NCBI GenBank assembly: GCA_027295305.1
Contig: JAPULC010000202.1
Location: 1 to 46,139, forward strand
Length of the DNA stretch: 46,139 nt
Origin: Gammaproteobacteria bacterium
GTDB lineage: Bacteria; Pseudomonadota; Gammaproteobacteria; Pseudomonadales; Azotimanducaceae
Direction of reading: 5' to 3'
Shown: in pieces, positions 1 to 46,139 of the stretch
How positions within the stretch are numbered: the stretch's first letter is position 1
Layout of the letters: each line of letters starts with the position of its first letter
Notes under the pieces: generated by a model
Databases searched by the model: none
Seen by the model: the letters and a program-made list of their open reading frames with translations, nothing else
What the model was told of the DNA's origin: nothing
Translations under genes and position numbers: made by a program

Positions 1-1013
1 ATCGGGCGATGTGCGTGCGCCTCCTTACCAAAGCGATAGGTCTGCCGAAACGGAATCCTCAACGCCTCCTTCATCTGACGCCGCGTGCGGTCTTTCTGCG
101 AAGGGCTCGTTCTGATAGCCCACGAGCTCGAGAGTTCCACACGCACCGGCGCGGACTGGGACAACCCCGCCATGCTCAGCCTTCCCCCGAGACCTTCGAT
201 GACCAGCTCGTCCACTGCATGGGTCGACGCAAAGTTCCACAGTGCGTTGCCGATCGCTCCCCCTTCGGTTCGAAACGACAGGGCCACTGCATCCTCGGCC
301 CGGTGAAGCGGTATGGCATTGACCGCAGCGCTGCCAGTGAGTTCCAACGGCCCGAACCAGAAGTCGAACACGTCGAGCATGTGGCATGCGAGGCCGTAGA
401 ATTGCCCGCCCCCGCTCACTCGCGGTGTCTGGCTCCAATCACCTTCGCGAGGGGGTTTGTGCAGGCGATAGTCGATGGAGACGATACTGCCGAGCCCTCC
501 TGAATCCAGGATTTCTTTGACCTTGAGAAAGCGAGGAAGATAACGCCTGTAATAGGAAACGAAGAGCGCCACATCTGCGTCGCGGAATGCTTCCACCATC
601 TGGCGGCATTCTTCGTCCGAGCGCCCGGCAGGCTTTTCCACGAGACAGGGCTTTCGCGCCGCGCAGGCAGCAAGGGCATACTCCAGATGACTCTCCGGCG
701 GCGTCGCGATGTAGATCGCATTCACTTCCGGATGGTGGATCACCTCGCCCGCGTCCGTCGTCCAGACGGGCACATCGAAACGCTTCGCAACGCTCTCTGC
801 GGCATCTGCCGAGCGACGCATGAGCGCCACGATTCGACTGCCCGGAATCGCGTTCAGGCAGGGCCCGGTCTTACGCTTGACCACATCGCCCGCTCCAATG
901 ATGCCCCAGCCGATGGAGTTGCTCACGGCTTCGTTCGATCCTCGTGCCTGCTCGGGGTTGGAAGTATACCAGCGTCCATTCATCGCTTTGCCGTGGTTTC
1001 CCAGCGCAATCAT
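1..1013 (-). CDS. Gfo/Idh/MocA family oxidoreductase, 3' end truncated by window edge
   Basis: Hand translation of minus strand gives ...NSIGWGIIGAGDVVKRKTGPCLNAIPGSRIVALMRRSADAAESVAKRFDVPVWTTDAGEVIHHPEVNAIYIATPPESHLEYALAACAARKPCLVEKPAGRSDEECRQMVEAFRDADVALFVSYYRRYLPRF..., with the Rossmann GxGxxG, the ATPPxxH and EKP motifs of the family. Not in the ORF track. Start may be 1013, 983 or GTG 926. Confidence 0.9.
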   Translation of the reverse strand, partial: MIALGNHGKAMNGRWYTSNPEQARGSNEAVSNSIGWGIIGAGDVVKRKTGPCLNAIPGSRIVALMRRSADAAESVAKRFDVPVWTTDAGEVIHHPEVNAIYIATPPESHLEYALAACAARKPCLVEKPAGRSDEECRQMVEAFRDADVALFVSYYRRYLPRFLKVKEILDSGGLGSIVSIDYRLHKPPREGDWSQTPRVSGGGQFYGLACHMLDVFDFWFGPLELTGSAAVNAIPLHRAEDAVALSFRTEGGAIGNALWNFASTHAVDELVIEGLGGRLSMAGLSQSAPVRVELSSSWAIRTSPSQKDRTRRQMKEALRIPFRQTYRFGKEAHAHRP

Positions 1014-1088
1014 CGTGCGCTGACTCGACGACGCATTGGCCTTAGACTAAGCAACCCACTGCCGATTTCGACGTGGTCACAGGTCACG

Positions 1089-1985
1089 ATGCTTCAACGG
1101 GTCGCAGAACAGGCTTGCAGGCTCCTGCCGAGCGCCTACCGATTTCCGGTCGAGCGGCGCATGCGTGGCTATTTCGAGCACCTGCGACTCGAGCGCGCCG
1201 ACTATGTGTGCGTGTCTTTCGGTAAGAGCGGGCGCACGTGGTTGCGCGTGATGATCTCGAGGGTCTATCAGCGGAAATACCAGCTTGCGGAAGGGAGTCT
1301 GCTCGAGTTCGATAATTTCCACCGTTCCCGATCAGGGATTCCGAGTGTGCTCTTCACCCACGACAACTACTTGCGCGATTACACGCGAGACGGCGGCGGC
1401 AAAGCTGCATTTCGCAATAAGCGAGTGATGCTTCTGGTCCGGCACCCCGCAGACGTTGCGGTGTCGGTTTTCAATCAGTGGAAGCATCGCATGCGCCCTC
1501 ACAAGGCGTTGTTGAATGGTTATCCGGCCACCGACGATAGCGTATCGCCTTACGAGTTTCTGATGAGGCCGTGCGGACTCGACAAGGTCATTGCCTTCAT
1601 GAACGAGTGGGCGGCGGAGATCGAGGGGCTGGACCAGGGCCTCCTGGTTCGATACGAGGACCTGCGCTCACGCACTGCAACGGAGCTTGCGCGCGTAATG
1701 AGTTTCCTGGGCGTCGACCCGAGCACCGAGGAGATAGAAGAGGCGGTGGAATACGCGGCGTTCGAAAACATGCGAAGGCGCGAGTCGCAGTCGCAGTCAT
1801 CGAGCGACCGCCTGCGAGCAACCGACCTCTCGAATCCCGATTCATTCAAGACCCGGCGTGGAAAGGTGGGGGGTTATCAGGGCGACTTCTCCGAAGCCGA
1901 GGTGGAAGCCATCGAACGCCATGTGAATGAGACGCTACGCGAACGGTTCGGTTATTGCGAGCGTGAACCCGCCTTCGGGAAGTAG
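1089..1985 (+). CDS. Sulfotransferase domain protein
   Basis: Start trimmed from ORF 687..1985. SFGKSGRTWLRVMI (5'-PSB-like loop), RYEDLR, and C-terminal KTRRGKVGGYQGDFSEAE typical of sulfotransferases. Confidence 0.8.
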   Translation: MLQRVAEQACRLLPSAYRFPVERRMRGYFEHLRLERADYVCVSFGKSGRTWLRVMISRVYQRKYQLAEGSLLEFDNFHRSRSGIPSVLFTHDNYLRDYTRDGGGKAAFRNKRVMLLVRHPADVAVSVFNQWKHRMRPHKALLNGYPATDDSVSPYEFLMRPCGLDKVIAFMNEWAAEIEGLDQGLLVRYEDLRSRTATELARVMSFLGVDPSTEEIEEAVEYAAFENMRRRESQSQSSSDRLRATDLSNPDSFKTRRGKVGGYQGDFSEAEVEAIERHVNETLRERFGYCEREPAFGK

Positions 1986-2100
1986 GCAGACCATTGACGA
2001 CTTGCCTTCGCGCGAATCGTTCCCGGAGACTGAAGATGCATGACGAGACGCCAAGATCATCGATGGCACAGCGAGTCACTCAAGCGCGGGAGCTCATCAT

Positions 2101-2401
2101 GACGGACGAACGTGTCGAGTATGAAGTCCGAGATCGCGTAGCGATCATCCGAATCACGCCGCCCGAGAAGCTGAACGCGCTCGACGAGTCCGCTATTCAA
2201 GGATTGCGTCGCGCTTGGCTGCGATTCAACGACTCGGACCAGCGCTGCGCCGTGCTGACGAGCTCGGGCGAGCGCGCATTTTCCGTGGGGGCGGACATCA
2301 AAGACCGCGACGACCTGCTCGCCGTTCGGGATAGCGAAGATGGAGCCGAGGGGCGTGTCGCGTTCAGAAAAAAGCGCAAACCGCAGTTCACGGGACGCTG
2401 A
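2101..2401 (+). pseudogene. Truncated enoyl-CoA hydratase/isomerase N-terminal fragment
   Basis: MTDERVEYEVRDRVAIIRITPPEKLNALDESAIQGLRRAWLRFN...CAVLTSSGERAFSVGADIKDRD is a crotonase N-terminus; homology ends after about 75-90 aa where the convergent monooxygenase begins. Confidence 0.7.
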
Positions 2402-4004
2402 CTTCCATCGCCAAACTCGACGCTCGCCGCGGCGGCTTTGCAGGCAAGCTCCGCAGATCGACACGGCACGCGGTAACGTCCACCTCGTCGAGGCCCACCT
2501 GGAGAAACTTGCTGAAGTCGGGCTTCATGGTCTTCCACCAATAGTAGACAGTGGAATATCCCCAATTGTTGGTGACCTTGCCCGCGTCGGTCTTGTACCA
2601 GCTGTTGCAGTCGGCTTCCCAGACCCGCTTCTTCATGTCTCGCTGCAACACGCCGTTATAGGCTGCGACGGCATCTTCGCGAACATCGAGATAGCGCAAC
2701 CGGCGTTTACGCAAAGCCTCGATGCACCGAAGGATGTAGCGAACCTGACATTCGATCATGAAGATGATGGAGTTGTGCCCCAGGTTCGTGTTCGGGCCGT
2801 AGCACATGAAGAAGTTGGGAAACCCGGCCACCGTGACTCCGAGATAGGCCTCGGCACCGTCGACCCACGTTTGGTCCAGGCGTCGCCCGTCCTTCCCGAC
2901 CACCTCCACGGGCGCAAGGAAACGCGTGGATTCGAATCCCGTCGCGAGCACGAGGGTATCGACTCGGTGCGATCTGCCATCAGCAGTTTCAACTCCCGTG
3001 GCCGTTACGCGCTCGATTGGGCTCGTTACGACCTCCACGTTGTCTGCCTGGACCGCCTCTAGATAGTCGTCCGAGATCAAGATGCGCTTGCAGCCGATGG
3101 GATAGTCGGGAATCAGACGCCGAGTAAGCTCTACATCGGCCACACGCTCGCACATGTCATCGGTGGCCGTCTGCTTGAAGCGATTGGCACTTCGCGTGCC
3201 CAGCGAGAATGCCGGCCAGCGAGACTCGAGCCACAAGTAAATGAAGCAACGATGCAGGCGCCTTGCCAGGGGAAACCAGCGAAGCCACCAATGCTGCGTC
3301 GATGTGTAATCACGATCCTGCCTCGGGATCACCCAATTCGGCGTGCGTTGAAACAACGTGAGCCGTTCGAGCTGCGGAGATATCTCGGGAACGAACTGGA
3401 TGGCGCTCGCGCCGCTGCCGATCACCGCCACCCGCTCGCCGCGCAGATCGTGATCATGATTCCATCGGGCGGAATGAAAACAGGTGCCTTCGAACGCTTC
3501 GAGACCGTCGATGTCGGGATAGCGTGGTCGATTCAACTGTCCGCAGCCGCTGACGAGCACGTTGGCGAGCACTTCGTCACCTCTCGCACTCGTGAGCACC
3601 CAGAGACCGTCCTCGGGAATGAATCGTGCATGTGTGATCGCGTTGCCGAAGCTGATGTGCGGCATCAGCCCATACTTGTCCACACACTGATGGAGGTACT
3701 CGAGAATCTCAGGCTGCAGCGAGAATTTGCGTGACCAATCCGACTTCTGCTCGAACGAAAACGAGTAGAAAAATGCAGGCACGTCACAACCACAGCCGGG
3801 ATAGGTGTTGTCCCGCCAGGTTCCGCCCACGGCGTGTTCTCTCTCGTAGATGGTGAAGTTGTGGATGCCGGCTCTCTTGAGCTGTATGCCCATGCAGATG
3901 CCGGAGATTCCAGCGCCGACGATCGCTATGTGAAAGCCGCCCGCAGGACCTGCGTGGGTGGCGCGACTCGCCACAGATGTCTTCCCCCCTCGACTCGAGC
4001 GCAT
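2388..4004 (-). CDS. Flavin-containing / Baeyer-Villiger-type monooxygenase
   Basis: HIAIVGAGISGICMGIQLKRAGIHNFTIYEREHAVGGTWRDNTYPGCGCDVPAFFYSFSFEQ; second Rossmann VAVIGSGASAIQF; ATGFESTRF. ORF extends to 4160, but the start at 4004 is more likely. Confidence 0.88.
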   Translation of the reverse strand: MRSSRGGKTSVASRATHAGPAGGFHIAIVGAGISGICMGIQLKRAGIHNFTIYEREHAVGGTWRDNTYPGCGCDVPAFFYSFSFEQKSDWSRKFSLQPEILEYLHQCVDKYGLMPHISFGNAITHARFIPEDGLWVLTSARGDEVLANVLVSGCGQLNRPRYPDIDGLEAFEGTCFHSARWNHDHDLRGERVAVIGSGASAIQFVPEISPQLERLTLFQRTPNWVIPRQDRDYTSTQHWWLRWFPLARRLHRCFIYLWLESRWPAFSLGTRSANRFKQTATDDMCERVADVELTRRLIPDYPIGCKRILISDDYLEAVQADNVEVVTSPIERVTATGVETADGRSHRVDTLVLATGFESTRFLAPVEVVGKDGRRLDQTWVDGAEAYLGVTVAGFPNFFMCYGPNTNLGHNSIIFMIECQVRYILRCIEALRKRRLRYLDVREDAVAAYNGVLQRDMKKRVWEADCNSWYKTDAGKVTNNWGYSTVYYWWKTMKPDFSKFLQVGLDEVDVTACRVDLRSLPAKPPRRASSLAMEVSVP

Positions 4005-4144
4005 CCTGCCTGGCCAAACGGGCCCTCCGTGAGTTTGGCCGAGCGGTGATGCGCTACGTGCGGCGCGGGATGATATCACAGGGGGGAGCGGCCATGGACG
4101 CAACTCTCCCAAGACGGCACACTCCGATCGAGATGACTCGAGCA

Positions 4145-5770
4145 ATGAACATGGGAACACACACCACGGGGGTCACGATCGTCACTCTCGCTTTGGTCGG
4201 TCTCCTCGGCTGTAGCGGTGACTCGCAACACGTGGATTTACTGCTCGCCGGGGCCACGGTCTACGACGGCTCCGGCAATGAACCTGCGCGTCTGGATGTC
4301 GGCATCACGGGAGATCGCATCGCCTTCGTGGGGGATGCGGACGAGGCCAATGTGAACGCCGAGAAAACCCTCGACCTCGAGGGGCGGATACTCACGCCGG
4401 GATTCATCGACATGCACTCCCACGCCATGCTCACCGAGGATTATGGGCGTGACGCTCTCCCCTTCGTTCATCAGGGAATTACCACGGTGGCGCTCGGCGT
4501 CGACGGTGACGGTTCCCCCGAGGTTGCGGCGCTCCTCGGGAGCCTCGATGCCTCGGGCATCGGCATCAATGCCTTCACCTACGTAGGGCATGGAAGTGTA
4601 CGCGAGGCGGTCCTCGGGATGGAGGATCGCTCGCCCACGGAACTCGAACTCGAGCAGATGAAGGCGCTGGTGCGCAAGGGCATGGAAGAAGGAGCGTTCG
4701 GTCTATCGAGTGGGCTCTTCTACGTTCCTGGCTATTACGCCAGCACCGAGGAAGTGATCGAGCTCGCCAAGGTGGCGGCGAGCTTCGATGGAATCTACGA
4801 CACCCATGACCGCGACCTTGGCGCAACCTTTCACGGGATCGGATATCTCAACTCGATCCTCGAAGGCATCGGTATCGGGCAACAGTCGGGTGCACGGGTG
4901 ATTTTCAGCCACTTCAACGCACAGGGGGCGCACAACTACGGGCGGGCGCCGCAGGGCACGAAGCTCATCAACGATGCCCGCGCGCGAGGCATTGAGGTGA
5001 CGGCGGCACAGCACGTCTACACCGCAACCCAGTCCAGCCTGCGCGCCTACACCATTCCGCGGTGGGCTTCCGCCGGCGGGCACGAGGCGATGCTTGCTCG
5101 ATTTCGAGATCCGGAGAGCGTGGAGCGCCTCGACGTGGAAACGATGCAGATGCTCGGCATACGAGGTGGGCCGCAGAAGATCCGCTTCTCGGATCCGCGT
5201 CCAGATCTCAACGGGCGCACCCTCGCCGAGGTCTCCGCGCTGCGTGAAGCTACCGTCCCTCAGACCGTGCGGAAGATCCTCACAATCGGCAACGCCACGG
5301 TGATGAATCTCGAGCTTTACGACATCGTCAATACGCGCCACCTCGCCACGCAACCCTGGATGATGACTTGCACGGACGGGAGAACACCGCCACCCGGCGC
5401 CAACATCACGCACCCCCGGGTGTATGGCGCATTTACCCGCAAGCTTCGCCAGTTCGTGCTGGACGAGGAACTCATCTCCATGGCATTTGCAGTGCGAAGC
5501 ATGACCGGCCTCGCCGCAGACTTTCTGCACCTTCCGGATCGAGGTTATGTCCGGGAAGGCATGATGGCGGACATCGCAGTGTTCAATCACGACGAGATCA
5601 GTGACATGGCGAGCTATGACGATCCGCATCATCTCTCGCAAGGGACTGTGCACGTTCTCGTGAATGGCGAGTTTGCGATCAAGGACGGCGCCTACACCGG
5701 TGCGCTCGCCGGCCGCACGATCGCAAGACCCACACCTGCGACCCGATCAGAGTCACCAGCTGGGTTGTAA
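4145..5770 (+). CDS. D-aminoacylase-like amidohydrolase, predicted lipoprotein
   Basis: Signal MNMGTHTTGVTIVTLALVGLLGC (lipobox LLGC), then DLLLAGATVYDGSGNEPARLDVGITGDRIAFVG...LEGRILTPGFIDMHSHA; metal site HSH; VREGMMADIAVF near the C-terminus. Confidence 0.85.
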   Translation: MNMGTHTTGVTIVTLALVGLLGCSGDSQHVDLLLAGATVYDGSGNEPARLDVGITGDRIAFVGDADEANVNAEKTLDLEGRILTPGFIDMHSHAMLTEDYGRDALPFVHQGITTVALGVDGDGSPEVAALLGSLDASGIGINAFTYVGHGSVREAVLGMEDRSPTELELEQMKALVRKGMEEGAFGLSSGLFYVPGYYASTEEVIELAKVAASFDGIYDTHDRDLGATFHGIGYLNSILEGIGIGQQSGARVIFSHFNAQGAHNYGRAPQGTKLINDARARGIEVTAAQHVYTATQSSLRAYTIPRWASAGGHEAMLARFRDPESVERLDVETMQMLGIRGGPQKIRFSDPRPDLNGRTLAEVSALREATVPQTVRKILTIGNATVMNLELYDIVNTRHLATQPWMMTCTDGRTPPPGANITHPRVYGAFTRKLRQFVLDEELISMAFAVRSMTGLAADFLHLPDRGYVREGMMADIAVFNHDEISDMASYDDPHHLSQGTVHVLVNGEFAIKDGAYTGALAGRTIARPTPATRSESPAGL

Positions 5771-5798
5771 CGCGAACTGCTGGATCGCTTGTGCGTCG

Positions 5799-5900
5799 AT
5801 GAGTTCAAAAGCGCGGCCTCTCGCGATCAAAGATGTCACCGTCATCGATATCACCGATGCGCCACGCATGAGCCCACACGAAACATTGGTTGCCGCCAAT
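5799..5900 (+). pseudogene. N-terminal remnant of a second amidohydrolase
   Basis: MSSKARPLAIKDVTVIDITDAPRMSPHETLVAANK resembles an amidohydrolase N-terminal strand but stops before any metal motif. Confidence 0.45.
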
Positions 5901-5930
5901 AAGTTGAATAAGCTGCAGGCGGGCTGCGGT

Positions 5931-6656
5931 TTAGAGTTGCACGAACAGAGTCCCGAGAATCGGATGCGGACTATCCGGTAGGCCCAGAGGTCGATCCGCC
6001 CGAAGCTCGATGCACACGGAGGCGTCCTCGACACCCGGTTCGACAGACACCGCGATGCGCATGCCCGAGTCCGGCCATGTGAAGAGGAGCTCGTCGTCTG
6101 ACTGTTCGCAATGCGCCTCGAGCAGCTCTTTCCATTGGCGCACTGCACGCTCGCGGCTGCTCGTTCGCATTCTCACCCCCACGACGTTGACCGGTGGCGC
6201 GGCGATGTCCGGCTCCGGCGGCGCTTCTCCCCATCCCGGTTGCTCGCCTTCGGGTGCGTCGTTTTCGGACTCCACCATCTGCACCACGATGCCCATGGCT
6301 TCCTTCGGATGCAGAAAGGCTTCACGCCATCCGGGATTGCTGTCCTCGTACCCCACGATGCGGTAACCAAGCGCGGCTGCGCGCTCACAGATCGCGGATA
6401 ACGACGGGACCATGAACGTCACATGATGGATTCCGGGACCTTGGCGCTCGAGAAAGCGGTGAACGAAACCCCCCGGCGGACCCATGGGCTCGATCACTTC
6501 GATGCGGCCAATGCCGGGATAATCCCAATGCCAGAAACGGTACTCTCCGGCAGGGCCACCATAACCACTCTTGCCACCCAGCTCGCCCACCAGAAAGTCC
6601 GGGGCGTCGTTTATCCTCGGCGCACCGATGGCAACATGATCGAGAACAATGGGCAT
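5931..6656 (-). CDS. VOC/glyoxalase-fold protein (methylmalonyl-CoA epimerase-like)
   Basis: MPIVLDHVAIGAPRINDAPDFLVGELGGKSGYGGPAGEYRFWHWDYPGIGRIEVIEPMGPPGGFVHRFLERQGPGIHHVTFMV. Confidence 0.75.
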   Translation of the reverse strand: MPIVLDHVAIGAPRINDAPDFLVGELGGKSGYGGPAGEYRFWHWDYPGIGRIEVIEPMGPPGGFVHRFLERQGPGIHHVTFMVPSLSAICERAAALGYRIVGYEDSNPGWREAFLHPKEAMGIVVQMVESENDAPEGEQPGWGEAPPEPDIAAPPVNVVGVRMRTSSRERAVRQWKELLEAHCEQSDDELLFTWPDSGMRIAVSVEPGVEDASVCIELRADRPLGLPDSPHPILGTLFVQL

Positions 6657-6671
6657 GGAACTCGTACCCCT

Positions 6672-6893
6672 CTAGTTCATGTCCAGAAATTCGCCGTCCG
6701 GGCGAATTTCTTACCACGCTGCGGCGAAGTAAATTGGCCTTCATCTTGGTGGTCCACCACCGCGCTCCCAAAACCCTTGATTTTGCTGGGCGCTCTTCCG
6801 CAAAAGGCTCCGCAAAGAGCGGGTTTTGCTTAGGCAGCCGCACGGCTGCCCCGGCTTCCATGCCCCGGAGCTAGTTTCCGCCCGGGAAACTAG
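6672..6893 (+). repeat. Dispersed MITE-like structured element, copy 1
   Basis: CTAGTTCATGTCCAGAAATTCGCCGTCCGGGCGAATTTC...GGCAGCCGCACGGCTGCC...CTAGTTTCCGCCCGGGAAACTAG; aligns end to end with 33267-33497. Confidence 0.9.
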
Positions 6894-6909
6894 GCCACAA
6901 CGATACAGC

Positions 6910-8031
6910 TCAAGAAAATTCCCTTCGGATCTTCGCGTCGTGCTCTCCGAGCCCAGGCACTGGAGCGAAACGTCCTTCATCCTGGTCGCTGATGATGGGT
7001 GGCGCCACGATCTCCACCTCTCCGGAAGGCGTCACCACGGGCCAGGTTCGAAGCTGCGGATGACGCGCCAATCCATCGACGTCATTGACCATGCCGAAGG
7101 CAATTGCGGCCTCGGTGAGCTTCCGTTTCAGCGTCTCGATGGTGTGCTGATCGAACACCCCATCAATGCGACGATCGAGCTCGGCGCGATTGCGCACCCG
7201 AGCCATGTTGTTGGCAAACCGCGTGTCATTGGCCATTTCAGGCTGCTCGAGAACCTGCTCGCACAAGCGCATCCACTCTCGCTCGTTCTGGATGCAGATG
7301 ACGATCAGAGCGCCGTCACCCAAACGATAGGCACCATACGGCGCGATGGATGGGTGGTTGAGTCCGACGCGTTTTGGCGCATCGCCGAACACGCCATGCA
7401 GATACGGCACCGTCATCCAATCGGCCATGCCATCGAAGAGGGATACCTTGATGGCGCAGCCAACACCGGATCGGGCTCGTTGTATGAGCGCTTGCTGAAT
7501 GCCGACGAGGGCATTGAAACCGGCCGCAATGTCACACACCGAGACCCCCACCCGCCCCATCTCCTGGGCTCCGCCGGTCACCGAGACGAGGCCGCTCTCG
7601 GCTTGCACGAGCAGATCGTATGCCTTCATGTCCTTGTAAGGCCCGTCCTCGCCGTATCCGGAGATGTCGCAGGTGATGAGCCGCGGATACTTGTCGCGCA
7701 AGGCGTCGGAACCAAGACCTGCGCGCGCCGCAGCGCCGGGAGCGAGGTTCTGCACGAACACGTCGGCGCGCTCGAGGATGCGATGGATCAACGCGTGGTC
7801 GTCGGCGCTCTTGATGTCGCACACGAGCGACTCTTTACCTCGATTGAGCCATACGAAATAGGCGGATTCCCCGTCAACCACGTCGTCGTACGCGAGAGCG
7901 AAGTCGCCCTCGGCGCGCTCGACTTTGATGACGCGCGCCCCTGCATCGGCGAGGCGACTCGTGCAAAGCGGCGCGGCCACCGCCTGCTCCAGCGCGAGCA
8001 CCAGGATGTCCTCGAGGGGCTTCATCACCAT
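6910..8031 (-). CDS. CaiB/BaiF family (class III) CoA-transferase
   Basis: MKPLEDILVLALEQAVAAPLCTSRLADAGARVIKVERAEGDFALAYDDVVDGESAYFVWLNRGKESLVCDIKS; likely start one or two codons into the ORF. Confidence 0.92.
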   Translation of the reverse strand: MVMKPLEDILVLALEQAVAAPLCTSRLADAGARVIKVERAEGDFALAYDDVVDGESAYFVWLNRGKESLVCDIKSADDHALIHRILERADVFVQNLAPGAAARAGLGSDALRDKYPRLITCDISGYGEDGPYKDMKAYDLLVQAESGLVSVTGGAQEMGRVGVSVCDIAAGFNALVGIQQALIQRARSGVGCAIKVSLFDGMADWMTVPYLHGVFGDAPKRVGLNHPSIAPYGAYRLGDGALIVICIQNEREWMRLCEQVLEQPEMANDTRFANNMARVRNRAELDRRIDGVFDQHTIETLKRKLTEAAIAFGMVNDVDGLARHPQLRTWPVVTPSGEVEIVAPPIISDQDEGRFAPVPGLGEHDAKIRREFS

Positions 8032-8115
8032 GACTCCTCGTCAAAAAACTGAACCCGGTCCCACTCTCCGATAAACTGCCGGGGCTCAAAAACGCGTTGT
8101 CGGGTGCACATCCAC

Positions 8116-8283
8116 ATGAAGAAATGGCAGTGCTTGATCTGTGGCTTCATCTATGACGAGGCCGAAGGGCTGGAAGACGAAGGCATTCCCCGAGGGACGA
8201 AGTGGGCTGACGTCCCGGACGACTTCTCGTGCCCCGAGTGCGGCTCCAGCAAAGACGACTTCGAGATGCTGGAGATAAGCTGA
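8116..8283 (+). CDS. Rubredoxin, 55 aa
   Basis: Hand translation: MKKWQCLICGFIYDEAEGLEDEGIPRGTKWADVPDDFSCPECGSSKDDFEMLEIS*; two CxxC motifs (CLIC, CPEC). Missed by the ORF track because it is under 60 aa. Confidence 0.95.
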   Translation: MKKWQCLICGFIYDEAEGLEDEGIPRGTKWADVPDDFSCPECGSSKDDFEMLEIS

Positions 8284-8302
8284 TCCAACTTCGCAGCTCC
8301 CG

Positions 8303-10750
8303 TCACTCGAGAACGCCTGCTGCCCGGTAGGTCTCGATCTCCGCATCGCTGAACCCAAGAATATCCCCTAACACCTGCTCGGCGTGCTCGCCAAGGCGAG
8401 GTCCTGCGCTCATTGGCCCCACCTTTGCGCGGGAGAAGCGGGTGGCAAGACCGTCAAATGGCGATGCGCCTATGGTTCCGTGCTCGAGGGTCACGAAGAA
8501 CTCCCGATGAGCGAGTTGTGGATCGTCGTAGAGGTCCGTTGGCCTTGCCACGGCGTGGGCCGGCACACCCGCATCCCGCAGACCCTCGCCGAGAACAAAG
8601 CAGTCCTGCGCTGCACATGCCTTTTTCAGTCGCTCATGGATCTCGGCGCGCCTGGCTTCACGTTCCCCCTGCGACCACTCCCGCGCTTCGCCGCGCCAAT
8701 CGAGCGCGTCGCAAAGTCCCAGCCACTGGGCGTCCGACTGCACCGCAATGGCCACATATCGCTCTTCTCCCGCGGTGGCGAACACGCCGTGCGGGCAGCC
8801 ATAAGGCGAATCGTGCCCAATTGGCCCTGCAACCCGTCCGTTCACGGTGTAGTCGAGCACCAGCGGCTCGCCAAATTGGATGCCCGCCTCTATCTGCGAA
8901 AGGTCGATGTGCTGTCCTTCTCCGGTCCGCTTGCGGTGCAGAATGGCCGCGGCGAGGGCTGCAACTCCATAACGCGGTGCAATGAAATCCGTATAGGCCC
9001 CCCACGGACCCACAGGTGCGCGGTCCGGCCAACCCGTGATCGCGATCAGCCCGGCAAGCGCAGCACCCTGGTTGCCGAATCCCGAATAACCCGCCTCCGG
9101 CCCGGTCTGGCCACGCATGCACGTGCTCAACATCACGAGATCCGGATGGTCTCGGGCGAGGGTCTCATAGTCGAGACCGAAGCGCTGCATGGTTCCGGGT
9201 GTGAAGCTCTCTACGACCACGTCGGCCCAATCGATCAGACGGCGGGCAATCTCACGGCCCTCTTGCTTCGAGAGATTCAGCGCGAGCCCGAGCTTGGAGG
9301 TGTTGAAGTTCGCTTGAAAGTGGGAGCGATTCAAACCCGCCTCACCATCCTTGAACGGCCCAATCAGCCTCAGGACGTCCGGCCGCGTGCCGGACTCCAC
9401 ATGAACGACGGTAGCACCGTGATCCGCAATCCCTTTCGCAATGAGAGGACCTACGCCGACCCAGGCGAAATCCGCGACCTTGAGCCCCGCAAAGGCACCG
9501 GGTGGCGTCCCACCTGTAGGCGTTGCACCCGCCTCACGTCGCTTGGCACGCGGACCGAGTGAGTCGAGAAGGTGGTTGTGCTCACCCTGACGTGGCGCCG
9601 GCTGGCTCACCGAGATCGGGCTCTTCGACAGCTTGGCAAACGCGCCGGGATAGGTACGGCCGTCAATCTCGGTCCAGAATTCCCGCGCGTGGAGTTGGCG
9701 GTCGCCGAGCAGATCCGCGGTCGTATTGACCGCGGCTATCAGTGACTTAGTCTCCACGGCGCAACGCTGAAGCGCTGCCTTCGGCGTCACAGCCACGAAG
9801 TCCTGCACGGCGCGGATGGCAGCAATCAGATCCTCGGCGGAAAGCTTTCCGGAGGCAAGATCATCGCGCCAGGGAATAAAGTCGATGGCGGCGATGTGAT
9901 CCGGCACCGCACCCTCCTCGTGGCCCCACTGCACCAGCGACTGCAACGTGCGTCCACCCGTGCCGGGAAGGTAGAGCCCCAACACCACATGGCCGTCGGC
10001 ACAAGCCCACATGCGCGGCAATCGCAGTCCTGGAACCAGCTCGTTCGGCGGATCGTTGCGATATTCGCTGGTGCCCGGCGGGTTACGCCCCACCATCGGC
10101 GGAAACCCGGTGGCGTTCATCAACACCCACACGACACAGGCCTGCATGGACACATCGAGATGCTGTCCGAGCCCGCTCAACTCACGCTCGTTCAACGCGA
10201 TGATGATGTCTGCCGCTGCCTGAGCCCCGGCGTGAAACGAAGCCTGCGGCAAGCCCATCGGAATCGGCGGACGATCGCCATCACCCTGTAGCCCGAGCAA
10301 CCCACCTGCGGCTTCGATCGTGAGATCCGCAGCAGGCGCGCGGGCAAGAGGTCCGTCCTGCCCGTACGGCGTGATGGACGTGACCACTAGCCGGGGATTG
10401 CGCGATGAGAGCTCACCGTATCCCAGACCCAGCTCGTCCAAGGTCCCGGGCGTAAACGACTCGATCAGCACGTCGGCGTCGCGCGCCAGACGGCGCAGTT
10501 GCTCCGCGCCTTCCGAGGTCGCGAGGTCCAATGTCACGCTTTGCTTGCCGCGCGCTACCGCCGCCCAGAAAAGCGAACTTTCCAGATCACGGTCGCGGCC
10601 ATCGACGAATGGCGGAAGGCGTCTCGCTTCAGCACCCTCCGGTGGCTCAATTTTGATGACCTCGGCTCCGAGGTCGGCAAGGACACGGCCGGCTAGCTCG
10701 CCGCGTGCCGTTGCGAGATCAAGTACACGAACGCCTTCGAGTGGACCCAT
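8303..10750 (-). CDS. Tandem two-domain CaiB/BaiF CoA-transferase (815 aa)
   Basis: Two full family III domains: MGPLEGVRVLDLATARGELAGRVLADLGAEVIKIEPPEG... and FAGLKVADFAWVGVGPLIAKGIADHGATVVHVESGTRPD... Confidence 0.92.
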   Translation of the reverse strand: MGPLEGVRVLDLATARGELAGRVLADLGAEVIKIEPPEGAEARRLPPFVDGRDRDLESSLFWAAVARGKQSVTLDLATSEGAEQLRRLARDADVLIESFTPGTLDELGLGYGELSSRNPRLVVTSITPYGQDGPLARAPAADLTIEAAGGLLGLQGDGDRPPIPMGLPQASFHAGAQAAADIIIALNERELSGLGQHLDVSMQACVVWVLMNATGFPPMVGRNPPGTSEYRNDPPNELVPGLRLPRMWACADGHVVLGLYLPGTGGRTLQSLVQWGHEEGAVPDHIAAIDFIPWRDDLASGKLSAEDLIAAIRAVQDFVAVTPKAALQRCAVETKSLIAAVNTTADLLGDRQLHAREFWTEIDGRTYPGAFAKLSKSPISVSQPAPRQGEHNHLLDSLGPRAKRREAGATPTGGTPPGAFAGLKVADFAWVGVGPLIAKGIADHGATVVHVESGTRPDVLRLIGPFKDGEAGLNRSHFQANFNTSKLGLALNLSKQEGREIARRLIDWADVVVESFTPGTMQRFGLDYETLARDHPDLVMLSTCMRGQTGPEAGYSGFGNQGAALAGLIAITGWPDRAPVGPWGAYTDFIAPRYGVAALAAAILHRKRTGEGQHIDLSQIEAGIQFGEPLVLDYTVNGRVAGPIGHDSPYGCPHGVFATAGEERYVAIAVQSDAQWLGLCDALDWRGEAREWSQGEREARRAEIHERLKKACAAQDCFVLGEGLRDAGVPAHAVARPTDLYDDPQLAHREFFVTLEHGTIGASPFDGLATRFSRAKVGPMSAGPRLGEHAEQVLGDILGFSDAEIETYRAAGVLE

Positions 10751-10877
10751 GAACCTCTCCTGCGAGGCTTCTTTGTATCGCGTTTGGACTCTCGTGCAAA
10801 GGGAGCACCCCGGCTCGGCCGCACCCGCCTCTGTTAGTATCCGAACGACGATCGGCCGGGAAGGAGCAGGGAAGTCA

Positions 10878-11732
10878 GTGCTGGACCAGCGTCATCTGGC
10901 GCAGCTGATCAATCAGGATCAACGTCAACACTTCGAGGAGCTGGGGTATCTCATAGTCGAGAATGCTCTACCGGATTCGCTGGTAGCGCGTCTGGAGGCG
11001 CGCATCGACGCTATCCATCGCCATCACCTGGAAGCCGAATACGATCCCTATACCCGGCGTCCGCTCACTGCCGATGACGTGTTCTTCTATCCGAACTTCC
11101 TCGGGCGCGATCAGCTCTTCGTGAACCTACTGGACTGGCCGAAGACCTTTCCGCTCGTTTGGGCCATCCTCGGCTGGAACATCTACTCCTATCATTCCCA
11201 CTTCATCATCACACCCCCGCGTACTCCCGAGCAGGGCCCGGGGCGCATGGGCTTTCACCAGGACAGTGGGCGGGTCAATCGGGACATTCAGACCCATCCG
11301 CGGCCGCGTCTATCACTCAAGGTGGGCTATTGGCTCTCGGACTGCTCTGTTCCCGGACGGGGTAACTTCCACGTGGTCCCGGGCAGTCACCTCGATGACG
11401 ACATGGAGCGCCCCAGCGACGGGACCGCACCGCCGGGAGCGATCCCCATCTGCTGTAAACCCGGGGACGCGGTGGTTTTCGACCGCCGCCTCTGGCACTC
11501 GGCGAGTCCGAACCACTCTCAGGTCACCCGCAAAGGGCTCTTCTACGGCTACGGTTATCGGTGGCTGCGCTCGAAGGACGACATGGAAATCCCGGTCGAG
11601 CTCTTCAAGCACAACGATCCGGTGCGCCGGCAGCTTCTCGGCGCCGGTGTCAACGCCAACGGACATTTCACCCCCACCGACGCCGACGTGCCCCTCAAGA
11701 CGTGGCTCGACGAGCAGGGCCTGCCGACTTAG
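10878..11732 (+). CDS. Phytanoyl-CoA dioxygenase (PhyH) family protein
   Basis: HFEELGYLIVENALPDSLVARLEARI; GFHQDSGRVN (HxD) and LWHSASPNHS (distal His); GTG start after AAGGAGCAGGG. Confidence 0.85.
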   Translation: MLDQRHLAQLINQDQRQHFEELGYLIVENALPDSLVARLEARIDAIHRHHLEAEYDPYTRRPLTADDVFFYPNFLGRDQLFVNLLDWPKTFPLVWAILGWNIYSYHSHFIITPPRTPEQGPGRMGFHQDSGRVNRDIQTHPRPRLSLKVGYWLSDCSVPGRGNFHVVPGSHLDDDMERPSDGTAPPGAIPICCKPGDAVVFDRRLWHSASPNHSQVTRKGLFYGYGYRWLRSKDDMEIPVELFKHNDPVRRQLLGAGVNANGHFTPTDADVPLKTWLDEQGLPT

Positions 11733-11756
11733 TTCCCCGGCGCCCCGCGCGCTGTT

Positions 11757-11775
11757 CAATTTTTGATCAAAATTG
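11757..11775. terminator. AT-rich inverted repeat after PhyH gene (putative terminator or operator)
   Basis: CAATTTT-TGATC-AAAATTG, 24 nt after the stop at 11732. Confidence 0.4.
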
Positions 11776-11891
11776 TGACGTGTGCCCGAGTCCACCGTGA
11801 CGCCTTAGACGTTCATTTCAGCACGGACGTGAATAATCCAACGCGAAGGAAGCAGTACTGCCAGGGAGGCACTTTCTTCCAAGGAACGACC

Positions 11892-11906
11892 TGTCCCGGG
11901 GGGACA
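11892..11906 (+). promoter_or_regulatory. TGTCCC-GGG-GGGACA hairpin overlapping the ribosome-binding region
   Basis: CTGTCCCGGGGGGACAACAATG immediately upstream of ATG 11910. Confidence 0.4.
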
Positions 11907-11909
11907 ACA

Positions 11910-12062
11910 ATGAGCGTCGAGGCTTTTCAGCAGTTCGCTGTCATGTACGGCGCGTTCGCACTCATCATCGTATTGATCTGGCGCGTGGTCAGGGACCAGA
12001 CTCGCGAACGTGATTATTTCAAACAAGAAGAGACCACTCCCAGAAAGTCGATCAATAGCTAG
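11910..12062 (+). CDS. 50-aa single-TM small protein
   Basis: MSVEAFQQFAVMYGAFALIIVLIWRVVRDQTRERDYFKQEETTPRKSINS; one hydrophobic helix and a charged tail; in frame within ORF 11763..12062. Confidence 0.5.
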   Translation: MSVEAFQQFAVMYGAFALIIVLIWRVVRDQTRERDYFKQEETTPRKSINS

Positions 12063-12232
12063 TTGATAGCTCAGACCCGACCTGACAGACAGTGTCCGAG
12101 GAGGTCGAGGCCTATACGCTCCCGTTAGCCGACGTTCAATGACGGCGGTGAATGCGTACTAGCGACCCCACAGCGGCCATTACATAGGCACCTTCCGATT
12201 GATACGCTGTCCCCGGCAAGTGGAGGGACAAC

Positions 12233-12715
12233 ATGACCGTTGTGGAATTAGGCGCGCTAGGCGAGTTCGTTGGAGCGTTCGCGATGGTCGCGACACTGAT
12301 TTACCTCGCCGTACAGATCCGTCAGAACACCCAGACTGTACAGGCCGCGGCCGTTGACGCCAGTGTGGGCAGGGTCAATGAGGTTCGGAAAAGCCTTTAT
12401 GAAGACGCAGAGCTCTCGCGCATCTACCTCCAAGGAAACGCCGAACCGGATGCTCTCGATGACGAGTGCCGCGTGCGATATCGAACGTTCATCCACAGTG
12501 TCTTGTGGGCTGTATGGAACGTGCACGCTCAAACGACGTTGACAGGTATGGGCCCAACGATGTGGGCTGCTCACATTCCACTCCTCAAAAGAGTGCTGAG
12601 TTGTCCCGGCGGGCGATGGTTCTGGCGTGAATATCGCGATGAGTTCGAGGAATCGTTTCGCACCGAGATCGACCGAATCTCAAACGAAGAAAAGGATCAT
12701 GCTTCGTCCGGGTGA
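12233..12715 (+). CDS. Hypothetical membrane-anchored protein (160 aa)
   Basis: MTVVELGALGEFVGAFAMVATLIYLAVQIRQNTQTVQAAAVDASVGRVNEVRKSLYEDAELSRIYLQG; N-terminal TM. Confidence 0.75.
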   Translation: MTVVELGALGEFVGAFAMVATLIYLAVQIRQNTQTVQAAAVDASVGRVNEVRKSLYEDAELSRIYLQGNAEPDALDDECRVRYRTFIHSVLWAVWNVHAQTTLTGMGPTMWAAHIPLLKRVLSCPGGRWFWREYRDEFEESFRTEIDRISNEEKDHASSG

Positions 12716-12748
12716 GTGACGCCGGGTGAGTGACGCCGGGTGAGTGAC
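12707..12748 (+). repeat. Three tandem 14-bp repeats (T/G)CCGGGTGAGTGAC
   Basis: tccgggtgagtgac gccgggtgagtgac gccgggtgagtgac; the first unit contains the stop codon of 12233..12715. Confidence 0.95.
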
Positions 12749-12810
12749 CGCAATTGGCCGTACGTATAGGTCCAACGACCATTCAATCATTTACCTGTTT
12801 AGGAAGTTGC

Positions 12811-14079
12811 GTGCCGAAATCACTGTCAATCTTGCTCATTGTGTTAATAGCAGTCGGAACCTTCCTTGGTTATCAGCTGTGGTTTGATTTTGGTCCGTGG
12901 GTGGAACTACCGCACAATGATGTTCCCGAAAATGAGCGACAGATAGACGACCAGTATGCGGCGGCTGGACGAACCGCGATGGATGCAATCAGAGAACATC
13001 GTGATAAACATGGGTTTCCAGCGATCACAGCTGCCGTGGCTGTGGCCCAGTCAGTCGTTTGGAGTGGCGCAGTGTGCTGGGCGGATGTAGATGGACGAAT
13101 CCCCGCCACGCAAGACACGCTGATGCGAATTGGCTCGACTTCGAAAGCCGTTACTGCAACGGCCCTAGCGCGACTCATTGACGCGGGCGAACTTTCGTTG
13201 GACGTGCCAATCTCAAAATACTCCACCAATTTGCCGAATGATGCGTGGAATCCCCTAACCCTCAGGCAGCTTGCATCGCATACAGCAGGTTTGCCCGACT
13301 ATGAACGAAACGGCGACCGAATTGGCCAATTAGTCACTTTGTGTGGTTGCAAGCACTACACCAGCGTGCGTGACAGCCTGGGTATCTTTGATGGTAGCGA
13401 GCTGCTTTTCACGCCAGGCGAGGATTTTTCTTACACAAGCTTTGACGTGAACCTGATCGGCGCGATCATTTCGGCACAACAGAGGAAGCCGTTCCTGAGT
13501 GTGTTGCAAGAACGAGTGTTTTCGCCCTTGGGTTTACGTTCATCCGGCGGCGATCACGACGGCGCTGACCGCCCCGACCTGGCAAAATTCTATGAAACGC
13601 GTGGAGACAAAGTACGCCTGTGGCGCAACTTCGATTTATCGCAACGATGGCCAGGAGGTGGTCTTGTTTCGACGTCTGTCGAACTCGCGATGATTGGAAA
13701 TGCGTGGCTTGATCCGGATTTCATCGCCACAACAACACGCATGGCCATGTGGACACCACAAACATTGAGCAACGGTGACGTTAACGAGCAAAGCTATGCG
13801 TTGGGCTGGCGCTTCAACCCGGACATTGCGCAATCGGGCGATGACGACAAGGTGCTGTCATACGCTCACCATGGTGGAGTTTCCAAAGGTGCGATGAGTT
13901 GGCTCGTTGTTTACCCGGATTATGGCCTTTCAATTGCCGTGAATATCAACACACGGGCGGAAACATTTTCGTTGTTTGCAGGCGTCGAAAAGAAAATCGC
14001 CGCAGCGTTCCTGGAGCAAATCGCACAGCTCAAAGGCACTAAGGAGATTTCTTCACGAGCTGCAATTGATCGTAATTAG
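12811..14079 (+). CDS. Beta-lactamase-family serine hydrolase with N-terminal membrane anchor
   Basis: RIGSTSKAVTATALARLIDAGELSLDVPISKY (SxxK), LRQLASHTAGLPDY, HHGGVSKGAMSW; GTG start after AGGAAG. Confidence 0.85.
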   Translation: MPKSLSILLIVLIAVGTFLGYQLWFDFGPWVELPHNDVPENERQIDDQYAAAGRTAMDAIREHRDKHGFPAITAAVAVAQSVVWSGAVCWADVDGRIPATQDTLMRIGSTSKAVTATALARLIDAGELSLDVPISKYSTNLPNDAWNPLTLRQLASHTAGLPDYERNGDRIGQLVTLCGCKHYTSVRDSLGIFDGSELLFTPGEDFSYTSFDVNLIGAIISAQQRKPFLSVLQERVFSPLGLRSSGGDHDGADRPDLAKFYETRGDKVRLWRNFDLSQRWPGGGLVSTSVELAMIGNAWLDPDFIATTTRMAMWTPQTLSNGDVNEQSYALGWRFNPDIAQSGDDDKVLSYAHHGGVSKGAMSWLVVYPDYGLSIAVNINTRAETFSLFAGVEKKIAAAFLEQIAQLKGTKEISSRAAIDRN

Positions 14080-14136
14080 GTTCACCGCTCGAGGCCGCCT
14101 TGTCTGGTGCACCCGCCCTCATAAGGAGATGATCCC

Positions 14137-14811
14137 ATGACCGAGTTGACCACATACGAGCAGGTTGGTGACGTCGCCCTCATCATCATGGACGACGGCA
14201 AGGCCAACGCCTTCGGCCCACCCATGATTGCTGCCGTCGACGCAATGCTCGACCGCGCAGCTGACGATGCCAAAGCCGTCGTGCTGACCGGCCGACCCGG
14301 CATCTTCTCGGGTGGGTTCGACCTCAACGTGATTCGCGGTGGCGACGCAACGCAGGCGCGCGCCCAGGCGTTGGGTGGTGCGCGTCTCATGATGCGACTG
14401 TATGGATGGCCGCAGCCCCTGGTAGTCGCGGCCTCGGGACACGCCATCGCCCTCGGCGCTTTTTGTGTGCTCGCCGGCGACCATCGCCTGGGTGCAGACG
14501 GTGAATTTCGAATCGGTCTGAACGAAGTCGCCATCGGCGCGACGCTGCCACCGTTCGCCTGGTTGCTGGCCAAGGAACGACTTTCCAAACGCTATCTGAC
14601 GCAAGCGACGCTTACCGCGAAGATGTACGAGCCAAACGGCGCGTGCGATGCCGGTTTTCTCGATGAGGTGGTGGCGGCTGACGAGCTACGTAATGTCGCG
14701 CTCGAACGTGCCGCGCAATTGGCAGAGCTCGACGCCAATGCATATGCCGGGATGAAACAGGGCCTCCGAGGTGAATCCATTGACGCCGTCCTTGCCGGTC
14801 TCGAGGGCTGA
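14137..14811 (+). CDS. Enoyl-CoA hydratase/isomerase (crotonase) family protein
   Basis: TYEQVGDVALIIMDDGKANAFGPPMIAAVDAMLDRAADDAKAVVLTGRPGIFSGGFDLNVIRGG. Confidence 0.88.
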   Translation: MTELTTYEQVGDVALIIMDDGKANAFGPPMIAAVDAMLDRAADDAKAVVLTGRPGIFSGGFDLNVIRGGDATQARAQALGGARLMMRLYGWPQPLVVAASGHAIALGAFCVLAGDHRLGADGEFRIGLNEVAIGATLPPFAWLLAKERLSKRYLTQATLTAKMYEPNGACDAGFLDEVVAADELRNVALERAAQLAELDANAYAGMKQGLRGESIDAVLAGLEG

Positions 14812-14895
14812 CCGAGATGTCGGGGCCGCTCAGTCATATCAAAGCCGTCCGGACGCCCGCTGGCGGCGGGCACCGGACACTGAGAAGATCACCAC

Positions 14896-15627
14896 ATGGC
14901 ACTTGACCTTTACATGGGTGCGACACCCAACGGCTGGAAAGTCTCCATCATGATCGAGGAATTGCGCGAGGCCGGTGTCGACCTGCCCGAGACTCGATTC
15001 CACATGGTTAACCTGGGGGCGGGAGAGCAATTCACGCCCGCATTCACCGCAATCAACCCGAACCAGAAGATACCTGCGCTGGTCGATGACGGGCGTGCCG
15101 TCATGGAAAGCTGCGCGATCCTTCACTACCTGGCAGAAAAGTTCCCCACCGCACTGTTCCCATTGGACGAGCGACGGTGGGACGTGATCCCCTGGTTGTA
15201 CTGGCAGGCGGCGAACCTAGGTCCGGCTTTCGGCAACAAGCTCAGCTACACGCGCTACATCGATGTGGCCGACGAGACCAAGGCGCATCCATTGGAACGA
15301 TTCGGCAAGGAGTCACAGCGGCTGGTCGCGATTCTCGCCCACCAGCTCGAACAACATCCTTACCTATGCGGTGATACTTTCACGATCGCCGACATTTCCG
15401 TGTTCCCTTGGATTCGGGCCTACAAGTGGGCGAAGGTGGACATCACCGTCCAGCCCAGAGTGGTGGAGTGGCTCACGCGCGTCCGGGCCCGCCCGGGTGT
15501 CGACCGCGGTGTCGCCTACGGCGTGCCAAAGGACGAAGTCGACAGCTTCAGTAAGGAGCGCCGAGAACGCTACAAGGCAGGGGGCGGAAAAATCGCCGCC
15601 AATGAGAACCTCAAGACATCGATCTGA
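14896..15627 (+). CDS. Glutathione S-transferase family protein
   Basis: MALDLYMGATPNGWKVSIMIEELREAGVDLPETRFHMVNLGAGEQFTPAFTAINPNQKIPALVDDGRAVMESCAILHYLAEKF. Confidence 0.92.
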   Translation: MALDLYMGATPNGWKVSIMIEELREAGVDLPETRFHMVNLGAGEQFTPAFTAINPNQKIPALVDDGRAVMESCAILHYLAEKFPTALFPLDERRWDVIPWLYWQAANLGPAFGNKLSYTRYIDVADETKAHPLERFGKESQRLVAILAHQLEQHPYLCGDTFTIADISVFPWIRAYKWAKVDITVQPRVVEWLTRVRARPGVDRGVAYGVPKDEVDSFSKERRERYKAGGGKIAANENLKTSI

Positions 15628-15692
15628 GCTTGGACTTGGGTGGCGAACGACTGCCTCGACTCGCAAAGCGGCCATTACGATGTAACGCCAAC

Positions 15693-16532
15693 TCAAGCCG
15701 CCTCGATTTCCTGCCGCCAGGCCAGCAACTGATCGGCAAGCGCTTCTTCACCATAACGATTCATCGCCGTCACATAACTGTCAATAAATCGGTGGTAGAG
15801 CGGAACCAGTCCCCGCTCGAGTGGCGTTATGATTTCATCGAGTGGTTCCGGAACCGATTCGTTCCGCCATTGATAGGCCAGCTCAACCAGGGCCGCATCA
15901 TCGCCCTGAAAATGTTCCAGGTAATATTGATAGGACACGTCGTTACCGGCGACTTTCCCGGTGCGTTCGAGATAAATGAAGCGGGCGGGAAATAACACCG
16001 TCTTGGTGATATAGACATCGCCCTTGCCCGCCATCAGGGAGACATCCAGGAATTCGCGAATTCGCTGCTCGCTACCCAGGTAACCCAGGGCAAAGGCCGC
16101 GCCGGCGATTTCCAGTTCTTGTTTTGTGGGCCGAATCAATTCACTCCTGACCTCTTTACCCTCCAGTAACAGGGCATGGTCGATCAGGTCCAAGCGATCA
16201 AAAGGGGGGTAGCGGCCACCTTCCGCCCGGCGATTGATGGAATCAACGGACCCCCAGAATATTGAGAGGCTATTGTTTACCGCTGCAACCTCGGCGAGGG
16301 CTGCGACCCGGGAACTATCGACACGATCAGCATCGCCTGGGCCAAGGGGCTGCTGCAGGATAATGCCTATGTCGATATCACTGACCAGTTCGCTAAAACC
16401 GCCCCGGGCCAGACTCCCCATCATATAGACAGCAACACATCGCTCCTTGAAATTAGCTTTAGCGGCGACAACGACCGCCTGGACTAGTGCCTTGATGGCT
16501 TCGTTCTCTGTTCTGATACTGCCAACGTTCAT
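15693..16532 (-). CDS. Nucleotidyltransferase-domain protein (aminoglycoside nucleotidyltransferase-like fold)
   Basis: VYMMGSLARGGFSELVSDIDIGIIL matches the GS...SDID Pol-beta NTase motif. Confidence 0.7.
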   Translation of the reverse strand: MNVGSIRTENEAIKALVQAVVVAAKANFKERCVAVYMMGSLARGGFSELVSDIDIGIILQQPLGPGDADRVDSSRVAALAEVAAVNNSLSIFWGSVDSINRRAEGGRYPPFDRLDLIDHALLLEGKEVRSELIRPTKQELEIAGAAFALGYLGSEQRIREFLDVSLMAGKGDVYITKTVLFPARFIYLERTGKVAGNDVSYQYYLEHFQGDDAALVELAYQWRNESVPEPLDEIITPLERGLVPLYHRFIDSYVTAMNRYGEEALADQLLAWRQEIEAA

Positions 16533-16663
16533 TCGAGAAGATTGCGGTCGTCGCGCTCCAATGACTGCTACGGATTGGTAAGCAGCCCCTCGCTAATTCG
16601 GAGTCGAGCGGCGGCTTTCGAGACCCAAAGCGGACCCCACTGTTTGGCGCGACTGCGCTGAGG

Positions 16664-17521
16664 CTAAAGAAACTCGCTTAAGTCTACGCCCAGGTCCCGG
16701 TCGATCTTTTCGATGAAATCGCTGTCGTCTGCCGATCCAAAAACATCAATGAGGTGTTCATCTGTACTGGCCGCACGCCAGCCCAGGAAGATCAGCGAGT
16801 CCGGACCCACGGGGTGGCGGAGGCGCTTTGTCCCACTCTCGATGATGTACTGGATCTTGTTTGACACAAGGTTCGGTGGCGCTTCCTCCTTTGCGGCATT
16901 CTTGAAGAATGCATGGATGCGCCGCCCCTGTGGGTAGATGGTATCGCTCCGGTACGCCGGGAGGGCCGTCGTCGTCATGGGTGTTGTAATAATTCCTGGT
17001 TCGACAAGGGCGACACGGACGCCAAATGCGTTGACTTCCTGTGCAAGGATCTCTGTGAACGCCTCCAGGGCGAACTTGGATGCGGAATAGGCGGCATCCG
17101 GTGCAAAGGCAGCAAGGCCGGCAACTGATGTGATGTTTATGATGCAGCCGCTCCCACGTTTGCGCATCGCCGGGACCACAGCCTTGCAGCACTTCACTGC
17201 ACCAAAGAAATTGGTCTCCATGACGGCCCGGAATTTCTGAAGGCTCTCGTCCTCAATGGCTTCGCAGCTCAATATTCCAGCATTGTTGACGAGTATGTCG
17301 ACGTCACCAAATTCCGAGAAGACTTCTGCAACTGACAGGTCGTCGTCCACATCCAGTTGACGGATCGTAACAGGCAGAGACGCTGCTTCTGCCGATGCAC
17401 CTAAATCCGAACCATCAGGATTACGCATCGTAGCAATGACATCGTAGCCGGCCCTGGCAAGCTGCAGAGCGGCATCGTACCCGATGCCCTTGCTTGTCCC
17501 GGTGATCAATACGCTGGTCAT
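16664..17521 (-). CDS. SDR family oxidoreductase
   Basis: MTSVLITGTSKGIGYDAALQLARAGYDVIATMRNPDG; NNAG; YSASKFALEAF. Confidence 0.92.
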   Translation of the reverse strand: MTSVLITGTSKGIGYDAALQLARAGYDVIATMRNPDGSDLGASAEAASLPVTIRQLDVDDDLSVAEVFSEFGDVDILVNNAGILSCEAIEDESLQKFRAVMETNFFGAVKCCKAVVPAMRKRGSGCIINITSVAGLAAFAPDAAYSASKFALEAFTEILAQEVNAFGVRVALVEPGIITTPMTTTALPAYRSDTIYPQGRRIHAFFKNAAKEEAPPNLVSNKIQYIIESGTKRLRHPVGPDSLIFLGWRAASTDEHLIDVFGSADDSDFIEKIDRDLGVDLSEFL

Positions 17522-17622
17522 CGTGTGTCTCCCTCGGTAGTGAAAGTTAGGGCTGTTCGGCCCACCTACTCTGGAAGCGAGGACGAGTGCACAGCCGCTA
17601 GTTTCTTCAGCGCAATCCTACA

Positions 17623-17641
17623 TCGTTCGCCCTGAGCTTGC
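17623..17641. repeat. Possible single unit of the ttcgaC-aagctcaggg short interspersed repeat family
   Basis: CGTTCGCCCTGAGCTTGCG; its reverse complement CGCAAGCTCAGGGCGAACG resembles the units at 31420-31489. Confidence 0.35.
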
Positions 17642-17750
17642 GTTGGTCCGCTCTTGCGGTAGCCTTTCGCCATCGTTGGTGCCTTAAATTATGGGTCTCA
17701 CAGGGCGCCGCCCAACTCCTCGACAACTTCACAGCTGGAGGAACGACACA

Positions 17751-18578
17751 ATGCATCGGGTTGATGTCTACGGTGTGGATCACTCGCCATGGGTTCAGGC
17801 GGTATTACTCGGATTACACGACGCCAGGATTTCCCACTCACTGACATCGCTTCCCCCGCTTGAAACTTTCCTCAAGTCCGGCGTCATGATGCCGGCCGCA
17901 AGGATCGATGGTGGCCCCTGGCAGCTGGAATCGGCTGACATTCTCCGCAATGTCGGCTTCAAATCTATCACGGATGAGCAGATGCAACTCGTGCGCGGCG
18001 CATGGCAGGGCGTCACGCATCGGGCTGACGGCGCAGCACTCTTCTGGGGAGGGTTCAGTCTCGCAGGAGATCGCAGTCCATCTTTTGGTCGCCGACTCGT
18101 GAACAATTTCCTTCGGAGCTTCGTGACGCTCTACTTTTACCTGCTGATTCGCTCCCTGGTCCTGCTTGTTCGACCCCCGGACCCCGAGAACTTTGGCGAT
18201 CAATTCCTGCCCTTTGAAGAAATGCTGGCAGCGCCCGGCGCGCCTTACCTGAGTGGTAACGAACCCAACACACTCGACTTCCTTCTGTTCGGCATCATCC
18301 AGTGTCACTGCAGCATCTATGTGCCACCTGTGACTGCACTGCAGTCCGACTCACGCCTCGGGAAGTTGCGCGCCTGGATCGGCACTATGCAGGAGAGATT
18401 CAAGGACTATGACCACCTTTATTCAGGTGCTTACTTTGCGCCCCATTCAAAACCAACTACCTGGGCTTCTCCGCTTGAGCGAACCACTTTCTGGCTAGGC
18501 GCAGTTCTCATGATCGTGCTATTTCCCGTCACCGTCCCACTGGTTGCATTCCTGGCGATCCGCAACCGGAGATCATGA
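17751..18578 (+). CDS. GST-like (thioredoxin-fold N-terminus) membrane-anchored protein
   Basis: MHRVDVYGVDHSPWVQAVLLGLHDARISHSLTSLPPLETFLKSGVMMPAARIDGGPWQLESADILRNVG; C-terminal hydrophobic helix FWLGAVLMIVLFPVTVPLVAFLAI. Confidence 0.65.
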   Translation: MHRVDVYGVDHSPWVQAVLLGLHDARISHSLTSLPPLETFLKSGVMMPAARIDGGPWQLESADILRNVGFKSITDEQMQLVRGAWQGVTHRADGAALFWGGFSLAGDRSPSFGRRLVNNFLRSFVTLYFYLLIRSLVLLVRPPDPENFGDQFLPFEEMLAAPGAPYLSGNEPNTLDFLLFGIIQCHCSIYVPPVTALQSDSRLGKLRAWIGTMQERFKDYDHLYSGAYFAPHSKPTTWASPLERTTFWLGAVLMIVLFPVTVPLVAFLAIRNRRS

Positions 18579-18626
18579 TTAGGGACTCGGTCAGGTCGGA
18601 TACCGACTATTACATCCACGATGCGG

Positions 18627-18926
18627 CTAGGATGGCGGCGTAAAGCCCTCCACCAGCACGACTTTCGATACGGTCGCATCGCGTCGCCAGTCGATGATCT
18701 TCGCGTAATCCTCGGACTGCCAGAACGCGTTGGCGTGCTCTAGATCCGGAAACTCGAGCACCACGAGACGCGCGGGCCGCCAATCGCCTTCCAGCACCTG
18801 GGACTCGCCCCCACGTACCAGATAGCGCCCGCCATGCGAGGCGATCACCTCCCCGACTGCCTGCTGGTATTTTCCGAAAGTCTCGGCATCTCTGATCTCG
18901 ACATCGGCTATGAGGTATGCGGTCAT
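18627..18926 (-). CDS. DUF1330 family protein
   Basis: MTAYLIADVEIRDAETFGKYQQAVGEVIASHGGRYLVRGGESQVLEGDWRPARLVVLEFPDLEHANAFWQSEDY. Confidence 0.9.
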   Translation of the reverse strand: MTAYLIADVEIRDAETFGKYQQAVGEVIASHGGRYLVRGGESQVLEGDWRPARLVVLEFPDLEHANAFWQSEDYAKIIDWRRDATVSKVVLVEGFTPPS

Positions 18927-19149
18927 GGCTTTCTCCTGCTGACACACGCAGAGTCAGGGCTCACCTCGACCTCGTTCGACTCGCGTCTGGGGCTTTCGAC
19001 ACCTCGGGTGACAGTACCATGCGGGGGAGGCTGGCTCCGTACGGACTTGGCTTCGGCGAGCCCGGGGGTGACTCCTTCGCCCTGTGTAGAATGGTGACGG
19101 CGCCCTCGCCCGAAAGGTCGAAGCTGACAACTACCATAAGGAGGGGACC

Positions 19150-19878
19150 ATGGGGATTCTGGTTCAGCGACAATTCAGCGTCGCACGGGATGATCGACGC
19201 GAGTTCGAACGTCAGAGCCGACTGGGAGTGTGGGAGAACATGCGCCACAACGGCGCGCAGATGATTGCCTACGGCACTTGGGCATTCGGCGGCCGTGGCG
19301 ATGTGGTCGTCACCCACTCCGTCTACGAGAACTTCGATCATTGGACCGCTACACGTGCCTGGGGCGAGTTCGCGACGGAGAACGCGCGGGTGGAGGAGAC
19401 GCGTCACATTCGTGCCATTCACGCAGGCAGGAACCGTCTGGTAACGGAATCGTCCGCGCGCATCATCGACTACGACGACGAACTTTCGGAACCCACCCCG
19501 CGCTATCGCAATGTCGGAGAGCCTTTGGCTGCACTGCCGTCGACGTTCGGTCCGCAATCCATCGTGGAGCAATCGGAATTTTCTCTGCAGCGGGGCGGCG
19601 AGGATGCGCTAGCGAGCACTCTGCGCGACACCATCTGGCCGTGGCTCACCTCCCAGGGAGCCCGCATCGTGATCTTTGGTCACGACCCGTTGCAAAGCGA
19701 CGACAACGTGGTGACGTACATCGCGTATCGCGACATCAGTCACTGGAACGAGCTCAAGGGTCGCCGCGCGAAGGTCCCCGACGCAGTCGCAGCGGCCCGG
19801 GAAGCATTGCACCCGCTCGTGGAATCGCAATCGAGCCAGCTGCTGATGGTGATGACCGAGTTTGGCGCGAGCGCCTGA
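19150..19878 (+). CDS. Duplicated dimeric alpha/beta-barrel (NIPSNAP/ABM-like) protein
   Basis: Two similar halves: MGILVQRQFSVARDDRREFERQSRLGVWENMRHNGAQMIAYGTWAFG... and SIVEQSEFSLQRGGEDALASTLRDTIWPWLTSQGARIVIFGHDP... Confidence 0.55.
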   Translation: MGILVQRQFSVARDDRREFERQSRLGVWENMRHNGAQMIAYGTWAFGGRGDVVVTHSVYENFDHWTATRAWGEFATENARVEETRHIRAIHAGRNRLVTESSARIIDYDDELSEPTPRYRNVGEPLAALPSTFGPQSIVEQSEFSLQRGGEDALASTLRDTIWPWLTSQGARIVIFGHDPLQSDDNVVTYIAYRDISHWNELKGRRAKVPDAVAAAREALHPLVESQSSQLLMVMTEFGASA

Positions 19879-19892
19879 CCTAAGGAGATCCC

Positions 19893-20222
19893 ATGATCAT
19901 CAGCAAAGTGCCTCGCCCCGATTGGACTCTGCTTCCGGTCGACGGGTGCGTTGGCGTCGAAGGTCGCGTGCTCTTCACCGATTCGAAGCTCGTCGTCGCG
20001 ATGCTCAGACTGAAGCCTGATGGAACGATTCACGAACACGCCGCCGACTGGAACATCCATGCAATATGCATCGAGGGCGAAGGCTACGTGAGCGTCGACG
20101 ACGAGATTGCCGAGCTACGCGCGGGTCAGTCTGTGGAGTGGCCCGCCGGCAAGCGTCATCGTCTCTGGACGGAGGGCACGTCGATGGTGACTCTGATGCT
20201 CGAGCACGTCGAGCGGAGATAG
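19893..20222 (+). CDS. Cupin-domain protein
   Basis: MLRLKPDGTIHEHAADWNIHAICIEGEGYVSVDDEIAELRAGQSVEWPAGKRHRLWTEG. Confidence 0.8.
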   Translation: MIISKVPRPDWTLLPVDGCVGVEGRVLFTDSKLVVAMLRLKPDGTIHEHAADWNIHAICIEGEGYVSVDDEIAELRAGQSVEWPAGKRHRLWTEGTSMVTLMLEHVERR

Positions 20223-20328
20223 CGCCTATGACATTGCCATCGAGATCTTCGTGATTCAAGCCGACGTCCAAGGTCAGAGGCTTCATCTGGCAACCGCTCC
20301 GACTCTGTTCTCACCTCGCGGGATCGAT

Positions 20329-20367
20329 GCCGCCAGGGACGGCAATTTCCGTACAAGAACTAGCTAA
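20329..20367 (-). repeat. Degenerate end-fragment of the MITE-like element (copy 3 relic)
   Basis: Minus strand TTAGCTAGTTCTTGTACGGAAATTGCCGTCCCTGGCGGC compared with CTAGCTAGTTCCTGTCCCGAAACTCGCCGTCCTGGCGAG; 18/22 identity over the terminal inverted repeat. Confidence 0.6.
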
Positions 20368-21587
20368 TCGATGGAGCGAAGGGCGCGCACCGGAGAGAGC
20401 GCAAGCCACAGACAAGGAATCGTAAAGCCCGCCACGGCAACGCTCAGCGCCGGCACCATGCCCACGAACTGGCCGAGCAATCCTCCCGTCAACATGCCCA
20501 GGATGCCGATACCGCCGACCACGAATTCGAAGCTCGCATTCATCCGTCCGAGCAGATGGTCCGGCGTCAACGCTTGTCGTACGCTCATCTGCGAGATCAG
20601 GAAGATGGCAAACGCGATGTCGCCTACGAGCTGATTTGTAAACAGCAGCACTAACGCTTCTGTCTCGTCGACGAGCGCCGCCAAGGGCACCAGCGTCGCC
20701 AACGGAATCCCGAAAATCAGTGCTCCCACCATGACACGCCCGATTCCGAAGCGCCTCGTCAGTGGGTTGACGATGGCCGCGCCCACGAGCGCGCCGACTC
20801 CGCCTGCGCCGATGAGCAGACCCAGCATGATGGGGCCCAGCCCGATCACCTTCAGCACATAGAGGGCATAGAGCGTTGCAAAGAAGCCGCCGAAAAAGAA
20901 TTGCGCCGACAACGCAACGGCAAGCGCGCGCAACTCACGCGTACCCCACACGAAGCGCACGCCGTAGGCGATCTCGGCAATGACGCCGCCGTTGCGGTCC
21001 GTTGCACGCGTGGGCTCCTGCAACCGGATTGTGAATAGCGAAAGTGCCGATAACAGAAACGTGAGCGCATCGACGAGCAGCGCAAACGTCGCAGAGACCA
21101 TCTGCACTAACGCACCGCCGATTCCGGGGGATGCCACCTCGGCCACCGAGGCGCTCGCAGAGAGCTTGCTGTTGGACTGCAAGAGTTCTTCCGACACAAC
21201 CAGGGTAGGCAGATATGAGCGGTATGCGATGTCGAACAGCACCGTCAGCGCGCCGACCAGAAACACGATCGCGTAGAGGCCGGACATGGCAAGCGCCCCT
21301 GAGATAAGCAGAACAACAGCGAGCATCAGGAGCACGAAGCGCCCGAGATCCGCACCAATGAGCAATGGTTTGCGGGGTAAGCGGTCGACCCAAACCCCCG
21401 CGTACAGCCCGATCAGCACTGCGGGTAGAGCACGTGCGGTCTCGAGCAGACCCATCTGGGCGGGGGATGCGTCGAGCACCAATATCGCCACGAGCGGAAT
21501 CGCGCCCATCCAGTTGCCGAACTCGGATACGCTCTGGGCAAACCAGAGGCGCGAGAAGTTGCTGGGTTTGAGTCGAAGCGAACTCAT
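20364..21587 (-). CDS. MFS transporter
   Basis: Multiple TM segments; FSRLWFAQSVSEFGNWMGAIPLVAILV and YAGVWVDRLPRKPLLIGADLGRFVLL. Confidence 0.92.
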   Translation of the reverse strand: MSSLRLKPSNFSRLWFAQSVSEFGNWMGAIPLVAILVLDASPAQMGLLETARALPAVLIGLYAGVWVDRLPRKPLLIGADLGRFVLLMLAVVLLISGALAMSGLYAIVFLVGALTVLFDIAYRSYLPTLVVSEELLQSNSKLSASASVAEVASPGIGGALVQMVSATFALLVDALTFLLSALSLFTIRLQEPTRATDRNGGVIAEIAYGVRFVWGTRELRALAVALSAQFFFGGFFATLYALYVLKVIGLGPIMLGLLIGAGGVGALVGAAIVNPLTRRFGIGRVMVGALIFGIPLATLVPLAALVDETEALVLLFTNQLVGDIAFAIFLISQMSVRQALTPDHLLGRMNASFEFVVGGIGILGMLTGGLLGQFVGMVPALSVAVAGFTIPCLWLALSPVRALRSID

Positions 21588-21724
21588 CTTTTTGCTCAGA
21601 GGTCCGCTCTTCGGAGGTGGACTGTCGGATCAACCCACGGGGCGCGTCGGTCTATCCGCTCAACTCGGCAATGGCTTTCACCAACTCCCGCGAGGACTCG
21701 CTGCGCACGGGCCCGAACACACGG

Positions 21725-23893
21725 CTAATTGGTTGTGCCGCGGCCGATGCGCTTGCGTTTGTGTTGCACGTAATCGACGAGGATGTATTCGCCGAGCTGT
21801 TCCGGTGTGGTGTAGAAGACGCGGCCCCCATTGATCTTCGCCATCTGACCGACGAACTCACGCAGATAAAAGCTCGTGTCGAGCATGAACGTGTTAATGG
21901 TGATGCCCTTGCGCGTACACCGCATCACCGCTTTCAACGTCTCGGCGATGGTGATGGGGCTCGGTGGATAAGCAAACATTGCCTCCCCGTTTTCGAGGTG
22001 CGAGGTGGGCTCGCCATCGGTGATCATGATCACCTGCTTGGAGGCCCCCTGATGCTTCGCGAGAAGCTTCTCCGCTACTAACAGCGCGTGCTGAACATTG
22101 GTCCCGAGCACGTAGTCGTCCCACTGCAGAAAGGGAAGCTCGTGTGCCTTGAGCTCTCGGGCGTAAGCAGAGAAGCCAACGAGGTAGAGCGAGTCCTTCG
22201 AGTACATCGAGGAGATCAGACTGTGCAGCGCGAGGGCCACGCGTTTCGCGGCGGGAAACGCACCCCTGCGCTCCATTGACCAGGAGAGGTCCACCATCAT
22301 CACCGTTGCAGTCTCGGTGATGAGCTCGCTGCGATATATCTCGAAGTCCTCTGGCTCGAGATGCACCGGCGTCTTCGGACCCTCGCGTTCAAGGGCATTG
22401 CGAATGGTGCGCGACATGTTCAGATGGAAGGGATCGCCATACTCGTACGGCTTGGTGGTCTCCAACCGCTCACCGAAACGTCCCTCCACGGGTACCGCGT
22501 GATTTCCAAGCGCGTGCTTCTTGAGCTGCTGGTAGAGCTCGCCAAGAGCTTTCTGGCCGATCATGCGCGTCCCGCGCGGGGTCAGCTCCCAATCGTCCTT
22601 CTCCTTGCGAATGTAACCCGCATCTTCCAGCGCCTTCATGAGCTGCTTGATCTGTTCCAGATCCTCTTCAGCATCCTCACCGAGAAGCTCCCTGAGCTTG
22701 TCGGGGTCGATGCCGGATAAGTCGGCATCCATGTGCGCCTGACGCAGCTGCTGCTCGAGGGAATCGAGGTCCTGCATCTCGCGCATCAGCTCCATCGCAG
22801 CTTGAAGATCCACCGGCTGATCGCCGCGAAACGGATACGCTGTCCCGGGATTCAGATACTGCAGCTCCTTCGACAGCATGCGGAGCTCGCGCTCGAGCTC
22901 CGGGTCCCCCAGCTTGCCGGCGAGAAGCGTCTGCAGAATGTCGCGCTGAGAAGAAGGCAGCGACGCCATGAGTGACTGCATGGCCGCCATCTGCTGCTGC
23001 ATCTGCTCGAGAAGCTCGTCGAGAGATTGCGGCGGGTTCGCTCCGAACATGTCGCCGAATTTCCCCATGAACTCGTCGAATCCGGGATCCTCTCCGGCGA
23101 TGCGCTTGACGAGCATCTCGTTCAACGCGCTGACCATCTCTTTCATGCGCTCGAGATCGCCCGCGGACATGTCCCGGATCATCTTCTCGATGTCCTTGAA
23201 GAAGGACTGCGCCATGCCGCGCTTGAGCTGATCCATCAGCTCGTCGAACTTCTGCCTGGCATCGGGGCTTAGAAACTCGTACTCCTGCAGCGCGCGTACC
23301 TGACCGCCGGCATCCTTCGGAAGCTCCTGGAGAAATGCCTCCTTCTCATCGGCGAGATTGCGCCCGATGTTGCCCATGAGGGACTTGAGAAAGTCGCTTT
23401 GGCCGTCGTCCCCGCCCGACTGCGGACCACCGGGCGACATCTCGCCGCGTTGGCCATCGTCGGTGTCCTGCTGCGCGCCATCCCCCGACTCGTTGGCGTT
23501 CCCCTCGGCGCCCTGCGAGTCGTCCTCGCCATCGGAATTGCGCGGCGGCTGGATGCGCCCTTCGCGCATGTCGTCGATCGCGCTGCGCTCGAGGTCCAGA
23601 ACCTCCCGCAGACGTTCGCGAACGTCATCCATGATGCCGCCGAGATCGAATTGCTCGAGGCGTTCGCGTCGCTGCTGCCTGAGCTGCTGCAGAAGCTCTC
23701 GCAATCCACGCACCCGCTCACCGTCCTGATTGGGCATGCCACGCTGCAGCAGGCTGCGAATTGCGTGGCGCAGGTCGCCGTAGTTCATCAGGTCGTCGGA
23801 CAGGCTCGAAAGCACTTCGCTCGGATCGAGATCCGAAATCTCCTGAGTGCCATCCCACTGGGAATAGCGAAAGCTGCTCGTGAAGAAGCTCAT
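21725..23893 (-). CDS. VWA-domain (von Willebrand factor A) protein
   Basis: MIDAS MVDLSWSMERRGAFPAAKRVALALHSLI, ITDGEPTSH; acidic and coiled-coil N-terminal region; ATGA overlap with the upstream AAA gene. Confidence 0.88.
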   Translation of the reverse strand: MSFFTSSFRYSQWDGTQEISDLDPSEVLSSLSDDLMNYGDLRHAIRSLLQRGMPNQDGERVRGLRELLQQLRQQRRERLEQFDLGGIMDDVRERLREVLDLERSAIDDMREGRIQPPRNSDGEDDSQGAEGNANESGDGAQQDTDDGQRGEMSPGGPQSGGDDGQSDFLKSLMGNIGRNLADEKEAFLQELPKDAGGQVRALQEYEFLSPDARQKFDELMDQLKRGMAQSFFKDIEKMIRDMSAGDLERMKEMVSALNEMLVKRIAGEDPGFDEFMGKFGDMFGANPPQSLDELLEQMQQQMAAMQSLMASLPSSQRDILQTLLAGKLGDPELERELRMLSKELQYLNPGTAYPFRGDQPVDLQAAMELMREMQDLDSLEQQLRQAHMDADLSGIDPDKLRELLGEDAEEDLEQIKQLMKALEDAGYIRKEKDDWELTPRGTRMIGQKALGELYQQLKKHALGNHAVPVEGRFGERLETTKPYEYGDPFHLNMSRTIRNALEREGPKTPVHLEPEDFEIYRSELITETATVMMVDLSWSMERRGAFPAAKRVALALHSLISSMYSKDSLYLVGFSAYARELKAHELPFLQWDDYVLGTNVQHALLVAEKLLAKHQGASKQVIMITDGEPTSHLENGEAMFAYPPSPITIAETLKAVMRCTRKGITINTFMLDTSFYLREFVGQMAKINGGRVFYTTPEQLGEYILVDYVQHKRKRIGRGTTN

Positions 23894-25293
23894 CGAGCGC
23901 GATACCTCGTCTTCCCGCTCACCCGGTCCTTGTTGAGGAGCTTGTTGAGATGCATCCCTTCGAGGATGAACTCGGCTGCAGAGGCGCGCTCGGCCGGGCT
24001 CTGCGTCTCCGCCAGTCGCGAGACCGCGGCATCAAGGCCATCGATCTGCTTGATGACATCGACGTAGGATTCCGAATCGAGTCCCTCGCCGGTCTCTATG
24101 GAGACGCCTTCCGCGAACGCTCCAACGACGGGCTCGAGCTCCGAGAGATCGACAAAGCGGTTGAACACTGCAGACACCGCCGCCTGCATCAAGCGCTCCA
24201 TGACCTGATCCTCACGACCTTCCTCGACCGTCTCGAACTCCACCTTTCCCTGAAGCGAAGGAATCACGAACGGAAGATCTGAAATGCGCGGCACGACGTC
24301 CTGTTCTGCGCAACGCAGGGCTCTGCGCAGAGCGTTGGCGACCAGGCTCTCATAGTTAGCAATGGACGCGCGCACGGACACACCGGAGCGCTGTGAAATA
24401 TCGGGCGACTTGCGCGCGTGGCGTGTGAGCTCGGCCACGATCTCCTTCATGTACGGGGGCACGACGAGCTTGCGTGTCCCCATGTCGAGATCCGCGTGCT
24501 CGAAATCCATGATGCGCATCTCGTCGCGAATGGTCGTGGGATAGTGCGTGCGGATCTGAGACCCGTAGCGGTCCTTCAACGGCGTAATGATGCGCCCTCG
24601 GTTCGTATAATCTTCCGGGTTCGCAGTCGCGACGATGATCACATCCAGAGGAAGGCGGACCTTGTGGCCTTTGATCTGGATGTCACGTTCCTCCATGGCG
24701 TTGAGCAGACCTACTTGAATGCGCTCGGCGAGGTCGGGGAGCTCGTTGATGGAAAAAATTCCACGATTCGTACGCGGAATGAGCCCGTAGTGAATTGTCA
24801 GCTCGTCCGACAAATAGCGACCTTCCGCGATCTTGATGGGATCCACCTCGCCAATGAGGTCCGCGATGGTGATGTCGGGCGTCGCAAGCTTCTCGCCGTA
24901 GCGCGCGTCACGATGCAGCCAGTTGATGGCGGTGTCCTCGCCGTCCTTCGTCACGATCTCGCGGCCCTGCGCAGTGATCGGAGCAAACGGATTTTCTGGA
25001 ATCTCCGCGCCCTCGATGACCGGCGTCCACTCATCCAGAAGCGACGTCAGCATTCTAATGATGCGTGACTTTGCCTGACCGCGCTCACCGAGCAGGATGA
25101 TGTCCTGGCCCGCCAAGATTGCGTTCTCCACTTGAGGGATGACGGTTTCATCAAACCCCACGATCCCCGGGAAGACGTCCTCACCCTCTTCGAGCTTGAC
25201 GATCAGATTACGGCGCATTTCTTCCCGAACGGGCAACACTTCGTAACCGGATTCCCGAAGAGCACCGAGTGTGGCAGGTCGCTGGTTGGACAA
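23890..25293 (-). CDS. MoxR/Mg-chelatase ChlI-like AAA+ ATPase
   Basis: FPGIVGFDETVIPQVENAILAGQDIILLGERGQAKSRIIRML (Walker A GERGQAKS); IFSINELPDLAERIQVGLLNAMEER (Walker B region). Confidence 0.9.
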   Translation of the reverse strand: MSNQRPATLGALRESGYEVLPVREEMRRNLIVKLEEGEDVFPGIVGFDETVIPQVENAILAGQDIILLGERGQAKSRIIRMLTSLLDEWTPVIEGAEIPENPFAPITAQGREIVTKDGEDTAINWLHRDARYGEKLATPDITIADLIGEVDPIKIAEGRYLSDELTIHYGLIPRTNRGIFSINELPDLAERIQVGLLNAMEERDIQIKGHKVRLPLDVIIVATANPEDYTNRGRIITPLKDRYGSQIRTHYPTTIRDEMRIMDFEHADLDMGTRKLVVPPYMKEIVAELTRHARKSPDISQRSGVSVRASIANYESLVANALRRALRCAEQDVVPRISDLPFVIPSLQGKVEFETVEEGREDQVMERLMQAAVSAVFNRFVDLSELEPVVGAFAEGVSIETGEGLDSESYVDVIKQIDGLDAAVSRLAETQSPAERASAAEFILEGMHLNKLLNKDRVSGKTRYRAR

Positions 25294-25469
25294 GGTCGAT
25301 AGCCTCCTGATGTCGACTTCGGGAGTATACCCGCTTGTCGAGGTGGATGGCCCCGAAACATAGCTGGCGGCGCGCCAACGGCTCGTCGACCGCTCGCTCC
25401 GTCACCCAAGCTACCGGGCCGCGGATACCGCAGCGCCGCCATCAAACGACGCATTCACATGGAAGACAT

Positions 25470-25530
25470 TAGTGCCAGGCGGTGTGCTGGCACTATCAGC
25501 TATGTGTAACGGGCGGTGCCAAGCACACCG
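25470..25530. repeat. Nested GTGCC/GGCAC inverted-repeat cluster
   Basis: TAGTGCCAG-gcggtgtg-CTGGCACTA plus CGGTGTGCTGGCAC / GTGCCAAGCACACCG. Confidence 0.7.
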
Positions 25531-25545
25531 TGCACGGCGCCGTCA

Positions 25546-25570
25546 GGACTAAGGGACAGCCCCTTAGTCC
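25546..25570 (-). terminator. 10-bp perfect stem overlapping the stop codon of the acyl-CoA dehydrogenase
   Basis: GGACTAAGGG-ACAGC-CCCTTAGTCC; TAA stop lies inside the stem. Confidence 0.5.
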
Positions 25571-26721
25571 TTGGGAAGGCCTAGGATTCGCTCGGCAATG
25601 ATGTTCTTCTGAATGTTTGGCGTTCCCCCACCGATAACGACGTTCGGCCACGAGAGGCTGGCGCGCGCCCAACGTCCGTTGTCCACTGCGGCGTCACCGT
25701 CGCGCACGAGCCCCGATTCGCCAAGAAGCTCCACCGCAAAGTCGGACATCTCCACCTCGAGGTGGGCACGGTGGAGCTTGTTGACAGACGTTTCGCTCGA
25801 CAGCGGTTCCCCTCGAATCTGCTTCGTCAGATAACGAAGCCCGTTCAGCTTCATCGCTTCGATGCGGGCTTCGAACTCACCCAGCCGACGACGGGCTCGC
25901 GGGTCCTGCGCAGCCGGGCGACCACGCCGGCGCGTGCGCTTCACCAGATCCTTGAGCTCATCGAGTTGCTGAAACAGACCCGTCACCTCGCCGATGCTCG
26001 AACGCTCGTTCGCGAGCGACGAGATGGTCACGCGCCAGCCATTGCTCTCCTCACCCAGGCGGTTCTCGACCGGCACCTTCACGTCGGTAAAGAAGACTTC
26101 TGCGAAGTGACGCTGGCCCGCCATGTTCTCGATCGGGCGGACCTCTATCCCGCTGCTCTTCATGTCCACCAAAAGCGTGGTGATGCCATCGTGCTTGTTG
26201 TCCGGATCCCAGTTCGTGCGCGTCAACAGAATGATCCAATCCGCAGACGCGGCTCCCGAGGTCCAGATTTTCTGACCGTTGACGATGTAGAAGTCGCCAT
26301 CGCGCTCGGCCTTGCATTGCAGCGAGGCGAGATCCGAGCCGACGTTCGGCTCCGAGAACCCCGTGCACCACTGCACCTTGCTGTCGAGAATGTCGGGAAT
26401 GAATCGATCCTTCTGCTCTTCGGTTCCATATTGAATGATCGCCGGCCCAACCCAGGACAGGCCCATGAAGGAAAAGCCCAGCGGTGGCGCATTACGCACC
26501 GCCATCTCCTCTTTCAATATCGCTTGCCGTGTGAGGTTTGCGCCTCCTCCGCCGACGTCGCGCGGCCAGGAAAAACCGACCCACCGTTTCGCTCGCACGC
26601 CTGTCAGCCAATTCTTCAAGAAGTCCGGGCCGCGTTCGTCGCGCGGCACGAGATTCTCGTCAAGAAAGTCGCGTACTTCCTGACGAAACGCTTCTTCCTC
26701 CTGGGTGTACTCGAAGTCCAT
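25564..26721 (-). CDS. Acyl-CoA dehydrogenase
   Basis: MDFEYTQEEEAFRQEVRDFLDENLVPRDERGPDF...GFSEPNVGSDLASL...QKIWTSGA; start overlaps the preceding stop (TAATG). Confidence 0.93.
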   Translation of the reverse strand: MDFEYTQEEEAFRQEVRDFLDENLVPRDERGPDFLKNWLTGVRAKRWVGFSWPRDVGGGGANLTRQAILKEEMAVRNAPPLGFSFMGLSWVGPAIIQYGTEEQKDRFIPDILDSKVQWCTGFSEPNVGSDLASLQCKAERDGDFYIVNGQKIWTSGAASADWIILLTRTNWDPDNKHDGITTLLVDMKSSGIEVRPIENMAGQRHFAEVFFTDVKVPVENRLGEESNGWRVTISSLANERSSIGEVTGLFQQLDELKDLVKRTRRRGRPAAQDPRARRRLGEFEARIEAMKLNGLRYLTKQIRGEPLSSETSVNKLHRAHLEVEMSDFAVELLGESGLVRDGDAAVDNGRWARASLSWPNVVIGGGTPNIQKNIIAERILGLPKD

Positions 26722-27839
26722 TACGCCTCTCCCAACTCGGCGACACGCTCGTAGTGAAAGTCCGAGTCGCCGAAGACAGGTCGCGTCCACTTGGAACGCT
26801 TGAGATAGAGTTGAATGTCGTACTCTGCGGTAAAGCCGATGGCGCCATGCAATTGCACGCCGTCAATACCGATCCTGGCGAAGGCATCCGACGCATAGGC
26901 CTTGGCAAGGGAGGTCGAGCGCGGCAGCTCCTGCGGACTCTCGTCAGCCGTCCAGGCCGCATAATATAGAAGCGACCTGATCGACTCGATGTCGACGTAC
27001 ATCTCGGCGAGCCGATGTTTCACACCTTGATAACGACCGATCGGAGCACCGAATTGAATGCGCTCCTTGGCGTACGCATTGGTGAGCTCGAGAGTCGACT
27101 CGGCCGCGCCAACGGCTTCCGCCGTCACTGCAATCGCGCCAAAGTCGAACAGACGAGCGAGCAACGCATCGGTGATTGGAACCTCAGTGAGGAGATCACC
27201 GGGTTCGATCTCGACGCAATCGAAGCTTACGCGACCGGCGCGCTTCGTCTCGTCCATGCTCGTGACAGGTGCAACGTTCACACCGTCTCGGGTGACATCT
27301 ATGGCGGCAAGCCTGACATCTCCCGCCGCCCTGAATCCGACGACCAACAGATCTGCTGAGGGGGCGTCGTGGACGAGCGCCTTAACGCCGTTCAACACCA
27401 GATTGTCGTCGAGCGGTTCGGCATCGAGGGTCACGCCTGCGGTGTCGAGACAATCGCTCGCATCGACGATCGCGATCGCTCCGCACTTCGTGCCATCGGC
27501 CAGTGAGGGCAGCCAGCGTCGCTTCAGATCTTCGCTTCCCGCTGCGAGCAAAATGCTCTGGGTCAAGGTGTTGGAGATCAGCGGGCTCGGAAAAAGCGAG
27601 CGCCCCATCTCCTCCAACACCACCGTCAGGTCCAGAAATCCGAGCCCGACACCACCGTAGCTCTCCGGCACGATGAGACCTACCCACCCCAGATCCGCCA
27701 TCTCCCGCCAGAGATCCGGTGAATGGCCCTGTTCGCTCCGCATCCACTTCCGGACCTCCGTCAGCGGTGCGCGATCGTCGAGAAAGCGGCGCACCTGCTC
27801 ACGAAGCAGGTTCTGCTCTTCAGTAAACCCGAAGTCCAT
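26721..27839 (-). CDS. Acyl-CoA dehydrogenase
   Basis: MDFGFTEEQNLLREQVRRFLDDRAPLTEVRKWM...WREMADLGWVGLIVPESYGGVGLGFLDLTVVLEEMGRSLFPSP. Confidence 0.93.
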   Translation of the reverse strand: MDFGFTEEQNLLREQVRRFLDDRAPLTEVRKWMRSEQGHSPDLWREMADLGWVGLIVPESYGGVGLGFLDLTVVLEEMGRSLFPSPLISNTLTQSILLAAGSEDLKRRWLPSLADGTKCGAIAIVDASDCLDTAGVTLDAEPLDDNLVLNGVKALVHDAPSADLLVVGFRAAGDVRLAAIDVTRDGVNVAPVTSMDETKRAGRVSFDCVEIEPGDLLTEVPITDALLARLFDFGAIAVTAEAVGAAESTLELTNAYAKERIQFGAPIGRYQGVKHRLAEMYVDIESIRSLLYYAAWTADESPQELPRSTSLAKAYASDAFARIGIDGVQLHGAIGFTAEYDIQLYLKRSKWTRPVFGDSDFHYERVAELGEA

Positions 27840-27842
27840 GGG

Positions 27843-28733
27843 TCAGCTGAAGGTCTTCGCTTCCGGGCGACCGACCGCCGGCCACTTGTCGAACGTGGCC
27901 CGCATGGCCTCGCCCACCGCACCCACGTCCCACGGCTCCTCGTCATTGCCGTGCGATGCAACTTCATGACTCTGCCACGACAGCAATGACACGCTGTTGC
28001 CGGCCACGAGGAAGGTTCTTCCTGTGACGTCCTTGGCATCATCGGTGCACAGCCACACGACCGCAGGCGAAACCTTTTCGGGTGCCAGGGATTCTTCGAT
28101 GTTCTGACCCTGTGGCAGGATGTCTTCTGTCAGACGCGACCACGCGGTCGGCGCGAGCAGGTTCACCGTGACGCCGTAGCGAACTCCCTCCAGCGCAAGG
28201 CAACGCATGAAGCCCGCAATTCCCGCCTTGGCTGCGCCGTAATTGGTCTGACCGAAGTTCCCGAGGAGCCCCGAGGTCGAGCTCGTCATGACGATTCGCC
28301 CACCGCTCGCCTGGGCGAGCATCTGATCGTAGGCCGCCTTCGCCACCAGATAGGTGCCTCGCAGATGCACGTCCATGACCACATCCCACATCTCGTCGGT
28401 CATGTTCTTGAAGCTCTTGTCACGCAGGATGCCCGCATTGCAGATGCAGATGTCGAGCTTGCCGAATTCATCCGCGGCGAGCTTCACCATGGCCAGCGCA
28501 TCGTCCTTGCTGCTCACCGAGCCATAATCCGCAGCTGCGCTTCCGCCCGCCGCACGGATCTCGTCGGCCACTACGTCTGCCATGTTATGTCCGGCGCCCG
28601 TGCCGTCGCGGGACCCGCCGAGGTCGTTCACCACCACCGAAGCACCTTCCTTCGCCAGCAGGTGCGCATGCGCACGACCGAGCCCCCCACCTGCTCCCGT
28701 GACCAGAGCAACCTTACCGTCTAGCAGTCCCAT
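27843..28733 (-). CDS. SDR family oxidoreductase (MFE/hydroxyacyl-CoA dehydrogenase-like)
   Basis: MGLLDGKVALVTGAGGGLGRAHAHLLAKEGASVVVNDLGGSRDGTG; YGAAKAGIAGF. Confidence 0.93.
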   Translation of the reverse strand: MGLLDGKVALVTGAGGGLGRAHAHLLAKEGASVVVNDLGGSRDGTGAGHNMADVVADEIRAAGGSAAADYGSVSSKDDALAMVKLAADEFGKLDICICNAGILRDKSFKNMTDEMWDVVMDVHLRGTYLVAKAAYDQMLAQASGGRIVMTSSTSGLLGNFGQTNYGAAKAGIAGFMRCLALEGVRYGVTVNLLAPTAWSRLTEDILPQGQNIEESLAPEKVSPAVVWLCTDDAKDVTGRTFLVAGNSVSLLSWQSHEVASHGNDEEPWDVGAVGEAMRATFDKWPAVGRPEAKTFS

Positions 28734-28892
28734 GTCTGTCTCCTGTATCTTCTCGTGAATCGGGCACACGCGTTGAGTCTGATGCCCGAGGCAAGGGCGT
28801 CAATTCTCAGGGCGAGGCGACCTCGGATCAACCGGCCCTTCGTCGTCGAACCCGACCCTGAACAACTTTATTACACAAGGGGCGTTGTTGAG

Positions 28893-29654
28893 ATGCGCAA
28901 TATTCTCGACATGACCGACAAGGTGGTGCTGATCACCGGAGGCAGCCGTGGCCTCGGCAGGGCCATGGCACAAGGATTTGCCGAGCACGGCGCTCACGTT
29001 GCCATCGTCAGCCGCAAGCTCGGCGCGTGCGAGAGCGCCGCTCGCGAGATCGAATCCCTCGGACGCAGAGCGTTCCCGTACGCCTGCCACGTGGGCCACT
29101 GGGACGAGCTCGATGCCATGGTGGACGCGGTCTACGAGCACTTCGTCAAGGTGGACGTGCTGATCAACAACGCTGGCATGTCACCCCTGTATCCAAGCCT
29201 GACCGAGGTCACCGAAGAGCTGTTCGACAAAGTGATCGGGGTCAATTTCAAGGGACCCTTCCGGCTCTCGGCGATCGTCGGGCCGCGCATGGTGGCCGAT
29301 GGGGGCGGGAGCATCATCAACATCTCGAGCACCGCGTCGGTTCAACCGCGTGCGGGGGTCGCACCCTATGCCGGGGCCAAGGCAGCGCTCAACGCCATCA
29401 CGAAATCCTTTGCGGACGAGTACGGTCCGACGGTCAGGGTGAATTGCATCATGGCCGGCCCGTTTCTCACCGACGTCTCCAAGGCGTGGGCCCCGAGCCA
29501 GGCTTTCAAGGAACGTGCGGCACGAGACATCGCCATGCACCGCGCAGGGAAACCCGAGGAGATCGTTGGCGCGGCGCTCTATCTAGCGAGCGATGCGGCA
29601 AGCTTCACGACGGGCGCCGTGTTCCCCGTGGAAGGTGGGCAGCTGTCCGGGTGA
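28893..29654 (+). CDS. SDR family oxidoreductase
   Basis: MRNILDMTDKVVLITGGSRGLGRAMAQGFAEHGAHVAIVSRK; NNAG; YAGAKAALNAI; C-terminal GAVFPVEGGQ. Confidence 0.93.
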   Translation: MRNILDMTDKVVLITGGSRGLGRAMAQGFAEHGAHVAIVSRKLGACESAAREIESLGRRAFPYACHVGHWDELDAMVDAVYEHFVKVDVLINNAGMSPLYPSLTEVTEELFDKVIGVNFKGPFRLSAIVGPRMVADGGGSIINISSTASVQPRAGVAPYAGAKAALNAITKSFADEYGPTVRVNCIMAGPFLTDVSKAWAPSQAFKERAARDIAMHRAGKPEEIVGAALYLASDAASFTTGAVFPVEGGQLSG

Positions 29655-29713
29655 GGGAGCCCGCACTTTAGGGGCGGGCCGGTGCGGCTGGGGGGTTGCT
29701 GGCCGACGGTCGT

Positions 29714-30238
29714 TCAGGGGGTGAGCGCACGCAGCTGTGCGTTACGAGATTCGATCTGGCCCGCTACCTGCTTCGCCTTCTCCATGAGATCGGGAGCTTG
29801 CGCGTAGGCCTCGAGCGGATTGCCGCCCAGCGGATTGCCGCCCAGCCGACTCCCGGTCAGGCCGGGCACCATCGAACCTGAAGACTCTTCGTCAGCGTTC
29901 TCGACCCTCCAGTCGCTGCCCAGGGGGGTGATTCTCGATTGCACGTCCACCGCTTCGGCGGCGATGCCCTCTGGGACCGCCTCGCCGAATTGCCAGATGC
30001 CATATTCATCGCGCCAACGATAGACCGCGACACCTTCGACACGCAGCTTATCAGTGCCTTCGGGTGCGGGATCTTCCCACACGTCTGAGACCGCCGAGGG
30101 CAGCCGCAAGTGGCGGGTCACGCGATCCAGGGAAAGAAGAGGGCGCCCCCCGGGGTCCGTCAGATAGAACGGAGCGGCGATGGCTAGTGTGAGCACGACA
30201 GCCATGAAACGGACGAAGAGCCTCAGAGATTTGCTCAT
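29714..30238 (-). CDS. Hypothetical secreted or membrane-anchored protein with a DUF4124-like YRWRDE segment
   Basis: MSKSLRLFVRFMAVVLTLAIAAPFYLTDPGGRPLL (signal/TM); VEGVAVYRWRDEYGIWQFGEAVPEG; internal LGGNPLGGNPL. Confidence 0.65.
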   Translation of the reverse strand: MSKSLRLFVRFMAVVLTLAIAAPFYLTDPGGRPLLSLDRVTRHLRLPSAVSDVWEDPAPEGTDKLRVEGVAVYRWRDEYGIWQFGEAVPEGIAAEAVDVQSRITPLGSDWRVENADEESSGSMVPGLTGSRLGGNPLGGNPLEAYAQAPDLMEKAKQVAGQIESRNAQLRALTP

Positions 30239-30437
30239 GGACAACGCTCTTCCGGGGGACGTCTGCGGCAAAAAGTAGCACTACGTCACACCTCTGCGCG
30301 ACGCCGTTCCGATATACGGCAGCCCTAAACCGACACGAGGTAGCGCTTGCCGACGTGCTTAGTCCTTCACCGACCCGAGTGGTCCGTCCGTGACGCGGAT
30401 GGTCCGTCACTCCCGCGAATCGTGTCAGCGACGCGAC

Positions 30438-31328
30438 TCAGTCCTCGGTTTTGCGCTTGTAGCCGTCCGTGTCCCGGTAAGGCCCATCGCGCCAGGCGAG
30501 GGCACCTTTGAGCCCTTCTTTTCCCATCATTTCCTGCCACTGATACGAGTACTCGGTGAACTGGCCGGCAGCGTCGAGATCGGTGCTCGACCGCACGGAG
30601 GAGTAGATGCCCATATTCTCGTAGAAGCGGTTCATGTTGAGCTTCAGTATCGCCAGGTGATCAGCGGTCATGTTCGCGATGCGATCCGCAAACGCAATGG
30701 TGCGTGACTCGAGCTCGTCCTTCGGCCACGAATAATTGATCATGCCGATCTCCTCGGCTTCCTGGCCGGTGACGTTTTCGCCCGTGTAGTAGAGCTCCTT
30801 CGCCTTGCGCATCCCGATCACGAGGGGCCAGATGACACCGGTGCGACTGGTGCCAAGCCCTCGGAGTCCCGGATGACCTAGCTGAGCATCGTCGGCTGCG
30901 GTGACGAGATCCGCCATCATCGCAAGCTCACAGCCTCCCGCCACGGCATAGCCGTGAATCTGCGCGATGGTGACCTTCGCCATATTCCAGAAATACATAT
31001 GAATGTCGGTGATCTGCTGCATGCCGGTGCGAATCCCCATCAGCAGACGCCGGCCTTCGTCGTCGACCGCGCGATGTCGTCGCACCACCGCATCCGCACC
31101 GCCCCGTGTCGGGGTCAGATCGTAGCCGGCGCTGAATGTGCGACCTGCCCCTCGAACGATGATGACCCGGCAGCCGCTGTCCGCTTCCAGCGCATGCAGT
31201 CCATCGTTGAGCTCAAACAGAAGCTCCTGCGACAGCGCATTCATCTTCTCGGGTCGGTTCAAAGTGATGCGACCGACCCGATCGTCGGTGCCTACGTAAT
31301 CGATGATGATGTTCTCGTATTCAGCCAT
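30438..31328 (-). CDS. Enoyl-CoA hydratase
   Basis: MAEYENIIIDYVGTDDRVGRITLNRPEKMNALSQELLFELNDGLHALEADSGCRVIIVRGAGRTFSAGYDL. Confidence 0.93.
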   Translation of the reverse strand: MAEYENIIIDYVGTDDRVGRITLNRPEKMNALSQELLFELNDGLHALEADSGCRVIIVRGAGRTFSAGYDLTPTRGGADAVVRRHRAVDDEGRRLLMGIRTGMQQITDIHMYFWNMAKVTIAQIHGYAVAGGCELAMMADLVTAADDAQLGHPGLRGLGTSRTGVIWPLVIGMRKAKELYYTGENVTGQEAEEIGMINYSWPKDELESRTIAFADRIANMTADHLAILKLNMNRFYENMGIYSSVRSSTDLDAAGQFTEYSYQWQEMMGKEGLKGALAWRDGPYRDTDGYKRKTED

Positions 31329-31419
31329 GACCAAGTACCCCTGTTTCGCAAATACGGCGAGAAACGCTCTCCCCTCGAGGCTATCAATCGTCTAACGAGA
31401 GAGGTCCAGTTGCAATCGT

Positions 31420-31489
31420 CCTTCGACCGGGCACAGGACAGGCCCTTTGGCTTTGCCCAGGGCAGGCCCTTCGACGAGCTCAGGGCAGG
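31420..31489. repeat. Three 23-24 bp units of the widespread FDxAQGRPFD-type short interspersed repeat
   Basis: CCTTCGACCGGGCACAGGACAGG / CCCTTTGGCTTTGCCCAGGGCAGG / CCCTTCGACGAGCTCAGGGCAGG; translates as SSFDRAQDRPFGFAQGRPFDELRAG. Confidence 0.85.
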
Positions 31490-31501
31490 GGGTGGACGAT
31501 C

Positions 31502-32971
31502 TCAGGGCTCGATGAAGGTCCGAAGCCACGCTGCCCTGCTCGGGTGGCGAAGCTTGGTCAGCGCCCGGACCTCGAGCTGGCGCACACGCTCGCGGGTGAC
31601 CCCGAGCTGGCGGCCCACCTCTTCGAGGGTGTGCTCGCGATTCATATCGAGGCCGAAGCGCATGCGCAGCACCTGCGCTTCACGCGGCTCCAGCATGCTG
31701 AGCGCACCCAGAAGGGCCGATTTGAGCCGCACCTGCTCCGCTTCTTCGTCCGGAAGCAGCGCGTTTTCGTCGACAACCCGCTGACCCAGACTCGCGTCCG
31801 AATCTTCCGCAAGGGGTGATTCCAGCGAGAGTGGCTCGACCACCAGCTCGAAGAGCTGACGCACCCGCTCTTCGGACAGGCCCGTGGCCTGTTCCAGCTC
31901 TTCGATGGTGGGTTCACGTCCGAGCCGATGCACCAGCCGATCTGTGGTGCGATTGAGCTTCACCAACGCTTCGTGGACGTGGACCGGCAAACGTATGGTC
32001 CGCGATCTCTCCGCGAGGGATCGGCTCACGGCCTGACGAATCCACCATGTCGCATAGGTCGAGAACTTGTAGCCCAGCCGATAGTCGAATCCATCAACGG
32101 CTCGCAGGAGGCCAATGTTGCCCTCCTGCACGAGATCCGCCATGTCCACACCCCGATTGACGTAGCGTCTGGCGATCGATATCACGAGCCTCAGGTTCGA
32201 AACCACCATGCGATCGCGAAGCGCCCTTACGCTTCGCTCGACGGCTTTCATTCGACCGTAAAGCTCACAGAGTTCCCCACCGCTGAGGCCCACGTTACGC
32301 AACACGATGCGTGCGCGGCTCTGGAGCACCTCCAGAGCGGCCCGAATGCGACCGAGGGCGACTTTGGAGAGCACCCCCTTCGTCGCTGCCAGATCGAGCC
32401 ACTCGAAGTCCAGAAGATCCGGCGGCGCGTGATCCTCGTAATATTCGAGGGGCATACCGGCATTCACCGTGCAGAGCTGGCGAAGCTCCGTGGTGATCTG
32501 CTCGAGCTGGCGTGCGCGATAGCACAGCTCGGCGTAGTAAGGGCGGATGCAGCGATCGGACCAGGGGACCTGGGCGAACGCTCTGGCGAATTGACCGAGC
32601 TCCGCCGCGTCGCACGCCCGCCCATAGCTCATGACGAGACGGCGCAATCGCTCGGACGTGCGGGCGAGGCCCTGCTCGTCCTCCTTGCTGATACGCACCA
32701 GCTCGCCGAGGTTGGTGGTGTCCCGCGCGCGATCCAGGAGGTCCTGGACAGCCTGGGGCCAACCCGCAAGCACCTCGGAGCGTTCCCGACGGGCCTGCTC
32801 CAGCTCGGCTGCCAATTCGAGCTCCTGCTCGCGAGTGAGAAGCCCATGGGCTCGCACCGCGGAGAGGTAGAGATCCATGGGCTCGGGCGCGCGGAATGCG
32901 GCCCGCACGGCCCTCGAGAGCGTCGCCGCCGAACCACCATCCTGGCTGCTCTTGTGCCTTGCCATCCCCAT
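31502..32971 (-). CDS. Sigma-70 family RNA polymerase sigma factor (divergent RpoD paralogue / group 2)
   Basis: Region 2: VVSNLRLVISIARRYVNRGVDMADLVQEGNIGLLRAVDGFDYRLGYKFSTYATWWIRQAVSRSLAERSRTIRLPVHVHE; region 4: REAQVLRMRFGLDMNREHTLEEVGRQLGVTRERVRQLEVRALTKLRHPSR. Confidence 0.93.
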   Translation of the reverse strand: MGMARHKSSQDGGSAATLSRAVRAAFRAPEPMDLYLSAVRAHGLLTREQELELAAELEQARRERSEVLAGWPQAVQDLLDRARDTTNLGELVRISKEDEQGLARTSERLRRLVMSYGRACDAAELGQFARAFAQVPWSDRCIRPYYAELCYRARQLEQITTELRQLCTVNAGMPLEYYEDHAPPDLLDFEWLDLAATKGVLSKVALGRIRAALEVLQSRARIVLRNVGLSGGELCELYGRMKAVERSVRALRDRMVVSNLRLVISIARRYVNRGVDMADLVQEGNIGLLRAVDGFDYRLGYKFSTYATWWIRQAVSRSLAERSRTIRLPVHVHEALVKLNRTTDRLVHRLGREPTIEELEQATGLSEERVRQLFELVVEPLSLESPLAEDSDASLGQRVVDENALLPDEEAEQVRLKSALLGALSMLEPREAQVLRMRFGLDMNREHTLEEVGRQLGVTRERVRQLEVRALTKLRHPSRAAWLRTFIEP

Positions 32972-33078
32972 CAGAGACCCGTAGATATGAACTGAAGCCT
33001 ACCCCAGAGACCCCGGAAGGCACCACGGGTTTCCTTTGGAATGGAATCCCGTTATCCTAGGTATCTCGCTAGCCGGTG

Positions 33079-33094
33079 CTGTATGTGCATACAG
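33079..33094. promoter_or_regulatory. LexA (SOS-box)-like palindrome
   Basis: CTGTATGTGCATACAG = CTGT-N8-ACAG, 7-bp perfect half-sites; 108 nt upstream of the sigma factor ATG. Confidence 0.55.
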
Positions 33095-33230
33095 TGTTTT
33101 CTCCTCGGCAGGTGAGCACCGTCTCATGGAGCCCGGCTAGTCGAGACCAATTTCTCAGCGAATTCGCGGCTAAAACGCGAACGGAGAGCAAGTAGCGAAC
33201 GAGCAGAAAACGCAAAGAAGACAAGAAAAG

Positions 33231-33255
33231 GGACAGGCAAACCTGTCCTTTTTTT
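33231..33255 (+). terminator. Rho-independent terminator
   Basis: GGACAGG-CAAA-CCTGTCC-TTTTTTT. Confidence 0.85.
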
Positions 33256-33262
33256 GTTGGCG

Positions 33263-33501
33263 CTAGCTAGTTCCTGTCCCGAAACTCGCCGTCCTGGCGA
33301 GTTTCTGTTGACGCTGCGGCGAAATGAATTCGCCTTCATCTTGGTGGTCTCCCACCACGCTCCCCGGCCCTTGCTTTCTGCTGCGCGCTCTTCCGCAAGA
33401 GGCTCCGCAAAAGCGGTCCTGCTTACGCCAGCCGCAAGGCTGGCGCGACATCCTTGTCCCGGACGCTAGTTCTTGTCCCTTTCGGGACAGGAACTAGCTA
33501 G
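33263..33501 (+). repeat. Dispersed MITE-like structured element, copy 2
   Basis: Perfect 22-bp terminal inverted repeats CTAGCTAGTTCCTGTCCCGAAA (33263-33284) / TTTCGGGACAGGAACTAGCTAG (33480-33501); interior aligns with copy 1. Confidence 0.92.
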
Positions 33502-33514
33502 TGCGCTACCTCGG

Positions 33515-34666
33515 TCAGGGCGCCTCGTTGCACATGATGATGCAGCCGCTTGCGGCGAACATTCCACCCACTCCGAGGCAGACCGACGTCTTCGCGCCCT
33601 CCACCTGACCGGGCGCGGTGCCCCGCAGCTGACGCACGCTCTCCTGTAGCGCATACATGCCGTACATCCCCGAGTGCATGTAGGACAAACCACCTCCATT
33701 CGTGTTCAGGGGCAGCTTTCCACCGGGCGCCGTATTACGCTCCCAGATGAACTGAGCCGCTTCGCCGCGCTCGCAAAAGCCCAGGTCCTCGAGCCCATAG
33801 ATGGGAAGGTGAGCGAACGCGTCGTAGATCATGACGTGGTCCACATCGGGGCGGGTGATGCCCGCCTCCTCGAATGCCTTGGCGCCAGCCACCCGAAAGG
33901 CGCGCGACGAACAGAAATCCTCCATCTGACTGACCATCGGAGTTTCCACGCTCTCGCCGGTGCCGATCATGTACACGGGCTTCGTGGGGAAATCCTTCGC
34001 TCGCTCGGCGGATACCAGAATCAGCGCGCCACCCCCATCGGTCACGAGGCAGCATTCCAGGAGGTGGAACGGATAGGCAATCATGCGGGACTCCAGCACG
34101 TCGTCCACGGTGATGGGCTCCTGATACGAGGCCCGTGGGCTCATGCCGGCCCATTCGCGCTGCACCACCGCCACCATGGCCAACTGCTCGTGGGTCATTG
34201 CGTATTCTTTCATGTAGCGCAACACCGGTATGGTGAACATCGTGGTGGCGCCCATGCCGCCATAAGGTCCCTCGAACTGAGCGGAGAGGCTCGCACCCAA
34301 CCCGCCGCCGCCTCCGAACCCACCACGACCGACGCCCGAGCGGCCACTCTCGCCGTGGGTGATCAGCACCGTATCGCACAGCCCCTCATTGATGGCCGAG
34401 CAGGCGTGACGCACGTGTAACATGAACGAGCAGCCCCCGACGCTCGTCCCATCCACCCACGTCGGAGTGATCCCCATGTAATAGGCCACCTCCGTGGGGG
34501 AGGCGCCGGCGGTGGCCACTCCGTCGATGTCAGATGGCTTCAAGCCGGCGTCTTCCAGCGCATTGAGCGCGGCATCGGCATGCAGCTGAAGCTGACTTAC
34601 GTTGGGGATTTTCCCGAGCTCGGTGGTCTCGGCAGCCCCCACAATGGCAACGGTGTTCGGTTTCAT
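33515..34666 (-). CDS. Thiolase / acetyl-CoA acetyltransferase-like protein
   Basis: MKPNTVAIVGAAETTELGKIPNVSQLQLHADAALNALEDAGLKPSDIDGVATAG...NTNGGGLSYMHSGMYGMYALQESVRQLRG. Confidence 0.9.
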   Translation of the reverse strand: MKPNTVAIVGAAETTELGKIPNVSQLQLHADAALNALEDAGLKPSDIDGVATAGASPTEVAYYMGITPTWVDGTSVGGCSFMLHVRHACSAINEGLCDTVLITHGESGRSGVGRGGFGGGGGLGASLSAQFEGPYGGMGATTMFTIPVLRYMKEYAMTHEQLAMVAVVQREWAGMSPRASYQEPITVDDVLESRMIAYPFHLLECCLVTDGGGALILVSAERAKDFPTKPVYMIGTGESVETPMVSQMEDFCSSRAFRVAGAKAFEEAGITRPDVDHVMIYDAFAHLPIYGLEDLGFCERGEAAQFIWERNTAPGGKLPLNTNGGGLSYMHSGMYGMYALQESVRQLRGTAPGQVEGAKTSVCLGVGGMFAASGCIIMCNEAP

Positions 34667-35079
34667 CACGCGCCCTCCACAGGTCTGAAGAGCGGCACGC
34701 TGATATCGTCGTTCACCGACTCGAACGTCACCTCCACCGGCATGTCGAGCACCAGCGCTTCGGGCGTCTGGGGACACTCGACGATGTTGGTCATCATCCT
34801 CGGGCCTTCTTCCAACTCCACCACCGCAATGGCGTACGGACCATCGAAGGATGGATGCTGTCGTTGGTTGATCACATAGCTGAACAGCCGCGCCTTGCCG
34901 CTGGCCTGCAGCACGCTAACGCTCTTGCTGGCGCAGCCGGGACAGAACGGTCGCGGCGGAAAATACACCTTGGCGCAATCGTCACACTTCTGCAGCAAAA
35001 GCTCTCCGCGCTTTGTTCCGTCCCAGAAATGCTGGGTTTCCGGCGTCGCTTGTGGCGCCGGACGTGGTCTCTGAGGCAT
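34666..35079 (-). CDS. Zn-ribbon / OB-fold (DUF35-type) acyl-CoA-associated protein
   Basis: TQHFWDGTKRGELLLQKCDDCAKVYFPPRPFCPGCASKSVSVLQASGKARLFSYVI; CxxC...CxxC ribbon; translationally coupled to the thiolase. Confidence 0.92.
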   Translation of the reverse strand: MPQRPRPAPQATPETQHFWDGTKRGELLLQKCDDCAKVYFPPRPFCPGCASKSVSVLQASGKARLFSYVINQRQHPSFDGPYAIAVVELEEGPRMMTNIVECPQTPEALVLDMPVEVTFESVNDDISVPLFRPVEGA

Positions 35080-35164
35080 GGAATGATCCCTTCCCTACAA
35101 ACTGACAGGCGCGCAAGTATCGCTAAAACGAGAAAGCCGAAGCAACCCCGGTGCCTGGCACCGT

Positions 35165-36016
35165 CTACGCGTAGGGTTCGAAGATTGCTCCCCAATCGTG
35201 GCTCGCGTCGGCCACGGCAACGAAGAACGGATTGAGCAACGAATCCTTCGTGTTGTAGGCGAGGGGCTCGCCATCGAACCTGAGCACGGCCCCGCCTGCC
35301 CCCTCCAGCACCGCGTGCGCCGCCGCGGTATCCCACTCGGAGGTGAGGCCGAGGCGGGGATACAGATCCGCCTCGCCGATCGCAAGAATGCAGAACTTCA
35401 GCGCGCTGCCCACCGGTACACGCTGCACCTCACCGTATGCTTCGCCGATCTCTCCCAGAAGCTGCTCGAGGCTCTCGCTGCCGTGGCTGCGACTTGCCAC
35501 TACCTCGAGGGCCAGGCCCTGCTCGAGACGCGGCGCGAGGGGGCGCGTGCTGATCTGCGTCTCGCGTGTGCCATTGAAACGCATCGCGCGGGGCGCCCCG
35601 GCGTTGAAGCCGACGAAGATCTCCTCGCGCGCGGGTACGCCAACCACGCCGAATACCGCGCGATGCTCGTGAACGAGCGCCACGTTCACTGTGAATTCGC
35701 CGTTCTTGGCAATGAACTCCTTCGTCCCATCCAGCGGATCGACCAGCCAGTACGTCGGCCAGGCAGCGCGGGTGGCGAAATCCACTTTCGCCGATTCCTC
35801 GGACAACACCGGCCAGCGTTGAGGAAGCGATTCGAGGCTCGCCACCAGCACGCCGTGCGAAGCGAGATCGGCTTGCGTCAACGGGCTATCGTCGCTCTTG
35901 GTCTCGACCGTAAAGTCCTGCGCGTAGATGCGCATGATCTCGCGTCCTGCGGACTCGACCATGGCAACCACGGGATCGACGAAGCGATCGAGTGGTAGGG
36001 GGTCAGAAGTGTTCAT
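35165..36016 (-). CDS. cysQ: 3'(2'),5'-bisphosphate nucleotidase CysQ
   Basis: WPVLSEESAKVDFATRAAWPTYWLVDPLDGTKEFI and LTSEWDTAAAHAVLEGAGG; next to nudE as in other gammaproteobacteria. Confidence 0.92.
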   Translation of the reverse strand: MNTSDPLPLDRFVDPVVAMVESAGREIMRIYAQDFTVETKSDDSPLTQADLASHGVLVASLESLPQRWPVLSEESAKVDFATRAAWPTYWLVDPLDGTKEFIAKNGEFTVNVALVHEHRAVFGVVGVPAREEIFVGFNAGAPRAMRFNGTRETQISTRPLAPRLEQGLALEVVASRSHGSESLEQLLGEIGEAYGEVQRVPVGSALKFCILAIGEADLYPRLGLTSEWDTAAAHAVLEGAGGAVLRFDGEPLAYNTKDSLLNPFFVAVADASHDWGAIFEPYA

Positions 36017-36567
36017 CAAACAACCGCTCCTCTGAGTCTCTGTTGTGCGAGGAAGATCGCCGCAATGGCGCGTGCCTCGGTGAAGTCGGCGCGCTCCACC
36101 AGCTCTGGGATCCGCTGCATGGGCCACGGCACCACCTCGATCTCCTCCGGCTCGTCCCCGGGCAACCGCTTCGGATAGAGGTCCCGCGCGAGCATGACGC
36201 TGATGGTGAATCCCATATGTCCCGGCGCAATGGACAATTCACGAAGTCGCTCGATGCGACCCGCGCCAAATCCCGTCTCCTCCATGAGTTCGCGGTTGGT
36301 GGCCTCGATCAACGACTCTCCCGGCTCCGCCGAGCCCTTGGGCAGCGTCAGCTGGTATTCATGAAAGCCTGCCGCGTACTCGCGAATCAACAACAACTCG
36401 TCATTGTCGGTCACCGCCACCGCCATCACCGCCCGGTGACCTGTGGCGGGCAGTCGCTCATAAGTTCGCTCCACGCCATTGGCAAAGCGCAGCTTCATCT
36501 CCTCGATGCGAAACAGACGACTTCGCCCCACCGTCCTGACGGAGAGAATCTCGGGCTTGGAGTGCAT
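36016..36567 (-). CDS. nudE: ADP compounds hydrolase NudE
   Basis: LTLPKGSAEPGESLIEATNRELMEETGFGAGRIERL (Nudix box). Confidence 0.9.
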   Translation of the reverse strand: MHSKPEILSVRTVGRSRLFRIEEMKLRFANGVERTYERLPATGHRAVMAVAVTDNDELLLIREYAAGFHEYQLTLPKGSAEPGESLIEATNRELMEETGFGAGRIERLRELSIAPGHMGFTISVMLARDLYPKRLPGDEPEEIEVVPWPMQRIPELVERADFTEARAIAAIFLAQQRLRGAVV

Positions 36568-36659
36568 CCCCTGACTCCGGGTGGCGAGGAAGCCCGGTAT
36601 TATAGGGATGTTTGTTGCCCGCGAGTCGCCGCGGCATCATCTGTCTGAGGCGAGGAGAA

Positions 36660-37325
36660 ATGCTCGATTGGACCGGGATTCGCACCGTATTGGTCGACAT
36701 GGACGGCACGATCCTCGACCTCAATTTCGACAACCTCTTCTGGGGCCACCACCTTCCCCGGCGCTATGCTCGAGCGCGCGGCCTCACATTGGCGGAGGCG
36801 CGTGCCGAGCTGGAGCAAAGGTATGAGGAAAGCCGCCACACGCTCGAGTATTACAGCCTCGATCACTGGAACGAGGCGACGGGCCTGGACATTCGTGAAT
36901 TGAAACGAGAGCTTCTGCACCTGATTCGCTTTCGACCTCACAGCCGGGAATTCCTCTCGCGTCTGGCGGCGCACCACAAAAGACGCATTCTCGTCACCAA
37001 CGCCCACCCCGGGGTTCTGTCGCTCAAGCACGAGCAGACCAATGTGTGCAGCTACTTCGAGCGGACCGTGACCAGTCACGACCTTCAATCCCCCAAGGAA
37101 GACCAGGAGTTCTGGCAGGCACTCATCGAGCTGGAACCCTTCGATCCCGACACCACGTTGCTCATCGACGACAATCTTCGGGTCCTGAGCTCGGCAAAGC
37201 GCTTCGGCATTCGCCATCTCATCACCATCCGCCAGCCCGATAGCCAGCGTGACCGACGGGAGCTACTTCCCTATCCTGCAATCGACCACTTCACGGAAAT
37301 CATGCCCGCGGAGACGTCACAATAA
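36660..37325 (+). CDS. yrfG: GMP/IMP nucleotidase YrfG (HAD family)
   Basis: VLVDMDGTILDLNFDNLFWGHHLPRRYARARGL...TNAHPG...SPKEDQEFW; conserved neighbourhood. Confidence 0.9.
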   Translation: MLDWTGIRTVLVDMDGTILDLNFDNLFWGHHLPRRYARARGLTLAEARAELEQRYEESRHTLEYYSLDHWNEATGLDIRELKRELLHLIRFRPHSREFLSRLAAHHKRRILVTNAHPGVLSLKHEQTNVCSYFERTVTSHDLQSPKEDQEFWQALIELEPFDPDTTLLIDDNLRVLSSAKRFGIRHLITIRQPDSQRDRRELLPYPAIDHFTEIMPAETSQ

Positions 37326-37379
37326 TGTCTGACAATAGACGTCAGAATATGTCTGACAAAACACGTCAGAATATGTCTT
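37325..37379. repeat. Tandem 24-bp hairpin-forming repeats between yrfG and hslR
   Basis: ATGTCTGACaatagacGTCAGAAT / ATGTCTGACaaaacacGTCAGAAT / truncated ATGTCTTCAG. Confidence 0.9.
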
Positions 37380-37385
37380 CAGAAT

Positions 37386-37784
37386 ATGGCTGACGAAGGC
37401 CGGGTGCGTATCGACAAGTGGCTTTGGGCAGCGCGTTTCTTCAAAACGCGCGCACAAGCCAAGCAGGCCCTCGACGGCGGTAAGGTGCAGCTCGACGGCA
37501 AGCGCTGCAAGGCCTCCAAAGAGATCACCGTGGGTTCGCTGCTGCAGATTCGCCAGGGATGGGATGACGTCGTCGTCGTCGTGAAGGCGCTCTCCGAGGT
37601 GCGACGCGGCGCCGTCGAGGCACACGCGCTCTACGAGGAATCACTCGAGAGCCAGCGTGCACGCGAGGAGAACGCCGCGCAGCGTCGCACGCTTCGAGAA
37701 GCCGGGGTGATGCCCCCGGAGCGGCCGGGCAACAAGCGCCATCGCCGCCAACGCGCGCGAATGAAGCATGGAGGCCAACGATGA
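37386..37784 (+). CDS. hslR: Ribosome-associated heat shock protein Hsp15 (S4 domain)
   Basis: VRIDKWLWAARFFKTRAQAKQALDGGKVQLDGKRCKASKEITVGSLLQI. Confidence 0.94.
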   Translation: MADEGRVRIDKWLWAARFFKTRAQAKQALDGGKVQLDGKRCKASKEITVGSLLQIRQGWDDVVVVVKALSEVRRGAVEAHALYEESLESQRAREENAAQRRTLREAGVMPPERPGNKRHRRQRARMKHGGQR

Positions 37785-38671
37785 ACAGGGACAGCATCCA
37801 GAGATTCACGTTCGACACGCTTCCCATCCGCGGCGAGTTGGTTCACGTGGACACCACGTGGCGCCAGGTCATTCGCTTCAAGGAATACCCGGACCCCGTG
37901 GCGGGGCTACTGGGACAGATGCTCACCGCGGCGGCGCTTCTCGCCAGCACCATCAAAGTCGACGGAACCCTCACGCTTCAGACCCGCGGCGACGGACCGG
38001 TGCCCCTCGCAATGGCAGAGATCGGAAATCGAAACGGGCTCAGAGGCATCGCGCGGACACGCAACGATCGAGTGATCGATGACAGCCCAAGTCCGTTCTT
38101 ATCCCTCGTGGGGGATGGGCACCTCGCAATCACGATTCGACCCGAGGACGGCAAGGCGTACCAGGGCGTGGTAGCCCTTGCGGGAGAATCGCTGGCGGAG
38201 TGCATCGAGACCTATTTCCACGACTCCGAGCAGATCGCCACACGACTCTGGCTCTCGGCCGCTGAGGGCGCCGCGGCGGGACTCCTTCTGCAGCGCCTGC
38301 CGCGTGATGGGGAGGAAGAGGCAGGTGAGGACGAGGACTGGCAACGTCTGACGCTACTTGCCGCCACCCTGGGCGAATCGGAACTACGCCAACTCACCAA
38401 CGAACGCCTTCTACGACGACTGTTCGTTCGCGAACGGGTTCGCCTCCATGCCGAGCGGCCCCTGGAATTCCGCTGCAGCTGCTCACCGCTGCGCACCGAA
38501 ACTGCGCTTCAGATCATGGGGGAACCGGAGGTCCGACGGGTGCTGGCAGAGGAAGGGGATGTTAGAGTGATATGCCAGTTCTGTGGCGCTACGTATCGGT
38601 TCGATGCGGTGGATGTCGATCTGCTCTTCCGCAGCGTGCCTCCCACGCCTAACGTGGGAATATCACACTGA
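37781..38671 (+). CDS. hslO: Hsp33 redox-regulated chaperone
   Basis: GLLGQMLTAAALLASTIKVDGTLTLQTRGDGPV; zinc site FRCSC...ICQFCGATYRFD. Confidence 0.95.
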   Translation: MNRDSIQRFTFDTLPIRGELVHVDTTWRQVIRFKEYPDPVAGLLGQMLTAAALLASTIKVDGTLTLQTRGDGPVPLAMAEIGNRNGLRGIARTRNDRVIDDSPSPFLSLVGDGHLAITIRPEDGKAYQGVVALAGESLAECIETYFHDSEQIATRLWLSAAEGAAAGLLLQRLPRDGEEEAGEDEDWQRLTLLAATLGESELRQLTNERLLRRLFVRERVRLHAERPLEFRCSCSPLRTETALQIMGEPEVRRVLAEEGDVRVICQFCGATYRFDAVDVDLLFRSVPPTPNVGISH

Positions 38672-38783
38672 GCCGAGCGGCGTTGCCCAGGGGGGGGTCT
38701 CAGGCACAATCCCGCGCTCGCCCGCCGGAGCACGCGCGCCGTAGACCATTCAATTCAGCACAATAACAGGACTTCGGCTGATC

Positions 38784-40364
38784 ATGGCCCTCGACATCGA
38801 CAACACCTCCAAACGTACTGTTTTTCATAACCTCTCCCTCGCGGCCCTCGTAGAAACGGCCGTTCTCCGGGGAGAGGGAGAGCTGGCAAACAACGGATCG
38901 CTGGTTGTCCAGACAGGTGCACGCACGGGCCGCTCTCCACGTGATCGCTTCATCGTCGACGAACCCAGCACCTCCGATCTGATCGATTGGGGACCGATCA
39001 ACCAACCCATCGCGCCGGCGGTGTTCGACGCCCTGTGGAATCGCGTCGAGGTTCACCTCACCGATCACGACAACTTCGTCGCAAATCTTCATGTGGGAGC
39101 CGATCCGGAACATTACCTGCCCATCGAAGTGCGCACCGAAGCCGCATGGCACAATCTGTTCGCACAGGCGCTGTTCATTCGCCCGCGTCGATTCAACCCC
39201 AAGGGGAAGGAGATCTGGCAGATCCTGAGTGCGTCCGACTTCGTCTGCGACCCGGGCCGTGACGGGACCGCAAGCGACGGCACCGTGATCATCAACTTCG
39301 CACAGCGCAAGATATTGCTTGCGGGCATGCCCTATGCGGGTGAGATGAAGAAATCCATGTTCGCCGTTCAGAATTTTCTTCTCCCCGAAAAGGACGTATT
39401 GCCGATGCACTGCGCGGCGAACGTCGCGCGCACCGATGACGGCCGCGAAGATATCTGTCTCTTCTTCGGCTTGTCCGGAACCGGCAAGACGACCCTGAGC
39501 GCGGATCCCGCGCGTTATCTCATTGGTGACGACGAGCACGGGTGGGGCAAGGGCATTGTGTTCAACCTGGAGGGCGGTTGTTACGCCAAGTGCATCAACC
39601 TTTCGAAGAAGAACGAGCCCGTCATATGGGACGCGATACGTTTCGGCACGATCGTCGAGAACGTGGTCATCGATCCAGAGACTCGAGAACCCGACTACGA
39701 CGATGACTCTCGCACCGAGAACACCCGCGCTTGCTACCCGCGCGACCACATCGCCTTGCGGGTGGAATCGAACAACGCAGGCGAGCCAAACGCGGTCATA
39801 TTTCTGACGTGTGACATGACCGGCGTGCTTCCTCCGGTGGCGCTGTTGTCCAAAGAAGCTGCGGCATATCACTTTCTATCGGGGTACACCGCATTGGTGG
39901 GGTCCACCGTGGTGGGTTCCACCGTTGCATTGCGCTCCACGTTTTCAAAGTGCTTTGGTGCAGACTTCTTCCCCCGCCCAGCCCACGTATACGCCGCCCT
40001 TCTCATCAAGCGCCTCGAGGAGTTCGACACCCAGGTCTATCTAGTCAATACGGGCTGGACCGGAGGTCGATACGGTGAAGGAGGAAGTCGCTTCGACATT
40101 CCCACGACACGCGCCATCATCAAGGCAGTTCAAAGTGGCCGCTTGGTTGACACGCCGAGAAAGCAGCTGCACGGCCTGCACCTCGAAATACCCGTCGTGG
40201 TCGAGGGCGTAGAGACACGGCTGCTGAATCCGAGGGATACGTGGCCCGATCCTTCCCTCTACGACGAAGCTGCGCGCGTGCTCATTGCCGAGTTCAACGA
40301 GAACTTCAAGCAGTTCGACGTCGACGCGTCCATCGTCGCGGCAGGTCCGTCACCAGACTTCTGA
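38784..40364 (+). CDS. pckA: Phosphoenolpyruvate carboxykinase (ATP)
   Basis: [52 protein letters not shown]. Confidence 0.97.
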
Positions 40365-40427
40365 GCGACAGTTACCGACGGCAATTGCTACTATCGCTCC
40401 TTGGGCCAGTAACTCTCAGCTGTAATT

Positions 40428-42029
40428 TTGAACACTCTCGAACAACGCCTCAAAGCAGTTTCAGGATCCGGCGCCCGTCCTCTGATGGCGTCGCTCAGGC
40501 GTGGTGTGGAGAAGGAAAGCCTGCGGGTCACCGAGAGCGGTTATCTGGCGCAGACGCCCCATCCCTCCATGCTCGGGTCAGCGCTGACACATCCACACAT
40601 CACCACCGACTTCAGTGAGGCGCAGCTCGAACTCATCACCGGCGTGCACTCCAGCGCCGATGACTGCCTGAAAGAACTCGATGAGATCCACCGATACGTC
40701 GTACGCCACATCGGCGACGAGGTGTTATGGGCAGCGAGCATGCCCTGCATGTTGTCGTCAGACGCCGACATACCCGTTGGCCGGTATGGAACATCGAACG
40801 TCGGAACGGCGAAGACCGTCTACCGGCTCGGGCTCGGTCATCGCTACGGTCGTTTGATGCAGACGATCTCGGGCGTCCATTACAACTTCTCGATGCCTGA
40901 AACCATCTGGCCCTATCTCGCGAACGGCGATAAGTCGAAGCAGCCGCTCACGGACTATCAGACCGAAAGTTATCTTGGTCTCATCAGAAATTTCAGACGC
41001 TACTCCTGGCTTCTTCTCTATCTATTCGGCGCCTCCCCTGCGGTGTGCCGAACGTTTCTCAAAACCCGCAGTCACCGGCTCGAGCCACTCGACGCTGGCA
41101 CGCTTCACGCTCCGTTCGGCACGTCTCTGCGAATGGGGCGGCTCGGATATCAGGGCGAGGAACAAGCGGCGTTGCACGTCTCATACAACAATCTCGAGAG
41201 TTACGCGGTGACGATGCACGAGGCATTGACGCGCCCACATCCGCCGTACGTGCGTCTGGGAGTCAAACGCGACGGGGAATACCTTCAGCTCAACACGAGC
41301 CTCCTGCAGATCGAGAATGAATTCTACGGGGCGATTCGACCGAAGCGCCGCATTACAAGCGGCGAACGGCCTCTGCGCGCATTGCGAGAGCGTGGGGTGG
41401 AGTATGTCGAAGTGCGGGCGCTGGATCTCAATCCGTTCCTTCGCTCGGGCATCGATGACGAGACGATGCGCTTTCTCGATGTATTTCTTCTGTTCTGCCT
41501 GTTCGAAGACAGTCCACCCGACACCCCGGACGAGTCGGCCGAGCACGCGCACAACCAACTGCTCGTCGTGGAGGAGGGACGCCGACCCGGCCTCACACTC
41601 GTGGGTCAAGGTAGGGACCAGCGACTTTCCACATGGAGCACGGAGCTACTCGATCGCGTCCAACCTATCGCCGAGCTTCTGGACTCGGCCGGCAATACGC
41701 GTTCGCACGGCGAAGCGGTTGCATCACAAGTCGCCAAGGTCGAGAACCCGGACGCAACACCCTCTGCCCGAGTCCTCGAACGTCTGCGCAGCGACGGCAT
41801 TCCATTTTTTCGCTTCGCCATGGATCAATCGACGACGCACCGCGATTATTTTCGCAGCCGCCCGCTCAGCGATCAGCGCGAGAGCGAATTTCGCCGCATG
41901 GGCGAAGCTTCCCTCGAAGAGCAGAAGCGCATAGAAGGCACAGACTCGCTCACCTTCGACGAGTACATCGAGCGCTATCTCTCGCAAGATCTACTGGTAC
42001 CGCAAAACCGCAAGCAGCAAGCGTCATGA
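40428..42029 (+). CDS. gshA: Glutamate-cysteine ligase
   Basis: RRGVEKESLRVTESGYLAQTPHP, TDFSEAQLELIT, RYGTSNVGTAKTVYRLGLGHRYG; TTG start. Confidence 0.95.
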   Translation: MNTLEQRLKAVSGSGARPLMASLRRGVEKESLRVTESGYLAQTPHPSMLGSALTHPHITTDFSEAQLELITGVHSSADDCLKELDEIHRYVVRHIGDEVLWAASMPCMLSSDADIPVGRYGTSNVGTAKTVYRLGLGHRYGRLMQTISGVHYNFSMPETIWPYLANGDKSKQPLTDYQTESYLGLIRNFRRYSWLLLYLFGASPAVCRTFLKTRSHRLEPLDAGTLHAPFGTSLRMGRLGYQGEEQAALHVSYNNLESYAVTMHEALTRPHPPYVRLGVKRDGEYLQLNTSLLQIENEFYGAIRPKRRITSGERPLRALRERGVEYVEVRALDLNPFLRSGIDDETMRFLDVFLLFCLFEDSPPDTPDESAEHAHNQLLVVEEGRRPGLTLVGQGRDQRLSTWSTELLDRVQPIAELLDSAGNTRSHGEAVASQVAKVENPDATPSARVLERLRSDGIPFFRFAMDQSTTHRDYFRSRPLSDQRESEFRRMGEASLEEQKRIEGTDSLTFDEYIERYLSQDLLVPQNRKQQAS

Positions 42030-42610
42030 ACTTTCTTGCTCACTTGGCCCTCGCCCATCCCGAGGAGCCGTTGATGGTGGGCGGATTTCTTGGCGACTTC
42101 GTGAAAGGTGTCCTCGTCGGCGAGCGTCCCCGCGCGATCGAAAAAGGCATCCGCTTGCATCGAAGCATCGACGCGTTCACCGCGACCGAGCCCACCATGC
42201 GCAATAGCGCGCAATATTTCGATCCGAAGATCAGGCGGTTCGTTCCCATCATCATCGATATCATCGGCGATCACTTTCTAGCGACGAACTTCGAGACTCA
42301 TCTGGGAGAGAATCTCTCCTCATTCGCGAAGAGCGTATACGGCGTGTTGGAGCGACATCGCGAGTGGATGCCTCCCGCAGCGGAAGGCTATCGCCGGCGA
42401 ATGGCGCAGCGCGATGCTCTGGTACGTTATCAGGACTGCGAGACCCTCAGGGGCGCGTTCGAGTATGTGGCGCGAAGGTTCGACCGGGACGATGTGTCCG
42501 AGGGCGCCATGGCGGGACTCACGAGCCACTACGACGACCTGGCCTCGGATTTCCTGAGCTACTACCCGAGGCTCGAGGAACACGTGAGGCAATGGCAGTG
42601 CGAGAACTGA
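42026..42610 (+). CDS. acpH: Acyl carrier protein phosphodiesterase
   Basis: MNFLAHLALAHPEEPLMVGGFLGDFVKG...GIRLHRSIDAFT...RRFVPIIIDIIGDHFLA. Confidence 0.92.
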   Translation: MNFLAHLALAHPEEPLMVGGFLGDFVKGVLVGERPRAIEKGIRLHRSIDAFTATEPTMRNSAQYFDPKIRRFVPIIIDIIGDHFLATNFETHLGENLSSFAKSVYGVLERHREWMPPAAEGYRRRMAQRDALVRYQDCETLRGAFEYVARRFDRDDVSEGAMAGLTSHYDDLASDFLSYYPRLEEHVRQWQCEN

Positions 42611-43116
42611 AGCACCCCGTGGTTTGGCTGACACCGCGGTTATGCTACGCGACAGCGCTCACCGGCGTGGCCGTCATGTTTGGCGCGGCGCTCTACATGC
42701 AGCACGCCATGGGGCTCGAGCCCTGCGCGCTCTGCATGATGCAGCGCATCTGGGTGGCCGCGACCGGGGTCGTTGCCTTGATCGCCCTGGTGCACGCCCC
42801 CGTCGGATGGGGCCTTTACCTGTACACCGGGCTCGGGGGAGGTGCGGCCCTGTTGGGGGGCGGATTCTCGATTCGCCAGATGTATCTCCAGAGCCTACCC
42901 CCGGACCAGGTACCCGCCTGCGGGCCGAGCCTCGACTACATGCTGGAGGTATTTCCTCTGTCCGAGGTGCTCGAGGTCATGATCACCGGCAGCGGGGATT
43001 GCGCGCTAGTTCAGTGGTCGCTTCTAGGACTCTCGATTCCCGGGTGGACCTTGATCGGGTTCATTGGCCTCGCGGCGCTGTTCGGCGCTAGTGTTTTCGC
43101 TCCGCGCAACCGCTGA
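42592..43116 (+). CDS. dsbB: Disulfide bond formation protein DsbB
   Basis: LEPCALCMMQRIWVA (CxxC) and second Cys pair ...ACGPSLDYMLEVFPLSEVLEVMITGSGDCA; 4 TM. Confidence 0.93.
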   Translation: MAVRELKHPVVWLTPRLCYATALTGVAVMFGAALYMQHAMGLEPCALCMMQRIWVAATGVVALIALVHAPVGWGLYLYTGLGGGAALLGGGFSIRQMYLQSLPPDQVPACGPSLDYMLEVFPLSEVLEVMITGSGDCALVQWSLLGLSIPGWTLIGFIGLAALFGASVFAPRNR

Positions 43117-43203
43117 GCCACCCGCAACCGCCGCCCATCGTTTTTTCGATCAATTCCAATAAGTTAAGGTCGATATCGAGTCGTCTTATGATAAATCGGC
43201 GCT

Positions 43204-43656
43204 ATGCTTCGCACTCCGATCCGAAGAGGGATCAAGGCAATGATCGACGGAACGACCAAGGCCTCAGGCACCCATCATGGGCTCATCGACCGTTGGCTCG
43301 AGTCCCGCGACGAACTCATGAGACTTTTCGCCCGCTTGACCAACCATTCGCAAACCCAGGCCATCGAGGATTTCCGATCCGCACTGATAGACTACGTATG
43401 CGCCGGGCATTTCGAAGTGTATGAACACCTCGTGGAAGCCAACCTCGAATCGAGGGAGCTGCTGAGTGCTCTCTACCTCGCCATCCACGACACCACCAAG
43501 GCGGCTCTGGCGTTCGACGACGTCTGCACCGTTCCGGAGTCACCCGAAGAGCTCACCCCGCTGCTCGCGGACCTCGGGCTGCGCCTGGAAGAGCGTTTCG
43601 TTCTTGAAGATCAGCTGATCGAGGCTTGCACGGCAGAGCCCGAGCTCACCGAGTGA
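43204..43656 (+). CDS. rsd: Regulator of sigma D, Rsd/AlgQ family
   Basis: LIDRWLESRDELMRLFARL...FRSALIDYVCAGHFEVYEHLVEA; start may be ATG 43240; adjacent to dsbB as algQ is in Pseudomonas. Confidence 0.85.
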   Translation: MLRTPIRRGIKAMIDGTTKASGTHHGLIDRWLESRDELMRLFARLTNHSQTQAIEDFRSALIDYVCAGHFEVYEHLVEANLESRELLSALYLAIHDTTKAALAFDDVCTVPESPEELTPLLADLGLRLEERFVLEDQLIEACTAEPELTE

Positions 43657-43677
43657 AACCTCGAATCTCGATCCCGT

Positions 43678-43800
43678 AGGAGCCCCCGCCTCAGGTTTCA
43701 GAAGTTGCCGCAAGCCCGCTCAGCGCCACCTTTGCGGGGCCGCTCCTGTGCGATATTCCGGGCCAATTCATGCCCGCGACCAGGCAGGTCGCGATGCCTT
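43678..43800. repeat. REP/BIME-like palindromic intergenic cluster
   Basis: AGGAGC...GCTCCT plus perfect hairpin CGCGACC-AGGCA-GGTCGCG (43775-43793). Confidence 0.5.
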
Positions 43801-43838
43801 TTATGCTACATTAGCGCGGCGATTTTCAGGTGCCCACA

Positions 43839-44606
43839 ATGGCTCACGCGAATGACAACTATCCGCCGCGCGTGCTGATCGTGAACCCCAAAGGGGGATG
43901 TGGGAAAACCACCCTCGCTACCAACCTGGCCACCATTTACGCTCACCGAGGTCTCGTTGCCACCCTGTTCGATCACGATCCGCAAGGATCCAGCCGTGAG
44001 TGGCTCGCGCGTCGCAGTTCCCGATTACCTCCCGTGAATGTCGTGGAGGCGCACCAACAGCCGCGTGAGGGCATGACCCGCTCGTTTCAGCTGAGGCTTC
44101 CCATCGATACCGAACGCATCATCGAAGACACGCCGGCGGGACTCGAACCGACCCGGATTGGGGACCTGATGCGCAGATCCAGCGTAGTGCTCGTTCCGGT
44201 GCTACCGTCATCCATCGATATGCGCGCCGCGGCGGTGTTCCTCACTGCACTCGTCAAGATTCACGAGCAACGTCAGCTGCGCGCTCCCATCGCGGTCATC
44301 GCGAACCGCGTGCGCAAAAACACCCTGATGTTCAAGAAGCTGATGAAATTTCTCGACGACGCTCACGTGCCCCTGGTTGCGACCTTCCACGACATGCAAG
44401 TGTACGTGCACGCCACCGACATGGGCCAGGGCGTGCTCGAGCTGGGGGGTCGCGCAGCGCGGGAGGCAGGTCAGTGGAGCATTCTGGTGCGCTGGATCGA
44501 GCAGCAGATCGCAGCGCAGGGTGAGGACACCGATACACATCGAACCGGCGAAGAGGTCCAGGTACGAGATCAACCTGCACCCCTCAGCAATACTTCTCCT
44601 CCATGA
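43839..44606 (+). CDS. ParA/MinD-family ATPase (orphan)
   Basis: VLIVNPKGGCGKTTLATNLATIYAHRGLVATLFDHDPQGSSREWLARR (deviant Walker A KGGCGKTT); no parB nearby. Confidence 0.9.
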   Translation: MAHANDNYPPRVLIVNPKGGCGKTTLATNLATIYAHRGLVATLFDHDPQGSSREWLARRSSRLPPVNVVEAHQQPREGMTRSFQLRLPIDTERIIEDTPAGLEPTRIGDLMRRSSVVLVPVLPSSIDMRAAAVFLTALVKIHEQRQLRAPIAVIANRVRKNTLMFKKLMKFLDDAHVPLVATFHDMQVYVHATDMGQGVLELGGRAAREAGQWSILVRWIEQQIAAQGEDTDTHRTGEEVQVRDQPAPLSNTSPP

Positions 44607-45886
44607 GCCCGCAAGACGATCCGGCCGCGGCGCTCGCCGCTCGCTGGACCGGACGGGATCTGAGCGAGCTCGCCAGCGTTCCCGCCGTTCGCCTGATGAA
44701 CACCCCCGGTGAGTGGGATCCTCCCGAAGGGGTCGAGCCCAAGCGCGAGCCGCTCTATCTGAGTGTCGGCATTCCCGATAGCGATGCCTTGCCGCGCGCG
44801 CAGATCAACGCGGCGATGACCCGGGTCATGGCGAGCGACGGCGACGCTTCGTTACGTTATGGATTCGGGCAGGGCTACTACCCACTGCGTGCCTGGCTCG
44901 CAGCGCATTACACCCGCACGCGTCAGATGGAGGTGGGCGACGAGTGGTTTCAACTCACCAATGGTTCCTCCGGCGCCATCGACCTCATCGTGCGTTCGTT
45001 GATCGATCCAGGCGACGTCATCATCAGTGAGAGCCCGGTTTACATGGGTACGCTTCACAATTTCCGTGGCGTAGCGGCGGAGGTCGTCGCCGTACCGATG
45101 GATGAAGATGGGCTCAGAGTGGATCTGGTGGACCAGACCATCGAATCGTTGAAGAACAACGGCCGGCGCGTGAAGCTGATCTACACCATCTCCAGCTACC
45201 AGAACCCGACCGGCCGCACGCTGACGCTGGAGCGGCGCAAGGCACTTCTGTCGGTGGCCGCTCGCCACGGCGTTCTGATCCTCGACGACGACGCTTATGG
45301 AGAGCTCTACTACGATCAACCGCCGCCTCCGCCGATGAGCACTCTTGGGGAAGGCCTGGGTGTGATCACCGTCGGCACGTTCTCGAAGACCGTGGCCACG
45401 GGGTTACGAGTCGGATGGATTCACGCATCACCCGACTTCATTGCGTTGTTTCGCCGCATGCGTTTTGCGATGGGCCAGAATCAGATGGCGCTCAGAATGC
45501 TTGGCGAGCTCGTCACCGATGGCCTCTACGAGCCCCACGTCGACGCGATGCGCCGGCTTTACAAAGAAAAGATGGAGATCACGGCGCATGCGCTCGCACG
45601 CCACGCCGGCGATTTCCTTCAGTTCGAGCCGCCGCTCGGCGGCTTCTATCTCTGGCCTTCGGTCGTCGGCGGAATCGCCAGCGAAGCGCTCTGGCGCACG
45701 TGCATGGAAGAGGGTGTGCAGATAAATCTTGGCGCAGGCTTCTATCCAGATACGAACGCCGAAAACCACGACGATGGCGAGTACCTTCGCATCGCCTTCG
45801 CGTGGACACCGATGGAGCACCTGGAAGAGGCAGCACGACGCATCGGCATCGCGTGCCAACGAGTCCACAAGGGCGAGAGTGCGTGA
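44603..45886 (+). CDS. PLP-dependent aminotransferase class I/II
   Basis: LIYTISSYQNPTGRTLTLERRKALLSVAARHGVLILDDDAYGELYYD...VGTFSKTVATGLRVGWI; ATGA overlap with the ParA gene. Confidence 0.93.
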   Translation: MSPQDDPAAALAARWTGRDLSELASVPAVRLMNTPGEWDPPEGVEPKREPLYLSVGIPDSDALPRAQINAAMTRVMASDGDASLRYGFGQGYYPLRAWLAAHYTRTRQMEVGDEWFQLTNGSSGAIDLIVRSLIDPGDVIISESPVYMGTLHNFRGVAAEVVAVPMDEDGLRVDLVDQTIESLKNNGRRVKLIYTISSYQNPTGRTLTLERRKALLSVAARHGVLILDDDAYGELYYDQPPPPPMSTLGEGLGVITVGTFSKTVATGLRVGWIHASPDFIALFRRMRFAMGQNQMALRMLGELVTDGLYEPHVDAMRRLYKEKMEITAHALARHAGDFLQFEPPLGGFYLWPSVVGGIASEALWRTCMEEGVQINLGAGFYPDTNAENHDDGEYLRIAFAWTPMEHLEEAARRIGIACQRVHKGESA

Positions 45887-45973
45887 GGTGACAAAACTCC
45901 AGTCGCCGATGATCGGACTTCTGTGCGCAAAGTTAGAACGCTTTAGGCCGGAGTGAAGATCTTCGCACGGAGC

Positions 45974-46101
45974 GGCTGCTGGAGGTTCCCCGTGCTAGCG
46001 CTCGTCGGACTTCCATGTCCTCCTCGCTGGCGGACCGGGCACAGCTTGCACGTCCCTGTACGCTGCACCCGCTACGCCCGCCCGAGAAACCTCCAGCAGC
46101 C
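45974..46101. repeat. 14-bp perfect inverted repeat bounding about 100 bp of non-coding DNA
   Basis: GGCTGCTGGAGGTT (45974-45987) / AACCTCCAGCAGCC (46088-46101). Confidence 0.7.
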
Positions 46102-46139
46102 ACTCCCCTTCATCACTACGTAAACTGAAGGATATAGAA

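Follow-up and report, generated by a model that had tools for sequence, protein, structure and literature searches.

The two related stretches in the window (the whole 46,139-nt stretch of DNA analysed) are probably copies of a non-autonomous, hairpin-rich MITE with ISNCY_1-like ends, which is mobilised in trans, occupies stop-codon sites, is selected for its hairpins in source elements and drifts after insertion. Copy 1 (6672–6893, + strand) belongs to subfamily C of this structured MITE, and copy 2 (33263–33501, + strand) is a full-length member of subfamily A with the terminal inverted repeats CTAGCTAGTTCCTGTCCCGAAA and TTTCGGGACAGGAACTAGCTAG. A third, truncated copy (20331–20363, − strand), consisting of the left end and the beginning of hairpin H1, abuts the TAG stop of an MFS-transporter gene (20364–21587, − strand). 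The sequences and coordinates given for the two long stretches by the first-pass annotation were correct on re-reading. Its end-to-end alignment holds at 82% identity across 6672–6876 and 33267–33471 (E 6e-50; local alignment score 220, at most 31 in 100 shuffles), but not for the last ~20 nt, where copy 1 carries the terminal hairpin CTAGTTTCC-GCCCG-GGAAACTAG (6871–6893, + strand) and copy 2 carries CTAGTTCTTGTCCC-TTTC-GGGACAGGAACTAG. Adjoining copy 2, positions 33230–33258 contain a hairpin, GGACAGG-CAAA-CCTGTCC, with T7 behind it on the + strand and a T-rich stretch on the − strand too; the stem of this hairpin repeats the GGACAGG found in the end of copy 2.

We searched the 4.12-Mb assembly (523 contigs) with both copies. 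At least 40 places were scored among 153 candidates with copy 2 as query, and at least 40 (41 matches in one count) among 207 candidates with copy 1. For a protein of the window that served to place the genome, the relatives, at 41–51% identity, belong to Gammaproteobacteria. The element is a dispersed repeat of ~240 bp with at least 50 copies in this gammaproteobacterial MAG, and 56 distinct segments were aligned. They fall into subfamilies A (n = 11, including copy 2), B (n = 30) and C (n = 13, including copy 1), an assignment that omits two divergent segments. The repeat itself interrupts the assembly, as many of its copies are located at the ends of contigs. The element has the properties of a MITE: it is multicopy, short and without coding capacity, and it has terminal inverted repeats, 22–25 bp long in intact copies. 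Searches of plasmid and phage collections gave 0 matches. In the genome alignment, H3 or H5 was lost whole and precisely in several copies from different subfamilies, as expected from palindrome deletion during replication.

In related genomes, ISNCY_1-type insertion sequences (NF033593, DDE_Tnp_1) are bounded by the same terminal repeat, YTAGTTCCTGTCC, the end sequence in common being 13–20 bp. Complete ISNCY_1-type elements with both ends were found in G083 (1715 bp) and twice in G082, one of the latter with variant CTAGTGCC ends; single matching ends lie beside ISNCY_1 genes or fragments in G114, G016 and G005. The search of the present assembly gave no intact ISNCY_1 gene, only a 144-aa fragment without ends. 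In G016, an IS1380-type ORF (PF13701; L103, 1502–1903) starts ~140 nt behind a CTAGTTCTTGTCC end, which directly follows a TAG stop. The mobiliser therefore may not be, or not only, an ISNCY_1 transposase; no IS1380 gene (PF13701) was found in the element's own genome. From the shared ends we infer an ISNCY_1-type enzyme as the candidate for moving this subfamily.

For four insertions of a related 126–139-bp element, a cousin of the present one, relatives have the empty site and its flanks join ungapped, most clearly in G103 (GGCTAG/CTAGCG, compared with the occupied site in G085). We also examined the flanks of 36 elements, a set curated by hand. A direct-repeat phase is common to their left and right flanks (P ~0.002 for 4-bp windows, uncorrected for the windows tried), although the palindromic target blurs the duplication length. 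When target-site duplication models were compared (inner CTAG, outer CTAG), excess matches appeared only for left −7 to −1 against right +1 to +7. The flank consensus is CTAG, the outermost left position is G in 1 of 36, and a GTAG (or CGTC) tetranucleotide beside the palindrome was not present in these flanks. A preference for CTAG and other YTAR sites is known from IS5 (PMC5493358).

Gene 3' ends account for 56 of the 81 flanks that have a neighbouring gene, the gene pairs around copies are convergent in 12 cases and divergent in one, and none of the copies is located within an ORF. When only genes of 150 aa or longer whose codon composition is good are considered, ~16 ends have the stop codon finishing exactly 4 nt ahead of the G of CTAG/TTCC (mostly TAG, also TAA and TGA), and in ~6 further ends it finishes at that G itself. 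Profile matches reach the C-terminus in a SerA-type PGDH (427 of 428 aa), a polyphosphate kinase, a YegD-like chaperone and UbiG, so that these stops are native or within a few codons of the native ones. The element lands preferentially on gene stop codons and leaves the gene unharmed. This trait has a precedent in GTAG REPs, which supply stop codons to neighbouring genes (PMC3733652).

Between its ends the element is an array of hairpins. H1 reads GAAATTCGCC-GTCCG-GGCGAATTTC in copy 1 (6686–6710, + strand) and GAAACTCGCC-GTCCT-GGCGAGTTTC in copy 2 (33281–33305, + strand). H5, the third hairpin of the first-pass annotation, reads GGCAGCC-GCAC-GGCTGCC in copy 1 (6833–6850, + strand) and CGCCAGCC-GCAA-GGCTGGCG in copy 2 (33426–33445, + strand). 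The two paired changes reported from this comparison, T-A to C-G in H1 and G-C to C-G in H5, are exactly as described, and both follow the subfamilies: the H1 pair is T-A in B and C and C-G in A, and the H5 pair is G-C in C and C-G in A and B. That stems stay complementary is true of H1 and H5 but not of H2, which was overlooked: copy 2 has GGCGAA-ATGAA-TTCGCC (33318–33334, + strand), whereas in copy 1 (6723–6739, + strand) a private, uncompensated change to TTGGCC breaks one pair, and the other aligned copies have TTCGCC at the altered base. H3 (GGTGG-TCTC-CCACC in copy 2, 33343–33356, + strand) is invariant across 32 of 32 aligned copies, and two copies have a longer, perfect H3 stem. A variable middle part separates H3 from H5 in copy 2, and the array continues with H6 (GACA-TCCT-TGTC, 33447–33458, + strand) and H7, the right terminal hairpin, which bears the right terminal repeat (33465–33498, + strand). 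Folding is much stronger than in dinucleotide shuffles: whole copy 2 has z = −8.4 as RNA and −7.9 as DNA, its interior, stripped of the terminal repeats, has −4.8 (+ strand) and −3.6 (− strand), and copy 1 has −3.9.

Because every compensatory change took place at the level of a subfamily, selection and descent are inseparable with two copies alone, and the argument from them was weak; with many copies the signal is real. In 32 aligned copies, 96.8% of stem cells pair. Stem cells changed on both sides number 24, compared with 5.0 in shuffles, and none of 500 shuffles reached 24. The covariation score was 0.062 compared with 0.030 when shuffled, and slid controls were all lower (at most 0.035). 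The subfamilies differ from one another in the stem pairs 19/35, 163/178 and 183/192, and C varies internally at 161/180; both sides are changed each time. The double-change cells reflect few events, namely H1 T-A/C-G, H5 C-G/G-C (two pairs) and H6 A-T/G-C, and the compensatory events that can be seen as independent within this genome number only about four. A few small groups of two or three copies have stem changes in common that are not compensated, most of them at the ends of helices.

Inherited and private changes behave differently. Variants common to at least two copies occur 13 times in 66 stem columns and 71 times in the 117 other columns (P = 5e-4), and without subfamily C the counts are 3 and 34 (P = 4e-4). 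Once near-duplicates are excluded, the 9 shared stem variants are the lowest count at any of the 183 rotations of the stem mask (mean 28), whereas singletons are not depleted in stems in the same test. Singleton variants per cell amount to 0.0109 in stems and 0.0091 outside (P = 0.43). Uncompensated stem changes at the chance rate had been named beforehand as the observation that would count against maintenance, and individual copies show exactly this, since 26 private single stem changes break the pair and 5 keep it. Since inherited but not private variants are depleted in stems, the simplest reading is that selection had the spreading, transposition-competent source element as its unit, and that copies, once inserted, are unconstrained and decay neutrally. 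The original proposal of a selected RNA or single-stranded DNA structure, as opposed to passive divergence, thus stands for elements while they spread and not for inserted copies, which drift.

The same ends are present in 12 of the 37 sampled genera of the family. Some of these cousin elements differ in their interiors, among them a class found in several genomes that measures exactly 126 bp, and a clade in G069/G016, G171/G166 and G122 has the same hairpin architecture as the window element. The H1 variants are GAAACTCGCC with loop GTCCT, GAAATTCGCC with ATCCG, AAATTCGC with TCCT, GGAAATTGGCA with TCCC and GAAATTGCC with TTCCT, the partner strand being perfect each time; the H6 variants are GACA with TCCT, GGCA with TCCA, TGGGCA with TCCA, GGGCA with TCCC and GGTGCA with TCCC. 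The predicted stems of H1 and H6 are exchanged across genera while the TCC loop is kept. In the element's own genome, the six TCC positions of these loops have 1 shared variant, compared with 17 at the 16 other loop positions. The 126-bp cousins were located in four genomes of two genera (L224, 949–1074; L225, 914–1165; L228, 913–1038; L229, 152–277; L230, 989–1114) and have a third, internal motif of the CTAGTTCC type; the L225 segment consists of two in direct tandem with the junction in common. Solitary CTAG hairpins of ~46 bp, equivalent to the two ends only, occur at L203, L206, L217 and L220. The flank AAATTGACCTC is identical at L203 and L206 and occurs in inverted form around the L203 hairpin; a repeat or an assembly effect may be responsible.

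Other explanations account for parts of these data. A REPIN or REP-type element, moved by a Y1 (RAYT/IS200-like) transposase with single-stranded hairpins as its substrate, is quite unlikely here, even though REPs and REPINs have been described with short palindromic motifs in inverted pairs, with solitary hairpins and compensatory changes, and with TAG at the ends of genes (PMC3116915, PMC3733652). The end motif was absent at 30 of 30 Y1/RAYT loci in 12 related genomes, where one one-mismatch match lay at a locus edge, 1.3 kb away. The only Y1/IS200-like transposase gene found in the own genome (L066, G000:C114) is broken by an in-frame TAG and is not flanked by element ends, and a RAYT/Y1 partner was rejected on these grounds. 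The GTAG tag is absent from the present element, and it is complete DDE insertion sequences that are bounded by the same ends.

The paired changes might also have arisen without selection. Palindrome correction is an established mutational mechanism, and template switching in quasi-palindromes (inverted-repeat gene conversion) would perfect stems mechanically; the precise loss of whole hairpins shows them acting at the DNA level, and the lengthened H3 stem in two copies remains perfectly paired. We consider this unlikely, because mechanical correction should also affect old insertions, in which double changes make up only 2 of 33 changed stem cells, both at one subfamily C pair, and because template switching predicts neither the depletion of inherited stem variants nor the conserved loop bases. 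More improbable still is that the element encodes a structured RNA useful to the host at each site, as a 3'-UTR stabiliser, terminator or riboregulator. Its location at gene 3' ends, its strong folding and its GGA-loop hairpins on the − strand would suit such a role. However, private variants strike stems as often as elsewhere and mostly break pairs, so that individual copies are not visibly maintained and selection is not on a per-site host structure. There is no T-tract behind the element hairpins, and Rfam gave no match for the element at the gathering threshold and nothing with copy 1 in a permissive search.

The TCC loops of H1 and H6 on the + strand are GGA on the − strand and resemble CsrA sites. 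On that strand H6 reads GACAAGGATGTC or GACAGGGATGTC, which match the core of the CsrA SELEX consensus RUACARGGAUGU (PMC7652899), and the GACAAGGATGTC of copy 2 contains ACAAGGATGT, this core; an exact ACARGGATGT occurs in copy 2 alone within the window. In nine elements of the structured clade, GGA lies in predicted hairpin loops 15 times on the − strand, compared with ~4 in shuffles, and once on the + strand, an excess that is not significant individually for most elements. Of 40 right-hand genes, 32 lie on the − strand, and read-through from such a gene would yield GGA-loop RNA. In a permissive search, the Rfam RsmZ model (PrrB_RsmZ) scored copy 2 at 28.8 bits (threshold 44); this score needs the flanking terminator hairpin, and the match was not repeated in other copies or cousins. 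A CsrB/PrrB_RsmZ-type sRNA was rejected, the covariance-model score being below the gathering threshold and confined to copy 2. That the array represents a set of CsrA/RsmA-binding hairpins carried by a transposon, as the identity of the H6 − strand with the SELEX core ACARGGAUGU might suggest, is possible but doubtful; judged by sequence, the resemblance is a lead, not a result. If true, the MITE family would be tied to, or would titrate, the host's global carbon-storage regulator; its dozens of dispersed copies could form a distributed CsrA sponge, and mobile DNA would scatter regulator-binding sites behind genes.

Among known systems, the closest are REPINs, GTAG REPs, BOX and other bacterial MITEs, and the present elements are a new, well-delimited family of hairpin-array MITEs, not a new class. 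Like REPINs, which are REP doublets mobilised by RAYT (PMC3116915), they are non-autonomous, short and intergenic, with inverted ends and hairpins, and for REPINs too compensatory changes have been reported and selection argued at the level of the element. Unlike REPINs, they are longer (126–240 bp), have several separate hairpins and ends that match a DDE IS, and carry the motif without an adjoining RAYT. GTAG-tagged REPs (PMC3733652) likewise often give flanking ORFs a TAG stop through their termini, but are single palindromes of 20–40 bp with a GTAG tag and a tyrosine transposase, whereas the present element has CTAG-type ends and a hairpin array. BOX, RUP, SPRITE and QMITE, which are IS-derived MITEs (PMC10969869, PMC3049150), share IS terminal inverted repeats, stable hairpins and gene-flanking sites; judged by their descriptions, the fixed TCC loops in H1 and H6 set the present array apart. 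IS5 (PMC5493358) is similar in its preference for CTAG-like YTAR tetranucleotides and its DDE transposase, but the candidate transposase here is of the ISNCY_1 type. CsrB/RsmZ-type sRNAs (Rfam clan CL00106) have several hairpins with a GGA loop, as does the − strand of the element, which differs in its sub-threshold score in one copy only and its fewer GGA hairpins.

For the MITE with trans-mobilised, ISNCY_1-like ends, we propose that an autonomous relative would have provided the transposase in trans and that insertion would occur at TAG/CTAG-rich palindromic sites. The main surviving class would sit exactly at gene stop codons, and it may survive there because a TAG stop is retained or provided at the junction, so that the protein is left intact. 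In the few source elements from which each subfamily was founded, purifying and compensatory selection would have acted on the hairpin array, and each copy would drift once inserted. The folded strand presumably matters for propagation, either as single-stranded DNA during replication or transposition or as read-through RNA. Selection on a spreading element and decay of its inserted copies, which are usually confused in repeat families, are told apart here by the direct contrast between private and inherited stem variants, and a hairpin-array MITE family of one gammaproteobacterial family is connected both with a type of DDE transposase and with stop-codon insertion.

Follow-up and report, generated by a model that had tools for sequence, protein, structure and literature searches.

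The segment at 33264-33500 of the window, the 46,139-nt stretch of DNA that was analysed, is almost certainly a MITE: a non-autonomous element that has the ends of ISNCY-family insertion sequences (ISs) (NF033593; DUF772 + DDE_Tnp_1), has no transposase gene and would be mobilised in trans into TAGYTA-like target sites, with duplication of the target. Its identity as a MITE is directly supported by many dispersed copies, by ends common to autonomous ISNCY elements and by relatives that do not have the element. We infer in addition that it is mobilised in trans, that 6-7 bp of target are duplicated and that it is probably immobile in the host at present. The host is described as a marine bacterium, and the 239-base stretch is a gene-less mobile passenger of an ordinary kind. 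The assignment connects a repeat family with many copies in uncultured marine Gammaproteobacteria to a transposase family that has a name, and partly explains why such a MAG splits into hundreds of contigs. It also supplies a target that can be tested, TAGYTA and often located at a stop codon, for an IS group that has received little study.

Structure and fold of the element

The window is contig C116 of the host assembly (4.12 Mb, 523 contigs). The following features were located in it.

33264-33269, no strand: left target-like hexamer TAGCTA, read from the sequence; other copies show direct hexamers on both sides
33270-33284, + strand: left terminal inverted repeat GTTCCTGTCCCGAAA, 22 bp with the hexamer and the outer C included
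33281-33305, + strand: left subterminal hairpin GAAACTCGCC-GTCCT-GGCGAGTTTC, one pair with a compensating change among the copies
33306-33462, + strand: non-coding interior, strongly conserved between copies
33463-33500, + strand: right end hairpin CTAGTTCTTGTCCCTTTCGGGACAGGAACTAG, formed by an internal arm copy (33466-33478) and the outer arm
33480-33494, - strand: right terminal inverted repeat, TTTCGGGACAGGAAC on the + strand; the right-most 25 nt are identical to the right end of the L328 IS (see below)
33495-33500, no strand: right target-like hexamer TAGCTA, read from the sequence
6671-6896, + strand: second, diverged copy of the element (82% over 205 bp; nhmmer E = 1.5e-60)
20332-20366, - strand: GGCAATTTCCGTACAAGAACTAGCTA, what is left of one end of a related element

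The original prediction described an exact 22-bp terminal inverted repeat, an interior without a plausible ORF and CTAG doubled at both outer ends, and all three descriptions were accurate. The repeat pair at 33263-33284 and 33480-33501 is perfect and its coordinates are correct; by a hand estimate, such a pair is expected by chance inside 239 bp at ~1e-9. The terminal inverted repeat reaches 25 nt at 96% identity. No ORF of at least 100 aa was found within the 239-bp element. The doubled CTAG is present as C-TAGCTA-G at 33263-33270, with its mirror image at 33494-33501. A detail absent from the original prediction is a third copy of the arm, CTAGTTCTTGTCC, at 33466-33478; the right end is thus a hairpin by itself.

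The element and the stop codon of the adjoining thiolase gene are 14 bp apart, and the strand of the element folds much better than shuffled sequences (z = -7.9), largely because of the terminal arms. A structured RNA or 3′ untranslated region, retained for its fold and not moved, would also have strong hairpins, one of them with a compensating change, close to a stop codon. However, no Rfam family matched anywhere in the window, and only 1 of 68 consensus pairs showed a two-sided change among the aligned copies. Since the other 67 pairs showed none, the copies resemble each other because they spread recently, not because the fold is under selection. The copies also lie in unrelated contexts. 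The possibility, raised in the original prediction, that the sequence is an ancestral 3′ UTR is contradicted by the dispersal of the copies; of the orthologous thiolase loci of relatives, 0 of 16 show a trace of the element in a comparison that is not base-exact. We give a retained RNA or 3′ region next to no chance of being the correct reading. Immediately to the left of the element, at 33231-33255, is a terminator-like hairpin, GGACAGG-CAAA-CCTGTCC, with a T run after it.

Copies in the host and in related genomes

A DNA search of the host assembly yielded 51 matches, comprising 40 long copies and 11 inverted ends that match each other. The other long copies are 81-97% identical to the window element, and the aligned copies are dispersed, with unrelated flanks. 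With at most 1 mismatch, the arm CTAGTTYYTGTCC occurs 103 times on each strand, compared with 17 and 4 times for the reversed pattern (206 versus 21 in total). The arrangements vary: some are long elements whose right end is a hairpin, some are inverted pairs that enclose other interiors at a spacing of 130-230 bp, and some are lone hairpins of ~32 bp (32-bp copies on C205, C413 and C316). Within the window, the copy at 6671-6896 overlaps open frames at 6385-6861 (- strand) and 6423-6833 (+ strand), which are consequently doubtful genes. Several host copies sit at contig ends, and therefore the repeats contribute to assembly breakage. Contigs C17 and C148 have identical flanks around copies that differ in length, which suggests a strain mixture within the MAG.

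Copies were also sought in relatives, as the original prediction had proposed. Elements of 114-162 bp that have the same arms but different interiors occur in three further genera of the host's family. An exact, longer terminal-repeat pattern was found in the host alone across 195 genomes of the order, and for this reason looser patterns were used. A 16-base end pattern had any match in 14 of 58 sampled genomes, with counts well over those of the reversed control only in the host, G029, G002 and G016. When GTDB genomes were scanned for the pattern, the carriers were mostly MAGs titled Gammaproteobacteria or Pseudomonadales, and a few were titled Acidobacteria or Deltaproteobacteria. Matches to the 16-mer in IMG/VR were single unpaired sites.

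Two elements of G029 were compared with sites in other genomes. G253 lacks the L208 element at its orthologous site, and G023 and G332 lack that of L234, with divergence too great for a base-exact reading. The suggested comparison of filled and empty sites thus confirmed that sister elements are absent at orthologous places. The central claim of a non-autonomous mobile element stands: near-perfect or perfect terminal inverted repeats enclose 239 bp without a transposase gene, copies are dispersed, relatives occur in other genera, orthologous sites are empty (not base-exact), and the ends are identical to those of an autonomous ISNCY element. Bacterial MITEs such as the Correia element are likewise 100-250 bp long with inverted ends, many copies and no gene, but their parent differs. 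The text of a review of such MITEs does not mention ISNCY (PMC10969869).

Autonomous ISNCY relatives

A full-length relative with the same ends, which the original prediction had suggested seeking, was found on L328 (JACZXM010000249.1), from a MAG labelled Acidobacteria and distinct from the host. Two ends lie 1.7 kb apart around a 455-aa transposase ORF, and both read CTAGCTAGTTCCTGTCCCGAAA inwards, the same as in the window element. At both ends 22 of 22 bases are identical to the window element; the match covers 25 nt on the right and 23 nt on the left. The transposase scored 433.7 bits against NF033593 (ISNCY, transpos_ISNCY_1), for which the cut-off is 325, and also matched PF05598 and PF01609. 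The ISNCY group concerned may be ISDol1.

We also searched 207 genomes of the host's family at the protein level for transposases of the L328 type. All six near-full-length ISNCY transposases found at an identity of 37% or more bear the arm motif wherever the contig extends to an end: on both sides in G377, G373 and two ISs of G258, and on one side in G227 and G376. One of the G258 ISs bears a variant arm, TAGTGCCCATCC, which is also present on the MITEs of G002. Split or partial ISNCY transposase copies in G236 and G016 bear arms as well, and the distant homologues (25-31% identity; G245, G006 and a second copy in G236) do not. The window element resembles the NF033593 ISs in its ends, with 22 of 22 bases at both ends of the L328 IS and similar arms adjoining the host-family transposases. 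It differs in its length of 239 bp compared with 1.6-1.7 kb, in having no transposase gene and in an unrelated interior, where nothing detectable was found in common with the ISs beyond the ends. A literature search for the motif found no paper.

No ISNCY transposase was found in G029, and no intact one in the host assembly, whose 523 contigs break at repeats; the sole trace there is a weak, stop-containing fragment on C458 (E = 4e-5). Consequently, the element family may be immobile in the host at present. An autonomous partner in the same genome is usual for a MITE and not required, and none beyond the C458 fragment was found in the 523-contig assembly.

The IS1202/ISAjo2 family was formerly placed in ISNCY, and its ISAjo2 group has a short target duplication and a target preference (PMC10132070), as the window element may have. 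However, IS1202/ISAjo2 elements have outer ends 5′-TGT/ACA-3′ and a target beside dif/pdif (PMC10132070), whereas the arm of the window element starts with GTTCC, its ends lack 5′-TGT/ACA-3′ and its target is TAGYTA.

Target site and mode of insertion

The original prediction offered two explanations of the doubled CTAG, a 4-bp target duplication or a longer palindromic end. The first is not favoured: CTAG is not duplicated where the outer base varies, for example at C34:21832 (ATAG on the left, CTAT on the right). The flanks fit a palindromic 6-bp sequence, and the doubled CTAG is probably better read as a target TAGCTA beside each end. The hexamer in the host is nearly always TAGCTA; because it is palindromic and near-fixed, the test of within-copy agreement there has little power (p = 0.10, 36 copies). 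In G029 and G002 the flanking hexamers are direct repeats with a fixed orientation relative to the element. Among 27 oriented pairs of these MITEs, 24 agree at hexamer position 4, a significant excess over the 14 expected; agreement within copies at positions 1 and 2 was not above chance, and several copies have disagreeing hexamers. TAGCTA lies on both sides of the G236 and L328 ISs and TAGGCTA flanks the G377 IS at either end; in G258 and G373, the ISs have flanks that differ between the two sides. Since TAGGCTA is an unusual 7-mer, its presence on both sides favours a true duplication. A target duplication of ~6-7 bp appears likely from these flanks; ISfinder lists one of 6-7 bp for one ISNCY group.

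We propose that an ISNCY transposase acting in trans would bind the GTTCCTGTCC arms and mobilise the element, which would be joined into TAGYTA-like sites; duplication of the target on insertion would leave TAGCTA beside each end. A DDE MITE with a 2-bp TA (IS630-like) or 4-bp CTAG/YTAR (IS5-like) duplication would account for the TA and CTAG that adjoin both ends of many copies, but not for the unduplicated CTAG at varying outer bases. TA alone leaves the agreement at position 4 and the double TAGGCTA unexplained, and the transposases that bear these ends are ISNCY. We find such a duplication highly improbable.

REP/REPIN-type elements, which are hairpin repeats that depend on a RAYT (Y1 tyrosine transposase) for their movement, resemble the window element family in hairpin ends, in tandem units with a common core and in the lone 32-bp hairpins. 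The host has RAYT genes, and a RAYT of G002 adjoins an array of TTAGTGTCTGTCC, which is arm-like. However, of 58 relatives 29 have RAYT homologues, while the elements are clear in four, and the host RAYT on C113 adjoins a different motif, GGATGGATGTCC. No arm motif was found within 1-1.5 kb around the host RAYT genes. The arms flank ISNCY transposases; the ends are those of a DDE insertion sequence, and a target duplication seems likely, since the G377 IS has TAGGCTA at either side. Y1 transposition is not known to duplicate its target. Having no association with the elements, Y1/RAYT was rejected as their mover, and we believe a REP/REPIN origin to be very unlikely. The G002 array (L181, G002:C61, 772-1075) consists of ~10 direct repeats of TTAGTGTCTGTCC beside a truncated RAYT gene, and these are not the MITE arm. 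At L141 (G000:C113, 2875-4330; G000 is the host assembly) the RAYT gene has its own GGATGGATGTCC-type repeats adjoining.

Returning to the proposed ISNCY-driven insertion, we asked how the target lies relative to genes. For 46 elements from four genomes, the stop codon of an ORF of at least 100 aa lies at the target edge on 26 of 92 element sides, compared with 5 of 48 sides for other hexamers of this kind (p = 0.018), a count that may include genes truncated by insertion. That insertions often adjoin stop codons of neighbouring ORFs is a lead only. It is possible, although we hold it with considerable doubt, that across the lineage the elements form one set of MITEs derived from ISNCY, with interiors that are unrelated and in some cases reduced to lone hairpins of ~32 bp; insertion at TAGYTA would then tend to place them at gene stop codons, a safe site that would permit amplification. 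In some places adjacent elements share one core hexamer, as in CAGTTA-element-CAGTTA-element-CAGTTA (L244 and L239 of G002; G000:C221:124 and G000:C5:174).
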